From an uncultured Mycoplasmatota bacterium (GTDB lineage Bacteria; Bacillota_I; Bacilli_A; RF39; UBA660): a DNA stretch of 51,224 nucleotides. Shown piece after piece: positions 1 through 51,224 of this stretch. The number at the start of each line of letters is the position of its first letter. Position 1 is the first letter of the stretch. The stretch spans positions 1 to 51,224 of the forward strand of contig CAMMOI010000004.1 of NCBI GenBank assembly GCA_946498375.1, in the 5' to 3' direction. The notes below the pieces were generated by a model. The model searched no databases. It was not told the origin of the DNA and saw nothing but the letters and a program-made list of their open reading frames with translations. Both the position numbers and the translations under genes were made by a program.

Positions 1-2011
1 CTTCAATATAATCATAAAATTGCATCATTTGTGATAATTCATCATCTTCTTTAGTTAAGGCTGCTTCAAATATTTCTCCATTTACACAACCACTTCCAAT
101 CAACAGTCCCTCTCTATGTTCGCTTAAATATTTACGTGGTATTTTAGGTTGATCATTTTTAAATAAATATTTAGTATTAGCCATTGATATAATCTTAAAT
201 AAATTTTTTAAACCTATTTTGTTTTTGGCTAAAACAGTTACATGAAACGGAAAAGAAAATTTTACTAATTCTTCTTGATCAACTGAATTATAAATATCCA
301 TCGTAGTTTCAATATTTCGATCATATAGTATTTTAGCCATCTTTGCAAAGGCATAAGCTGTTCCTTGAGCATCATAATCTGCACGATGGTGTTCATCTTC
401 ATTCCATTCTATTTTGTAACGTCTTACTAAAGTTTGCAACTTATGATTAGGCCAATCAGGATTAAGCATTCGAGCTAAACTCATTGTATCAACAACTGTG
501 TTTTTAAACTCTCCTAAATTATATTTTTGCATTGCCATTGATAAAAAGGAAATATCAAACTTAGCATTATGAGCTACCATTGGTAAATCTTGAGTCCAAT
601 CCAAAAATTTTTTAGTAACATTTTCTTCGCTCTCTTTTCCCTTTAACATCTCATCCGTAATACAAGTAAGATCTATAATTTTTTGAGGAAGTGGACGCCC
701 TGGATCAATCAACATATCAAAACGATCAATAATTTCATTATTTTTAATTTTTACAGCACCTATTTCAATCATTTGGTCATGCCCAGGATGAAAACCAGTA
801 GTTTCTGTATCAAATACTACATATACTTGATCCATCAAATTATAATTTTGGGGATTAAAAATGACATTTACATCATCACTTACAACATTTAATTCAGCCC
901 CGTATAAAACCTTAAAATGATCTTTTGGATCTTTTGCTTTATTATAAGCACATACCTCATGATATAAATCTGGATAAGCTTGCAAGCAGTTATGATCAGT
1001 TATAGCGACAGCTTTATGACCTAAAGAAAGTGCATATTTCATCAATTCTTTTTGAGGAACAACCGCATCCATTGTTGACATAAAACTATGAGCATGCAAC
1101 TCTACACGCTTAACTTCTTCTAAATCAACAACCTTATTATCTTTAGATTCAATTTTTTCTAAATTCCTGATTGATAAAACCAAATCTTTGGCAAAATTAT
1201 CAAAGTCAATATTCCCATGAAATCTATACCAAGAACCCTCTTTTATCTGTTTTAAAACATCATGGTATTCATCTTTATCTCTTTTAAATATCTTTGCCAA
1301 AATACTATTAGATTTATCACTAATTTTAAGAGTAATTATATTAATGTTTTCTCTTTCCATAGTATCAATACCAAATACATAAGCCTCAATAATAACATTT
1401 TTAGTATCTCCTAAAATATTATCAATTAACTCTATATCTCCATCGATATGTTTACCTAAAATAATATCACTTTTCTCTATTTTAGGAACTATAATATCTT
1501 TAGGCGTATCTTTTATACTCTTTAAAATTTGTTCTTCTAATTCTTTATTAAGATCCACCCTTATAAAAATATTTTTTAATCCATATCTAGCTAAATTATT
1601 AAGCATTGTTTCTTTTTCTTTTTCTACTTCTATCTGCTCTATTTTATTTGCAACTTCGATAATAACTTTTTTATTATCGACACTTATTTTAGCATCTGTA
1701 AGTCCTACTAATGATGGTCGATTTTTAATAATTTGTTCAAACTCTAACTTAATATATTTTAAAATATCATCATCATTAATTAATTCGTATGAAATTACTA
1801 TATCTACTTCTTTTTGACCATTAATTTTATTTTTAGTTGCTAAAAATAACTCCTCTACGATATTTTTTTCTAAAACTTTTGGAACAATTAAATAAACAGT
1901 AAACTTATCACTTTTTTTATTAATAACTACTTTATCTATTTTAGAATCACTAAAAGCATTAGTCTTATCTTCATACATTATACTATTAAAAAATCTTTTT
2001 AATTCATCCAT
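1..2011 (-). CDS. polC: DNA polymerase III PolC-type alpha subunit, N-terminal part (3' end beyond the window)
   Basis: This is the replicative polymerase of low-GC Gram-positives, with built-in 3'-5' proofreading. The ATG at 2009-2011 follows an AAGGAAG ribosome site, and the frame stays open to base 1, giving about 670 residues of a protein usually near 1,430. I translated it directly. An N-terminal OB region is followed by a PHP domain with intact metal motifs (HAHS, then ITDHN). A DnaQ-like exonuclease is inserted in it, with DTETTG, AHNAKFD and HRADYDA (Exo I to III). The polymerase core lies outside the window. The gene starts 16 bases after the dnaE stop, so the two are probably co-transcribed. 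Identity is very secure. Confidence 0.97.
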   Translation of the reverse strand, partial: MDELKRFFNSIMYEDKTNAFSDSKIDKVVINKKSDKFTVYLIVPKVLEKNIVEELFLATKNKINGQKEVDIVISYELINDDDILKYIKLEFEQIIKNRPSLVGLTDAKISVDNKKVIIEVANKIEQIEVEKEKETMLNNLARYGLKNIFIRVDLNKELEEQILKSIKDTPKDIIVPKIEKSDIILGKHIDGDIELIDNILGDTKNVIIEAYVFGIDTMERENINIITLKISDKSNSILAKIFKRDKDEYHDVLKQIKEGSWYRFHGNIDFDNFAKDLVLSIRNLEKIESKDNKVVDLEEVKRVELHAHSFMSTMDAVVPQKELMKYALSLGHKAVAITDHNCLQAYPDLYHEVCAYNKAKDPKDHFKVLYGAELNVVSDDVNVIFNPQNYNLMDQVYVVFDTETTGFHPGHDQMIEIGAVKIKNNEIIDRFDMLIDPGRPLPQKIIDLTCITDEMLKGKESEENVTKKFLDWTQDLPMVAHNAKFDISFLSMAMQKYNLGEFKNTVVDTMSLARMLNPDWPNHKLQTLVRRYKIEWNEDEHHRADYDAQGTAYAFAKMAKILYDRNIETTMDIYNSVDQEELVKFSFPFHVTVLAKNKIGLKNLFKIISMANTKYLFKNDQPKIPRKYLSEHREGLLIGSGCVNGEIFEAALTKEDDELSQMMQFYDYIE

Positions 2012-2027
2012 ATACTACTTCCTTTAT

Positions 2028-4937
2028 CTATTTTATCTTTTCTAAATTAGATACAACTATTTGATATTTATCTATTCTTTTTTCAACTTTACCTGTTACT
2101 AATAATAAATCATCTTGTTTAAATAAACTTAATAGAGAAATTTTATTAGGAAAAATCACGAAATCAAGAATTCCTGTTTCATCTTCACCAGTTATAAAGC
2201 TCATTTTTTGATTATTTTTGGTAACAATATTATTTATTCTATTTACTAGTATCACACATTTAACATACTTGTCAAAATAATTTTTGACATTTTCTAATTT
2301 TGTAATATTATCTTTATACTTACTAGCAGGATGATTAGTAACATAAAAACCTAAAGTCTCTTTTTCTAATCTTATTAATTCGCTGCTACTAAATTCCTCT
2401 TTATATTCTAAAGTTGGTTTTAAAATAAGAGGTGATGCGATATCTTTGGTGAGTTCAGCATAAACAATAGCATCATCTATGGCGTTAATTAAAGTTTTTT
2501 TATTTACTTTAAATTCTAAAAAAGCTCCGGCATATATTAATGATTCAATTACTTTTTTAGTAATACTTTTACCATATGTTCTTTTGACAAAATCATAAAA
2601 ATCACTAAATAGACCACCTTGACGAACTTGTAATATTTCCTCAACACAAGCAGACCCTACATTTTTAATAATTCCTAAGGGTAATAATAAATTATCTTTG
2701 GTTATTATATATTTATTAGTACTTTTATTTATACTAGGATGATAAATTTTTATATTAGCTTGCTTAACTACTTGAAGATATTCTTGAGTTTTAACTTCTG
2801 ATGAGATAGACATATTAAGTAAATTAGTATAAAAAATAGATTCAAAATGAGCCTTTAAATAAGCCATTTGATACCCAACTAAAGCATAAGCAACAGAATG
2901 TGATTTATTAAAACCATAGTTAGCAAATTTACTTATTAAATCATATACTTCATTTGCAATATCTTTTTTATATCCTAATTTTATAGCTCGATTAATAAAC
3001 ACTAATTTTTCTTTATCAATAACATCTTTTTTCTTTTTACTCATAGCTCTTCTTATATTATCAGCCTCAGAATAACTATATCCACCCATTAAAACTAAAA
3101 TTTGCATTATTTGTTCTTGATAGACAATAATTCCATAGGTATTTTTTAGAATACTTTCTAAATTTGGATGGGGATAAACAATAGCTGTCTTTTTTTCTTT
3201 ACGTCTTATAAATTCATCGATATTTTCCATAGGCCCTGGTCTATATAGAGCAATAGCACTAATCAAATCATCAAAAGAAGATGGTTTTAATTTTTTTAAA
3301 AAACTTTTCATACCCTCACTTTCAAATTGAAAGATTCCTACAGTATTACCCTTTTTAAACATTTCTAAAGTTTTTTGATCATCTAGAGGAATATCTGATA
3401 GCTTAATATCTTTTCCATATAATTTTTTAATTAAATTTAACACATCTTTGATAACCCTTAAATTTTTAATTGCTAAAATATCTACCTTTAATAGTCCTAA
3501 TTCTTCTAAATATTCCATTGTTGTTCCTGTTAAGATTCCATCATTTAAAATTACAACTGGTATTAAACTATCTAATCTTTGACTACAAATTATTACTCCG
3601 GCGGCATGAGTACTGATCTGTCTTTTTAAGCCTTCTAATTTCAATGCTATTTTATATAACTTATTTAAATCTAGATCTTTTTTTATTAAAGTTTGTAATT
3701 CATTGCTAGATTTTAAATTATCTTCTAACTTTTTTTTGGGGTCAATTAATTTTAATAAAGAATTTATTTTATCCTCACTAAATTCTAAGACCTTAGAAAC
3801 ATCTCTTAAAACCTGTTTTGCTTGAAGTGTAGAATAAGTCATTATATTAGCAACATTATCTTGATTATAGCGTCTTTTTAAATAATCTATTACTAAATTA
3901 CGCTTAGTATCTTCAAAATCGACATCAATATCAGGCATGGTAACTCGATCTTTATTTAAGAAACGTTCAAATAGTAAATCATATTTTAATGGATCAATAT
4001 CAGTAATACCTAATGAATAAGCAACAATACTTCCAGCAGCTGATCCTCTTCCCGGACCTACTAATATATCATTTTTTTTGGCAAATAAAATATAATCATA
4101 CACAATTAAAAAATAGTCAACAAAGCCCATTTGTTTAATTACTGATAATTCATATTCTAAGCGATCAAAATATTTTTTAATCATTTTATTATTTAATCTT
4201 TTAAGTAACCCTTTTTTAGTTAAAGCATTTAAATAAGTATAGGAATCTATATCACTATTATATTTAGGAATATATTTTTTGGAAGTAGGAATATTAAAAT
4301 TAATATTAGATGCAAAATCAATTGTTGTTTGAACATCTTCTTTAGTATAATCTTCTAAAAAATAATTATTTTTATATTTTTTTATTTGACTTTTATTTAT
4401 TGTAGTTGCTTCTTTAATCATATTTAAATAATTTAAATAGATTGTATCACTTTCTTTAAATGCTAAAATTAAAGGCGCATATAAAATATTAGCTGTTATA
4501 ATAAGAGCATTATTTTTTTCATATTCACTAGAATAAGAAAGATAAACATCTTTATAAATAGTAGTTAATTCATTATATATTTGATTATCATTATAATCAA
4601 TGACACAAATTATATTTTGAGAATTACTCTTTAAATTTTCAATATTTAGAGTAGTTTTTTGAATTAAAGTGTTAATTTGAATTAAATTTAAATATCCTTG
4701 ATAATTTTGCGCATAAAGATAAATTAAGTGATCTTCTATTTTTAAACAAAGACCAATAATCGGCTTAATATTATTTAATTTACATTTATGATAAAATTCA
4801 ATAGCGCTAAACAAATTATCATCACACAAACCACATGAACTAATATTATTTAATTTACAATATTTAATTAAATTATCTATTTTAATTAAACTTTTATGTA
4901 AACTATAATCGCTTTTAACTCTAAGAGGAATATACAC
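2028..4937 (-). CDS. dnaE: DNA polymerase III alpha subunit DnaE (short Gram-positive type)
   Basis: This is the second C-family polymerase; in Bacillus the DnaE type extends primers before PolC takes over. The protein has 969 residues and starts at GTG (4935-4937) behind a GGGTGAG ribosome site. The palm domain shows GPGRGSAAGS at 294-303 and the catalytic aspartates in PDIDVDFED at 335-343. A helix-hairpin-helix region and a C-terminal OB domain follow. The N-terminal PHP domain is degenerate: the usual H-S-x-Y-S is KSDYS at 8-12, and the usual TDH/TDE-type motif is CDDN at 38-41, so metal binding and any PHP proofreading are probably lost. It lies directly upstream of polC, which is unusual. 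Confidence 0.96.
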   Translation of the reverse strand: MYIPLRVKSDYSLHKSLIKIDNLIKYCKLNNISSCGLCDDNLFSAIEFYHKCKLNNIKPIIGLCLKIEDHLIYLYAQNYQGYLNLIQINTLIQKTTLNIENLKSNSQNIICVIDYNDNQIYNELTTIYKDVYLSYSSEYEKNNALIITANILYAPLILAFKESDTIYLNYLNMIKEATTINKSQIKKYKNNYFLEDYTKEDVQTTIDFASNINFNIPTSKKYIPKYNSDIDSYTYLNALTKKGLLKRLNNKMIKKYFDRLEYELSVIKQMGFVDYFLIVYDYILFAKKNDILVGPGRGSAAGSIVAYSLGITDIDPLKYDLLFERFLNKDRVTMPDIDVDFEDTKRNLVIDYLKRRYNQDNVANIMTYSTLQAKQVLRDVSKVLEFSEDKINSLLKLIDPKKKLEDNLKSSNELQTLIKKDLDLNKLYKIALKLEGLKRQISTHAAGVIICSQRLDSLIPVVILNDGILTGTTMEYLEELGLLKVDILAIKNLRVIKDVLNLIKKLYGKDIKLSDIPLDDQKTLEMFKKGNTVGIFQFESEGMKSFLKKLKPSSFDDLISAIALYRPGPMENIDEFIRRKEKKTAIVYPHPNLESILKNTYGIIVYQEQIMQILVLMGGYSYSEADNIRRAMSKKKKDVIDKEKLVFINRAIKLGYKKDIANEVYDLISKFANYGFNKSHSVAYALVGYQMAYLKAHFESIFYTNLLNMSISSEVKTQEYLQVVKQANIKIYHPSINKSTNKYIITKDNLLLPLGIIKNVGSACVEEILQVRQGGLFSDFYDFVKRTYGKSITKKVIESLIYAGAFLEFKVNKKTLINAIDDAIVYAELTKDIASPLILKPTLEYKEEFSSSELIRLEKETLGFYVTNHPASKYKDNITKLENVKNYFDKYVKCVILVNRINNIVTKNNQKMSFITGEDETGILDFVIFPNKISLLSLFKQDDLLLVTGKVEKRIDKYQIVVSNLEKIK

Positions 4938-5005
4938 TTTAACTCACCCACCCTTTATAAATTTATTATATCATTTAGTAGTTTTTAATTAAATTAAAAA
5001 CTGTT

Positions 5006-5036
5006 AAAAAAAATTGATGTTTTACCATCAATTTTT
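5006..5036 (-). terminator. Rho-independent terminator of the 171-residue membrane protein gene
   Basis: An 11-bp stem (AAAAATTGATG with CATCAATTTTT) around a six-base loop ends in a run of eight T on the minus strand. It begins just after the stop of the gene at 5039 and separates that gene from dnaE. Confidence 0.8.
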
Positions 5037-5038
5037 AG

Positions 5039-5554
5039 TTATAATTGAAAAACAATAAAAATAACTAAAATTATTATTAATAATATAGAAAATATAATAA
5101 AAATATTATTAATTTTACTTTTACTATTTTTTCTACTAACCAGCGCCGTATTTAATGTAGCAAAAGCATATATTAGTGATGTAAGCCAAAAAATACCTTC
5201 TAAAATATGAAAAAGTCCTGCTATTATATACCATACATATAAAGAAATACTTTTTCTTTTCCTTTTATCAATGATAAGAAAGATAATACTTAATATAGTT
5301 ACAATTACTACTAATGTCCAATTAAATACTAAAATTAAATCAGAAAAAGCGTTTAAAGATTGAACTAATTCTTCTTGACCAACAATAATAGCTTCTAATT
5401 TTAAATTAGAAAACCAATCCATAGATATAATAAAATTATCCAAAGATATAATTAATGCAGTAATTAATGCAACAACCATTAATATTTTTTTCATTTTATT
5501 ATTATCTTTTACAGTATTTAAATTATCTGTCATAGAAATATTATTTTGATTCAT
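5039..5554 (-). CDS. Small polytopic membrane protein, function unknown
   Basis: I do not recognise this 171-residue protein. A short polar N-terminus is followed by four or five hydrophobic segments, at roughly residues 22-42, 65-95, 105-135 and 148-170, separated by Lys/Arg-rich turns. An upstream in-frame start at 5626 exists, but I chose ATG 5552-5554. It has an AGAGGTG site about 11 bases upstream, and the added N-terminus would lack a ribosome site. It lies alone between two terminators, upstream of dnaE and downstream of trxA, so neighbours give no hint. The gene looks real, with even codon use and a strong terminator, but its role is open. Confidence 0.7.
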   Translation of the reverse strand: MNQNNISMTDNLNTVKDNNKMKKILMVVALITALIISLDNFIISMDWFSNLKLEAIIVGQEELVQSLNAFSDLILVFNWTLVVIVTILSIIFLIIDKRKRKSISLYVWYIIAGLFHILEGIFWLTSLIYAFATLNTALVSRKNSKSKINNIFIIFSILLIIILVIFIVFQL

Positions 5555-5644
5555 TATAAATTGCACACCTCTTATTATAAGAATATCATATTCTTGGATA
5601 GAATTAAATATAATTTTAAATTTCATGGTGAAAAAAAGACAAAT

Positions 5645-5670
5645 AAAAAAGATATTACGTTTTTAATATC
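5645..5670 (-). terminator. Terminator after trxA
   Basis: The 7-bp stem GATATTA/TAATATC is followed on the minus strand by six T. It starts two bases after the trxA stop codon and ends the cvpA-trxA unit. Confidence 0.7.
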
Positions 5671-5671
5671 C

Positions 5672-5965
5672 TTAGTCTTTATTATATAAATTCATAATAG
5701 CTTGTTTGTCTATAAAACCAACATTTTGATTAATAAGTTTGCCATCTTTAAAAACTAATAATGTAGGGATACTCATAATACCATATTCTTGAGCTATATT
5801 AGGATGTTTATCAACATTAACTTTTAAAATATTAATATCTTCTAATTCTTCTAATACATTTCCCATCATTTTACATGGACCACACCAATCAGCATAAAAA
5901 TCTACTAATAACTTACCTTTACTAACTTCTTTATTAAAATCTTCTTTTTCTAAATATTTTATCAT
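5672..5965 (-). CDS. trxA: Thioredoxin
   Basis: This is a cytosolic dithiol-disulfide oxidoreductase of 97 residues, slightly shorter than the usual 104-108. The redox site W-C-G-P-C is at 27-31 and the cis-proline turn (SIPT) is near residue 66. Asp is present in the buried position before the active site (VDFYADWCGPC). It starts three bases after the cvpA stop and its ribosome site lies within the cvpA end, so translation is probably coupled. In many Firmicutes a thioredoxin gene follows the zapA-cvpA-mutS2 cluster. Here cvpA and trxA are adjacent without mutS2. Confidence 0.93.
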   Translation of the reverse strand: MIKYLEKEDFNKEVSKGKLLVDFYADWCGPCKMMGNVLEELEDINILKVNVDKHPNIAQEYGIMSIPTLLVFKDGKLINQNVGFIDKQAIMNLYNKD

Positions 5966-5967
5966 TT

Positions 5968-6687
5968 TTATTCCTCCTCATATTTTTCTAATAAAACTTC
6001 AATATTATTAATAGATAATTTTTCTTGATCTATTAATTTTCGAGTAGTATCAACGGTTATAATTTTATTTTTTAATAATATGTCCATCGCCTCATAATTA
6101 TACTGTTCTTTACTATCAGTTTCTTGATATTTATCTTTTAATGAGTATATTTCACTAATAGATTCAAATGATTTATGAGCAAAGTTTGTTAGTATTGGAG
6201 TATGTTCTAAGATTGTACTATTAAATTTACTGCTTTGCGTAAGCTCAACTGAAAAACTAAATAGTGAAAGAACAAAAACTAAAACAAAAGCATAAATATA
6301 TCCTTCCAATAATCCTAAAATTAATCCTAAAATTTTTGAAGGAATTCCTAATATTATTGTAGCATTTAATATTTTTTCTAAAATAGATGTAAAGTGAATA
6401 ATAATATTTAAAATTATCTGGAGAATACTAAAAACTATTAGAAAAGCAATTGCCTCATATATTAAAATATTTAAAACACTTACGCCTTTAAAAAATCCGC
6501 CAAAGTCAAAAAATGGTAAATGAGTAATTAAAAAATTAGCTACTGGATTTTTTAAAGCATAAGCAATAATAATACAGGCTATAATTCCTACAAAACTTAC
6601 AGCACTTTTAATTGCTCCTTTTTTAAAGCCTATTAACCCACTAAATAAAATCAAAAAAATGATAATTACATCCAATATATTAATCAT
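5968..6687 (-). CDS. cvpA: CvpA family membrane protein
   Basis: The protein has 239 residues with a run of hydrophobic segments over the first 150: 5-25 with the family-typical GFKKGAIKS turn after it, then about 30-50, 70-100 and 115-145. An acidic, coiled-coil-like cytoplasmic tail follows. CvpA proteins were named for colicin V production and are linked to envelope homeostasis; their molecular role is not settled. The ATG at 6685-6687 has an AAAGGAG site. A good promoter lies about 30 bases upstream, back to back with rnhC. In Bacillus, rnhC, zapA and cvpA run in one direction; here rnhC is inverted and zapA is absent. Confidence 0.85.
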   Translation of the reverse strand: MINILDVIIIFLILFSGLIGFKKGAIKSAVSFVGIIACIIIAYALKNPVANFLITHLPFFDFGGFFKGVSVLNILIYEAIAFLIVFSILQIILNIIIHFTSILEKILNATIILGIPSKILGLILGLLEGYIYAFVLVFVLSLFSFSVELTQSSKFNSTILEHTPILTNFAHKSFESISEIYSLKDKYQETDSKEQYNYEAMDILLKNKIITVDTTRKLIDQEKLSINNIEVLLEKYEEE

Positions 6688-6714
6688 GTTCTTCTAGCTC
6701 CTTTAACTAATTAT

Positions 6715-6743
6715 ATTATATTTTGGATGAATTTAAAAGTAAA
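6715..6743 (-). promoter_or_regulatory. Sigma-A type promoter of cvpA-trxA
   Basis: On the minus strand TTTACT (6738-6743) is spaced 17 bases from TATAAT (6715-6720). It faces cvpA and lies in the divergent gap shared with rnhC. Confidence 0.6.
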
Positions 6744-6772
6744 GCATGATAAAATAATAAAGAGGTGTAAAA

Positions 6773-7717
6773 ATGACAATAGTTTTTAAAGTTAGCGACA
6801 ATATCAAAGATAAAATGATTGAATATTATAAAGATAAAACTAGACCAAAAACTCCCCCATATGCTATTTTTCAAGCTCAAGAGGCTGATACAATTATAAC
6901 TCTTTATAATTCTGGAAAGGCTATGTTTCAAGGAATATCAGCAGATATTGATGCTAATATTTGGATAGATCAAGAACGTCATTTAAATAATCGAATCATC
7001 GATATTAATCCTAAAAAAAAGGAATCAAAAGACAATAAACCTAAATTAATAAAACAAGCTACTATTGGCTCTGATGAGGTTGGAACTGGGGATTATTTTG
7101 GACCGATTGTTGTAACTGCTAGTTTTGTCAGTGAAGAAAATATTAATTATTTACTAGATTTAAAGGTTCGTGATTCCAAAAAAATTACTGACGAAAAAAT
7201 TATGCAAATAGCCCCTGAAATTATAAAAAATATCCCTCATACTACTTTTATTTTAGATAACAAATCATTTAATAAATATAGTAATATGGGATATAACATG
7301 AATAAAATAAAAGCTATATTACATAATAAAGTTCTAGTTGAAATGATAAAAAAAGAAAGTGGTAATTATAAGCAAATTGTAGTTGATCAATTTGTATATC
7401 CCACAAAATATTATGAACATATTTCTCAAGCTAAGCAAAAAGCTAGTAATATTAGCTTTATAACTCATGCCGAGGATCAGTGTCTTAGTGTTGCTGCCTC
7501 ATCAATTATTAGTAGATATATCTTTTTAAAACAAATGGCAAAATTAAGTCAAGATTTAGGCGTGGAACTTCCTAAAGGAGCTGGTCAAAAAACAGATGAA
7601 ATAGGTCTTCAAATCGTTTTAGACAAAGGACTAGATATATTAGATAGTATAGCTAAACTAAATTTTAAAAATACCGATAAAATTAAACAAGCTTTAAAAA
7701 GCAAAAAAGATTCCTAA
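6773..7717 (+). CDS. rnhC: Ribonuclease HIII
   Basis: This enzyme cuts the RNA strand of RNA-DNA hybrids and replaces RNase HI in many Firmicutes. It has 314 residues. The N-terminal region, about 1-85, is the TBP-like substrate-binding domain that sets HIII apart from HII. The catalytic domain starts at GSDEVGTGDYFGP; the four acidic residues D101, E102, D205 and D235 match the known set in spacing. The ATG at 6773 has an AGAGGTG site. It is the only plus-strand gene in the first 23 kb, divergent from cvpA and convergent with topA. Confidence 0.95.
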   Translation: MTIVFKVSDNIKDKMIEYYKDKTRPKTPPYAIFQAQEADTIITLYNSGKAMFQGISADIDANIWIDQERHLNNRIIDINPKKKESKDNKPKLIKQATIGSDEVGTGDYFGPIVVTASFVSEENINYLLDLKVRDSKKITDEKIMQIAPEIIKNIPHTTFILDNKSFNKYSNMGYNMNKIKAILHNKVLVEMIKKESGNYKQIVVDQFVYPTKYYEHISQAKQKASNISFITHAEDQCLSVAASSIISRYIFLKQMAKLSQDLGVELPKGAGQKTDEIGLQIVLDKGLDILDSIAKLNFKNTDKIKQALKSKKDS

Positions 7718-7732
7718 ATAGAAATCTTTTTT
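7703..7732. terminator. Bidirectional terminator between rnhC and topA
   Basis: A 10-bp stem (AAAAAAGATT with AATCTTTTTT) has T runs on both strands. It overlaps the 3' ends of both convergent genes, including both stop codons. Confidence 0.85.
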
Positions 7733-9770
7733 AATTGAGATTTTCTTGATAATCACATTCTTTATTAGTACAAACTTTTTTATCCTTAGCTTTAGATAGT
7801 AAACTATTACATTTAGGACAGTGTTCATTTATTGGCTCATTCCAAGAAGCAAAATCACATTTAGGGTAATTATTACATCCCCAAAATATTTTTCCTCGAC
7901 GAGTTTTTTTCTCAACAATCATTCCATCACACTTTGGACAAGGAAGAAGCTCTTTTTCTATTTTTGGCTCTTTTTTTATATATTTACATTCCGGATAATT
8001 AGAACAAGCTGTAAACTGGCCATATTTTCCTCTTCTAATTACTAAAGGATTATTGCACATTGGACATGATTCCCCGGTTAATTCCGGCTCTTTTTTAGTC
8101 ATTTCTTTAAATGCTTTTTCTACAACAGGTTCAAAATCATTATAAAACTTTCTTAAAATTTCAACATTATCACATTTAGCCTCTGCTACTTCATCTAAAT
8201 TTTCTTCCATATTAGCAGTATATTCTACATTAATTATATTACTAAAGAATTCCTGTAATTTATCAGTAATTTCAATTCCAACTTCTGTAGGAATAAACTT
8301 TTTATTTTCTAATTTTACATAATCTCTACTTTTTAATGTTTCCATTGTTGGTGCATAAGTAGAAGGTCTTCCTATACCAAGGGATTCCATCTCATCTATT
8401 AAACTAGCCTCAGAAAATCTTGCTGGCGGTTTAGTAAAATGTTGCACTTTATCAATTTCTTCTGCTGGAATTGTTTGATCTTTTAAAGTAGTCATATCTG
8501 GTAAAATAACATCCTCATTTTTTTCATATGAACTATAAACTTTTAAATAACCATCAAATACTAAAACACTTCCAGTTGCTTTAAATAAGTAATCATTATT
8601 TTCTAAACTTATACTCGTAGCTTTTATCTTAGCATCTTTCATTAAACTAGCTAAAGCTCGATAATAAATCAAACTATAAAGCTTAAATTCATCAGCTGAT
8701 AAATATTTTTTTAAACTCTCTGGTGTTCTTAATATACTAGTTGGTCTAATAGCCTCATGGGCATCTTGAACATTTTCAGCATTCTTAGCTTTTTTTATTG
8801 TTCCTACATATTTACTTCCATAATTTTCTTTAATAAAATCAAAAGTTTCTTTAGTAAAAATTTCAGATAAACGATAAGAATCAGTACGCATATAAGTAAT
8901 TAATCCGGTAGTTTCACTACCAATATCAATTCCTTCATAAAGCTTTTGGGCAATTCTCATAGTTTTTGATGAACCAAAGCCTAGCTTTGAGGAAGCTTCC
9001 TTTTGTAATGTAGATGTCTTAAAAGGCATCTTACCTTTGCGATTTTTTAAAGTCTCTTTAATATCAGAAATAATAAAATCATTTGATAAACTGGCTAATA
9101 TTTTATCTGCTTCTTTTTTTGTTTTTATTTCTATTTTTTTATTTTTATATTTTTCTAATGTTGCTTCAAATTCTTTAAACTTAGCAATAATTGTATAGTA
9201 TTCCTCAGGAACAAAATTTTGGATTTCTCTTTCACGATCAACAATTAATTTTAAGGCAACACTTTGAACGCGGCCGGCAGATTTACCACCAGTTTTTGAC
9301 TGCATTAGTTTAGATAATCTAAAACCAATTATTCTATCTAAAATTCGCCTAGTTTCTTGAGATTTAACTAAGTCATAATCTATTTTACGTGGATGTTTAA
9401 AAGCATCTTTTACGACATCTTTCGTAATTTCATGAAACTCCACTCGATCATAATCACTGTCTTTAAGTCCTAATGCATCGTATAAATGCCAACTTATAGC
9501 CTCACCTTCTCTATCAGGGTCGGTAGCTAAATATACTCTTTTACTATTTTTAATATCTTTTTTCATTTCGGTAATTAATTTTTTCTTACCACTAATAGGC
9601 TTATAAGAAGGCTCAAAATTATGTTCAACATCTACTCCTAAACCAAATTTACCACTAGTTGCTAAATCTCTAATATGACCTTTAGAAGATATTACTTTAT
9701 AATCATCACCTAAATATTTTTCAATTGTTTTACTCTTACTTGGTGATTCAACAATAACTAAGTTCTTCAT
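7731..9770 (-). CDS. topA: DNA topoisomerase I
   Basis: This Type IA topoisomerase relaxes negative supercoils through a transient 5'-phosphotyrosine link. The protein has 679 residues. The TOPRIM domain shows E8 and D84-P-D86, and the active-site tyrosine is Y293 within ITYMRTDS. Three C-terminal four-Cys zinc ribbons follow (CPMC..CSNYPEC, CPKC..CNNYPKC, CPKC..CTNKEC), the last one short. The usual dprA and trmFO neighbours are missing. It has its own promoter and ends in a terminator shared with rnhC. Confidence 0.97.
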   Translation of the reverse strand: MKNLVIVESPSKSKTIEKYLGDDYKVISSKGHIRDLATSGKFGLGVDVEHNFEPSYKPISGKKKLITEMKKDIKNSKRVYLATDPDREGEAISWHLYDALGLKDSDYDRVEFHEITKDVVKDAFKHPRKIDYDLVKSQETRRILDRIIGFRLSKLMQSKTGGKSAGRVQSVALKLIVDREREIQNFVPEEYYTIIAKFKEFEATLEKYKNKKIEIKTKKEADKILASLSNDFIISDIKETLKNRKGKMPFKTSTLQKEASSKLGFGSSKTMRIAQKLYEGIDIGSETTGLITYMRTDSYRLSEIFTKETFDFIKENYGSKYVGTIKKAKNAENVQDAHEAIRPTSILRTPESLKKYLSADEFKLYSLIYYRALASLMKDAKIKATSISLENNDYLFKATGSVLVFDGYLKVYSSYEKNEDVILPDMTTLKDQTIPAEEIDKVQHFTKPPARFSEASLIDEMESLGIGRPSTYAPTMETLKSRDYVKLENKKFIPTEVGIEITDKLQEFFSNIINVEYTANMEENLDEVAEAKCDNVEILRKFYNDFEPVVEKAFKEMTKKEPELTGESCPMCNNPLVIRRGKYGQFTACSNYPECKYIKKEPKIEKELLPCPKCDGMIVEKKTRRGKIFWGCNNYPKCDFASWNEPINEHCPKCNSLLSKAKDKKVCTNKECDYQENLN

Positions 9771-9801
9771 ATTTTAAATCTCCTTTTTTAAAACTATTCT
9801 A

Positions 9802-9830
9802 ATAATATACCAAATCTAAATCAATGACAA
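9802..9830 (-). promoter_or_regulatory. Sigma-A type promoter of topA
   Basis: On the minus strand TTGTCA (9825-9830) and TATTAT (9802-9807) are 17 bases apart, about 30 bases before the topA ATG, which has an AAGGAG site. Confidence 0.65.
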
Positions 9831-9831
9831 G

Positions 9832-9874
9832 AAAAAATTACTATGTAAATTTTATCTTTACTATAGTAATTTTT
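9832..9874 (-). terminator. Terminator at the end of the hisS-gatB operon
   Basis: A 12-bp AT-rich stem (AAAAATTACTAT with ATAGTAATTTTT) has an 18-base loop and a T tail on the minus strand. It lies 38 bases after the stop of the kinase-like gene, the last gene of the operon. Confidence 0.65.
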
Positions 9875-9911
9875 AATACTTGTATTTATATTTATGATAT
9901 TTTCTAATAAA

Positions 9912-10598
9912 TTATCTATTCTTTTTATATATTTTATATTTATATTGCAAATCTTGAGCTTCTGATAAAGACATATTATTAATATATTTTTGCATCTGTT
10001 CTAAATTAAAATAATTAAAAGGTAAAGTTTTTAAGAATTCAACTTCTTCTATTAATCTTCTTTCTTTTAAAAGTAAAGCTAAAAAAACATGATAACTTTG
10101 CCTCAAAGCAGCAGTCTTATAACTATTTGGAGCATTATACCATACACCATCTAAATCTAATACTTTTAAATTTTGATTAGATAATCCTATATTATTTAAA
10201 TGCTTATCTAAGTACGCTAAATTATATTTAAATAATTCCTGATCTAAATTTAATAAAGCCTTTAAATATTCTTTAAGAATTTTTAAATCAAAACTACATT
10301 TGGTAAAAATATCAGCAAAAGGAATAAAATTTTCATCTAAAATTGTAGTACAGCCAATTACTTTATCACCTTGATATAATTCATCTTCAATATTAATTGC
10401 ATTATTAAAATGATTAGCTTCTAACATCCATAAATACTTTTCTCTTGATAATCTATATATTGGTTTAAATATTTTATAAACTTTTCCATCTTGATAAAAC
10501 AAATTGCTTTCTGCTGCTACAACTTCTTTATTTAAATATTTATCTAAAGACACATATTTATTTTTAATAACTTTTTCCGATACTTGTAATCTTGCCAT
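9912..10598 (-). CDS. Protein-kinase-like fold protein, substrate unknown
   Basis: The protein has 228 residues and belongs to no named family I can place. It carries the spaced residues of a kinase catalytic core. A VYKIF strand has Lys42 and a helix has Glu60 (EANHF). YLDKHLNN gives Asp131 and Asn136, the same D+5 spacing as the protein-kinase HRD..N loop. LDLDG at 147-151 sits where DFG would be. I infer a small kinase or aminoglycoside-phosphotransferase-like enzyme. It is the last gene after the gatB region, separated from the 67-residue ORF by a terminator, so it may be transcribed partly on its own. The ribosome site GGGGGG lies close to the ATG. Confidence 0.5.
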   Translation of the reverse strand: MARLQVSEKVIKNKYVSLDKYLNKEVVAAESNLFYQDGKVYKIFKPIYRLSREKYLWMLEANHFNNAINIEDELYQGDKVIGCTTILDENFIPFADIFTKCSFDLKILKEYLKALLNLDQELFKYNLAYLDKHLNNIGLSNQNLKVLDLDGVWYNAPNSYKTAALRQSYHVFLALLLKERRLIEEVEFLKTLPFNYFNLEQMQKYINNMSLSEAQDLQYKYKIYKKNR

Positions 10599-10673
10599 AA
10601 TATTCCCCCCCCTTTTTTATTTACATATTGTAATACAAAGTAAAATTAAATGCAACTATGTTAATTCATTAAA

Positions 10674-10697
10674 AAAAGGAAATAAATTTTTCCTTTT
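10674..10697 (-). terminator. Terminator after the 67-residue ORF
   Basis: Stem AAAGGAAA/TTTCCTTT has a six-base loop and a seven-T tail on the minus strand, and overlaps the ORF stop codon. It probably ends most transcription of the hisS-gatB operon. Confidence 0.75.
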
Positions 10698-10899
10698 ATC
10701 TAACTAATTTCTTTATTTTTTCTTTCATTTGTTCTAATTCTTCATTTTCAGTAAAAATAACTTCGTAAAAAGCTTTTTGAAAAGGATTATCAATGTGATC
10801 TTTATTAAGCTCAGCAAAAAATAAATTTGCTATAGTAAGTTCTTTAATTAAATTTTTAATATCTTTATCCTCAGTATTATAAAACTCATCTTTATTCAT
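10696..10899 (-). CDS. Small acidic helical protein, unknown
   Basis: The protein has 67 residues, is rich in Glu and Lys, and is predicted largely helical with a coiled-coil-like end (EELEQMKEKIKKLV). It lies 26 bases after gatB in the same direction, with an AGAGGAAG ribosome site before the ATG. A strong terminator straddles its stop codon, which supports it as the true last gene of the gat operon. I see no family signature. It joins the other short uncharacterised proteins of this operon. Confidence 0.6.
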   Translation of the reverse strand: MNKDEFYNTEDKDIKNLIKELTIANLFFAELNKDHIDNPFQKAFYEVIFTENEELEQMKEKIKKLVR

Positions 10900-10925
10900 A
10901 TTATCTTCCTCTTTCTTATAAATAT

Positions 10926-12353
10926 TTATTTTTCATCAAGTAATTCTTTTAATATTTTATTAGTAATAACCGGATTAGCTTTTCCTTTAGTTTCTTTCAT
11001 AACTTGACCCACAAAAAATTTAAATAAGTTATCTTTTCCATTTTTATATTCCTCTACTTGTTGAGAACAATTATTTAGAATCTTTTGAATAACATCTTTT
11101 AAATAACCCTCATCACTTACTTGAGTAATATTACTACTAATAAAATCTTTAGGTTCTCTTTTTTGCTCAATAGCTTTAATAAATATTTCTTTTGCTTGTT
11201 TTGATGATATTGTTTTATCTTCTAATTTATCAATTATTTGTTTTAATAAATCAGGAGTAATATAAAATTCACTTATAGAAATATCTTCCTTATTTAAAAT
11301 ACTTAATATATTAACAGTTAACCAATTGGCAGCTATTTTAGGATCCATAATTAAAGCACACTTATCAAAATAATCTGCAAAATCTTTGTCTTTAATAATT
11401 ATAGAAGCATCGGCTTTATTTAATTTATAATCATTTACATACCTTTCATATCGATAAAAAGGCAATTCAGGAATTTCTTCTCTTATTTTTTCTAAATACT
11501 CTGGTTCAATTTTAAATTTAGGAATATTTGGTTCAACAAAATACTTATAATCTATAGCTTCAACTTTTTTACGCATTCTTATAGTACTTTGAGTTGTATC
11601 ATCATAACGTCTTGTCTCTTGAATTATTTCATCACTTTTTCCTGCTTCTAAAGCTTCTGTTTGTCTTTTAATTTCATATTCTATTGCTTTTGCTACATTG
11701 GAAAAAGAATTAATATTTTTAATTTCAACTTTAGTTCCCAAAGTATTTATACCTTCTTTTTGTAAAGATATATTAACATCACATCTAATTTGACCCATTT
11801 TAGTATCTGCCTCAGATACATCACAATATTTAAGAGTATTTCTTAAAGTTTCTAAATATGCAACTACCTCCTGGGCAGAATGAAGACAAGGTTCAGTTAC
11901 AATTTCTACTAAAGGAACTCCACAACGATTATAATCAATCAAAGAAAAATCCTCATAATGATCCATTGATGCCGTATCTTCTTCTAAATGAATATCATGA
12001 ATTAAAACTTTTTTCTTTTTATCATCAACTGCAATTTCTAAATAGCCATTAATTCCCACAGGATCTGTCTGTTGGGTAATTTGATAACCTTTAGGTAAAT
12101 CAGGATAGTAATAATTTTTACGATCAAATATTAATTCTTTAGGTTGCTGAGAATTAAGAGCCAAACTCATTTTAAAAGCTTTTCTTAAAGCTTCCTTATT
12201 TAAAACTGGTAAAGTACCGGGAAATGCTAAATCAAGTAAATCTAAATTTGAATTTGGAATCTCATTATAATGATTTATTCCTCTTGAAAAAACTTTTGAT
12301 TTTGTATTTAATTCACAATGTAATTCTAAGCCGATTGTTGGTATATACTTCAC
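10926..12353 (-). CDS. gatB: Aspartyl/glutamyl-tRNA amidotransferase subunit B
   Basis: GatB activates Glu-tRNA(Gln) or Asp-tRNA(Asn) by phosphorylation and receives ammonia from GatA, forming Gln-tRNA or Asn-tRNA. The protein has 475 residues, which is full length. The cradle domain opens with IGLELHCEL and contains the conserved DYNRCGVPLVEIVTEP stretch. A helical YqeY-like tail ends in KGKANPVITNKILKELL. It starts with GTG at 12351-12353 and overlaps the gatA stop by four bases (GTGA), which indicates translational coupling. Confidence 0.97.
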   Translation of the reverse strand: MKYIPTIGLELHCELNTKSKVFSRGINHYNEIPNSNLDLLDLAFPGTLPVLNKEALRKAFKMSLALNSQQPKELIFDRKNYYYPDLPKGYQITQQTDPVGINGYLEIAVDDKKKKVLIHDIHLEEDTASMDHYEDFSLIDYNRCGVPLVEIVTEPCLHSAQEVVAYLETLRNTLKYCDVSEADTKMGQIRCDVNISLQKEGINTLGTKVEIKNINSFSNVAKAIEYEIKRQTEALEAGKSDEIIQETRRYDDTTQSTIRMRKKVEAIDYKYFVEPNIPKFKIEPEYLEKIREEIPELPFYRYERYVNDYKLNKADASIIIKDKDFADYFDKCALIMDPKIAANWLTVNILSILNKEDISISEFYITPDLLKQIIDKLEDKTISSKQAKEIFIKAIEQKREPKDFISSNITQVSDEGYLKDVIQKILNNCSQQVEEYKNGKDNLFKFFVGQVMKETKGKANPVITNKILKELLDEK

Positions 12354-13807
12354 TTTGTATTCTCCTTTGCTATTTGATTTTTATAATTCATAGTACTTTC
12401 AATAGCATAAGCAATATTTAAAACATTTGCATCATCTAAGACTTTACCAGTAATATTAATACCTATTGGTAAATCATTAACAAAGCCATTTGGTATAGTT
12501 ATACTTGGAAATCCACCAAAATTTCCAATAGCCATATGATTTTCTAAAATATCATTAGTACTAATTTGTTCTTCATTATCTTGATTTAATAAAGGTGCTG
12601 GACCTGCACTACAAGGTAGAATTAAGCCATCATATTTTTCAAATAAAGAATTTACTTTATTAACAATTAATCTTCTAATTCGTTGTGCATTTTTAAAATA
12701 TTTTTCCTGGTTTTCTTGTTGTAATACATAAGAGCCAATTACAAATCTTCTTTTAATTAATGGGGAAAAACCTTTAGTTCGATGATCTTTCATAATTTGA
12801 TTAACACTTTTTCCCGTGCCACGAGGGCCAAAAAGAATACCAGTTAAATTAGAATCATTACTAGTGGCCTCAGCACAAGAAATACATAAATAAGATGGGA
12901 AAATAGCCGATAACAATGTTTTATCAATTGATACCTCTTCTACTTTGATACCTAAAGCTTTAGCCTTATCTAAAGTCTTTTGAAATAAAGTTAAACTTTC
13001 CTTTAACTCTTTTGATGGATTTTCATATTCATCTATATTACAAATTTCTTTAATATAACATAATTTTTTCCCTGCCACTTTTTTATCTAAAGCCTGATAT
13101 AAGGATTGATCTAAGTTAATACTTGTCATATCTTTTTCATCTTGACCTTTAATATTATCAATTACTATTGCAGCATCTTTAACGTTACGAGTTAGTACTC
13201 CTACATGATCTAGCGAAGAGGCAAAAGCAAAAAGGCCAAAACGTGAAACTAAACCATAAGTTGGTTTATAACCAACAATCCCACAATAAGCAGCAGGTTT
13301 TCTAATAGAATCTCCTGTATCACTTCCTAAGGCATAAGGAACAATCCCAGCAGCTACTGCTGCAGCAGAACCTGAGGAAGATCCTCCACACATTCTTTTT
13401 CTATCCCATGGATTATAAACTATTCCAGTATGAGCAGTTGTACCAGTAGAACCCATACCTAATTCATCCATAACTGTTTTCCCAATATTTACAGCACCAG
13501 CTTCTTTTAATTTTTCTACAGCTGTAGCATCAAAAATAGGTATATAATCTTTTAGAGTATTACTAGATGCAGTTGAGAGCATTCCTTTGGTCGATAAATT
13601 ATCTTTAATTGCACAAGGAATACCAGCTAGCATATTATCTATTGGTCCCTCATAGGTTGCATTTTCATCAATTGTTACAAAAAAATTATAATCTTTTTGA
13701 TACTTTTTGGCCTCAGAAATTGCTTCTTGTATTAATTCATTTGCTTTAATTTGACCACTTTTTAACTCTTCATGTAAAGTTTCGATGCTTTTTGTTTTAT
13801 AAGACAT
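12350..13807 (-). CDS. gatA: Glutamyl-tRNA(Gln) amidotransferase subunit A
   Basis: This amidase-signature enzyme releases ammonia from glutamine for the GatB reaction. It has 485 residues. The Ser-cisSer-Lys triad is K68 (AIKDN), S143 in the GGSSSGS run and nucleophile S167, matching the spacing of the S. aureus enzyme. The signature around the nucleophile reads SDTGDSIRKP where most bacteria have SDTGGSIRQP, a variant I recall from Mollicutes. The stop is TGA, overlapping gatB. Unlike normal gatCAB operons, four small ORFs separate it from gatC. Confidence 0.97.
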   Translation of the reverse strand: MSYKTKSIETLHEELKSGQIKANELIQEAISEAKKYQKDYNFFVTIDENATYEGPIDNMLAGIPCAIKDNLSTKGMLSTASSNTLKDYIPIFDATAVEKLKEAGAVNIGKTVMDELGMGSTGTTAHTGIVYNPWDRKRMCGGSSSGSAAAVAAGIVPYALGSDTGDSIRKPAAYCGIVGYKPTYGLVSRFGLFAFASSLDHVGVLTRNVKDAAIVIDNIKGQDEKDMTSINLDQSLYQALDKKVAGKKLCYIKEICNIDEYENPSKELKESLTLFQKTLDKAKALGIKVEEVSIDKTLLSAIFPSYLCISCAEATSNDSNLTGILFGPRGTGKSVNQIMKDHRTKGFSPLIKRRFVIGSYVLQQENQEKYFKNAQRIRRLIVNKVNSLFEKYDGLILPCSAGPAPLLNQDNEEQISTNDILENHMAIGNFGGFPSITIPNGFVNDLPIGINITGKVLDDANVLNIAYAIESTMNYKNQIAKENTK

Positions 13808-13811
13808 TTTT

Positions 13812-14057
13812 TTACCTCTTTCTAACTAATTTACTAGACTTTTGGTATTCTTCTATTAAATTTATAAATTCTTGCCAGGCATTATCTAATTTAATTTTCC
13901 ATTCTTTATATAATTCTTTTTCTTTTTTAGATTTAAAAATATCATCAAGCATTAGACCATGATCTTCTAAATATTTTAATTTCATAAAACGCGTATTTAT
14001 CTCTAAATCTAAGATATAATCTTTTTTATTTTCAATTAAAGTTTCTATTTGATTCAT
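13812..14057 (-). CDS. Small helical protein inside the gatCAB operon (fourth insert ORF)
   Basis: The protein has 81 residues, is charged and predicted helical (KEWKIKLDNAWQEFINLIEEY), and is otherwise unrecognised. The frame opens further upstream, but ATG 14055-14057 has an AAAGGAA site and leaves a 26-base overlap with the previous small ORF, typical of coupled genes. It ends four bases before gatA. Its position between gatC and gatA is where no gene normally lies. I infer no function. It shares the length, charge and aromatic content of its three neighbours. Confidence 0.6.
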   Translation of the reverse strand: MNQIETLIENKKDYILDLEINTRFMKLKYLEDHGLMLDDIFKSKKEKELYKEWKIKLDNAWQEFINLIEEYQKSSKLVRKR

Positions 14058-14337
14058 AAAATATTCCTTTAGTATAAGTATAAATTTCGTTTTGATCTGA
14101 TAAAGAAAGAAAATAATTAAATTCTTCAATATTAGCATTAGCCGTAGATAACTCTTGCATATATTCTAATTTAAAACGAAGATATTTTAATTCTAAGATT
14201 GGATTATTAATAATTATACTTGGAGTTTGGGCAGTATAAAGTTCTTCATAAAATAAGTATATAAACATCTTTTTTAATTGTAATTGTTTAATATATTCTA
14301 TATTTAGCAATATTGCCTGATAATATTCACTATTCAT
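14032..14337 (-). CDS. Small protein inside the gatCAB operon (third insert ORF)
   Basis: The protein has 101 residues, is rich in Tyr, Leu and Glu, and has no recognisable domain. Its first half contains repeated hydrophobic-aromatic stretches (KKMFIYLFYEELYTAQ). Its stop is TGA and it overlaps the next small ORF by 26 bases. The ATG at 14335-14337 lies four bases after the preceding ORF with an AGAGG site inside that gene's end. The tight packing supports translation as part of the gat operon. Confidence 0.55.
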   Translation of the reverse strand: MNSEYYQAILLNIEYIKQLQLKKMFIYLFYEELYTAQTPSIIINNPILELKYLRFKLEYMQELSTANANIEEFNYFLSLSDQNEIYTYTKGIFYESNRNFN

Positions 14338-14341
14338 AATT

Positions 14342-14572
14342 CTACCTCTTTTTAAGTTTCTCTTCGATCGTCTTTATTTCTAATATTAAATTTTTTTCTT
14401 TATATTCTATTGCATTTAACTTAGATAATTTATGTAAATAGATGCCACAATTCTGTTTATAAAAATTTTTCATGTTAATCTGCTCTTGATACCAGTGATA
14501 CTCTAAACTTTGATAAAATGCATTTAACATTTGTTTTTTTAAATCTAAAAGTAACAATAATTCAGTATCCAT
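14342..14572 (-). CDS. Small helical protein inside the gatCAB operon (second insert ORF)
   Basis: The protein has 76 residues. It has a helical N-terminus, then SLEYHWYQEQINMKNFY, then a Lys/Glu-rich helix to the end. The E-Y-x-W-[YF] stretch resembles the motif in two other small ORFs of this operon (GIEDYQWY in the 119-residue ORF and GIEQYNWF in the 109-residue ORF), which suggests a diverged family. Its ATG lies one base beyond the preceding gene's stop. No function can be assigned. Confidence 0.55.
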   Translation of the reverse strand: MDTELLLLLDLKKQMLNAFYQSLEYHWYQEQINMKNFYKQNCGIYLHKLSKLNAIEYKEKNLILEIKTIEEKLKKR

Positions 14573-14573
14573 A

Positions 14574-14903
14574 TTACTTTAAGATCCTCTTTTGATAATT
14601 ACGTATTTGTAATTCATTTGTTAGATCATCTAAATTTTTTTTAGCTGATATATAATTTAACTTCATTAATTTATTTCTAATTTGACAATATTTATTAAAT
14701 TCTGTGGCATCTTCATATGGTTCTTGACCATTTGTATTAAATTCGTTTTCTTTTATTAAAAACCAATTATACTGTTCAATACCTATTGCATTTATTATCC
14801 CCTCAAAGTATTCTTCAAATAATTCTTTTAGTGCTTCCAATTCTAATGTGTCTTTTTTTTCATAATTAAATGAATCTTTAATCATGCTCGAATATTTATC
14901 CAT
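14574..14903 (-). CDS. Small protein inside the gatCAB operon (first insert ORF)
   Basis: The protein has 109 residues. ATG 14901-14903 is preferred over the TTG two codons upstream because GGGAGG lies seven bases before it. The centre reads IINAIGIEQYNWFL, which matches IINLVGIEDYQWYT of the ORF at 15263 in spacing and most residues. I therefore call the two distant paralogues. The remainder is charged and helical. It lies about 50 bases after gatC, the longest gap in the cluster, so a local promoter cannot be excluded. Confidence 0.6.
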   Translation of the reverse strand: MDKYSSMIKDSFNYEKKDTLELEALKELFEEYFEGIINAIGIEQYNWFLIKENEFNTNGQEPYEDATEFNKYCQIRNKLMKLNYISAKKNLDDLTNELQIRNYQKRILK

Positions 14904-14955
14904 TTTCAAACCTCCCCAAATAATTTATATTCATATTATAACACTAATAAATATT

Positions 14956-15249
14956 TTAACCCACTGTTTTTGGGACTTTAACTTCTCTACCATCTAGTTG
15001 ATCTGTATTTTTCAAAGCATCTTTAAAAGTTATACTAGGACATGGTTCATCATCTCGAAGTTTAGCAGTATATAAATCAATTGGATGAGTCATCGGCTCT
15101 ACTTTTTCAATATTTTTTATCTGATTAATTAAATTCATATTCTCCTCAATTAAAGAAAACTCATCTAATAAAGTCTGATTTTCCAAAGGCGTTAAACCAA
15201 TAAGTAATTTATCAGCTAATTCATCTATTGTCTTTTTATTAAATTCCAT
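14956..15249 (-). CDS. gatC: Aspartyl/glutamyl-tRNA amidotransferase subunit C
   Basis: This small subunit wraps around GatA and holds it to GatB. It has 97 residues, normal for GatC. The family pattern is clear: an N-terminal helix pair, then VEPMTHPIDL, then LRDDEPCPSITFKDALKN, then a C-terminal KVPKTVG. ATG 15247-15249 is chosen because AGGTG lies five bases upstream; the earlier in-frame start at 15273 has no such site. It is cut off from gatA by about 1.1 kb holding four small ORFs. Confidence 0.92.
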   Translation of the reverse strand: MEFNKKTIDELADKLLIGLTPLENQTLLDEFSLIEENMNLINQIKNIEKVEPMTHPIDLYTAKLRDDEPCPSITFKDALKNTDQLDGREVKVPKTVG

Positions 15250-15262
15250 ATCTTCACCTAAT

Positions 15263-15622
15263 TTACATAACATATTTTTTTATCGTTTGATAATTATTTA
15301 AAATCTGATTAATTTCTTTTAACTTTTCTTCAACTAAAGCAAAATCATTATTATCTAAAATTATTTTTATTTTTTGTAGTTTATATAAATTACCTAAATT
15401 ACGTTCTATATTTTGCTGCATAAATTCTAATCTATATAAATGATTAGTATACCATTGATAATCTTCAATCCCCACTAAATTTATAATATCTTCATATCGT
15501 TTTTGGTAAACAAGTTGTAAAAACTCTAAAGTTCTTTGATCTAAATTTTTAATATCTTGAGAAGATAAACTATCATAATATCTTGAATAATTTTGATAAT
15601 ATTTTTTTGGCATTTCATTCAT
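15263..15622 (-). CDS. Small helical protein between asnS and gatC
   Basis: The protein has 119 residues, is rich in Tyr, Gln and Asn, and is mostly helical by composition, with a long heptad-like C-terminal half. Residues around IINLVGIEDYQWYTNHL are shared in pattern with the ORF at 14574 (IINAIGIEQYNWFLIKE). It starts 19 bases after asnS with GGAGG ten bases before the ATG and ends 13 bases before gatC. It is clearly co-transcribed with both. No known domain is visible. Confidence 0.6.
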   Translation of the reverse strand: MNEMPKKYYQNYSRYYDSLSSQDIKNLDQRTLEFLQLVYQKRYEDIINLVGIEDYQWYTNHLYRLEFMQQNIERNLGNLYKLQKIKIILDNNDFALVEEKLKEINQILNNYQTIKKYVM

Positions 15623-15640
15623 AATTACATTACCTCCAAA

Positions 15641-17005
15641 TTAAAAGTCACAATTATTTGGGGTTCTTGGAAAAGGTATTACATCTCTGATATTTTCTAC
15701 ACCAGTTAAATACATGATTAAGCGTTCAAAGCCCATTCCAAATCCTGAATGATAACATCCCCCAAATTTTCGTAAATTTAAATACCAATTAACAGTATCT
15801 AAATCAACATTCATCGCACGAGCTCGTGAAATTAATTTATCATAGTCTTCCTCTCTTTGTGAACCTCCCATTAATTCCCCAGCTTGTGGAACTTCCAAAT
15901 CAACTGCTGCTACAGTTTTGCCATCTTTATTTTCTTTCATATACCAAGCTTTAATATCTTTAGGCCAATTATAAATAAATACCGGCCCATCAAATACTTC
16001 TGTAATGTATTTTTCATGTTCTTTGGCAATATCTTCATCATATGATGGCTCAAACTCCCATTTTTTATCTGCTTTAAGTAAAATATCAATAGCTTCATGA
16101 TGAGTAATTTTCTTAAACTTAGAATTTACTAATTTAGTTAATTTATTCTTTAAGCCTTTTTCTACAAACTTATCTAAAAATGTAATCTCATCATCACATT
16201 TATCTAAACAATATTTTACGACAAACTTTAACATTTCTTCTTCAACATTCATTAAATCATCTAAATCCATAAAAGCCATTTCTGGTTCAATCATCCAAAA
16301 TTCATTAGCATGAGTTTTGGTGTTGGAATTTTCAGTTCTAAATGTTGGGCCGAAAGTATAGATTCTTTTAAATGCCATGGCAAACGCCTCACCATGTAAT
16401 TGACCAGTTCCTGTAATAAATGTCTGTTTTTTAAATAAATCCTTACTCATATCTACCTTATTATCAACCTTTGGTAAATTGTTCAAATCTAATGTTGTTA
16501 CTTTAAACATTTGATTTTCACCCTCACAATCTGCTGTTGTTAAAAGTGGCGTATGAACATATAAATAATTATGAGATTGAAAATATTCATGTATAGCCAT
16601 AGCAGCTATGCTACGAACTCTAAATACCGCTTGAAATAAATTAGTTCGTGGACGAAGATACGCTATACTACGCAAGAATTCAAAACTATGAGCTTTAGGT
16701 TGCAGTGGATAATCACTAGGACAGTCCCCTTCTAAAGTAATTTTACGTGCTTTAAGTTCATAATCTTGCTTACCTAAAGACTCTACTAAACTTCCTTCTA
16801 CTTTTATAGCACATCCAACTAAAAGCTTAGAAACATCTTCAAAGTTTTCTAAAGTATTATCATAAACTATTTGAAGATGATTAAAACTAGTACCATCACT
16901 AAAATCGATAAAACCAAAGCTTTCATGCTTACGATGATTTCTTATCCAGCCTTCAACTGTAATATCTTGGCCAGTTAATTTTTTAGAAATTTGTTTAACA
17001 TCCAT
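15641..17005 (-). CDS. asnS: Asparaginyl-tRNA synthetase
   Basis: This class II synthetase charges tRNA(Asn) directly. It has 454 residues. An N-terminal OB anticodon-binding domain (VEGWIRNHRKHESFGFIDF) is followed by the class II core, with motif 2 around FRTENSNTKTHANEFWMIEPE and motif 3 GFGMGFERLIMYLTG. The C-terminus VIPFPRTPNNCDF is typical for AsnRS. It lies 19 bases downstream of aspS. Its presence beside a possibly non-discriminating AspRS and GatCAB suggests two potential routes to Asn-tRNA, or that GatCAB here serves mainly Gln-tRNA. Confidence 0.97.
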   Translation of the reverse strand: MDVKQISKKLTGQDITVEGWIRNHRKHESFGFIDFSDGTSFNHLQIVYDNTLENFEDVSKLLVGCAIKVEGSLVESLGKQDYELKARKITLEGDCPSDYPLQPKAHSFEFLRSIAYLRPRTNLFQAVFRVRSIAAMAIHEYFQSHNYLYVHTPLLTTADCEGENQMFKVTTLDLNNLPKVDNKVDMSKDLFKKQTFITGTGQLHGEAFAMAFKRIYTFGPTFRTENSNTKTHANEFWMIEPEMAFMDLDDLMNVEEEMLKFVVKYCLDKCDDEITFLDKFVEKGLKNKLTKLVNSKFKKITHHEAIDILLKADKKWEFEPSYDEDIAKEHEKYITEVFDGPVFIYNWPKDIKAWYMKENKDGKTVAAVDLEVPQAGELMGGSQREEDYDKLISRARAMNVDLDTVNWYLNLRKFGGCYHSGFGMGFERLIMYLTGVENIRDVIPFPRTPNNCDF

Positions 17006-17024
17006 ATTTATATTCCTTTCTATT

Positions 17025-18335
17025 TTAAGGTTTTAACCTGGTTGGTCCTCTATAGATATAAGTTGCTTCTCTAATATTATCTATATTTAACATTTGCATT
17101 AATACTCGAGCAATTCCTATGGCAAATCCACCGTGAGGAGGACATCCATATTTAAAGAAATCTAAGTAAAATTCTAAGGATTCTGGATCAATATCCTTTT
17201 TTATTATTTGCTCTTTTAAAATATCAATACGGTGTTCCCTTTGCGATCCCGTAGTTATTTCTACTCCCCTATAAAGTAAGTCATAACTATTAGTAAGACT
17301 ATCTGAATCTAGATTATGATAAAAAGGGCGTGCCGAAAAAGGAAATTTAGTTACAAAAACAAAGTCACTATTATATTTTTTCTTAACATATTTACATAAT
17401 AGCATTTCCTCTTTTCGTTCAAAGTCATCTTTTCTTTCTCCTACAAAATGAAACTCATCCTGTAAAATCTTCTTAGCTTCTTTAAATGTAATTCTAGGAA
17501 ATTTAACATCTAAATTAGATAATTCAGTTTTAAATAACTTTTTAATATCATCTTTATATTTTTCATAAACTTTATTAAATGCATATTTAAGCCAAGCTTC
17601 TTCCATATCCATAATATCTTCAAAAGAATCGATATAAGACATTTCAATATCAGCCATATTTATTTCAGTAGCATGATAGGAAGTATGCGAATTCTCAGCT
17701 CTAAATGCTGGACCTATTTCAAATACTTTACCAAAATTAGCTGCCATAGCCATTTGTTTATAAAACTGAGGAGATTGGGATAAACAAGCTTCTTGGCCAA
17801 AATAATCCAATTTAAAAGTTTCGGCTCCGCTTTCAGCAACTGAGGCAGAAATTTTTGGCGAATGAATTTCAATAAAGTTATTCTTTATACAATATTCGCG
17901 TAAAGAATGTTCAAATAAAGTTTCAATTTTAAATAATAAATTATTATCTTCACGTCTTAAATCTAAAAAACGATAATCTAATCTTGTTTCTCTTAAAGCG
18001 GCATCACGAGTTTTTATATTTATTGGCAATTGATCTAAAGACATACTCGTAATTTCAATACTTTTGGGAATAACTTCTTTTTGACCAAGCTTAACTGATG
18101 GTGCATTATAACAAGTCCCTATTATTTTTACGGTACTTTCTAATGTAATACTTTCTACAATCTTAACTAAAGACTCATTATTTTCTTTTTCAATTGTTAC
18201 TTGAACCTTACTACTATCATCTTTAATTACCATAAATATAACATAAGGCAAATTACGAATATTTTCAACAAACCCTTGTATTAACACTTCTTGATCATAA
18301 TATTTTTCTAAATCTTTTATTTTTACTGTTTTCAT
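17025..18335 (-). CDS. aspS: Aspartyl-tRNA synthetase, archaeal/eukaryotic type (AspS2)
   Basis: The protein has 436 residues, far shorter than the roughly 590 of bacterial AspRS, and lacks the bacterial GAD insertion. The class II core follows the archaeal pattern: RFLDLR, QSPQFYKQ, FRAENSHTSYHATE and GFAIGIARVLMQML. Enzymes of this type are often non-discriminating, charging both tRNA(Asp) and tRNA(Asn). In the anticodon domain the residues read QGFVEN and YNAP; archaeal discriminating enzymes usually have Trp and Lys near these points, so relaxed specificity is possible. This is inference and needs alignment. Its ATG overlaps the preceding stop by one base. Confidence 0.93.
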   Translation of the reverse strand: MKTVKIKDLEKYYDQEVLIQGFVENIRNLPYVIFMVIKDDSSKVQVTIEKENNESLVKIVESITLESTVKIIGTCYNAPSVKLGQKEVIPKSIEITSMSLDQLPINIKTRDAALRETRLDYRFLDLRREDNNLLFKIETLFEHSLREYCIKNNFIEIHSPKISASVAESGAETFKLDYFGQEACLSQSPQFYKQMAMAANFGKVFEIGPAFRAENSHTSYHATEINMADIEMSYIDSFEDIMDMEEAWLKYAFNKVYEKYKDDIKKLFKTELSNLDVKFPRITFKEAKKILQDEFHFVGERKDDFERKEEMLLCKYVKKKYNSDFVFVTKFPFSARPFYHNLDSDSLTNSYDLLYRGVEITTGSQREHRIDILKEQIIKKDIDPESLEFYLDFFKYGCPPHGGFAIGIARVLMQMLNIDNIREATYIYRGPTRLKP

Positions 18336-18796
18336 TATTTTCTCTCCAAAACTCTTTTAATTTGATCAATATAATCAACATCAACTTTATATCTTATATT
18401 TTGATCTAAAGCATTCAAAATAGCTTTTAATTGATCTAAATTTGTATAAGTCATCATTTCTTTTTTTACTTCATTATATTGATATTTTAACTCATGATTA
18501 ATATTTGTTAAAGTAATAATGTAAGTTAATGTATTATTTTGTTTAGAACAAACATCAACATAGTTATAAAAATCCCAAAATACACTTTGTGGTAAGATTT
18601 GCGTAATCTTATCATTGCGAGTTAAAACATCTAAGGCATCAACTAATATTCCTCTAAAAGATGTAAACAATACTTTTTGATCATAAAGAATTTCAAACCC
18701 ACTGGCATTCAATTCTTGCATTTTATTATATGAATTAGAATTTAATTGTTCAGCATCTAATACATTATTATAAAAATCTAAATATCTAATAACCAT
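18335..18796 (-). CDS. Hypothetical protein between hisS and aspS
   Basis: The protein has 153 residues and is predominantly helical. It is acidic in the middle, with a basic C-terminus (YIDQIKRVLERK). I see no motif I can name. It starts 16 bases after hisS and ends in TAATG, sharing one base with the aspS start, so it belongs to the synthetase operon. It does not carry the GIExYxW pattern of the small ORFs further downstream. Confidence 0.6.
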   Translation of the reverse strand: MVIRYLDFYNNVLDAEQLNSNSYNKMQELNASGFEILYDQKVLFTSFRGILVDALDVLTRNDKITQILPQSVFWDFYNYVDVCSKQNNTLTYIITLTNINHELKYQYNEVKKEMMTYTNLDQLKAILNALDQNIRYKVDVDYIDQIKRVLERK

Positions 18797-18812
18797 ATTT
18801 TTCTTCCACCTT

Positions 18813-20078
18813 TTACATATGCATGTCTAAATAATCAACTAAATCATTTATTTTTACTTTTTCCTCTTCTTTAAGTTTATTATCTTTAAGAGTTACTTCA
18901 TAATTTTTAATATCATTACTATTTACAATAATCGTATATTTACTTTTAAAACGATCGGCACTTTTAAATTGGCTTTTTAAACTTCTATTCAAATAATCAG
19001 TTTCACATATAAAGCCATTTAAACGTAATTCTTGAGACAAATACAAAGCCGTTTCTTTTTCTTCCTCATTTACATAACCAATATATACATCAATAGAATC
19101 ATTTATAGGAATTTTTACCTCTTCTTCATCTAAGGCTAACATTATTCTTTCTAAGCCCATAGCAAATCCCATTCCACAGGTTGATGGACCTCCAAGCATT
19201 TTTACTAGATTATTATACCTTCCTCCTGCAGCTAAAACATTTTGAGAGCCAAAATTTTTACTAAGCATTTCAATTTCAAATACTGTATGACTATAATAAT
19301 CTAAACCTCTAACAATACTTGGATTAACTACATATTCTATATCTAATAAATTTAAATATTCTTGTAATTTAGAAAATCTTTTAGCACTATCTGAATTTAA
19401 ATATTGATCTATTTTAGGAGCATTTTTAAACCATGTTTTTGAGGCATCTACTTTACAATCTAATATTCTTAACGGATTTTTCTTTAACCTATTTTGACAA
19501 TCTTCACACATATCATTAGTATAATTAGAAAAATATTCAACTAAAGCTTTTTTATAATCTGATCGAGACTCATCATCTCCTAAAGTATTAATATTTACTC
19601 TAATATTTGTAAGTCCTAATAACTTAAAAATGTTATATGCTAAACTTATTACCTCAGCATCAATAAAGGGATCATCACATCCTAATACTTCCACCCCAAA
19701 TTGATTAAACTCACGTAATCTACCAGCTTGAGGTCTTTCGTAGCGATACATCATTTCGTTATAGTAAAGTTTAACTGGTTGAATATCTCTACCATATAAT
19801 TTATTTTCAATATAGCTTCTAACTACTCCTGCAGTTCCCTCGGGTCTTAGCGTAATATCTCTATCTCCACGATCTTTAAAATCATATGTTTCTTTAGTAA
19901 CAATATCTGAGGTATTTCCTACACTACGATGAAAAACCTCACTAGATTCAAATACAGGAGTTCTAATAAATTCATAATTATATTTTTCACAAATTGCAGT
20001 TAAAACATCATTTATATACTGCATTTTTTTAGCTTCTTTTCCTAATAAATCATATGTACCTTTTGGTTTGGTAATCAT
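18813..20078 (-). CDS. hisS: Histidyl-tRNA synthetase
   Basis: This class II synthetase charges tRNA(His). It has 421 residues. Motif 1 lies around the EFIRTPVFESSEVF region, motif 2 is in RYERPQAGRLREFNQF, the histidine-binding HisA motif is RGLDYYSHTVFE, and motif 3 is GMGFAMGLERIMLAL. The C-terminal anticodon-binding domain begins near residue 325. It is the first gene of a long operon and lies directly behind a T-box leader. In Bacillus hisS is followed by a bacterial-type aspS; here aspS is of archaeal type. Confidence 0.97.
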   Translation of the reverse strand: MITKPKGTYDLLGKEAKKMQYINDVLTAICEKYNYEFIRTPVFESSEVFHRSVGNTSDIVTKETYDFKDRGDRDITLRPEGTAGVVRSYIENKLYGRDIQPVKLYYNEMMYRYERPQAGRLREFNQFGVEVLGCDDPFIDAEVISLAYNIFKLLGLTNIRVNINTLGDDESRSDYKKALVEYFSNYTNDMCEDCQNRLKKNPLRILDCKVDASKTWFKNAPKIDQYLNSDSAKRFSKLQEYLNLLDIEYVVNPSIVRGLDYYSHTVFEIEMLSKNFGSQNVLAAGGRYNNLVKMLGGPSTCGMGFAMGLERIMLALDEEEVKIPINDSIDVYIGYVNEEEKETALYLSQELRLNGFICETDYLNRSLKSQFKSADRFKSKYTIIVNSNDIKNYEVTLKDNKLKEEEKVKINDLVDYLDMHM

Positions 20079-20096
20079 TATATCATCCTTCCAATT

Positions 20097-20304
20097 AAAA
20101 AGTACCTATCTATATAAGGACGACTTAACTGCCGCGGTGCCACCTTATTTTACCTAGGTACTCTTTATTTTTTATCGCATATCTGCGTTTCTAAATTCTG
20201 AAAGTTGTCTTTCTTTTATTTTAAGTTTAGGTATCTCTCAGCTCTAATACCCTCTCTTGGAAAACTTATTTTAATAAAATACTTAGTCTTTCTTTAGAAA
20301 ATAT
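20097..20304 (-). promoter_or_regulatory. T-box riboswitch leader of the hisS-aspS-asnS-gatCAB operon
   Basis: This tRNA-sensing leader controls transcription read-through. On the minus strand the T-box motif AAGGTGGCACCGCGG occupies 20132-20146. A terminator (GTACCTA..AATAAGG pairing with CCTTATAT..TAGGTAC, then five T) spans 20097-20163. A small stem CGCA-GATA-TGCG (stem III) lies near 20175-20187. Stem I closes by CTAAA/TTTAG and GAAAG/CTTTC and carries an AGAGA bulge and a GCTG loop. The likely specifier side reads GAA-A-GAC-AAC before CTTTC: GAC (Asp) at 20207-20209 fits best, with AAC (Asn) adjacent at 20204-20206. No His codon (CAC/CAT) is seen in that loop. Confidence 0.9.
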
Positions 20305-20310
20305 ATTAAT

Positions 20311-20339
20311 ATTTTAACTTATTTTTTTAAAATTCGCAA
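20311..20339 (-). promoter_or_regulatory. Sigma-A type promoter of the T-box operon
   Basis: On the minus strand TTGCGA (20334-20339) and TAAAAT (20311-20316) are exactly 17 bases apart, placing the start near 20304, just before stem I of the T-box. Confidence 0.65.
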
Positions 20340-20600
20340 CTATCTAGATGCTTTTAAAGTTTTGGCAATGCCATCTAATTTGTCTAATTCTGCATCTACT
20401 AAAGTATAATATTGATTATATAGATCTTTTAAAAGTCTTTTTTGATATTTTAAATCCTCTTTAAGAACAGATTTAATAGATCTTTTTTCATTAAAAGGCA
20501 TAGTTTGACGTCTTAAGTTTTTCTTCTCTTCTCTTAATAATTCTACTTCTTTACTACATGCTCTAATCTCATTTAATAATATATCCATTTCTTCTTCCAT
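20340..20600 (-). CDS. Small coiled-coil protein, unknown
   Basis: The protein has 86 residues, is highly charged and nearly all helix-forming, with heptad patterns in 1-35 and 45-80. A single stretch around RRQTMPFNEKR breaks the helices. The ATG at 20598-20600 has an AAAGGAA site, and a TATAAT promoter lies about 35 bases upstream. Its TAG stop abuts the hisS-operon promoter. It follows dtd in the same direction but seems to be its own unit. I do not recognise a family. Confidence 0.6.
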   Translation of the reverse strand: MEEEMDILLNEIRACSKEVELLREEKKNLRRQTMPFNEKRSIKSVLKEDLKYQKRLLKDLYNQYYTLVDAELDKLDGIAKTLKASR

Positions 20601-20632
20601 ATTTAAAATTCCTTTCTTTTAAGAATAAGTTT

Positions 20633-20660
20633 ATTATAACATTTATTTTTAGTTATACAA
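20633..20660 (-). promoter_or_regulatory. Promoter of the 86-residue coiled-coil gene
   Basis: On the minus strand TTGTAT (20655-20660) and a perfect TATAAT (20633-20638) are 16 bases apart, in the gap between dtd and the small gene. Confidence 0.55.
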
Positions 20661-20677
20661 GTAAAAAATTTACTTAT

Positions 20678-21118
20678 TTATTCTTTAGAATCTATAATTA
20701 TTGTCACAGGTCCATCATTTATTAAACTAATTTGCATATCTGCTCCAAAAACCCCACTGAAAGTAGGAACACTTTGATTTAATTTCATATTAAACAAATC
20801 ATAAAATTCTTGAGCCTTTTTATAATTAAGAGCATCGATAAATGATGGCCGATTACCTGAGGTAGTATTTGCATATAAAGTAAATTGAGAAATTGATAAA
20901 ATGCTCCCCTTTATATCAAGAATACTTTTGTTTAGTTTATTTTGCTCGTCACTAAATATACGTAATTTAATAATTTTATTTACTAAATAATTAATATCAT
21001 CTAAGGTATCATCTTTATGAAAACCTACCAAAATCATAAATCCTTCTTCTATTTTATTAATAACGCGCTTATTAGTAGTGATACTAGCTTGAGATACTCT
21101 TTGGATAACTACTTTCAT
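20678..21118 (-). CDS. dtd: D-aminoacyl-tRNA deacylase
   Basis: This enzyme hydrolyses D-amino acids (and glycine mischarged on tRNA-Ala) from tRNA. It has 146 residues, normal length. Family motifs are the S-Q-F-T-L loop at 77-81 and the NDGPVT motif (the NxGPxT element) at 134-139, which together form the chirality-selecting pocket. It begins three bases after rel, the standard rel-dtd arrangement of Firmicutes, and is clearly in the same operon. Confidence 0.95.
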   Translation of the reverse strand: MKVVIQRVSQASITTNKRVINKIEEGFMILVGFHKDDTLDDINYLVNKIIKLRIFSDEQNKLNKSILDIKGSILSISQFTLYANTTSGNRPSFIDALNYKKAQEFYDLFNMKLNQSVPTFSGVFGADMQISLINDGPVTIIIDSKE

Positions 21119-21120
21119 AA

Positions 21121-23271
21121 TTAAATTCTACTACACTTTTTTACAAATGATAGCATATTTAGATCATTCATAAATTGTTCTAAAGAATTTTTATCTTTTA
21201 CTTTAACAGTTAAATTAAAAACAGAGCCAGTATCTAATTGGTTATTTTTTACCTCTTCAATATAGACATTACGTAATGAAGCTTTTGTAATTATTTCTAA
21301 AAGAGCATTTTTATGAGGAATACTTTCAATTTTTACTCCAGCTATATATGTTTTATCAGATGTGTCATTCCAACTAACATCAATTAGTCTAGTTGCTTCT
21401 TTTATATTTTTACAATCTTTACGATGGACACTAACACCTTGCCCTTTAGTAACATATCCTATTATTTCATCTTGATAAATTGGCTTACAACATTTTGCTA
21501 AACTTACCTTTATATCATTAGTCCCTGCTACAATTACATCATTTTTATAATCTGGCTTAGTAGTATTTCTATTACGTACTTTATCAAGCAAAGCATCTGT
21601 TATATCTTTTTTATCTTCTTTAATTAAATTAATAATATATGTTGGAGTATATCTTAAAGATCCTATAGCTAAATATAGTTCATCTTTAGATTGTAATTTT
21701 AATTCGTCTAATATCTTACGTAAGTTTTCCTCATTTATAATTTGAGAAATACTATATTTTTTACGTCTAATCTCTTTTTCTAATAATTCTTGACCTTTAT
21801 TTATGTAGCGTTCTTTTTCTTGTTTACTAAAATAAGCTTTTATTTTATTTTTAGCATGAGTTGTTTTAACAAATTTTAACCACTCTAAAGATGGAGTTGA
21901 AGTATTACTAGTATTAATTTTTATAATATCTCCATCTTGAAGTTCATAATCTATTGGAACAATTTTTTCTCCTACAATTGCTCCTACCATTTTATCTCCA
22001 ATATCAGAATGTATTCGATAAGCAAAATCTACAGGAGTTGACCCTTTAGGAAGCTCTACAACATCACCCTTAGGAGTAAATACATAAATCATTTCTGATA
22101 AAAATTCTGTATCTAATTTAGAGGCAAATTCACTATCAGTTACCCCTTCTTGATTAGATTCAATTAAATTACGAAACATTTCTAGTTTTTGTTCCATAAT
22201 TTTTTGAATTTTTACTGTACCTTTTTCTTTATAAGACCAATGGGCAGCGACACCTTTTTCAGCTATTTCATCCATTTCATAAGTTCTAACTTGAACTTCA
22301 AAATGATAGCCATTTTTACCAAAAACAGTTGTATGTAGTGATTGATACATATTTTCCTTTGGCATAGCAATGTAATCTTTAAACCTTCCCGGAACTGGGC
22401 GATACTTAGAGTGAATTAAACCAATTACTAAATAACAATCACTTTCTTTTTCAACAAATACTCTTAATGCTAAAATATCATGAATATCACTAAATTTACG
22501 TCCTGTAGTCAGTTTATGATAAATACTATGAACGCTTTTAACTCTTCCTTTTATCTCAAACTTAATTCCATTATCTACTAAAATTTCGGAGATATTTTCT
22601 TTCATATCTTGTAATAGATCATTTAACTCTTCTCTTGAGGCATTTAATTCATCTAATACGTCTTGATATACATCAGGTTTTGAATATTTTAAACATAAGT
22701 CTTCCAATTCACTTTTTATAGAATTTATTCCTAAACGATGAGCAATCGGAATTAAAACTTTTTCGGTTTCATGAACTTTGATCTTTTGCTTTTGAGGGGA
22801 TATTGCCCATATTGTACGCATGTTATGTAATCTATCGGCAAGCTTAATAAATAATACTCTGACATCCTCAGCAAGTCCTACTAAAACTTTTCTTAAATAA
22901 ATAGCTGATAATTCTCGATCATCATTTAATGTTAATTTGTTAATCTTACTTACAGTATCTACAATAGAAGCTATATCATCACCAAATTCTAAAGCTAGCT
23001 CTTCTTTTGTTGTATTTCCATGATTAATTGTCTCATGAAGCAAAGCCGCAACTATAGTTTGACTATCGGCATGAAGGGAGGCCAAAATATTTGCTACCCA
23101 CAAAGGATGATTTATAAAATCTTCTCCAGAGGCACGTTTTTTTCCCTTATGTTTATCATAAGCAAACTCATATGCTTTATCTATAAGTTTTAAATTTTCT
23201 GGTTCTTTAATATACTTACTAATATTTTTTTTTAAATCTTCATATGTCATTACTTTACTGATATTTTCCAT
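21121..23271 (-). CDS. rel: RelA/SpoT family (p)ppGpp enzyme with a degenerate hydrolase motif
   Basis: The protein has 716 residues with full long-RSH architecture: HD hydrolase region (about 30-180), synthetase (about 225-370, with RFKDYIAMPK, YQSLHTT and EVQVRT), TGS (about 390-455), zinc-finger/helical region with KCCKP, and a C-terminal ACT domain. The synthetase motifs look intact. In the hydrolase region H55 and D146 are kept, but the HD pair is H79-E80 (GAG at 23032-23034) and the following Glu-Asp pair is N83-H84. Those residues bind manganese or catalyse hydrolysis in bifunctional Rel, so (p)ppGpp breakdown is probably impaired. It lies between a ComN-like gene and dtd. Confidence 0.95.
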   Translation of the reverse strand: MENISKVMTYEDLKKNISKYIKEPENLKLIDKAYEFAYDKHKGKKRASGEDFINHPLWVANILASLHADSQTIVAALLHETINHGNTTKEELALEFGDDIASIVDTVSKINKLTLNDDRELSAIYLRKVLVGLAEDVRVLFIKLADRLHNMRTIWAISPQKQKIKVHETEKVLIPIAHRLGINSIKSELEDLCLKYSKPDVYQDVLDELNASREELNDLLQDMKENISEILVDNGIKFEIKGRVKSVHSIYHKLTTGRKFSDIHDILALRVFVEKESDCYLVIGLIHSKYRPVPGRFKDYIAMPKENMYQSLHTTVFGKNGYHFEVQVRTYEMDEIAEKGVAAHWSYKEKGTVKIQKIMEQKLEMFRNLIESNQEGVTDSEFASKLDTEFLSEMIYVFTPKGDVVELPKGSTPVDFAYRIHSDIGDKMVGAIVGEKIVPIDYELQDGDIIKINTSNTSTPSLEWLKFVKTTHAKNKIKAYFSKQEKERYINKGQELLEKEIRRKKYSISQIINEENLRKILDELKLQSKDELYLAIGSLRYTPTYIINLIKEDKKDITDALLDKVRNRNTTKPDYKNDVIVAGTNDIKVSLAKCCKPIYQDEIIGYVTKGQGVSVHRKDCKNIKEATRLIDVSWNDTSDKTYIAGVKIESIPHKNALLEIITKASLRNVYIEEVKNNQLDTGSVFNLTVKVKDKNSLEQFMNDLNMLSFVKKCSRI

Positions 23272-23282
23272 TTTTTCACCTT

Positions 23283-23570
23283 CTATAATATATCATCTTC
23301 GTCTAAATATGCTTCCCTTTTTATTTTACTAAATAAGCTTTTTACATAATTATCAAAAAAAGAATTTTCCGTATTTAAAATATCATCTACCATTTCACAA
23401 AGTGATAAATCTGTAGAATTACGCCATTTATGAGTTTTTAAAGCATTCCATATATCAACAGCTTTTATATACTTATAGCCCATTTTCTTTAGTTCATTTT
23501 CTTTACAATTTAAAGCCGGAATTAATCGATTATATAGCTCTTCTACTGAACTAAATTTTAAAGCTTCCAT
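23283..23570 (-). CDS. ComN-like post-transcriptional regulator family protein
   Basis: The protein has 95 residues. The central pattern LKKMGYKYIKAVDIWNALK..KW, followed by LCEMVDDIL and NYV, resembles the small Firmicutes family that includes Bacillus ComN, which controls comER mRNA and associates with DivIVA. That assignment is from memory of the pattern. ATG 23568-23570 is chosen over the GTG at 23577-23579 because the latter overlaps the AGAAGGTG ribosome site. It lies 11 bases before rel and probably starts that operon, divergent from the flippase gene. Confidence 0.55.
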   Translation of the reverse strand: MEALKFSSVEELYNRLIPALNCKENELKKMGYKYIKAVDIWNALKTHKWRNSTDLSLCEMVDDILNTENSFFDNYVKSLFSKIKREAYLDEDDIL

Positions 23571-23638
23571 AAATAACACCTTCTTTTATTTCATATATTT
23601 ATTATATAATATTCCGTATTTTTTTTAAAGGAGAATAT

Positions 23639-24922
23639 ATGAAGAATAAATTTATCAAATCAACTTTAATCTTAATTTTTGGAGGAATGATTACTAAAAT
23701 ACTAGGGTTTATTATTAAAATTGTTTATACCAGAATGATCGGTGAGGATGGAATATCTTTATATATGCTAATTACTCCTGCTTATTCACTTTTTATTACC
23801 ATAGCTCAGTTAGGTCTTCCAATTGCTATTTCCAAATTAGTAGCTGAAAACAAAAATAGTAAAAAAATAATTTTTTCCTGTATCCCTTTAATGCTTATAT
23901 TAAATTTAATTGTTATTATATTAATCTTTTTAAGTGCTGATTTTATAGCAACTACCCTTTTAAAAGCTCCTGAGGTAAAACTACTTTTATACTCCTCAGC
24001 ACTGGTTTTACCATTTATCTCTTTATCTAGTATTATCAGAGGCTACTTTTTTGGTAAACAAAAAATGTTTCCCCATACATTTTCTAATATTATTGAACAA
24101 ATTACTAAATTAGGTTTAATATTTTTAATAATTCCCTATTTATTAAAAAAAAGTGTTATTCTAGCAGTTAGTGCCTTAATATTATTAAATATTTTATCAG
24201 AAATAGTTTCTATTATTATTTTCTTATTTTTCTTGCCCAAAAATTTTTGCATAAAAAAAGATGATATTAAACCAGATTTAGGAAGCATAAAAGATGTTTT
24301 AAGAATTAGTCTACCCTCTGTATCATCTCGTTTTATTGGTAATATTGGTTTTTTCTTAGAGCCAATTATATTAACTAATATTTTAACTTATGTAGGATAT
24401 AGTAGTTCTTTTATTGTAAAAGAATACGGTATTTATAATGCTTATGCTATCCCAACTCTTATGTTACCCTCTTTTTTTATCATGGCTTTATCATCATCAC
24501 TAGTTCCTGAAATAGCTAAGTTCTATAGTATGAGGAACTTAAAAATGGTTAAAAGACGTTTTAAACAAGCTATGCTTATTTCTTTTTTCATTGGTCTAAT
24601 TTTTAATGCTATTTTATATCTTAAAACAAATGAAATTTTAAATTTAGTTTATAATACTTCTAGTGGAACTGAATATATTAAATTCTTATCTCCTTTCTTT
24701 TTATTATTTTATTTAGAAGGTCCCATGGTTAGCATGTTACAATCATTAAATAAAGCAGGAGCGTCTTTAAAAATAACTTTATATGGAGTTATTATCAAAC
24801 TATTAGTTATGGCTTTATTATCACTTTGTCATATTGGTATATATGGCTTAGTAATATCAGAAATAGTTAATATTATATTTGTCGTATCACTGAATTATAA
24901 GGAAATTAAAAAAATTATATAA
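23639..24922 (+). CDS. SpoVB/MurJ-like lipid flippase (MOP superfamily)
   Basis: This polytopic protein has 427 residues with about 12 hydrophobic segments from residue 7 onward. The opening GGMITKILGFIIKIVYTRMIGEDG is the MOP-superfamily start typical of stage V sporulation protein B and related oligosaccharide or lipid II exporters. A second block (SLPSVSSRFIGNIG) opens the C-terminal half. It probably flips a lipid-linked cell-wall or polysaccharide precursor. It is the only plus-strand gene in the second half of the window, with AAAGGAG before its ATG. The name spoVB does not by itself imply sporulation. Confidence 0.85.
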   Translation: MKNKFIKSTLILIFGGMITKILGFIIKIVYTRMIGEDGISLYMLITPAYSLFITIAQLGLPIAISKLVAENKNSKKIIFSCIPLMLILNLIVIILIFLSADFIATTLLKAPEVKLLLYSSALVLPFISLSSIIRGYFFGKQKMFPHTFSNIIEQITKLGLIFLIIPYLLKKSVILAVSALILLNILSEIVSIIIFLFFLPKNFCIKKDDIKPDLGSIKDVLRISLPSVSSRFIGNIGFFLEPIILTNILTYVGYSSSFIVKEYGIYNAYAIPTLMLPSFFIMALSSSLVPEIAKFYSMRNLKMVKRRFKQAMLISFFIGLIFNAILYLKTNEILNLVYNTSSGTEYIKFLSPFFLLFYLEGPMVSMLQSLNKAGASLKITLYGVIIKLLVMALLSLCHIGIYGLVISEIVNIIFVVSLNYKEIKKII

Positions 24923-24948
24923 AAACAACTAAATAAAATTAGTTGTTT
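24923..24948. terminator. Bidirectional terminator between the flippase gene and frr
   Basis: A perfect 10-bp stem (AAACAACTAA with TTAGTTGTTT) with a six-base loop lies between convergent genes and touches both stop codons. Confidence 0.8.
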
Positions 24949-25483
24949 AAACTTGCATTAATTCTTTTGATTTTTCCTGAGTTTTTTCATCTACTACTTT
25001 ATTAAATTTAGCAATTAATTCTTGAATATCTTCTAACATTAGTTTTTCTTCATCTTCAGGGTATTCTTCTTTTTTTATAGCATTATTAGCATCTTGACGA
25101 ATATTTCTAAGAGCAATCTTAGCATCTTCAGACATTGCTTTTATTTGTTTTACATACTCTTTTCTGGTCTCTTCTGTTAAATCAGGAATGGTAAGAATTA
25201 TTACTTCACCATTATTTACGGGACTAATTCCTAAGTTTGCTTCATTAATAGCTTTTTCTATTTCCTTTAAAGCGGATTTATCAAAAGGTTTAATAAATAG
25301 TTGTTTACCATCGTGTACTGTAATATTTGCTAAACTACTAAGTGGAGTTGGTACTCCATAGTAACTGGCATTAATTCCATTTAACATTGCCGGATTTGCT
25401 CGACCTGCACGCACACTTAAAAATCTATCTTCCATGCTTTCAACAGCTTTTTGCATTTTCTTCTCTATTTGACTTATATCCAT
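24947..25483 (-). CDS. frr: Ribosome recycling factor
   Basis: Together with EF-G this factor splits the post-termination ribosome. It has 178 residues, slightly under the usual 185. The family blocks are clear: RAGRANPAMLNGI near 26-38, the domain II region PLSSLANITV, and the C-terminal helix pattern ETRKEYVKQIK with ALRNIRQDAN. The ATG at 25481-25483 has a GGAGAG site. It lies apart from tsf and pyrH, its usual partners, beside a surface-protein gene. Confidence 0.96.
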   Translation of the reverse strand: MDISQIEKKMQKAVESMEDRFLSVRAGRANPAMLNGINASYYGVPTPLSSLANITVHDGKQLFIKPFDKSALKEIEKAINEANLGISPVNNGEVIILTIPDLTEETRKEYVKQIKAMSEDAKIALRNIRQDANNAIKKEEYPEDEEKLMLEDIQELIAKFNKVVDEKTQEKSKELMQV

Positions 25484-25566
25484 TTTCTCTCTCCTTAATC
25501 TTAAGCCTATAGCTTTAACTAATTTAATTTTATCATATTTATTTTTTAAAATACAATATAATTAAT

Positions 25567-25595
25567 AAAAAAGACTTAGAAATTTGTTCTAAATC
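25567..25595 (-). terminator. Terminator after the camelysin-like gene
   Basis: A 9-bp stem with one mismatch (GATTTAGAA with TTCTAAGTC on the minus strand) is followed by six T, nine bases beyond the stop codon. Confidence 0.65.
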
Positions 25596-25603
25596 ATCTT
25601 AAT

Positions 25604-27049
25604 TTATATTGAAACTTCATAGGGACTTGTTTTTGTCCCATCGCCACCTGTAATTATTATATCAGCTCTTAAATTGATAATTGGTCTTACCACTCGTACA
25701 TTATTAACATTATTACTATGAATAAATATAGAGTGAATAATAAATACAACTGCACTTGAATCTGTAGAATTAATAGGAGAAAAGCTCCACCAACTACCAT
25801 TATAATATAAATAATTACTTTTATCAGTTGTATCATAATATGGAATACCTGCCAAAAATATTTCATCTGCAGTTAAAAGTCCTATTTTACTTTCATAATA
25901 TCCGCCATAGTTTTTGGTGGTATTTGGACATTTTAATGTAGGATCAACACTAGTTGTTATTCTATTATAAGCAGGATAATAAATTACATTTTCCGTGGAT
26001 TGAACACTAGTATCATTACAATATCCAGCTTGAGCTATATAACTATCATAATTTGCTATTTTCTGATACCAAGTATTTTCTAAATAATTTTTTATTGTAC
26101 TATTGGTTACACTCTTGTTATTAGTAAATGTTTTAGTATCACTATTATAAGTGCTAATACATGGTGAAGCTATTGTACAGGCACTTGCATTATCATAGGT
26201 ATATCCTACATATTTAGGAGCATTATAAGTGTTATTAAAAGCGGTGCTGGTACCAGTTGATTCAACTAAGATCATTCTAATAGTACCATCACCATTAATG
26301 CGTACTACTTTCCATGTTAATCCGGCAAATGATACATAATTATTATCTATTGCTCCTCTTAAATAATAAGACATTCCTTTATCATCGGTCAAAGCAAACA
26401 AACCATCTTGACTAATTCCCTTTGCATTTGGAGCACCTGCAACTAACTCGTCTGCTGTTGGAGATTTTTCATGTAAAGAATTTGTTGCCATAATCTTACT
26501 TGCCAAGTAATTACTATCTTCTAAATTATCTATTTGAATTAAACCACCAAATGTTTTTCCTTGATTATCATTTTGGTTATCGGCTGTTTCTTTAAAATGA
26601 ATAGTTAAGGTATATTCTTGGGTTACTCCCGGATTTATTCCAATGGCATTTATTATATACCCACTATTATCTGGTGCAACAGTTTCATCTTTTATACCTC
26701 CATTATTAGTACTACTAACACTATATACCAAATCATTTTTATCAGCAAAATTATTTATTACATCAATCATTGTTAAACCATATGTTACAGGAAGAGTTCC
26801 TGTGTTTTTTACTGTAAATTTTGTTTGAATTGTTGCCCCAGGATATAAATTATCTGCTCCTACTAAGGTCGTGCCATCTAATACTAAAGACATTGTTCCG
26901 GTATTTGCATTCACGCCTTTTGCTGTATCATTACCAATTACCGTGGCTGTAAAATAAGCATAAGAAATGCTACTTATTAGTACAAAAGCTAGTGCACAAA
27001 AGCTTATAATAAAAACTTTATTATTAATCTGTATATGATGTTTTTGCAT
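25604..27049 (-). CDS. Camelysin/TasA-like exported surface protein with a DUF6273-like C-terminal region
   Basis: The protein has 481 residues. After a basic start, a hydrophobic segment at about 12-33 ends in SISYAYFTATVIGND, the SipW-type signal and first strand typical of CalY/TasA. The beta-sandwich half continues through TGTMSLVLDG, PGATIQTKFTVKNTGTLPV and related strands. From about 225 on, a second domain appears (YVSFAGLTWKVVRINGDGTIRMIL) ending VRPIINLRADIIITGGDGTKTSPYEV, a tail common in exported proteins of gut Firmicutes. It has several cysteines. Likely function is an extracellular matrix or surface component. A SipW-like peptidase is not in this window. Confidence 0.7.
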   Translation of the reverse strand: MQKHHIQINNKVFIISFCALAFVLISSISYAYFTATVIGNDTAKGVNANTGTMSLVLDGTTLVGADNLYPGATIQTKFTVKNTGTLPVTYGLTMIDVINNFADKNDLVYSVSSTNNGGIKDETVAPDNSGYIINAIGINPGVTQEYTLTIHFKETADNQNDNQGKTFGGLIQIDNLEDSNYLASKIMATNSLHEKSPTADELVAGAPNAKGISQDGLFALTDDKGMSYYLRGAIDNNYVSFAGLTWKVVRINGDGTIRMILVESTGTSTAFNNTYNAPKYVGYTYDNASACTIASPCISTYNSDTKTFTNNKSVTNSTIKNYLENTWYQKIANYDSYIAQAGYCNDTSVQSTENVIYYPAYNRITTSVDPTLKCPNTTKNYGGYYESKIGLLTADEIFLAGIPYYDTTDKSNYLYYNGSWWSFSPINSTDSSAVVFIIHSIFIHSNNVNNVRVVRPIINLRADIIITGGDGTKTSPYEVSI

Positions 27050-27094
27050 AAGTCTTACTCCTTTTATTTTTAAAAATACACTTAATTTTTTCTA

Positions 27095-27124
27095 TAAAAA
27101 AATGATATTAATAATCAATATCAT
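27095..27124 (-). terminator. Terminator after divIVA
   Basis: Stem ATGATATT/AATATCAT with a seven-base loop is followed by seven T on the minus strand and spans the divIVA stop codon. Confidence 0.75.
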
Positions 27125-27536
27125 CTATATCATCAATTATAGCAAGTTCCTCTTCTAAAGTTTGTTTTAGACGAGTCTTCATTATATTTACACGATGCTT
27201 TAAATTAATTGATTCTTGCTCAATTTTGGATGATTTAAGCAAAGCTTCATTTATAATGCGAGAAGCATTTTGTTTAGCTTCTTTTATAATACTATTTGAT
27301 TCATCACGGGCGATTTTTTTTATTTGACTAGAAGTTTCCTCAGCAATAGACACAGCTTTATTTAACGTACTTTCCATATTTTTATAATGCTGCATCTGTT
27401 CATTTAATTCTTTTATTTTATGATCTCTTTGTCTTAAATTATTAAGCATTGCTTCATATTTATCAGCCACTTCAGCTACAAAATCGTTAACTTCATGCTT
27501 ATTATAGCCTTTAAAGCTTGTACTAAACTTCTTCAT
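27108..27536 (-). CDS. divIVA: DivIVA domain cell-division/polarity protein
   Basis: The protein has 142 residues. It begins MKKFSTSFKGYNKHEVNDFV, the membrane-binding DivIVA start, and continues as a long parallel coiled coil to residue 140. DivIVA marks negative membrane curvature at septum and poles. ATG 27534-27536 is chosen because AGGTG lies five bases upstream; the earlier in-frame ATG would place that site inside the gene. It follows sepF closely, as in the division cluster of Gram-positives, but the usual ylmG, ylmH and ileS are absent. Confidence 0.9.
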   Translation of the reverse strand: MKKFSTSFKGYNKHEVNDFVAEVADKYEAMLNNLRQRDHKIKELNEQMQHYKNMESTLNKAVSIAEETSSQIKKIARDESNSIIKEAKQNASRIINEALLKSSKIEQESINLKHRVNIMKTRLKQTLEEELAIIDDIDDIDY

Positions 27537-27568
27537 CAAATCACCTGCCATTACAAACTAAGATTAAA

Positions 27569-27967
27569 CTACCACTCTACTTCTTCATCTTCATTACTGT
27601 CTTTTTTATTATCTTCTGTTATTTTTCCTTGAACACTTACATTTTTAGGAGTACATAAATATATACCTACACCAACTTTTTCCATAGAACCCCCAATAGC
27701 ATAAATACAACCAGATAAAAAATCAATAATTCTTTTAGCTTGATCTGATGTAACTCTTTTTAAATTGACGACTACACTATTTCTATTTTTTAAATGATCT
27801 GCTATTTGTTGTGATTCAGAATAAGCTCTTGGCTCTAATAAAATCATTTTATTGCCAGTTTTATCAGCTTCTTTTAAAGCCTCTTCCTCACTCATTGTAT
27901 AAAATTCATCTTCACTTGATTCATTATCTTCTTCTATAAACATCTTTTTTAAATTTTTAAAAGCCAT
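27569..27967 (-). CDS. sepF: Cell division protein SepF
   Basis: The protein has 132 residues. A short membrane-binding N-terminal helix (MAFKNLKKMF) and an acidic linker precede the FtsZ-binding core, with LEPRAYSESQQIADHL, NSVVVNLKRV, AKRIIDFLSG and KVGVGIYLCTP. An acidic tail ends in VEW. SepF anchors FtsZ to the membrane and shapes the septum. A GGAGG site precedes the ATG at 27965-27967. It lies directly upstream of divIVA, which supports the assignment of both. Confidence 0.93.
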   Translation of the reverse strand: MAFKNLKKMFIEEDNESSEDEFYTMSEEEALKEADKTGNKMILLEPRAYSESQQIADHLKNRNSVVVNLKRVTSDQAKRIIDFLSGCIYAIGGSMEKVGVGIYLCTPKNVSVQGKITEDNKKDSNEDEEVEW

Positions 27968-28056
27968 TTTTGTTCCTCCATTTGTACACTTTTTATCCTA
28001 CCATATAATTTTATCAAAAAATTTTTTTTATTTCAATGGATTTAACTACTTTATAA

Positions 28057-28737
28057 TTAATTATCTAAAATTTTTCGAACTCTAATTTGTTCTTCTAAAT
28101 TTTCGAAATACAAAGAATCTAAATTATTTATTTCTTTTTTTAGCTCTGTATCAATAATTGGTAAGTTGTAATTTAAAGCAACTAAAAAATTCTTAAGACA
28201 ATCATATTGATATTTTAATTCTTCTTGTAATCTTTTAAAAGATATAAGATTTTTTTTCGTTAAATAAGAAGATATTGCTAAAAACGGCACTCCTATACCC
28301 ACAGCATTTTGTTTAATATCTATTTTATCTTTAACCCGCCATTCATCAAATAAATCTGTATCATTTTTTTCCATACTAGCTTCAAATTGGGCAACTAATT
28401 TTGGTTTTATTGCATTAGGAATATCACTATTTAAAACAATTGAATAACAATATAGTACAAAAGATGAGTAAGCATCGTGAGGATTATGATAATAATTTAT
28501 ACTAGAATTAATTAACTTTCTCATATCTTTACATATGCATATTTGATCTAATCCTGCTAAAGAAGCTTTTTTAACATTTGTTATCCCCTGATTTCTAAGA
28601 GAATAAATATAACCTGATTTTAATATTTTCCTTAAATCTTTTAAAGATTCATATAAATCATCTTTTTCTATATAAGATCCAAAGCTAGATCCTAGTGGAT
28701 TTATGCCATGATAATAAACATTTTCTAAATTTTGCAC
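28057..28737 (-). CDS. Hypothetical protein with an N-terminal YYHG motif
   Basis: The protein has 226 residues and is unrecognised. The N-terminus NVYYHGINPLG, followed by a helix-rich block and LDQICICKDM, faintly recalls the opening of ADP-ribosyltransferase-like folds, where an H-G pair sits on the first strand. I cannot identify a catalytic Glu with confidence. The C-terminal third is helical and charged. It lies between a DUF4153 gene (with its own terminator) and sepF, without obvious coupling to either. It is soluble, with no signal peptide. Confidence 0.45.
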   Translation of the reverse strand: MQNLENVYYHGINPLGSSFGSYIEKDDLYESLKDLRKILKSGYIYSLRNQGITNVKKASLAGLDQICICKDMRKLINSSINYYHNPHDAYSSFVLYCYSIVLNSDIPNAIKPKLVAQFEASMEKNDTDLFDEWRVKDKIDIKQNAVGIGVPFLAISSYLTKKNLISFKRLQEELKYQYDCLKNFLVALNYNLPIIDTELKKEINNLDSLYFENLEEQIRVRKILDN

Positions 28738-28794
28738 TTAAGATCTTCCTTTCTTTCAAAAGATAGTATAAATCTTTATTAGCTTTATTGCAAT

Positions 28795-28829
28795 AAAAAA
28801 GCTTATCACTATTTTACTAGTAGATAAGC
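28795..28829 (-). terminator. Terminator after the DUF4153 gene
   Basis: A long stem (GCTTATC-TACTA pairing with TAGTG-ATAAGC) is followed by six T on the minus strand and includes the gene's stop codon. Confidence 0.85.
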
Positions 28830-30425
28830 ATCTATATTATAATAATCAACAATTTTAGTATCTTTGTTATATTTAAGATTAATATAAGTTAAAATTAGTT
28901 TTTTAGTATCACTTATATTAATTACATATTTATCTTTTAAATAATTATTATCATTAGCTTCAATAATATCATTTATTTCTTGACTTAAATCAACTATAGT
29001 TTCTATATCATTTCCCTCAAATACAATATTTTTTAAATCAATGTTTTGATAAGAATTAGCGCTCACTTCATACATATAATTAAAATCTTTAATCTCATTA
29101 AATGATGTATCAAAATAACGTGTTAAATGGCTATATTCAGTAGTCTGAACCTCATTTAAATATTTATATTTATTATCAATATTATAATAAGCTTGAATTT
29201 CTTCAATTTCTTCTGCACTTAATGTTGAACTGATAAAGTCTTGGCCTAAATCATTATTTTCTAAATATTCATAAGCACTATATATTTGAATTTTTTTATC
29301 ATCAGTCAAATTACTTTGAGTATGATATTGATTTAAAATACTTTTTTGGTTCATAAGTGACAAATCATCCATATTTATTCCTGGAACTATTGTACTTATA
29401 GCAACTAATATAATCGCTACAAATATTAAATTTTCTAATTTGTCTGGTTTTTTTAAATAAAATAATATAAATATAATTTCAAATATAATTAACATAATTG
29501 TTAAATATCTAAGGGGCGTTAAACCATAAATACTAATTCGTAATCCAATAGAATATATTTGTAATAAAATAAACGGGCAAAATAAATATGGTAATATTTT
29601 ATTGATTTTACTAAATATTTTTACTTCATTATTTGTATAATTAATTATCCAAATTGGAATTCCTAAAATAAATAAACCACTTATAATTCTTCCTACTTGA
29701 TTTGATGGCATACTTAAGCTTAGAATAATTTTTATAATATATAAGTAAATAATTGCAAAGGCCATTAATAAAATAGTTTGTAAAATATAATGAATTAATA
29801 TTTTTAAAAATTTAGTTATTTCTATATTAGAATTAGTAAAACTCAAAATTATTTGAGGAACATAATAAAATCCCAAAATTAATATTTGAATACGTACTGT
29901 TAAATTAAATAACAAATAATCAAATAATAAATAATTAAATATTACACTAAGTAATAAAGCACCTAGGGCTATTACACTATAAATAATACTTGAGTAAAAA
30001 AAGTTAATAAAAACATTTCTTATATACTTATAAAATGTTATTTTTTGTTTTTTAAAATTATAAAATATAGCTAATAAATAAAGAATAATTATATAACAAA
30101 AACTTAACTTTTTAATATATCTTAAATAATTTTGATTAAATTCAATATTATTTAAGATAACTAAAATTATACTAATTACAATACCAATAAAATAACCAAC
30201 TTTTCTTTTTGAAGCTTCTTTTTGAAAAATTGTTTCTAATAAAAAAGTAAAGAAAAAAAGAAATAATCCAAACAATATTATATTATTAAACATTTTACTA
30301 GTAATAAAAGTGCTATTAAAAAATATCGTAACTAATAAAGATATAACAAAAATTATGCTAATGCTCAAAGGGAAATCTTTCATTCTCTCCCAACTTTTAA
30401 TAATTATTTTTTTTACATTTTTCAT
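28809..30425 (-). CDS. DUF4153 family polytopic membrane protein
   Basis: The protein has 538 residues. About eleven hydrophobic segments fill residues 20-350, including LRISIYGLTPLRYL, a stretch typical of DUF4153 proteins. A soluble, probably extracytoplasmic domain of about 190 residues rich in Asn, Asp and Tyr follows. The family's function is unknown. ATG 30423-30425 is chosen with AAGGAT upstream; an earlier GTG two codons away lacks spacing. A promoter at 30607-30635 leaves a long leader of about 175 bases with a hairpin. It borders the mobile island. Confidence 0.75.
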   Translation of the reverse strand: MKNVKKIIIKSWERMKDFPLSISIIFVISLLVTIFFNSTFITSKMFNNIILFGLFLFFFTFLLETIFQKEASKRKVGYFIGIVISIILVILNNIEFNQNYLRYIKKLSFCYIIILYLLAIFYNFKKQKITFYKYIRNVFINFFYSSIIYSVIALGALLLSVIFNYLLFDYLLFNLTVRIQILILGFYYVPQIILSFTNSNIEITKFLKILIHYILQTILLMAFAIIYLYIIKIILSLSMPSNQVGRIISGLFILGIPIWIINYTNNEVKIFSKINKILPYLFCPFILLQIYSIGLRISIYGLTPLRYLTIMLIIFEIIFILFYLKKPDKLENLIFVAIILVAISTIVPGINMDDLSLMNQKSILNQYHTQSNLTDDKKIQIYSAYEYLENNDLGQDFISSTLSAEEIEEIQAYYNIDNKYKYLNEVQTTEYSHLTRYFDTSFNEIKDFNYMYEVSANSYQNIDLKNIVFEGNDIETIVDLSQEINDIIEANDNNYLKDKYVINISDTKKLILTYINLKYNKDTKIVDYYNIDAYLLVK

Positions 30426-30844
30426 AAACACTATCCTTTAATTAAATTATATAATATTTTCATACTTTTTTTAAAGCTCTTTTTTTATTTTTAATAATAT
30501 TCTTATTTTCTAAATAGTTTACTAATTCTTCATCTATTTTATATATTCTCTCCTAAAATTAAAAATGACCTAGGGCTTCAAAAGTTTCCTAGGTACTACT
30601 CGATAAATCTTATCAGATATTAACGATTCTATCAATTAATTTTTCGATGATTTTAACATTATATCTGAATATCTTAAAATATCATCTTTTATAATGATTA
30701 TGCAAGTTATAAAAAACTCAATATCATTTTCTATTTGTTGGCCTTTTCACGTACTACTGCTTGTCAAACTAGGTAATTAACTTATCCAATATGGACGCTC
30801 ATACGTATTCATTTAAAGACTAAAATCACTTAATTTAATTTTTT
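30426..30844. other. 419-base non-coding junction between the DUF4153 gene and the accessory island
   Basis: No complete gene is visible. On the minus strand it holds a promoter (30607-30635) and a hairpin ACCTAGG/CCTAGGT (30568-30594) followed by a T-rich stretch. A 30-codon frame at about 30460-30549 has an AGGAGAG site but no standard start codon. A second imperfect inverted repeat (GATGATTTTAA near 30646, TTAAAATATCATC to 30686) is also present. This is the likely left boundary of the recombinase-bearing island. I could not define an attachment core by eye. Confidence 0.5.
30607..30635 (-). promoter_or_regulatory. Sigma-A type promoter reading toward the DUF4153 gene
   Basis: On the minus strand TTGATA (30630-30635) and TAAGAT (30607-30612) are 17 bases apart. 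Transcription would start near 30600 and give a leader of about 175 bases. Confidence 0.6.
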
Positions 30845-31507
30845 CTATTTAATATTTATTATTTCTTTTACTATTTCTAAAAATTGATTCCACCCTATTA
30901 CTATTGTTATAATCACTGAAAGAAAAGTTAAAATACTGATAATACCACTACATAATTTGAATAATACACTATCTTTTACTTTAGATAAACTTTTAGAAGA
31001 TATTAATCCCACACTAAATAATATATCAAGAGGAATTCCTAATATTGCTTTAATACCGCTTGTTAAATCATATATAGGATTAAATAATCTTCTTATCTCA
31101 TTTTTTCTATATTCATCTATTATTCCCATCTTTCTTAAAAAACAATTGTGACACCATGTTATTTGATCTCCTTCATATTCAATCAACCCTTTTGCTTTTA
31201 AAGATAAGACTTCATTCATGAAATTAATTACTACTTCATAATTTGGATAATGACCTCTACTATCTCTGTAAAGAATTATTCCCGAATCGCCTAATATTAT
31301 TTGTATTTTATCACTATTTGACATAAGCCATTCATATTCTTTTGTATTATATTTATCTTTATTAATCAAATCTGAAATAAATTTGCTAAACTTTTCTTCA
31401 TATTCATAGATAAAGTTATAATTATCAGACCACTTTCTTATATTTAAAACATTAGTAATAATACCAATTATAATTAGAAAAATTACTGTTAGAATAAAAT
31501 ATATCAT
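30845..31507 (-). CDS. Unknown membrane protein of the accessory island
   Basis: The protein has 220 residues. One N-terminal membrane helix (about 2-19) is followed by a soluble domain of roughly 110 residues containing ILGDSGIILYRDSRGHYPNYE and a Cys pair in WCHNC. Hydrophobic segments lie at about 150-170 and 185-212. ATG 31505-31507 has a perfect AAGGAGG eight bases upstream; an earlier TTG frame start is not used. It follows the recombinase by 47 bases in the same direction. The function is unknown. Its position suggests cargo, perhaps defence or host-interaction related, which is inference only. Confidence 0.6.
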   Translation of the reverse strand: MIYFILTVIFLIIIGIITNVLNIRKWSDNYNFIYEYEEKFSKFISDLINKDKYNTKEYEWLMSNSDKIQIILGDSGIILYRDSRGHYPNYEVVINFMNEVLSLKAKGLIEYEGDQITWCHNCFLRKMGIIDEYRKNEIRRLFNPIYDLTSGIKAILGIPLDILFSVGLISSKSLSKVKDSVLFKLCSGIISILTFLSVIITIVIGWNQFLEIVKEIINIK

Positions 31508-31554
31508 GGTATGCCTCCTTAACAATATATTATACCATTTTATTCTAAAATAGC

Positions 31555-33171
31555 TTAATCTAATTTATGCTCTACGATAAAATAATCTTGTTTTTTTCCT
31601 TTGACTTCTAAATTAATTGGTTCATTTAATAATACCAATTTCCATTCGAACCAATCTTTATGTACTGTTATTTTTTCTACTACCTCCTCTATTAATAAAT
31701 CATTAATTCCATTGTAATTAAAATCTAATAATCTCCTAACACTTTGTTTAGCTTTTTCAATTTTAACTTCAGGTGGATCTAATCTTTTCAATTCTTTTTC
31801 TAAATCTTCTATTTCTAATTTATATAATTCTATTTTATCAGATAATTTCTTTTGAAATGATTCATAATCAGATGGATTAACTTTCTTATCTAAATACAAA
31901 TTCAATAATCTATCCAACTTAATAGACTCTTCTTTTATTAGTTTATTATATCTTTTTATTTCATTATTTAATTCATCAGCATCATGTGTATCTATTTTTA
32001 TACCATTTAGTAGTATTAACTTTAATTCTGTTCTATTATGTTCATCTTCTACGAGATTTCTAAATATGAATTCAGCCATTTTCTCAAGTTTCCATTCTTG
32101 TACTTCTTTGACTTCGCAATATTTATAACCATATTCATACTTCCCACCCTTGGGATGAGTTTTTCTGTTATAGCATGCATAAGCATATGTTTTACCTTTG
32201 TTAGTTATGTGGTCTTTTCTTCTGTTAAAAGTTGACCCACATTCACATATCATTTTCTTACTCCATACATATTTAGGTACTCCAATTGCCGTCCTATCAC
32301 CTGATGTTGATGGTTTAGAGTGTCTATCTAGTATAGCTTGTACTTTTTCAAAATCTTCTTTTGAAATAATAGGTTCATGGGTACCTTCTACAACTATTTG
32401 CTCTATCTCTCCTCTATTCTTTCTCGCTTTTTGTTCAAGATAATCAGGTATATATTGTTTATTATAAACTATCGTTCCTGCATAAAATTGATTTCTTAAT
32501 ACACGTGTTATATAAGCAGCATTCCATCTATTTAGTCCAGTTGATGTCTTATAACCGTTCCTTTCTAAGTCTTTGGCTATAGTAGTTGTACCTACACCAT
32601 TTAGATATTCTTTAAATATGTATCTAACTATTTCTGCTTGATCTTGATTAACTATCATAGTGTTCTTGTCAATTTTATCATATCCCAAAATATTTCCAGA
32701 ACCCATAAAAATTCCATTCATGAATGCTATTCTTAAACCTGCTTTTACTCTTTGAGAAGTTTTCTTACTTTCATTTTGAGCTAGTGTTGCCATTATGGTA
32801 AGCTTTAATTCTCCATCATCATCCTTAAATGTCCAAATATTATCTTCTGTAAAATATACTTCAACACCAATCTTTTTAAGTTTTCTTGTTTCTTGTAATG
32901 TATCGACTGTGTTTCTAGCAAATCTTGATACTTCACGAGTAATAATTAAATCAAATTTACCTTCATGGGCATCTTTCATCATCCTTATAAAATTCTTCCT
33001 TTTCTTAATAGAAGTTCCTGTAATACCTTCATCTATATATCTATCATATAGAATCCAATTAGGATGCTTATCTAATATATCATCATAATACTGAACTTGA
33101 TTATCTAGTGCCGATAATTGTGCTTCATGTTCAGTAGATACTCTAGCATATATAGCAACCATTCTATTCAT
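31555..33171 (-). CDS. Large serine recombinase (site-specific integrase family)
   Basis: The protein has 538 residues. The N-terminal resolvase domain starts VAIYARVSTEHE, with the nucleophile at Ser12 and Arg10, and continues with TREVSRFARNT. The Recombinase domain follows (LGYDKIDKNTMIVNQDQAEIVR..FKEY, then GLNRWNAAYITRVLRNQFYAGT). A zinc ribbon begins MICECGS and ends YACYN. A coiled-coil C-terminal region of about 150 residues completes the TndX/TnpX-like architecture. ATG 33169-33171 is chosen with GAGGTG six bases upstream. It is probably the mobility gene of the surrounding restriction-modification island. Confidence 0.93.
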   Translation of the reverse strand: MNRMVAIYARVSTEHEAQLSALDNQVQYYDDILDKHPNWILYDRYIDEGITGTSIKKRKNFIRMMKDAHEGKFDLIITREVSRFARNTVDTLQETRKLKKIGVEVYFTEDNIWTFKDDDGELKLTIMATLAQNESKKTSQRVKAGLRIAFMNGIFMGSGNILGYDKIDKNTMIVNQDQAEIVRYIFKEYLNGVGTTTIAKDLERNGYKTSTGLNRWNAAYITRVLRNQFYAGTIVYNKQYIPDYLEQKARKNRGEIEQIVVEGTHEPIISKEDFEKVQAILDRHSKPSTSGDRTAIGVPKYVWSKKMICECGSTFNRRKDHITNKGKTYAYACYNRKTHPKGGKYEYGYKYCEVKEVQEWKLEKMAEFIFRNLVEDEHNRTELKLILLNGIKIDTHDADELNNEIKRYNKLIKEESIKLDRLLNLYLDKKVNPSDYESFQKKLSDKIELYKLEIEDLEKELKRLDPPEVKIEKAKQSVRRLLDFNYNGINDLLIEEVVEKITVHKDWFEWKLVLLNEPINLEVKGKKQDYFIVEHKLD

Positions 33172-33238
33172 TTTCATCACCTCAACTAAAACTTATCATT
33201 TTTATCAGAAATTGTTTACTGTGCGATTTTGAGTATAA

Positions 33239-33260
33239 GAAAAAGAAGTATTTCTACTTC
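33239..33260 (-). terminator. Terminator after the methyltransferase gene
   Basis: Stem GAAGTA/TACTTC with a GAAA loop is followed by TTTTT on the minus strand and includes the stop codon. It separates the restriction-modification operon from the recombinase gene. Confidence 0.75.
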
Positions 33261-34471
33261 TCATTTAGTTTTTCGTCCTCTTTATAATAGATTGAAAAAT
33301 TAACCTTGTTACTTATTTTCTTATCTTCTTTATTATCATTAACATAATCACCATATTTACCAACACCAATCGTAAATCTGTCAATTATTGTTTTTAAACT
33401 TTCTTCGCTATTATCTATTCCAATCCAGCTTCTATTTAAATTAGATGCTGCTTCTAATGTGGTTCCACTTCCGGCAAAACAATCCATAACTAAGTCACCA
33501 TTATTAGAAGAAGCATTTATTATTGTCTCTAACATTGTTAAATTTTTTTCAGTAGGATATCCAGTAGATTTTTGTGATTGATTAACAAAGTCTCTATAAT
33601 CTAACCATATATCTTGCATTGGTATTCCAGTTGATTCATCAAAATATACTTTTCTTCTAGGATTTCCACTTGGACTCCAATATATTTCACCATTAGCATC
33701 AAGTTCATCTAATTTTGCTGGTGTATATTGCCAATGCTTGCCTTTTGGAGGTAATTTTCCCCTCCATTCTTTTCCTGTTTCACCATTTCGAACACCAGGT
33801 GCATGAATAGGAACTTTCTTATATCTTTTTCCAGTTTCCTTATCTATACAAGGATATTGCTCAATTATTTTTTCATATTCCCATCCAACCAAAGGCCTAT
33901 TCCATGTATATTTCGGACCATTTGAATAAAACATAATATAATCAGAAATATTTCCATATGTCTTTTTTGTGGTATTTTTGGTAGAACATTTTTTTCTAGT
34001 TATAAATGCCCTAAAATTTTTTTCACCAAAAATTTCATCCATTATAATTTTAATTTTAAACACCATTTTATTATCTAAATGTACATATATTGAACCATCA
34101 GCTGCAAGTAATTCTTTCATTAGTAATAATCTTTTTCTTAGAAATTCAACATATTCTGCACCTGATAGATTGTCACTATAAGCATGTTTTAAATCTCTAT
34201 TTATAAAAGATGCTTCTGTTGCGAATGGAGGATCGATATAGATTAATTTTATTTTACCTTTATAACCATTATTGTATAAATATAATAAAACATCATAATT
34301 ATCTCCAAAATAGAAACTATTATTAGCATTTACCTCTGAATTAATATTTTTAACACATTTATATTTGCTATATTCATGATTCAAAATAGAATCTTGATTT
34401 GCCTTATTATCATAATTCAGGAATACTGGAATGGAATTTTTTTGCTTCTTTTGATTTATTCCAGTAGACAT
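33254..34471 (-). CDS. DNA methyltransferase, beta class (N6-adenine or N4-cytosine)
   Basis: The protein has 405 residues. The catalytic motif DPPF (80-83) comes before the SAM-binding FAGSGTT (332-338), the order that defines the beta class. The region between (about 150-300) is the target-recognition part. DPPF rather than SPPY suggests adenine-N6 methylation. It overlaps the stop of the upstream putative endonuclease by one base, so the two are coupled as a Type II pair. It should protect the host at the sequence cut by that enzyme. Its own terminator follows. Confidence 0.9.
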   Translation of the reverse strand: MSTGINQKKQKNSIPVFLNYDNKANQDSILNHEYSKYKCVKNINSEVNANNSFYFGDNYDVLLYLYNNGYKGKIKLIYIDPPFATEASFINRDLKHAYSDNLSGAEYVEFLRKRLLLMKELLAADGSIYVHLDNKMVFKIKIIMDEIFGEKNFRAFITRKKCSTKNTTKKTYGNISDYIMFYSNGPKYTWNRPLVGWEYEKIIEQYPCIDKETGKRYKKVPIHAPGVRNGETGKEWRGKLPPKGKHWQYTPAKLDELDANGEIYWSPSGNPRRKVYFDESTGIPMQDIWLDYRDFVNQSQKSTGYPTEKNLTMLETIINASSNNGDLVMDCFAGSGTTLEAASNLNRSWIGIDNSEESLKTIIDRFTIGVGKYGDYVNDNKEDKKISNKVNFSIYYKEDEKLNEK

Positions 34472-35346
34472 TATTCTTCACCTTTTAACCATTCCGGAGT
34501 TAATCTTTCCTCAACCATTCTTAATGTAACAACTTTAACTTCATTTGGATATCTTTCTTCTATTTTAGAATAGTCTTCCCACATGCTACCAAGTAATAAA
34601 CCAGGTCCATCATTTAAAAAAATAACTTTTGTTTTTAAACCATTGTCATGTACGTATTTCAATATTTCGTCTGAACAATTTTTGTATCCCCCAGTTCTGT
34701 CGTCTTCTTGAGCACCGCCCCTATCTCCGTCATATCTTGCTAATCCAACTGCATATATCTTTTTTTTATCAGGTGATGAAATAACAAAATCTAATGGTCT
34801 ACTCAAGTTAGGATAGTTTTTCCAAAATGAAGAGGCTTGCACATCTGATCCAGAACGTCTAGGGCCCCATATAATCAAATCATCAAACTTTGATTCTATT
34901 AAATCGAAAAACTTTTCTGTTAAATCATAGCCTTTCTTTCCTCTATCTTTGTATTCCCATAATATTGCACAAATTGTTTCATCTGGCATCGGTCTCGAAT
35001 CAAATTTTTCTTGTACTTCATTTATTGGTCTAAATCCGTCACCGAAATCATCACATATTTTTTTTACTAAACTTTTTTTCTTTAACAATTCTACTGGAGT
35101 TTCAGGTGATGCATATTTTCTAAAAACTCTACATAGTTGTATTCTCATCCAAGGATTTGGAACATTACATATATTAGCAAATAAAGATTTTGAGCTTTCA
35201 GATCTTTTTAATATTTGAGAAAATGTCTCTAATACTGGTTTATATAAATTACATGCATCAACCAATATATCTGGATAATATTCACCAGTTGAAAGAGTTA
35301 TATAATTTCTTCTATCCAATTCATTATAATCTCTAAAATTTTTCAT
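34471..35346 (-). CDS. Putative Type II restriction endonuclease
   Basis: The protein has 291 residues. ATG 35344-35346 follows GAGGTG, so the longer frame is not used. Near residues 190-240 the order PLDFVISSPDKKKIYAVGLA then RYDGDRGGAQEDDRTGG resembles a PD-(D/E)XK nuclease core, with Asp before a beta strand, but a clean ExK is not visible. The call rests mainly on context: it is one base from a methyltransferase and behind an XRE regulator. The N-terminal 150 residues are helical and could bind DNA. Recognition sequence is unknown. Confidence 0.65.
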   Translation of the reverse strand: MKNFRDYNELDRRNYITLSTGEYYPDILVDACNLYKPVLETFSQILKRSESSKSLFANICNVPNPWMRIQLCRVFRKYASPETPVELLKKKSLVKKICDDFGDGFRPINEVQEKFDSRPMPDETICAILWEYKDRGKKGYDLTEKFFDLIESKFDDLIIWGPRRSGSDVQASSFWKNYPNLSRPLDFVISSPDKKKIYAVGLARYDGDRGGAQEDDRTGGYKNCSDEILKYVHDNGLKTKVIFLNDGPGLLLGSMWEDYSKIEERYPNEVKVVTLRMVEERLTPEWLKGEE

Positions 35347-35412
35347 ATAATACACCTCATTTATAATTATATCACAAAAAACGACTATTTTTTGCCATTT
35401 AATCAATGTTAT

Positions 35413-35880
35413 TTAATTATATAAATCAAAGTGAAGTTTCCATTCTATATAATCACTATCTGATATTTTTCCTTTTTCTCTTCTTTCTCTCATTTCTCCC
35501 CATTCTTCTAATCCTCTTATAATATCTTCGTTATAATATGTTTTTTTCATAGCATCTATATCAATAATAAATTGACTATAAGGGCATAATTCTTCTTCCC
35601 ACATATGATAGTATATCACTTCATTTGGATCTACAAAATTATATCTTCTTATAGCATAATTACTTACATCAAATAATTCTGCTAATAATTCAATTCTCTC
35701 TGTTTGTGGTTCTCTAGCATTTCTTTCATATTTATCTATGCTATCTGTTGGTTTTACACCTCCTAACTGTAAAAATTCTGCTACATTTGGCTTAGACATA
35801 TATCTTAGCTTCCTTACAAATTTTAGTCTTGCTCCTTGACTAAGATTCTCCAATTCAGGTTTAAAAAAATTATTATTCAT
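35413..35880 (-). CDS. XRE-type helix-turn-helix regulator of the restriction-modification operon
   Basis: The protein has 155 residues. An N-terminal helix-turn-helix (about 12-70, ending IDKYERNAREPQTERIELLAELFDVSNYAI) precedes an unrelated acidic C-terminal half. ATG 35878-35880 has a GGAGGT site; the earlier frame start overlaps it. It is the first gene before the endonuclease, the usual place of a controller (C) protein. A palindrome 41 bases upstream of the start is a candidate operator. Controller proteins delay endonuclease expression until methylation is complete. Confidence 0.75.
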   Translation of the reverse strand: MNNNFFKPELENLSQGARLKFVRKLRYMSKPNVAEFLQLGGVKPTDSIDKYERNAREPQTERIELLAELFDVSNYAIRRYNFVDPNEVIYYHMWEEELCPYSQFIIDIDAMKKTYYNEDIIRGLEEWGEMRERREKGKISDSDYIEWKLHFDLYN

Positions 35881-35920
35881 TATATTTACCTCCAATCTTA
35901 TTTTTTTATTCCATTAAAAA

Positions 35921-35939
35921 GCTAGTATTAAATACTAGC
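35921..35939. repeat. Perfect inverted repeat upstream of the XRE gene (candidate operator)
   Basis: GCTAGTATT and AATACTAGC are separated by one base. It lies between the putative XRE promoter (35962-35990) and the start codon, where an autoregulatory site would be expected. It has no T run, so a terminator is less likely. Confidence 0.5.
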
Positions 35940-35961
35940 CAACTCCTTTTTATTCTTTTTA

Positions 35962-35990
35962 CTATTATGCTCTCTATATTTGAACTACAA
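35962..35990 (-). promoter_or_regulatory. Candidate promoter of the XRE/restriction operon
   Basis: On the minus strand TTGTAG (35985-35990) and TAATAG (35962-35967) are 17 bases apart, about 80 bases before the XRE start. Confidence 0.4.
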
Positions 35991-36030
35991 GAAATGCCAC
36001 CCTCGTTTTATTGTGACTATACTATGCCAT
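35974..36030 (-). pseudogene. Remnant short ORF at the right edge of the island
   Basis: ATG 36028-36030 has a strong GAGGTGG site but meets TAG at the third codon. After it the same frame continues YSHNKTRVAFLVVQI to a second stop at 35974-35976. This looks like a decayed small gene from the mobile element, or the 5' piece of something larger. The rest of the gap between XRE and ppdK (35881-36163) holds only the operator-like repeat, a promoter and the ppdK terminator. Confidence 0.3.
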
Positions 36031-36106
36031 TTAGAACCACCTCTTTCTTAATTTTATATATTTTTATCTTTACTTTTTAAATTCTTATTAAGTCCTTATA
36101 ATTCCA

Positions 36107-36133
36107 ATAAAAAAAGAGTATTTCTACTCTTTT
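36107..36133 (-). terminator. Terminator after ppdK
   Basis: A 9-bp stem (AAAAGAGTA/TACTCTTTT) with a four-base loop is followed by seven T on the minus strand, 30 bases beyond the stop codon. Confidence 0.8.
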
Positions 36134-36163
36134 AATTTTATTACTTTGGTACGTTTAAACGTC

Positions 36164-38803
36164 CTATTTTTGATGCTCGCGGATTGCAGCTTGAGCTGCT
36201 GCAAGTCTTGCAGTTGGTACACGATATGGCGAACAAGATACATAATCAAGTCCTATTTTATGAGCAAACATTATACTTTCTAAATCTCCTCCATGTTCTC
36301 CACATATACCTAAACCAATATTCTTTCGTACTTTCTTAGCCTTAGAAATAGCTATTTCCATAAGCGCACCAACGCCTTTTGTATCAATGTGTACAAATGG
36401 ATCAGATTCATAAATATGTTTTTCATAATAATCAGTTAAATACTTAGAAGAATCATCTCTAGAAAAGCCAAATGTAAATTGAGTTAAATCATTAGTCCCA
36501 AATGAGAAGAATTCTGCGTACTCTGCTATTTCATCAGCAACTAAAGCTGCACGTGGAATTTCAATCATTGTCCCTACTTTATACTTTATATCTACCTCAG
36601 AATCTGCAATAATTTCATCAGCAGTTTTACAAACAATATCTTTAATATATTTTAATTCTTTAGCATCTCCAACTAAGGGAATCATAATTTCTGGTACCAC
36701 TCTATTACCTTCACTAGCAACTTCTATAGCAGCCTCAATTACAGCTTTAGTTTGCATTATAGCAATTTCAGGATAAGTAATTGCCAAGCGACATCCACGA
36801 TGACCCATCATTGGATTAAATTCTTTTAAAGAATCAATTCTAGTTTTTAAATCTTCATAACTAACATTTAAATCCGCAGCTAATTCTCTTATTTCTTTTT
36901 CCTCTTTAGGTAAAAATTCATGTAGTGGCGGATCTAAATAACGAATAATTACTGGATGAGGGGCCATAACTCTAAACAATCCTTCAAAATCTTGCTTTTG
37001 ATATGGTAGAATTTTATCTAAAGCTTCTTGGCGTTGTGCAGAATCCTGCGCAATAATCATTTTGCGGAAATTAAATATTCTTTCTGGATCGAAAAACATA
37101 TGTTCTGTTCGACAAATACCAATACCCTCAGCCCCAAAAATCCTAGCTTGTTTTGCATCATGAGGATTATCTGCATTAGTGTGAATCTCTAAAGTTCTAA
37201 TCTGATCTGCCCAAGACATAAAAGTTTTAAAATCACCACTTATAGAAGCTTCAATAGTTTTTATTTCCTCACCATAAATCTTTCCGGTTGAACCATCAAC
37301 AGATATAATATCGCCTTCTTTAAATATTTGATTATCTGAAGTAGTAAGAGTCTTATTCTCCTCATCAATAATCAAATCTTTACAACCACATACACAGCAT
37401 CTGCCCATACCACGAGCAACTACAGCAGCATGAGAAGTCATTCCCCCACGGATTGTAATAACCCCTTGAGCATCTTTCATCCCTTCAATATCCTCAGGAG
37501 AGGTTTCTAGACGAACAAGAATTACTTTTTCTTTATTTTTTGCTGCATTTGATGCACTTTGAGAATCAAAATAAATCTTACCACAGCCAGCTCCCGGTGA
37601 GGCAGCTAACCCACTAGCAATTGCATGAGCATTTTTTAAAGCTTCCTCATCAAATTTAGGATGTAACAATTGTTCTAACATATTTGGTTCAACTTTTAAT
37701 AATGCTTCTTCTTTAGTTATTAATCCTTCATTTACCATATCTACTGCTATTTTAATAGCTGCGGCTGCTGTACGTTTTCCATTTCGGGTTTGCAACATAT
37801 ATAATTTATTATTTTCAATAGTAAATTCCATATCTTGCATATCTTTATAATGTTGCTCTAATAACTTAGCTGTTTTTTGAAACTCATCATAAATTTGGGG
37901 CATTATCTCTTTTAAAGTATCAATTGATTTAGGGGTTCTAATTCCTGCTACCACATCTTCCCCTTGAGCATTAATTAAATATTCTCCAAATAAGTGATTT
38001 TCCCCAGTTGCTGGATTTCTAGTAAAAGCTACTCCTGTTCCTGATGAGGTTCCACTATTACCATATACCATTTCCTGAACATTAACTGCAGTTCCCCAAC
38101 TATCAGGAATATCATTCATTTGACGATAAATTTTAGCTCTTTGATTATTCCAAGATCTAAATACAGCTTTTACAGCTTCAAGCAATTGCTCTTTTGGATC
38201 TTGAGGAAACTCCCCTTGAGCAATCTGATAATAAATATCTTTAAAAATAGAAGTAATTTCAATCATGTCATTAGATGTTAAATCTAAATCACTCTCATAA
38301 TTTTTAGAAGCTTTATATTTATCTAATTGTCGTTCAAATTTAGACTTATCATATCCTTTAACAACATCAGCAAACATCATAATAAAACGACGATAAGAAT
38401 CATAAACAAAACGAGCATTATCAATTTTTTTAGCAAATGATGCAGCTACTTGGTCATTTAATCCTAAATTTAATACTGTATCCATCATTCCTGGCATAGA
38501 TGCTCTAGAACCTGATCTTACTGATACTAATAAGGGATTTTCTAAACTACCAAATTCTTTATTAGTTATTTGTTCTAAAGATTTTAAAGCATCTAGTATT
38601 TGTTTTTCAATATTACTATCAATTGTTTCATTATCTTGATAATATTTTAAACAAGCATCAGTAATTATTGTAAAACCTTGAGGAACAGGTAATCCTAAAT
38701 TAGTCATTTCAGCTAAATTAGCTCCTTTACCTCCTAAAATATCTTTTAAATCTTTATTTCCTTCTTTGAATAAGTATACATACTTTTTATCTTCATTATT
38801 CAT
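36164..38803 (-). CDS. ppdK: Pyruvate, phosphate dikinase
   Basis: This enzyme interconverts PEP, AMP and PPi with pyruvate, ATP and Pi, allowing PPi-linked glycolysis or gluconeogenesis. The protein has 879 residues, full length. Domain order is the ATP-grasp part (1-340), the swivelling domain with catalytic His458 in GGMTSHAAVVARGMGR, and the TIM-barrel PEP/pyruvate domain with EHMFF, GTNDLTQF and the Cys-containing GICGEHGG near 835. The ATG has GGAGGG. The promoter has an extended -10 (TGCTATAAT) very near the start. It is monocistronic. Confidence 0.98.
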   Translation of the reverse strand: MNNEDKKYVYLFKEGNKDLKDILGGKGANLAEMTNLGLPVPQGFTIITDACLKYYQDNETIDSNIEKQILDALKSLEQITNKEFGSLENPLLVSVRSGSRASMPGMMDTVLNLGLNDQVAASFAKKIDNARFVYDSYRRFIMMFADVVKGYDKSKFERQLDKYKASKNYESDLDLTSNDMIEITSIFKDIYYQIAQGEFPQDPKEQLLEAVKAVFRSWNNQRAKIYRQMNDIPDSWGTAVNVQEMVYGNSGTSSGTGVAFTRNPATGENHLFGEYLINAQGEDVVAGIRTPKSIDTLKEIMPQIYDEFQKTAKLLEQHYKDMQDMEFTIENNKLYMLQTRNGKRTAAAAIKIAVDMVNEGLITKEEALLKVEPNMLEQLLHPKFDEEALKNAHAIASGLAASPGAGCGKIYFDSQSASNAAKNKEKVILVRLETSPEDIEGMKDAQGVITIRGGMTSHAAVVARGMGRCCVCGCKDLIIDEENKTLTTSDNQIFKEGDIISVDGSTGKIYGEEIKTIEASISGDFKTFMSWADQIRTLEIHTNADNPHDAKQARIFGAEGIGICRTEHMFFDPERIFNFRKMIIAQDSAQRQEALDKILPYQKQDFEGLFRVMAPHPVIIRYLDPPLHEFLPKEEKEIRELAADLNVSYEDLKTRIDSLKEFNPMMGHRGCRLAITYPEIAIMQTKAVIEAAIEVASEGNRVVPEIMIPLVGDAKELKYIKDIVCKTADEIIADSEVDIKYKVGTMIEIPRAALVADEIAEYAEFFSFGTNDLTQFTFGFSRDDSSKYLTDYYEKHIYESDPFVHIDTKGVGALMEIAISKAKKVRKNIGLGICGEHGGDLESIMFAHKIGLDYVSCSPYRVPTARLAAAQAAIREHQK

Positions 38804-38821
38804 ATCTTACCCTCCAGTTTT

Positions 38822-38830
38822 ATTATAGCA
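38822..38830 (-). promoter_or_regulatory. Extended -10 promoter of ppdK
   Basis: On the minus strand TGC-TATAAT (TATAAT at 38822-38827) has a poor -35. The predicted start is only about 12 bases before the ATG, so the transcript barely includes the ribosome site. Confidence 0.5.
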
Positions 38831-38889
38831 AAAACTAGATAGTTTAAACTGATTTAGATACTTCATTTGACATTATTAGACAAATGCAT

Positions 38890-39408
38890 TTAATCTTTTT
38901 TTAATTCTAAGTTCTTTTTATTTAAAATATTTATTGCTTGAAACTTATGATAATCATCTAATCCTTGATCATAAAAATCTGTCCAAATCAAATGATCAAA
39001 TAAGATACTTTGTAAATAATAATCTTTAGAATCATCTAAAATAATATATTCGTCTACAATATTTTCAACTAAATAGTTTTCTATGGCCTTTTCTCTAGAT
39101 AAATTTAAATCTATATTATCTATAATTGGAATACCTAAGTGAATTAAATAATTCTCGATTAAAGGATAATATGATAATTTAAGCCAACTTGAGATTATAA
39201 TAACTTTAGCATTAGTTTTAAAAATAATTTCTTTTAATATCTGAATATTATCTAAATTTATTTCTAAGGTTTTATCTAAAGTATATAACTTTTTATTTAC
39301 TGTATTATTTAATACTTTATTAATTAAACGTTTATATAAATATATATTTTGAAAATGTTTTTGATAGTTTAAAACACCATCAATATCTAAAAAAATTATT
39401 TTATTCAT
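38890..39408 (-). CDS. HAD-like hydrolase domain protein
   Basis: The protein has 172 residues. It begins with the HAD nucleophile motif FLDIDGVL (Asp8 and Asp10), has IISSW near residue 72 as motif II, and YIILDDS near 124 as the acidic motif. It has almost no cap domain. The pattern matches the small stand-alone HAD proteins related to those in RNA-repair 'Swiss army knife' proteins. Substrate is unknown. It lies between ppdK and rpoC with its own ribosome site (AAAGGAG). Confidence 0.7.
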   Translation of the reverse strand: MNKIIFLDIDGVLNYQKHFQNIYLYKRLINKVLNNTVNKKLYTLDKTLEINLDNIQILKEIIFKTNAKVIIISSWLKLSYYPLIENYLIHLGIPIIDNIDLNLSREKAIENYLVENIVDEYIILDDSKDYYLQSILFDHLIWTDFYDQGLDDYHKFQAINILNKKNLELKKD

Positions 39409-39426
39409 AAAAACTCCTTTTAATAT

Positions 39427-39452
39427 AAAAAGTAGACATTAAATGCCTACTT
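39427..39452 (-). terminator. Terminator after rpoC
   Basis: Stem AAGTAG/CTACTT, extended by CAT/ATG inside with one mismatch, is followed by TTTTT on the minus strand. It ends the rpoBC operon. Confidence 0.75.
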
Positions 39453-39466
39453 ATCATTTTAAAGTA

Positions 39467-42400
39467 TTATTCACCAGCTACTGCTTCATTAATATCATTA
39501 TCCATAAGCTTTTCTTCTAATAATTCACTAGGTTCATCATCCATGAATTCGTTTTGTAATTCTATTTGAATATCACTATATTCTTTAGCTCCTGTTCCTG
39601 CAGGAATTAGTTTTCCAAGAATAACATTTTCCTTTAGACCTCTTAACATATCAGTTTTACCTTTAATTGCTGCATCTGTTAAAACTCTTGTAGTTTCTTG
39701 GAATGAAGCTGCTGATAAGAATGAATCAGTTTCTAATGAAGATTTAGTAATACCAAGCATAACTGGACGACCAGTAGCAGGTACGCCACCACGCAAGATT
39801 ACTGGTTTATTTCCTTCAGTAAATTCTCTTAAAGAAACAGTAAGTCCTGCAACAAAATCAGTATCACCCTCATCAATAATACGCATTTTATTAATCATTC
39901 GACGAGCAATGATTTCAATATGTTTATCAGAAATATCAACACCTTGTGATTTATAAACATTTTGAATTTCTTTTAAAATATATTGTTGAGTAGTAATTGG
40001 ATCAGTAACAGCAAGTAATTCTTTTGGTGATATAGTACCCTCAGTAAGTCTTTGACCAGCTGTTACAACATTTCCTACCTCAACTCGCAGCTTAGCTCCA
40101 TAATTAGTTACATGCTCTCTAGCTTCTACATCGTTTTCAACAATAATTTTATATTTACCATTATTTTGTTCAATTAATGATACTTTACCATTAATCTCAG
40201 AAATAGTCGCTTTAGCCTTTGGATTACGAGCTTCAAATAGTTCCTCAACTCTTGGAAGACCTTGAGTAATATCAGCGTCTCCTCCATGAGCCACACCACC
40301 AGAGTGGAATGTACGCATTGTAAGCTGAGTACCAGGTTCACCAATTGATTGAGCAGCCATAACGCCAACAGCCTCACCAGTTTCTACTAAATTACCTGTA
40401 GCTAAATTGCGGCCATAGCATTTTTGACAAACACCATTTTCGGTTTTACAAGTAAGTACACTACGTATTTCAACTTTTTTAATACCTGCAACTGCTATCT
40501 TAGGTAAATCATTTTCCGTAATCATCACATCTTTATCAACGATTACTTCTTTAGTTTCAGGATTAATAATTTTTTGAGCTGTAAAACGTCCTAAAATTCT
40601 TTCGGCTAATGGTTCAATGATTGCTCCTGACTTTTCATCAACAAAATCTTCAACTTCAGCCCCGGCAATACAACCACAATCATATTCTTTAACAATAATA
40701 TCTTGAGCAACATCTACAAGACGTCTAGTTAAATATCCTGAATCAGCAGTACGCAATGCTGTATCCGCAGATCCTTTTCTAGCACCATGAGTTGACAAGA
40801 AGAATTCAGAAACAGATAATCCTTCCATAAAACATGATTTAATTGGAATTTCTACTGGTTCTCCGTTTGGTTTAGCCATACATCCACGCATACCAGCAAG
40901 TTGGGTAAAGTTTCCAGCATTACCTCTGGCTCCACTATTCATCATCATGAAAATTGGATTGTTATGATCACCTTCAGATATTTTCTTTAATTCTGCCTCT
41001 ACTTGATCTTTGGCATTATTCCAAATTTGAATTACAGTATTATATCTTTCATCTTCAGTAATTAAACCTCTTTGATACTGTTTATTAATTTTATCAACTT
41101 TTGCTTGACTTTCATCGATAATAACTTGTTTTTTGTCAGTTGTTACAACATCATGCATAGATACTGTAATACCAGCAATAGTTGAATATTTAAAGCCTAA
41201 ATCTTTTAATTTATCAAGCATAATTGAAGTCTCAGTAGTCTTATAACGTTTAAATACTTGAGCAATTATTTTCTCTAAAGTCTTTTTAACAAATGGTTGA
41301 ACTAAAGGCATTTCTTTAATTGCAGCCTTTATATCTGTTCCCATGCTTAAGAAATATTTATTAGGTGTAATACCCTCTATATTTTCAGTAGTTCCCTCAT
41401 TAATATATGGGAATGTATCAGGTAAAATTTCATTAAATATTAGTTTTCCAGCTGTAGTAACTAAATATTTATCTTTTTGTTCATCAATAAATAATTTGTG
41501 TTTAAATGATGATACTGGTAAAGCAATTCTTGTATGTAGTGTTATTTCTCTACGCTCATAAGCCATAATAGCTTCATTTGAGTTTTTGTATACTTTACCT
41601 TCATTTTCCTCATTTGGATCTTCAATTGTAATATAGTAATTTCCTAATACCATATCTTGAGAAGGTGTAACAATTGGTTTTCCATCCTTTGGATTTAAAA
41701 TGTTATTAGCTCCAAGCATTAATATTCTAGCCTCAGCCTTAGCCTCTTCTGATAAAGGAACGTGTACAGCCATTTGATCTCCATCAAAATCGGCATTAAA
41801 TGCTGTACAAACTAGTGGATGCAATCTAATTGCCTTACCACCAACTAAAACTGGTTCAAAAGCTTGAATACCTAATCTATGTAATGTAGGAGCACGGTTT
41901 AACATTACTGGATGTTCAGTAATAACATCCTCAACAATATCCCAAACACATTCATCACGATTGTCAATTAATTTTTTTGCTCCTTTAATATTATGAGCTA
42001 AGTCCTTTTCAACTAATCCATGAATAACATGTGGTTTAAATAACTCAAGTGCCATCTCTTTAGGTATACCACATTGATACATTTTTAATGATGGACCTAC
42101 AACAATAACTGAACGACCAGAATAATCAACACGTTTACCTAATAAGTTTTGACGGAATCGCCCCTGCTTACCTTTTAACATGCTAGATAATGATTTTAGA
42201 GCTCTATTTCCTGCTGCGGTTACGCTTCGGCCACGACGACCATTGTCAAACAATGAATCTACAGCTTCTTGAAGCATACGCTTTTCATTTTGGACAATTA
42301 TAGTTGGTGCCCCAAGTTCTAATAATTTTTTTAAACGATTATTACGATTAATTATACGACGATATAAATCATTTAAATCAGATGTTGCAAATCTTCCACC

Positions 42401-43135
42401 ATCTAATTGAATCATAGGTCTAAGTTCAGGAGGTATAACTGGTAATACATCTAATACCATCCATTCAGGTTTATTATTAGATTCCTGAAATGAAACTAAA
42501 CAATCTAAACGTTTAACCAAACGAATACGTTTTTGACCAGTAGCATCTTCTAATTCCTTACGCAATTGTTCTACTTCTTTATCAACATCAACATCTTGAA
42601 GCAATTTCTTTATTGCTTCTGCTCCCATACCAACTTTAAAACCATCACCATATTTTTCATAATATTGGCGATATTCTTTATCAGATAATGTTTGCTTTTT
42701 TTCTAAAGGAGCATTTCCTGGATCAATAACAACATAACTTACAAAGTATAGTACTTCTTCTAAATCTCGAGGAGACATATCAAGTACTAGCCCCATTTTT
42801 GAAGGAACACCTTTAAAAAACCAGATATGTGAACAAGGAGAAGCAAGCTCAATATGTCCCATACGTTCACGACGAACTTTAGAACGTGTAACTTCAACTC
42901 CACAACGATCACATACTACGTTTTTATAACGTAATTTTTTATACTTACCACAAGAACATTCATAATCCTTAGTTGGTCCAAAGATTTTTTCACAAAATAA
43001 GCCATCACGTTCTGGTTTTAAAGTACGATAATTTATTGTTTCTGGCTTTTTAACCTCACCATAAGACCAACTACGTATTTTTTCAGGGGATGCAATGCCT
43101 ATTTTAATACCTTTTACTTTATTAACTTCGATCAT
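39467..43135 (-). CDS. rpoC: DNA-directed RNA polymerase beta' subunit
   Basis: The protein has 1,222 residues. The N-terminal zinc-binding set is C60, C62, C75 and C78. The catalytic NADFDGDQM holds D449, D451 and D453, which bind the active-site magnesium. The second zinc site includes CxxCYG near 900. The trigger loop and bridge helix regions are intact ([23 protein letters not shown]). It starts at the ATG that overlaps the rpoB stop (TAATG), so the two subunits are translationally coupled. Confidence 0.99.
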
Positions 43136-46100
43136 TACATTTCACCTTCTTTACTTTCTTCATCTGGGAACTCTAAGTCATCTAGACTAGGTTCATTTGC
43201 AAATTCATCATATTCTTGTTCAATATCTTTTTCTTCTAAATCATTTGATTCATCTTTTAAATTTACGATTTCATTTACTCTAATTGCATCATCATCTTCT
43301 TCATCAGATTCAGCATCTTTAAGTTCAATCAAGTTATCATTTTGATCAATAATTTGAATATCTAAGCCTAAAGCTTGGAACTCTTTTAGTAATACTCTAA
43401 AACTTTCTGGAATTCCTGCTTGATTAATAGTTTTACCTTTAACCAAAGCTTCATAAACTTTTACACGACCTACAACATCATCAGATTTTATTGTCATGAT
43501 TTCTTGTAAGACATGTGCTGCTCCATAAGCATATAATGCCCAAACTTCCATTTCTCCAAATCTTTGACCACCAAATTGTGCTTTACCTCCAAGTGGTTGT
43601 TGCGTAACCATTGAATATGGTCCAGTAGCACGAGCATGTAACTTATCATCAACCATATGATGCAATTTAATCATATACATGACACCAACTGATACTCTAT
43701 TTTCAAAAGGTTCTCCAGTACGTCCATTATAAAGAATAGTCTTTCCATCCTCATCCATACCAGCTTCCCTCATCTGCTCTTGAATTTCTTCAACACTAGC
43801 TCCATCAAATACTGGAGTAGCATAATGGGTACCAATTTTTTTACCAGCCATACCTAAATGTAACTCTAAAATCTGACCAATATTCATACGAGATGGAACT
43901 CCAAGAGGATTTAAAATAACATCTACTGGTGTACCATCAGGTAAATATGGCATATCCTCCTCAGGTAAGATTAAGGAAATAACACCTTTATTTCCATGTC
44001 TTCCAGACATCTTATCTCCAACTTGAATCTTACGTTTTTGAACAATATATACTCTTACAATTGCTGAAACTCCCGCTGATAATTCATCAGAGTTTTCTTT
44101 AGTATAAATTTTAATATCATGAACAATTCCATCTTCTCCATGCTTAACACGTAAAGAAGTATCTCTTACCTCACGAGTCTTTTCACCAAATATAGCATGA
44201 AGCAGTTTTTCTTCACTAGTAAGTTCTTGCATTCCTTTTGGTGTAACCTTACCTACTAAAATATCGCCTTCATGAACTTCTGTACCAATACGTACTATAC
44301 CGTTGGCATCTAAGTTTTTACGAGCTTCTTCTGAAACATTAGGAATATCCCTTGTAAATTCCTCAGGTCCTAATTTAGTATCACGACATTCAATATCAGT
44401 CTGTTCAATATGAATTGATGTATAAACATCATCTTTAACTAATCTTTCATTAAGAATTACAGCATCTTCATAGTTATAGCCATTAAAAGTCATAAATGCT
44501 ACAGTCATGTTCTTACCTAAGGCTAATTCACCTTTTTCAGTTGAAGGACCATCAGCAATTACTTCTCCACGATGAATTTTTTCGCCTTCTTTAACTAAAG
44601 GATGATGATTCAAGCAAGTCGAAGCGTTAGTTCTTTCAAAATTAGCTAAATAGTAAGTATCTTTGCCTTTAGCATTTTTAACAATTATTTTTTTACTATC
44701 AGCATACTCTACTATTCCATCTGCCTTGGCAACTACAGTTGAACCTGAATCTCTTGCCGCAATATATTCTACACCAGTTGCTACAATTGGCGCTTCGGTT
44801 TTTAATAAAGGAACTGCTTGACGTTGCATGTTAGCACCCATTAGAGCACGAGTTGCATCATCATGATCCAAAAATGGAATACAACTAGTTGTAATAGATA
44901 CTATTTGACTAGGTGCAACATCTACAAAATTTACATTTTGTGATTTAACCATTACGGTATCGCCGTTGATACGAGCAATTACCTGACTATCAACAATATT
45001 ATTATCGTCATCTAAATTTAATGTTGCTTGAGAAATATAATAATCGTTTTCCTCATCAGCAGTTAAATAAACTATTTCATCAGTTACATGAGCATTTTCT
45101 ACCTTACGATATGGAGTCATAATAAATCCATAATCATTAATTTTGGCATAACTAGATAAAGAGGTAATAAGACCAATATTTTGTCCTTCAGGAGATTCAA
45201 TTGGACACAAACGACCATAATGAGATGGGTTAACATCACGTACTTCCATTCCAGCACGATCACGAGATAATCCTCCAGGTCCTAAAGAAGATAAACGACG
45301 TTTATCAGTAAGTTCGGCAATTGGATTAATTTGATCCATAAATTTAGATAGTTGTGATGAACCAAAAAATTCTTTTAAAGCAGCTGTAACTGGACGAATA
45401 TTAATAAGAGTCTTAGGAGTTACATTTTCAATTTCTTGAGTTGTCATACGTTCACGAATAACTCTTTCCATACGAGTCATTCCTACATTAAATTGATTTT
45501 GAATTAATTCTCCTACCTGTCTTACACGTCTATTTCCTAAATGATCTATCTCATCAATATTTCCAATATTAAATAATAAATTTAGATAATATGATACTGA
45601 AGCATAAACATCAGGAATAGTTAGTCTTCGTTCATCAATGCTTTGATCATTACCAATAATTACATGAACTTTTTCTTTATCTGTCTTATCATATACCAAA
45701 ATTGTTTGGATCATATTATAAGCATCTAATTCTTCATTAGTAATTGTCTGTTTTTTATTAAATCCAGCAGCAAAAATAGGACGAACTTGTTCTAAGATTT
45801 CTTTAGTTATTAAAGTACCCTTTTTAACAACTACTTCCTTGCCATCTTTAATATCCTCGGCTATTACACAACCAAGCAAACGATCTAAAACATTTAATTT
45901 TTTATTAAACTTATAACGACCTACTTTAGCTAAATCATATCTAAAACGATCAAAAAATCTTGTAATTAACTGATTTTTGGCACTATCTAAAGTAGCAGGC
46001 TCTCCAGGGCGTAATTTTTCATAAATTTCAATTAAAGCTTCATCCGTATTCTTAGTATTGTCTTTTTCTAAAGTATTTAAAATAAATTGATTATCTCCAA

Positions 46101-46731
46101 ATACTGAGATTATATCCTCATCATTTGATAATCCTAAAGCACGTAAAAATGTTGTTATAGGCACTTTACGGGTACGATCTATACGAACATAGACAACATC
46201 TTTAGCATCAAGTTCATACTCAAGCCAAGTTCCTCTATTTGGTATAACTTCTCCTGATACAACAGGACGTCCATTTTTATCAATTTCTCTTTTAAAATAA
46301 ATTGAAGGACTACGAACTAATTGTGAAGTAATAACACGCTCTGCACCATTTATAATAAAGGTACCAGCATCACTCATCATCGGCATATCGCCTAAAAAGA
46401 TTTCCTGCTCTTTTACTTCGCCAGTTTCATGAATAAATAATCGAGCTTGTACTTTTAATGGGGCAGCATAGTTTACCATTCTTTCTTTAGCCTCTTTAAT
46501 AGAATATCTTGGCTCATCAAAAGAATATTCCCCAAATTCTAGCGAAATATTACCGGTAAAACTTTCAACTGGGAATAAATCTTCAAAAACTTCTTTTATT
46601 CCCTCAGTTAAAAATCTGTTAAATGATTTTTTCTGAATTTCTAATAAATCTGTTAATTCTAAGGTGTTTTTTGTTTTTGAGAAAGTTCTTCTTTCTCTAT
46701 GGTCTCCAAATTTTGCAATTTTATACGCCAC
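43135..46731 (-). CDS. rpoB: DNA-directed RNA polymerase beta subunit
   Basis: The protein has 1,198 residues and starts at GTG 46729-46731 behind AGGGGTG. Conserved blocks include the GERVI fork region, the rifampicin pocket [19 protein letters not shown] followed by [12 protein letters not shown], and the C-terminal [19 protein letters not shown]. In the pocket, Lys463 (codon 45343-45345) and Asp476 (codon 45304-45306) stand where E. coli has Q513 and H526. The last 60 residues form an acidic tail. rplJ and rplL are not adjacent. A strong promoter lies directly upstream. Confidence 0.99.
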
Positions 46732-46743
46732 TGTTTCACCCCT

Positions 46744-46755
46744 ATACTATAGTAT
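46744..46755. repeat. 12-bp perfect palindrome in the rpoB leader
   Basis: ATACTATAGTAT lies directly ahead of the rpoB ribosome site. A second small hairpin (TATTGT with ACAATA) precedes it in the same leader. Either could affect rpoB translation or read-through; there is no direct evidence for that. Confidence 0.35.
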
Positions 46756-46802
46756 TTTTAAGTGTTATTGTCCCAGAAAAAACAATACGTCACCAATTTA
46801 AA

Positions 46803-46831
46803 ATTTTAGCAACTAAAAAAGACTTTGTCAA
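46803..46831 (-). promoter_or_regulatory. Strong sigma-A promoter of rpoBC
   Basis: On the minus strand a perfect TTGACA (46826-46831) lies 17 bases from TAAAAT (46803-46808). Transcription should start near 46795, leaving a leader of about 65 bases. Confidence 0.8.
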
Positions 46832-46898
46832 TAAATTTTCAGTTTATTAAAACAAAAACTATAATTTTTAAAAATTATTTGCAAATTTAGACATTTAA

Positions 46899-47507
46899 TT
46901 AACAATTTTTAACAGTTTTTAAATCTACTGCCTTAACTATCCAAAAACCTTTACTTTTTTTTACCACTTCCAAAGTATAATTTTTTTCAAGCACTCTAAT
47001 TATACTTTTTGCTCCTTGATCTTTTCTTATTACAAACCATAACTCACCATTTTTATTCAAATAATTTTTAGCTTGATTTAAAATTTTAAGAATCACTTCT
47101 TTTCCTGCTCTAATAGGGGGATTAGTAATAATTAAATCGTATTTATCTGTAACATTTTCATAAGAATCACTATAAAATACTTTAGCATCAACTTCATTAA
47201 GGCCTACATTTTTTTTAGCTAAATGAAGAGCTCTTTTATTAATGTCAATCATATCTGCATAAACATTTAATATTTTAGATAAAACAATCCCAATATAGCC
47301 ATACCCGCAACCAGCATCTAAAAGATTATTAATATTTTTTTTATTTATTAAATAGGTACTTACAAGTAATCTACTTCCATAATCGATTCTGTCTTTTGAA
47401 AAAACTCCATTATCAGCTAAAAAATTAAAATTATAATTATCATAATTATATCTAATATTACGAATTTCACTTTTTAAATTTTCGTTATTGGTAAAATAAT
47501 GATCCAT
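46899..47507 (-). CDS. RsmC/YbxB-like 16S rRNA guanine-N2 methyltransferase
   Basis: This class I SAM methyltransferase has 202 residues. SAM motif LDAGCGYGYIG is at 63-73, with acidic D88 in MIDIN. The catalytic NPPIRAGK is at 129-136, a signature of the RsmC family that methylates G1207 of 16S rRNA. In Bacillus the homologue ybxB lies between rplL and rpoB, which matches the position here just before rpoB, though rplL is absent. The start at 47507 has an AGGAGA site that overlaps the stop of the 56-residue ORF. Confidence 0.85.
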   Translation of the reverse strand: MDHYFTNNENLKSEIRNIRYNYDNYNFNFLADNGVFSKDRIDYGSRLLVSTYLINKKNINNLLDAGCGYGYIGIVLSKILNVYADMIDINKRALHLAKKNVGLNEVDAKVFYSDSYENVTDKYDLIITNPPIRAGKEVILKILNQAKNYLNKNGELWFVIRKDQGAKSIIRVLEKNYTLEVVKKSKGFWIVKAVDLKTVKNC

Positions 47508-47517
47508 CTGTATTCTC

Positions 47518-47688
47518 CTACTTATTTAATGTATATACTTTTTTATAAGGATTGATCTGATATTTTTTATTTAATTTGTTTTTTTGTTCTGAAGTTAACC
47601 TCATATATTCTGAATATGTTAATCCAGTTGACTTTCTTAATTCTAAAATTGCCCTTAATTTTAATATTTTCATTGTTTCTTTATTCAT
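47518..47688 (-). CDS. 56-residue basic protein between obg and rsmC, unknown
   Basis: I translated this by hand. It has 56 residues and is rich in Lys and Leu, beginning MNKETMKILKLRAILELRKS and ending YKKVYTLNK. ATG 47686-47688 has AGAGG seven bases upstream, inside the gap after obg. The TAG stop overlaps the ribosome site of the following methyltransferase gene, so the three genes form a coupled unit. The N-terminal half looks helical. I do not recognise it. Confidence 0.6.
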   Translation of the reverse strand: MNKETMKILKLRAILELRKSTGLTYSEYMRLTSEQKNKLNKKYQINPYKKVYTLNK

Positions 47689-47704
47689 TTAAACCTCTTC
47701 TTTC

Positions 47705-48976
47705 CTACTCTTTAAACTCAAATAAATAATCTAGTATTTGAACACTATCTCCCCGTTTAGCTCCTGCTTCTTCTAAAGCTTGTTCTACTCCCATTCCACG
47801 TAATTTCCGAGCAAAACGTTCAACAGCTTCATCCTCGTTAAACTTTGTCATTTTAAATAGTTTTTCGATTTCTTTACCCTTTAATATCCAAATACCATTA
47901 TCATTAGTTATCGTATATGGTTGTTCTTGATTGAATTTATAAACTATATAGCTTTCATATTCTTCTTTATCGTACAAATTAACATCTAAAGTACTTTTTA
48001 CTAGTTCTAATAAACGATTAATAAGCTTATTAATATTTGTATGATTAGTAGCACTAATTTCAATAATCTCTTTATCTGGATAAGCTTTTTTAAATTCTTT
48101 TAAATTATCTGTAGCATTTTCTAAATCCATTTTATTAGCGATAATAATTTCTTTTTTACTAGCAAGTTTTGAACTATAGTTTTCAATTTCTTTTCTAATA
48201 GTTTGATAATCTTCTACAGGATTACGTCCCTCATAGGCTCCCATATCTATTACATGAGCTAAAATTTTAGTTCGCATTGCATGACGTAAAAACTCATCCC
48301 CTAAACCCAAACCACTAGAAGCACCTTTAATAAGTCCTGGTAAGTCTGCTATAACAAATGAATCATCATAAACTTTAACTACTCCTAAATTAGGATTTAA
48401 GGTAGTAAAATGATAGGCAGCTATTTTAGGATTTGCCGAAGAAATTACTGAAAGCAAAGTCGACTTTCCCACACTAGGAAATCCAATTAAACCAACATCT
48501 GCTAATACTTTTAATTCACATTTTAAAACTCTTTGTTCTCCTGGTTCTCCATATTCTGAAAATTTAGGAGCAGATTCTAATTTTGTAACAAAAGATTTAT
48601 TTCCTCGTCCTCCGCGGCCACCGTGAGCTACAATAAACTCTTGATTATCTTCTGTTAAATCAACTAATACTAAATTAGTATCGCTATCATAAATTGTAGT
48701 TCCCATTGGCACCTTTATTATAACATCTGCAGCATTAGCTCCATTTTTACTACTACCTTTACCATTAGTTCCTTTATGGCCCTTAATAAGTTTTTGATAT
48801 CTTAAATCAACTAAAGTTTTAAGTCCTTTATCAACTTTAAAAATAATATTGCTCCCTCGACCTCCATTACCACCATCAGGTCCACCTAAAGGAATGCACT
48901 TCTCTCTTCTAAAAGAAGTACAACCATCACCACCGGCTCCGGCAATTACTTTAATTTCAACCTCATCAACAAACAT
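47705..48976 (-). CDS. obg: GTPase Obg
   Basis: This is an essential GTPase in late 50S assembly, linked to stress and (p)ppGpp. The protein has 423 residues. The glycine-rich Obg fold is at 1-158, with GGDGCTSFRREK and GGRGGRGN. The G domain has G1 GFPSVGKS (165-172), G3 DLPG (211-214) and G4 NKMD (near 281). A C-terminal OCT domain of about 75 residues starts near 345 (YIVYKF). The length is normal. It leads the obg, 56-residue ORF, rsmC group. Confidence 0.98.
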   Translation of the reverse strand: MFVDEVEIKVIAGAGGDGCTSFRREKCIPLGGPDGGNGGRGSNIIFKVDKGLKTLVDLRYQKLIKGHKGTNGKGSSKNGANAADVIIKVPMGTTIYDSDTNLVLVDLTEDNQEFIVAHGGRGGRGNKSFVTKLESAPKFSEYGEPGEQRVLKCELKVLADVGLIGFPSVGKSTLLSVISSANPKIAAYHFTTLNPNLGVVKVYDDSFVIADLPGLIKGASSGLGLGDEFLRHAMRTKILAHVIDMGAYEGRNPVEDYQTIRKEIENYSSKLASKKEIIIANKMDLENATDNLKEFKKAYPDKEIIEISATNHTNINKLINRLLELVKSTLDVNLYDKEEYESYIVYKFNQEQPYTITNDNGIWILKGKEIEKLFKMTKFNEDEAVERFARKLRGMGVEQALEEAGAKRGDSVQILDYLFEFKE

Positions 48977-49005
48977 TAAAAATCACCTAAAATAATAATA
49001 ACATA

Positions 49006-49028
49006 AAAACTTGCTTAAGTTAAGCAAG
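49006..49028 (-). terminator. Terminator upstream of obg
   Basis: A perfect 9-bp stem CTTGCTTAA/TTAAGCAAG with a one-base centre is followed by TTTTT on the minus strand. It ends the transcript of the two exported-protein genes at 49060-51224. Confidence 0.8.
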
Positions 49029-49059
49029 CTTTACAACACCAATTAAAAGTTTATATTAT

Positions 49060-49449
49060 TTAACTTTCATCACATAAATCATATTCAATATATTTAACAT
49101 CTAAATTATCATCATTTTTAACATTAATCTTATATCCGGATTCTTGAGTAATTTTAATATTTATATAATTATTATAACTTAATAAAATATTCTTATCTTC
49201 GTCATAGAAATATACATTCAAACAAGTTAAATCATCTTGATCATTTTGAGATACTATTTCTGCTTTATAATTAAATGATTTATTATTATCAATACTCTCT
49301 TCAAATATTTCATATCTTTGATCAAATTCAGAGGAATTTACATGTTCTATATTTTGGTTGGAATAGATAAAATATATTAAAAATCCTACAATAATTATTA
49401 TAATAATTCCACCTATTAAGAAAATAAATTTTTTATTTATCTTTTTCAT
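49060..49449 (-). CDS. Membrane-anchored small extracytoplasmic protein, unknown
   Basis: The protein has 129 residues. A basic start (KKINKKF) and one very hydrophobic helix (about 8-29) are followed by about 100 residues rich in Asn, Asp and Glu that should lie outside the cell. It has three cysteines but no lipobox. It begins eight bases after the InlB-repeat gene, so the two are co-transcribed and may act at the same surface site. No domain is recognised. Confidence 0.6.
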   Translation of the reverse strand: MKKINKKFIFLIGGIIIIIIVGFLIYFIYSNQNIEHVNSSEFDQRYEIFEESIDNNKSFNYKAEIVSQNDQDDLTCLNVYFYDEDKNILLSYNNYINIKITQESGYKINVKNDDNLDVKYIEYDLCDES

Positions 49450-49457
49450 ACGCGCCT

Positions 49458-51224
49458 CTATTCAAATAAATCTTCTGAAAACTTTAGTTCATTTCCGTTA
49501 GTATAACTTTTAAATTGCTTTTGATTTAGGGAATCAAATAATAAGGAAGATTTAGATATATATTTACCATTAGTATCATAAGCATAAATAATTTGTCCGC
49601 CTTTAAATGCCCACCAATATTTAGAACTACTAGAGGTTGTACCTACTAATTTGGAAGGGCCAACAAAGAAAACATAATCTCCCTGAATATATAAAGAACC
49701 TCGATTAAAATATGAATAGTTATCTACACGGATAATTTCACCATCAGAATAATATCTTGAATTAGTAATCACATATTCACTACTATCAAATTCTTGAGTT
49801 ACATCTAATACATAAAACATTTTATAATATTTACCTGTGGCAAGTTTTGTAGACTCATTATATTCATATTTGTTTTGCTCATAATTATCATGATTATTAT
49901 GAATATAGTACCTATTTGAATCTTCTTCATCTATCTTGCTAAAGTCTTTTAAAACTATTCGATCAATATCATAGCGAACTTTATTTAGATCATTATAAGA
50001 CTGCGATATAACAACAACTCCATATTCTCCCGAAGTAGCATCCTTAAAATAATAAACATCACCATCGGAACATTCTATAATCTCTTTATAGCCATCATTA
50101 CTTATACCTTTAAATAATCCTTTGTCACTAGCTAAGCAAAGATGATTTTGTGTTGAATGTTTATTTCCCAGATAATTAGGTCTTATTAATTTCAAATAAT
50201 TATTAATATTTTCTAAAGATAACTGCTTTTTAACTTCATTAGGTACATTCTTCTCCCCCCTAGCATTAGAATAATCAGGGGCATCATCTTTATAAATTAA
50301 ATAAGGAAAATCAAAGTAATAATCATCAGTAGAACTACTTACTGCTCCATCAGTACTTTCTTTGTTACTACTATTAGTAGTTAAATCAAATTGCCCCAAA
50401 GTATATGAAAAACGTAGACCATGACTAGTTCCTCTATAATATTCTAATACACCATCGCTAATTCCGTGGACATAGTAAAAATCAGAAACCCATTGCGAAC
50501 CACTTTGCGCACCAAGTGTAAAATAATAATCATAAAGATAAGATGGTTCTTCTGGATTATTTTTATGATGTGGATTTATTATACTTTGTGGTTTAAGTTC
50601 GTTGAAAATTCTAGTAACTTCATATTTACCGACATCTAAACTAACCATTTCAAAGTCTAAAACGGTTTGATTTTTCTTTTTCCACTCATCAGTATAAAAG
50701 TCAGTATAATCGTATTCATGTAAACTATTTATTAATATTTGATCATTTTTATAATATGATAACGTACAAACTATATCATTTGTTGGATTTGATAAAGTAA
50801 AAACATCATAGCTTTCTTCACCTTCTTCGCTTTCTATAGAAAGATTAGTATTTACTTTAGCATTAGTACAAGAAATATTTGAAAAACTTGTTGCTCCGGC
50901 AGCACTTACTTCAAATTTATAATTATCTTGTAAAGCTATTTTAGGCATAACTACACTATCACTTGTTACATTTATCTGATTATTATTATGATAAATTGTT
51001 GGATAATCCGTTTCTTGATTTTTGACATCTAATTTTAAAACTACGTTATATTCTATTTTTTTCCATCTGGCATATAAATAATGATTAGATGCAGTTGTTA
51101 CTTTGCTAGCATTGGTTATTTTATTTCCCCCTGATACAGTCGTATACCAACCAATAAATTCATACCCACTTCTTGTTGGGGTTGGCAAAGTGCCATAAGT
51201 GCTATTATAAGTTACACTTTTTGA
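49458..51224 (-). CDS. InlB-repeat surface protein, 5' end beyond the window
   Basis: The frame runs open to the last base. The bases before the first possible start codon still read SKSVTYNSTYGTLPTPTRSGYEF, the beginning of an InlB B-repeat (Listeria-Bacteroides type), which ends YLYARW. The gene is therefore partial, with 588 residues visible. The remainder is rich in Tyr, Asn and Ser and probably folds as extracellular beta domains. Neither an LPxTG motif nor a C-terminal anchor is visible. It is probably an adhesin-like exported protein; the signal peptide and further repeats should lie upstream of the window. Confidence 0.75.
   Translation of the reverse strand, partial: SKSVTYNSTYGTLPTPTRSGYEFIGWYTTVSGGNKITNASKVTTASNHYLYARWKKIEYNVVLKLDVKNQETDYPTIYHNNNQINVTSDSVVMPKIALQDNYKFEVSAAGATSFSNISCTNAKVNTNLSIESEEGEESYDVFTLSNPTNDIVCTLSYYKNDQILINSLHEYDYTDFYTDEWKKKNQTVLDFEMVSLDVGKYEVTRIFNELKPQSIINPHHKNNPEEPSYLYDYYFTLGAQSGSQWVSDFYYVHGISDGVLEYYRGTSHGLRFSYTLGQFDLTTNSSNKESTDGAVSSSTDDYYFDFPYLIYKDDAPDYSNARGEKNVPNEVKKQLSLENINNYLKLIRPNYLGNKHSTQNHLCLASDKGLFKGISNDGYKEIIECSDGDVYYFKDATSGEYGVVVISQSYNDLNKVRYDIDRIVLKDFSKIDEEDSNRYYIHNNHDNYEQNKYEYNESTKLATGKYYKMFYVLDVTQEFDSSEYVITNSRYYSDGEIIRVDNYSYFNRGSLYIQGDYVFFVGPSKLVGTTSSSSKYWWAFKGGQIIYAYDTNGKYISKSSLLFDSLNQKQFKSYTNGNELKFSEDLFE

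Follow-up and report, generated by a model that had tools for sequence, protein, structure and literature searches.

A T-box leader with an aspartate specifier codon, predicted to sense tRNA-Asp, ahead of a hisS-aspS-asnS-gatCAB operon

The leader found upstream of hisS in an uncultured Mycoplasmatota bacterium is very probably a transcription-terminating T-box with a single specifier codon, GAC, that senses uncharged tRNA-Asp and turns on a hisS-aspS-asnS-gatCAB operon; the AAC triplet that directly follows GAC would consist of a linker and the closing base of a helix. The leader lies in a stretch of 51,224 nucleotides (contig CAMMOI010000004.1 of assembly GCA_946498375.1), which is referred to here as the window. 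An earlier note on this DNA had drawn attention to the two adjoining triplets, whose letters it gave correctly, and had considered a T-box with two codons, one for tRNA-Asp and perhaps one for tRNA-Asn. The positions of all features are collected in Table 1.

Table 1. Features of the leader and of the operon downstream, with the basis for each assignment.
Feature	Position	Strand	Basis or remark
Promoter-like TTGCGA-17-TAAAAT	20311..20339	minus	directly upstream of leader; consensus match only
T-box leader (RF00230, whole model)	20306-20113	minus	Rfam covariance match ahead of hisS
Lower Stem I helix, 5' strand GAAAG	20292-20288	minus	pairs with CUUUC
AGUA of Stem I loop E / S-turn	20280..20283	minus	leader sequence and Rfam alignment
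GAA opposite AGUA, anchor 4 nt before specifier	20211..20213	minus	alignment and calibrator leaders
Specifier codon GAC (Asp)	20209-20207	minus	Rfam alignment, calibrators, 55 hisS leaders
AAC, two-base linker AA plus first base C of lower helix	20204..20206	minus	proposed second codon, not supported
Lower Stem I helix, 3' strand CUUUC	20204-20200	minus	pairs with GAAAG
AAAGAGUACCUA, serving as purine string, mini Stem III 5' strand and terminator 5' arm	20166-20155	minus	
Antiterminator AAGG ... CCUU	20116..20146	minus	Rfam alignment and arm analysis
T-box bulge UGGC	20142-20139	minus	complementary to tRNA 3' end GCCA (G73)
Terminator 3' arm UAGGUACU with U-run	20108-20097	minus	arm pairing analysis
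hisS	18813..20078	minus	TIGR00442, 474 bits
153-aa ORF	18335..18796	minus	without NCBIfam match
aspS, non-discriminating (aspartate--tRNA(Asn) ligase)	17025..18335	minus	NF003483 476.6 bits, TIGR00458 373.4 bits, both over cut-off
asnS	15641..17005	minus	TIGR00457, 545 bits
gatC-like	14956..15273	minus	TIGR00135, 39.3 bits, below cut-off 47.1
gatA-like	12350..13807	minus	TIGR00132, 457.6 bits, just below cut-off 481.1
gatB	10926..12353	minus	TIGR00133, 540.6 bits

Identification of the leader and its operon

The presence of a T-box ahead of hisS is indicated by the Rfam covariance model RF00230, which aligned over its full length (positions 1-219) at 81.2 bits (E 2.9e-18) in a relaxed search of 351 bases. 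Because this score is below the Rfam gathering score of 93, which is a search threshold and not a structural requirement, a default Rfam scan of the window at the gathering score listed no T-box. The assembly (969 kb, 68% complete) holds nine T-box matches, the window leader among them, and several score under 81.2 bits. For the promoter-like sequence upstream, five such sites were found where shuffles gave an expectation of 1.9.

Family profiles bore out an operon encoding AspRS, AsnRS and GatCAB, with genes in the order hisS, 153-aa ORF, aspS, asnS, 119-aa ORF, gatC-like, gatA-like and gatB. The gatC-like and gatA-like ORFs fall below their own cut-offs, yet no better family was found for either. 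Small ORFs occupy the stretches 18335-18796, 15263-15622 and 14032-14909 between the synthetase and gat genes, and the three tested against NCBIfam (18335-18796, 15263-15622 and 14574-14909) gave no match. The gene order hisS-aspS-asnS-gatC-gatA is also present in genomes G168 and G225.

A bacterial AspRS above cut-off was identified in seven of the nine genomes of the genus and was absent from G000 and G001, the only two in which a T-box on the hisS operon was seen. This distribution fits an operon AspRS that needs control by aspartate; a second AspRS may be encoded elsewhere, the assembly being incomplete. The other genomes of the genus have an aspS with its own T-box, and the order aspS-gatC-gatA was observed in the four leaders followed downstream. 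In G005-G008 (leaders L046-L049) full hisS is replaced, ahead of the operon aspS, by an ORF of some 261 aa that resembles HisRS in the segments matching residues 15-39, 122-165 and 301-421, and another HisRS is encoded elsewhere.

Placement of the specifier codon

The minus strand between 20213 and 20200 reads GAA-A-GAC-AA-CUUUC. In a covariance alignment, the check that the earlier note had proposed, GAC falls on the specifier of the model: the leader GAA lies on the model GAA, GAC takes the specifier positions one base on, the next A is the conserved purine, and the AC that follows is an insertion before the helix. Same-genus leaders used as calibrators, whose genes were named from a reading of protein starts, carry the cognate codon at GAA-N-codon-R (tyrS, GAA-U-UAC-A; pheS, GAA-A-UUC-A; valS, GAA-G-GUA-G), and the window GAC stands in this same place, followed by A. 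Before the helix, asnS leaders of the family read AAC-A and aspS leaders GAC-A. The frame is not rigid, with a few leaders of the genus (one tyrS type, serS) shifted by a base. Altogether, these comparisons support GAC as the specifier of the window leader, as judged from sequence, and a tRNA-Asp with anticodon GUC is encoded in the assembly.

In the assembly, tRNA-Asp ends in G-CCA (G73), which matches the UGGC of the T-box bulge, and tRNA-His ends in C-CCA (C73). A tRNA-Asn was not found in the 68%-complete assembly, and in eight genus relatives it ends in G-CCA (G73). UGGC thus fits both tRNA-Asp and tRNA-Asn, and the bulge cannot tell Asp from Asn. Taken with the GAC specifier and the AspRS, AsnRS and GatCAB genes downstream, the match of UGGC to G73 argues for uncharged tRNA-Asp as the predicted signal, in agreement with what the earlier note had expected.

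Since the window specifier is separated from the helix by two bases instead of the usual one, the first-choice frame of TBDB would read ACA (Thr), a reading that matches neither the operon genes nor the comparative data. It is extremely unlikely that the leader senses tRNA-His on behalf of hisS or is read in a shifted frame, as ACA (Thr) or CAA (Gln). The position of hisS as first gene would suit the former, and the latter draws on an ACA whose distance to the bulge end is two to four bases and on a tRNA-Gln that also has G73; however, the operon holds no Thr or Gln synthetase, and all 55 hisS leaders carry an Asp or Asn codon at the aligned position. tRNA-His itself was rejected as a candidate, in line with the earlier note, because the specifier loop contains no CAC and C73 is unable to pair with UGGC.

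Single-sequence folding was set aside as a guide to the specifier. It prefers a local hairpin within the 3' strand, GAAAG-ACAA-CUUUC, to the full lower Stem I by 0.4 kcal/mol (-13.9 vs -13.5), and the program used has no model of loop E or of the kink-turn. In the lower helix, the inner pair had a fold probability of 0.99 in L097, 0.96 in L151 and 0.13-0.45 in L157, L184 and L185.

The AAC triplet adjoining the specifier

T-boxes with UGGC were collected from 291 genomes of the family, and the leaders of 130 matches were read. Amongst these, 55 leaders situated upstream of hisS or in its vicinity were annotated; automatic identification of Stem I failed for about half of this set, and those leaders were annotated manually, with a script as check. 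Specifier and helix are separated by a linker that is A in 25 leaders, AA in 16 and AG, AC, AU, GG, GC or AACA in the rest. The lower helix opens with a G-C pair in 40 leaders and with an A-U pair in 15, counts favoured by the choice of the partner strand for pairing. In the 40 leaders with AGUA, the helix strands form 225 pairs with their own partners, against a mean of 122 and a maximum of 150 with swapped partners (0/2000 as high).

These observations bear on the triplet directly. The earlier note had placed AAC in the loop just before the helix, which holds for its two A residues; the C at 20204 already belongs to the helix, where it begins the 3' strand. Additionally, AAC falls outside all three frames considered by TBDB (PMC7778990). 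The proposal that AAC acts as a second specifier for tRNA-Asn was not supported, its third base being paired in Stem I and close relatives that keep GAC having AGC, ACC or AAU in its place.

The bases after GAC were followed across the family. Only three of the 29 annotated GAC leaders (the window, L136 and L184) have AAC right after GAC, and L185, which of all GAC leaders is placed closest to L184 on the tree, has ACC. A second search, by pattern in 385 genomes, yielded 41 hisS-type leaders; it required GACA and hence tests only the bases that come after GAC. The triplet in these is AGC in 16, AAC in 14, ACC in 4, ACU in 4 and others in 3. It varies even within a single genus, with AAC 7, ACC 4, AGC 2 and AAU 1 in genus g136, and AGC 14, AAC 3 and AGU 1 in genus g98. 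The frequency of AAC after GAC follows from the composition of the loop edge, an A or G linker base and then the C of the closing pair, and the triplet is unconserved. On these sequence comparisons, the adjacency of GAC and AAC reflects only how the loop edge is ordinarily composed, and AAC is most likely the edge of an RNA stem and not a second sensor. The earlier note had stated that related leaders in which only GAC is conserved would speak against two codons. The AAC that follows GAC does vary, whereas GAC itself is not fixed and alternates with AAC at the specifier position across the family.

A two-codon T-box, in which GAC binds tRNA-Asp, the adjacent AAC binds tRNA-Asn and the operon answers to either, is accordingly given little credence and appears very unlikely. 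Such a design would be compatible with the G73 of both tRNAs, with operon genes that serve both amino acids, with the recurrence of GACAAC in about a third of the GACA-type leaders and with a clostridial precedent (Saad et al. 2013, as described in PMC4052509). Against it stand a pair at the C of AAC in 55/55 leaders, always G-C or A-U, the variation of the middle and last bases amongst GAC leaders of one genus, the ACC of L185 and the lack of a purine following the second codon.

Asp/Asn switching amongst hisS leaders

The specifier position of the 55 annotated leaders holds GAC in 29 and GAU in one (30 Asp), and AAC in 25 (Asn). Mapping of the specifier onto the HisRS tree gives a minimum of 9 or 10 changes, according to how L136 is read, and in the 10-change count seven are forced by well-supported branches; shuffles required more changes (mean 18). 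Specifier identity differs with the second gene, AspRS being found with 20 GAC and 11 AAC leaders and AsnRS with 2 and 9 (Fisher p 0.013, kinship ignored).

On this tree the window has L097 as its sister (99% support). The L097 leader reads GAA-U-AAC-AA-CUUCU and thus has AAC where the window has GAC. The clade that contains both mostly has an AAC specifier. GACAAC is best read as an ancestral AACAAC in which the first A became G, the direction of change being our inference, and this one-base change explains the two-codon look; the AAC after GAC would be a leftover from an ancestor with an AAC specifier. The same relatives raise the alternative that the window leader senses only tRNA-Asn, through its AAC, as its sister does through an AAC one codon earlier. 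Although AAC is the specifier in L097 and most of the clade, and AsnRS and GatCAB are encoded in the operon, the AAC of the relatives occupies the place of the window GAC and not a place three bases on, and a codon that abuts the helix is unlike every calibrator, which makes sensing of tRNA-Asn alone highly improbable.

Two other hisS leaders are better Asp/Asn two-codon candidates than that of the window, as far as their sequences indicate. L136 (G168:C17) reads UUGACAACA before CUUC; its AAC keeps the customary one-base distance to the helix, its GAC also lies entirely within the loop, and its specifier assignment stays ambiguous. A leader in G429 (G429:C2:12803-12883), of which the matched stretch alone was read, has GACAACAACUCUUU. 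These two, in which both codons lie inside the loop, are the best candidates.

Reduced forms of Stem I were also observed. In the hisS leader L238, all that is left of Stem I is the hairpin AGAAA-ACUAACAAC-UUUCU, whose loop carries AAC. Eight aspS leaders (L129, L130, L138, L139, L143, L144, L146 and L149) have a very short Stem I in place of the long one, a hairpin whose loop contains GUGACA and so carries GAC.

Terminator and antiterminator

The terminator 3' arm UAGGUACUUUUU pairs with AAAGAGUACCUA, which lies upstream of the antiterminator. The predicted fold encloses the antiterminator within the terminator and has Stem III as the element exclusive with the terminator. The upstream arm is favoured over any inside arm by more than 2 kcal/mol in 44/52 hisS leaders, and the inside arm is used by asnB leaders (8/8), asnS leaders (6/6) and most gatC leaders (4/6). 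With most of the U-run left out, terminator arms bind their own partners better than swapped ones (mean -9.1 vs -6.2, 0/500).

In the proposed mechanism, the GUC anticodon of tRNA-Asp would pair with GAC and the GCCA end of the uncharged tRNA with UGGC. This pairing would hold Stem III and the antiterminator together, keeping AAAGAGUACCUA from UAGGUACUUUUU, and transcription would continue; with charged tRNA-Asp, the terminator would form.

Comparison with known T-box systems

As in the standard transcriptional T-box (PMC7583486), the window leader has the AGUA/GAA of Stem I, a specifier followed by a purine, a UGGN bulge, an antiterminator and a terminator. In the standard form the 3' strands of the antiterminator helices A1 and A2 serve as the 5' strand of the terminator, whereas in the window leader that role falls to the purine string and the Stem III strand, which lie upstream of the antiterminator. 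Amongst open-access papers, we found no description of such an upstream-arm layout. It is possible, but somewhat doubtful, that the hisS and aspS T-boxes of the family represent a distinct layout, with a terminator arm taken from a Stem III strand, a nested antiterminator and a tRNA that protects Stem III, and with Asp/Asn identity flipped by single-base changes.

Known hisS-aspS T-boxes, as summarized in PMC5313534, have GAC in the specifier loop and have been proposed to respond mainly to tRNA-Asp, not tRNA-His (Gutierrez-Preciado 2009). By its sequence, the window leader is of this kind, preceding a hisS-aspS operon with GAC as specifier. It differs from the examples cited there in that they read GACAC, in which GAC overlaps the His codon CAC, whereas the window reads GACAAC, without CAC; in addition, its operon includes asnS, gatCAB and a non-discriminating AspRS.

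The clostridial precedent is the transamidation-operon T-box of Clostridium acetobutylicum, in which, according to the account in PMC4052509, two overlapping codon positions of the specifier loop bind tRNA-Asn and tRNA-Glu. The window T-box is likewise found on a transamidation operon and has two codon-like triplets near each other. Unlike the codons in that account, the window triplets are adjacent, and the second overlaps the helix and is unconserved, so that the two are not both within the loop. A closer look-alike to the system described there is the aspS-gatC-gatA leader of genus relatives (L074-L077, L079, L083 and L085, from G002-G008), with the loop GAAAGAACA before CCUC or CCUU and a UGGU bulge. 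In this loop GAA (Glu) overlaps AAC (Asn), also on a transamidation operon. The gatC leaders of the family keep the AAC of the overlapping pair, and their GAA is often UAA.

Implications

The tRNA most likely to be watched by this operon is tRNA-Asp, and the resemblance of a loop-edge triplet to a codon is no evidence of a second sensor. Within the family, evolution has produced a series of Asp and Asn sensors on a shared scaffold, and the HisRS tree shows nine or more switches between the two. With the leaders of the window, L097, G168 and G429, this series makes the change of T-box specificity, and a possible intermediate state that senses two tRNAs, directly testable. If the distinct layout is true, tRNA binding would protect Stem III and not compete for the antiterminator strands.
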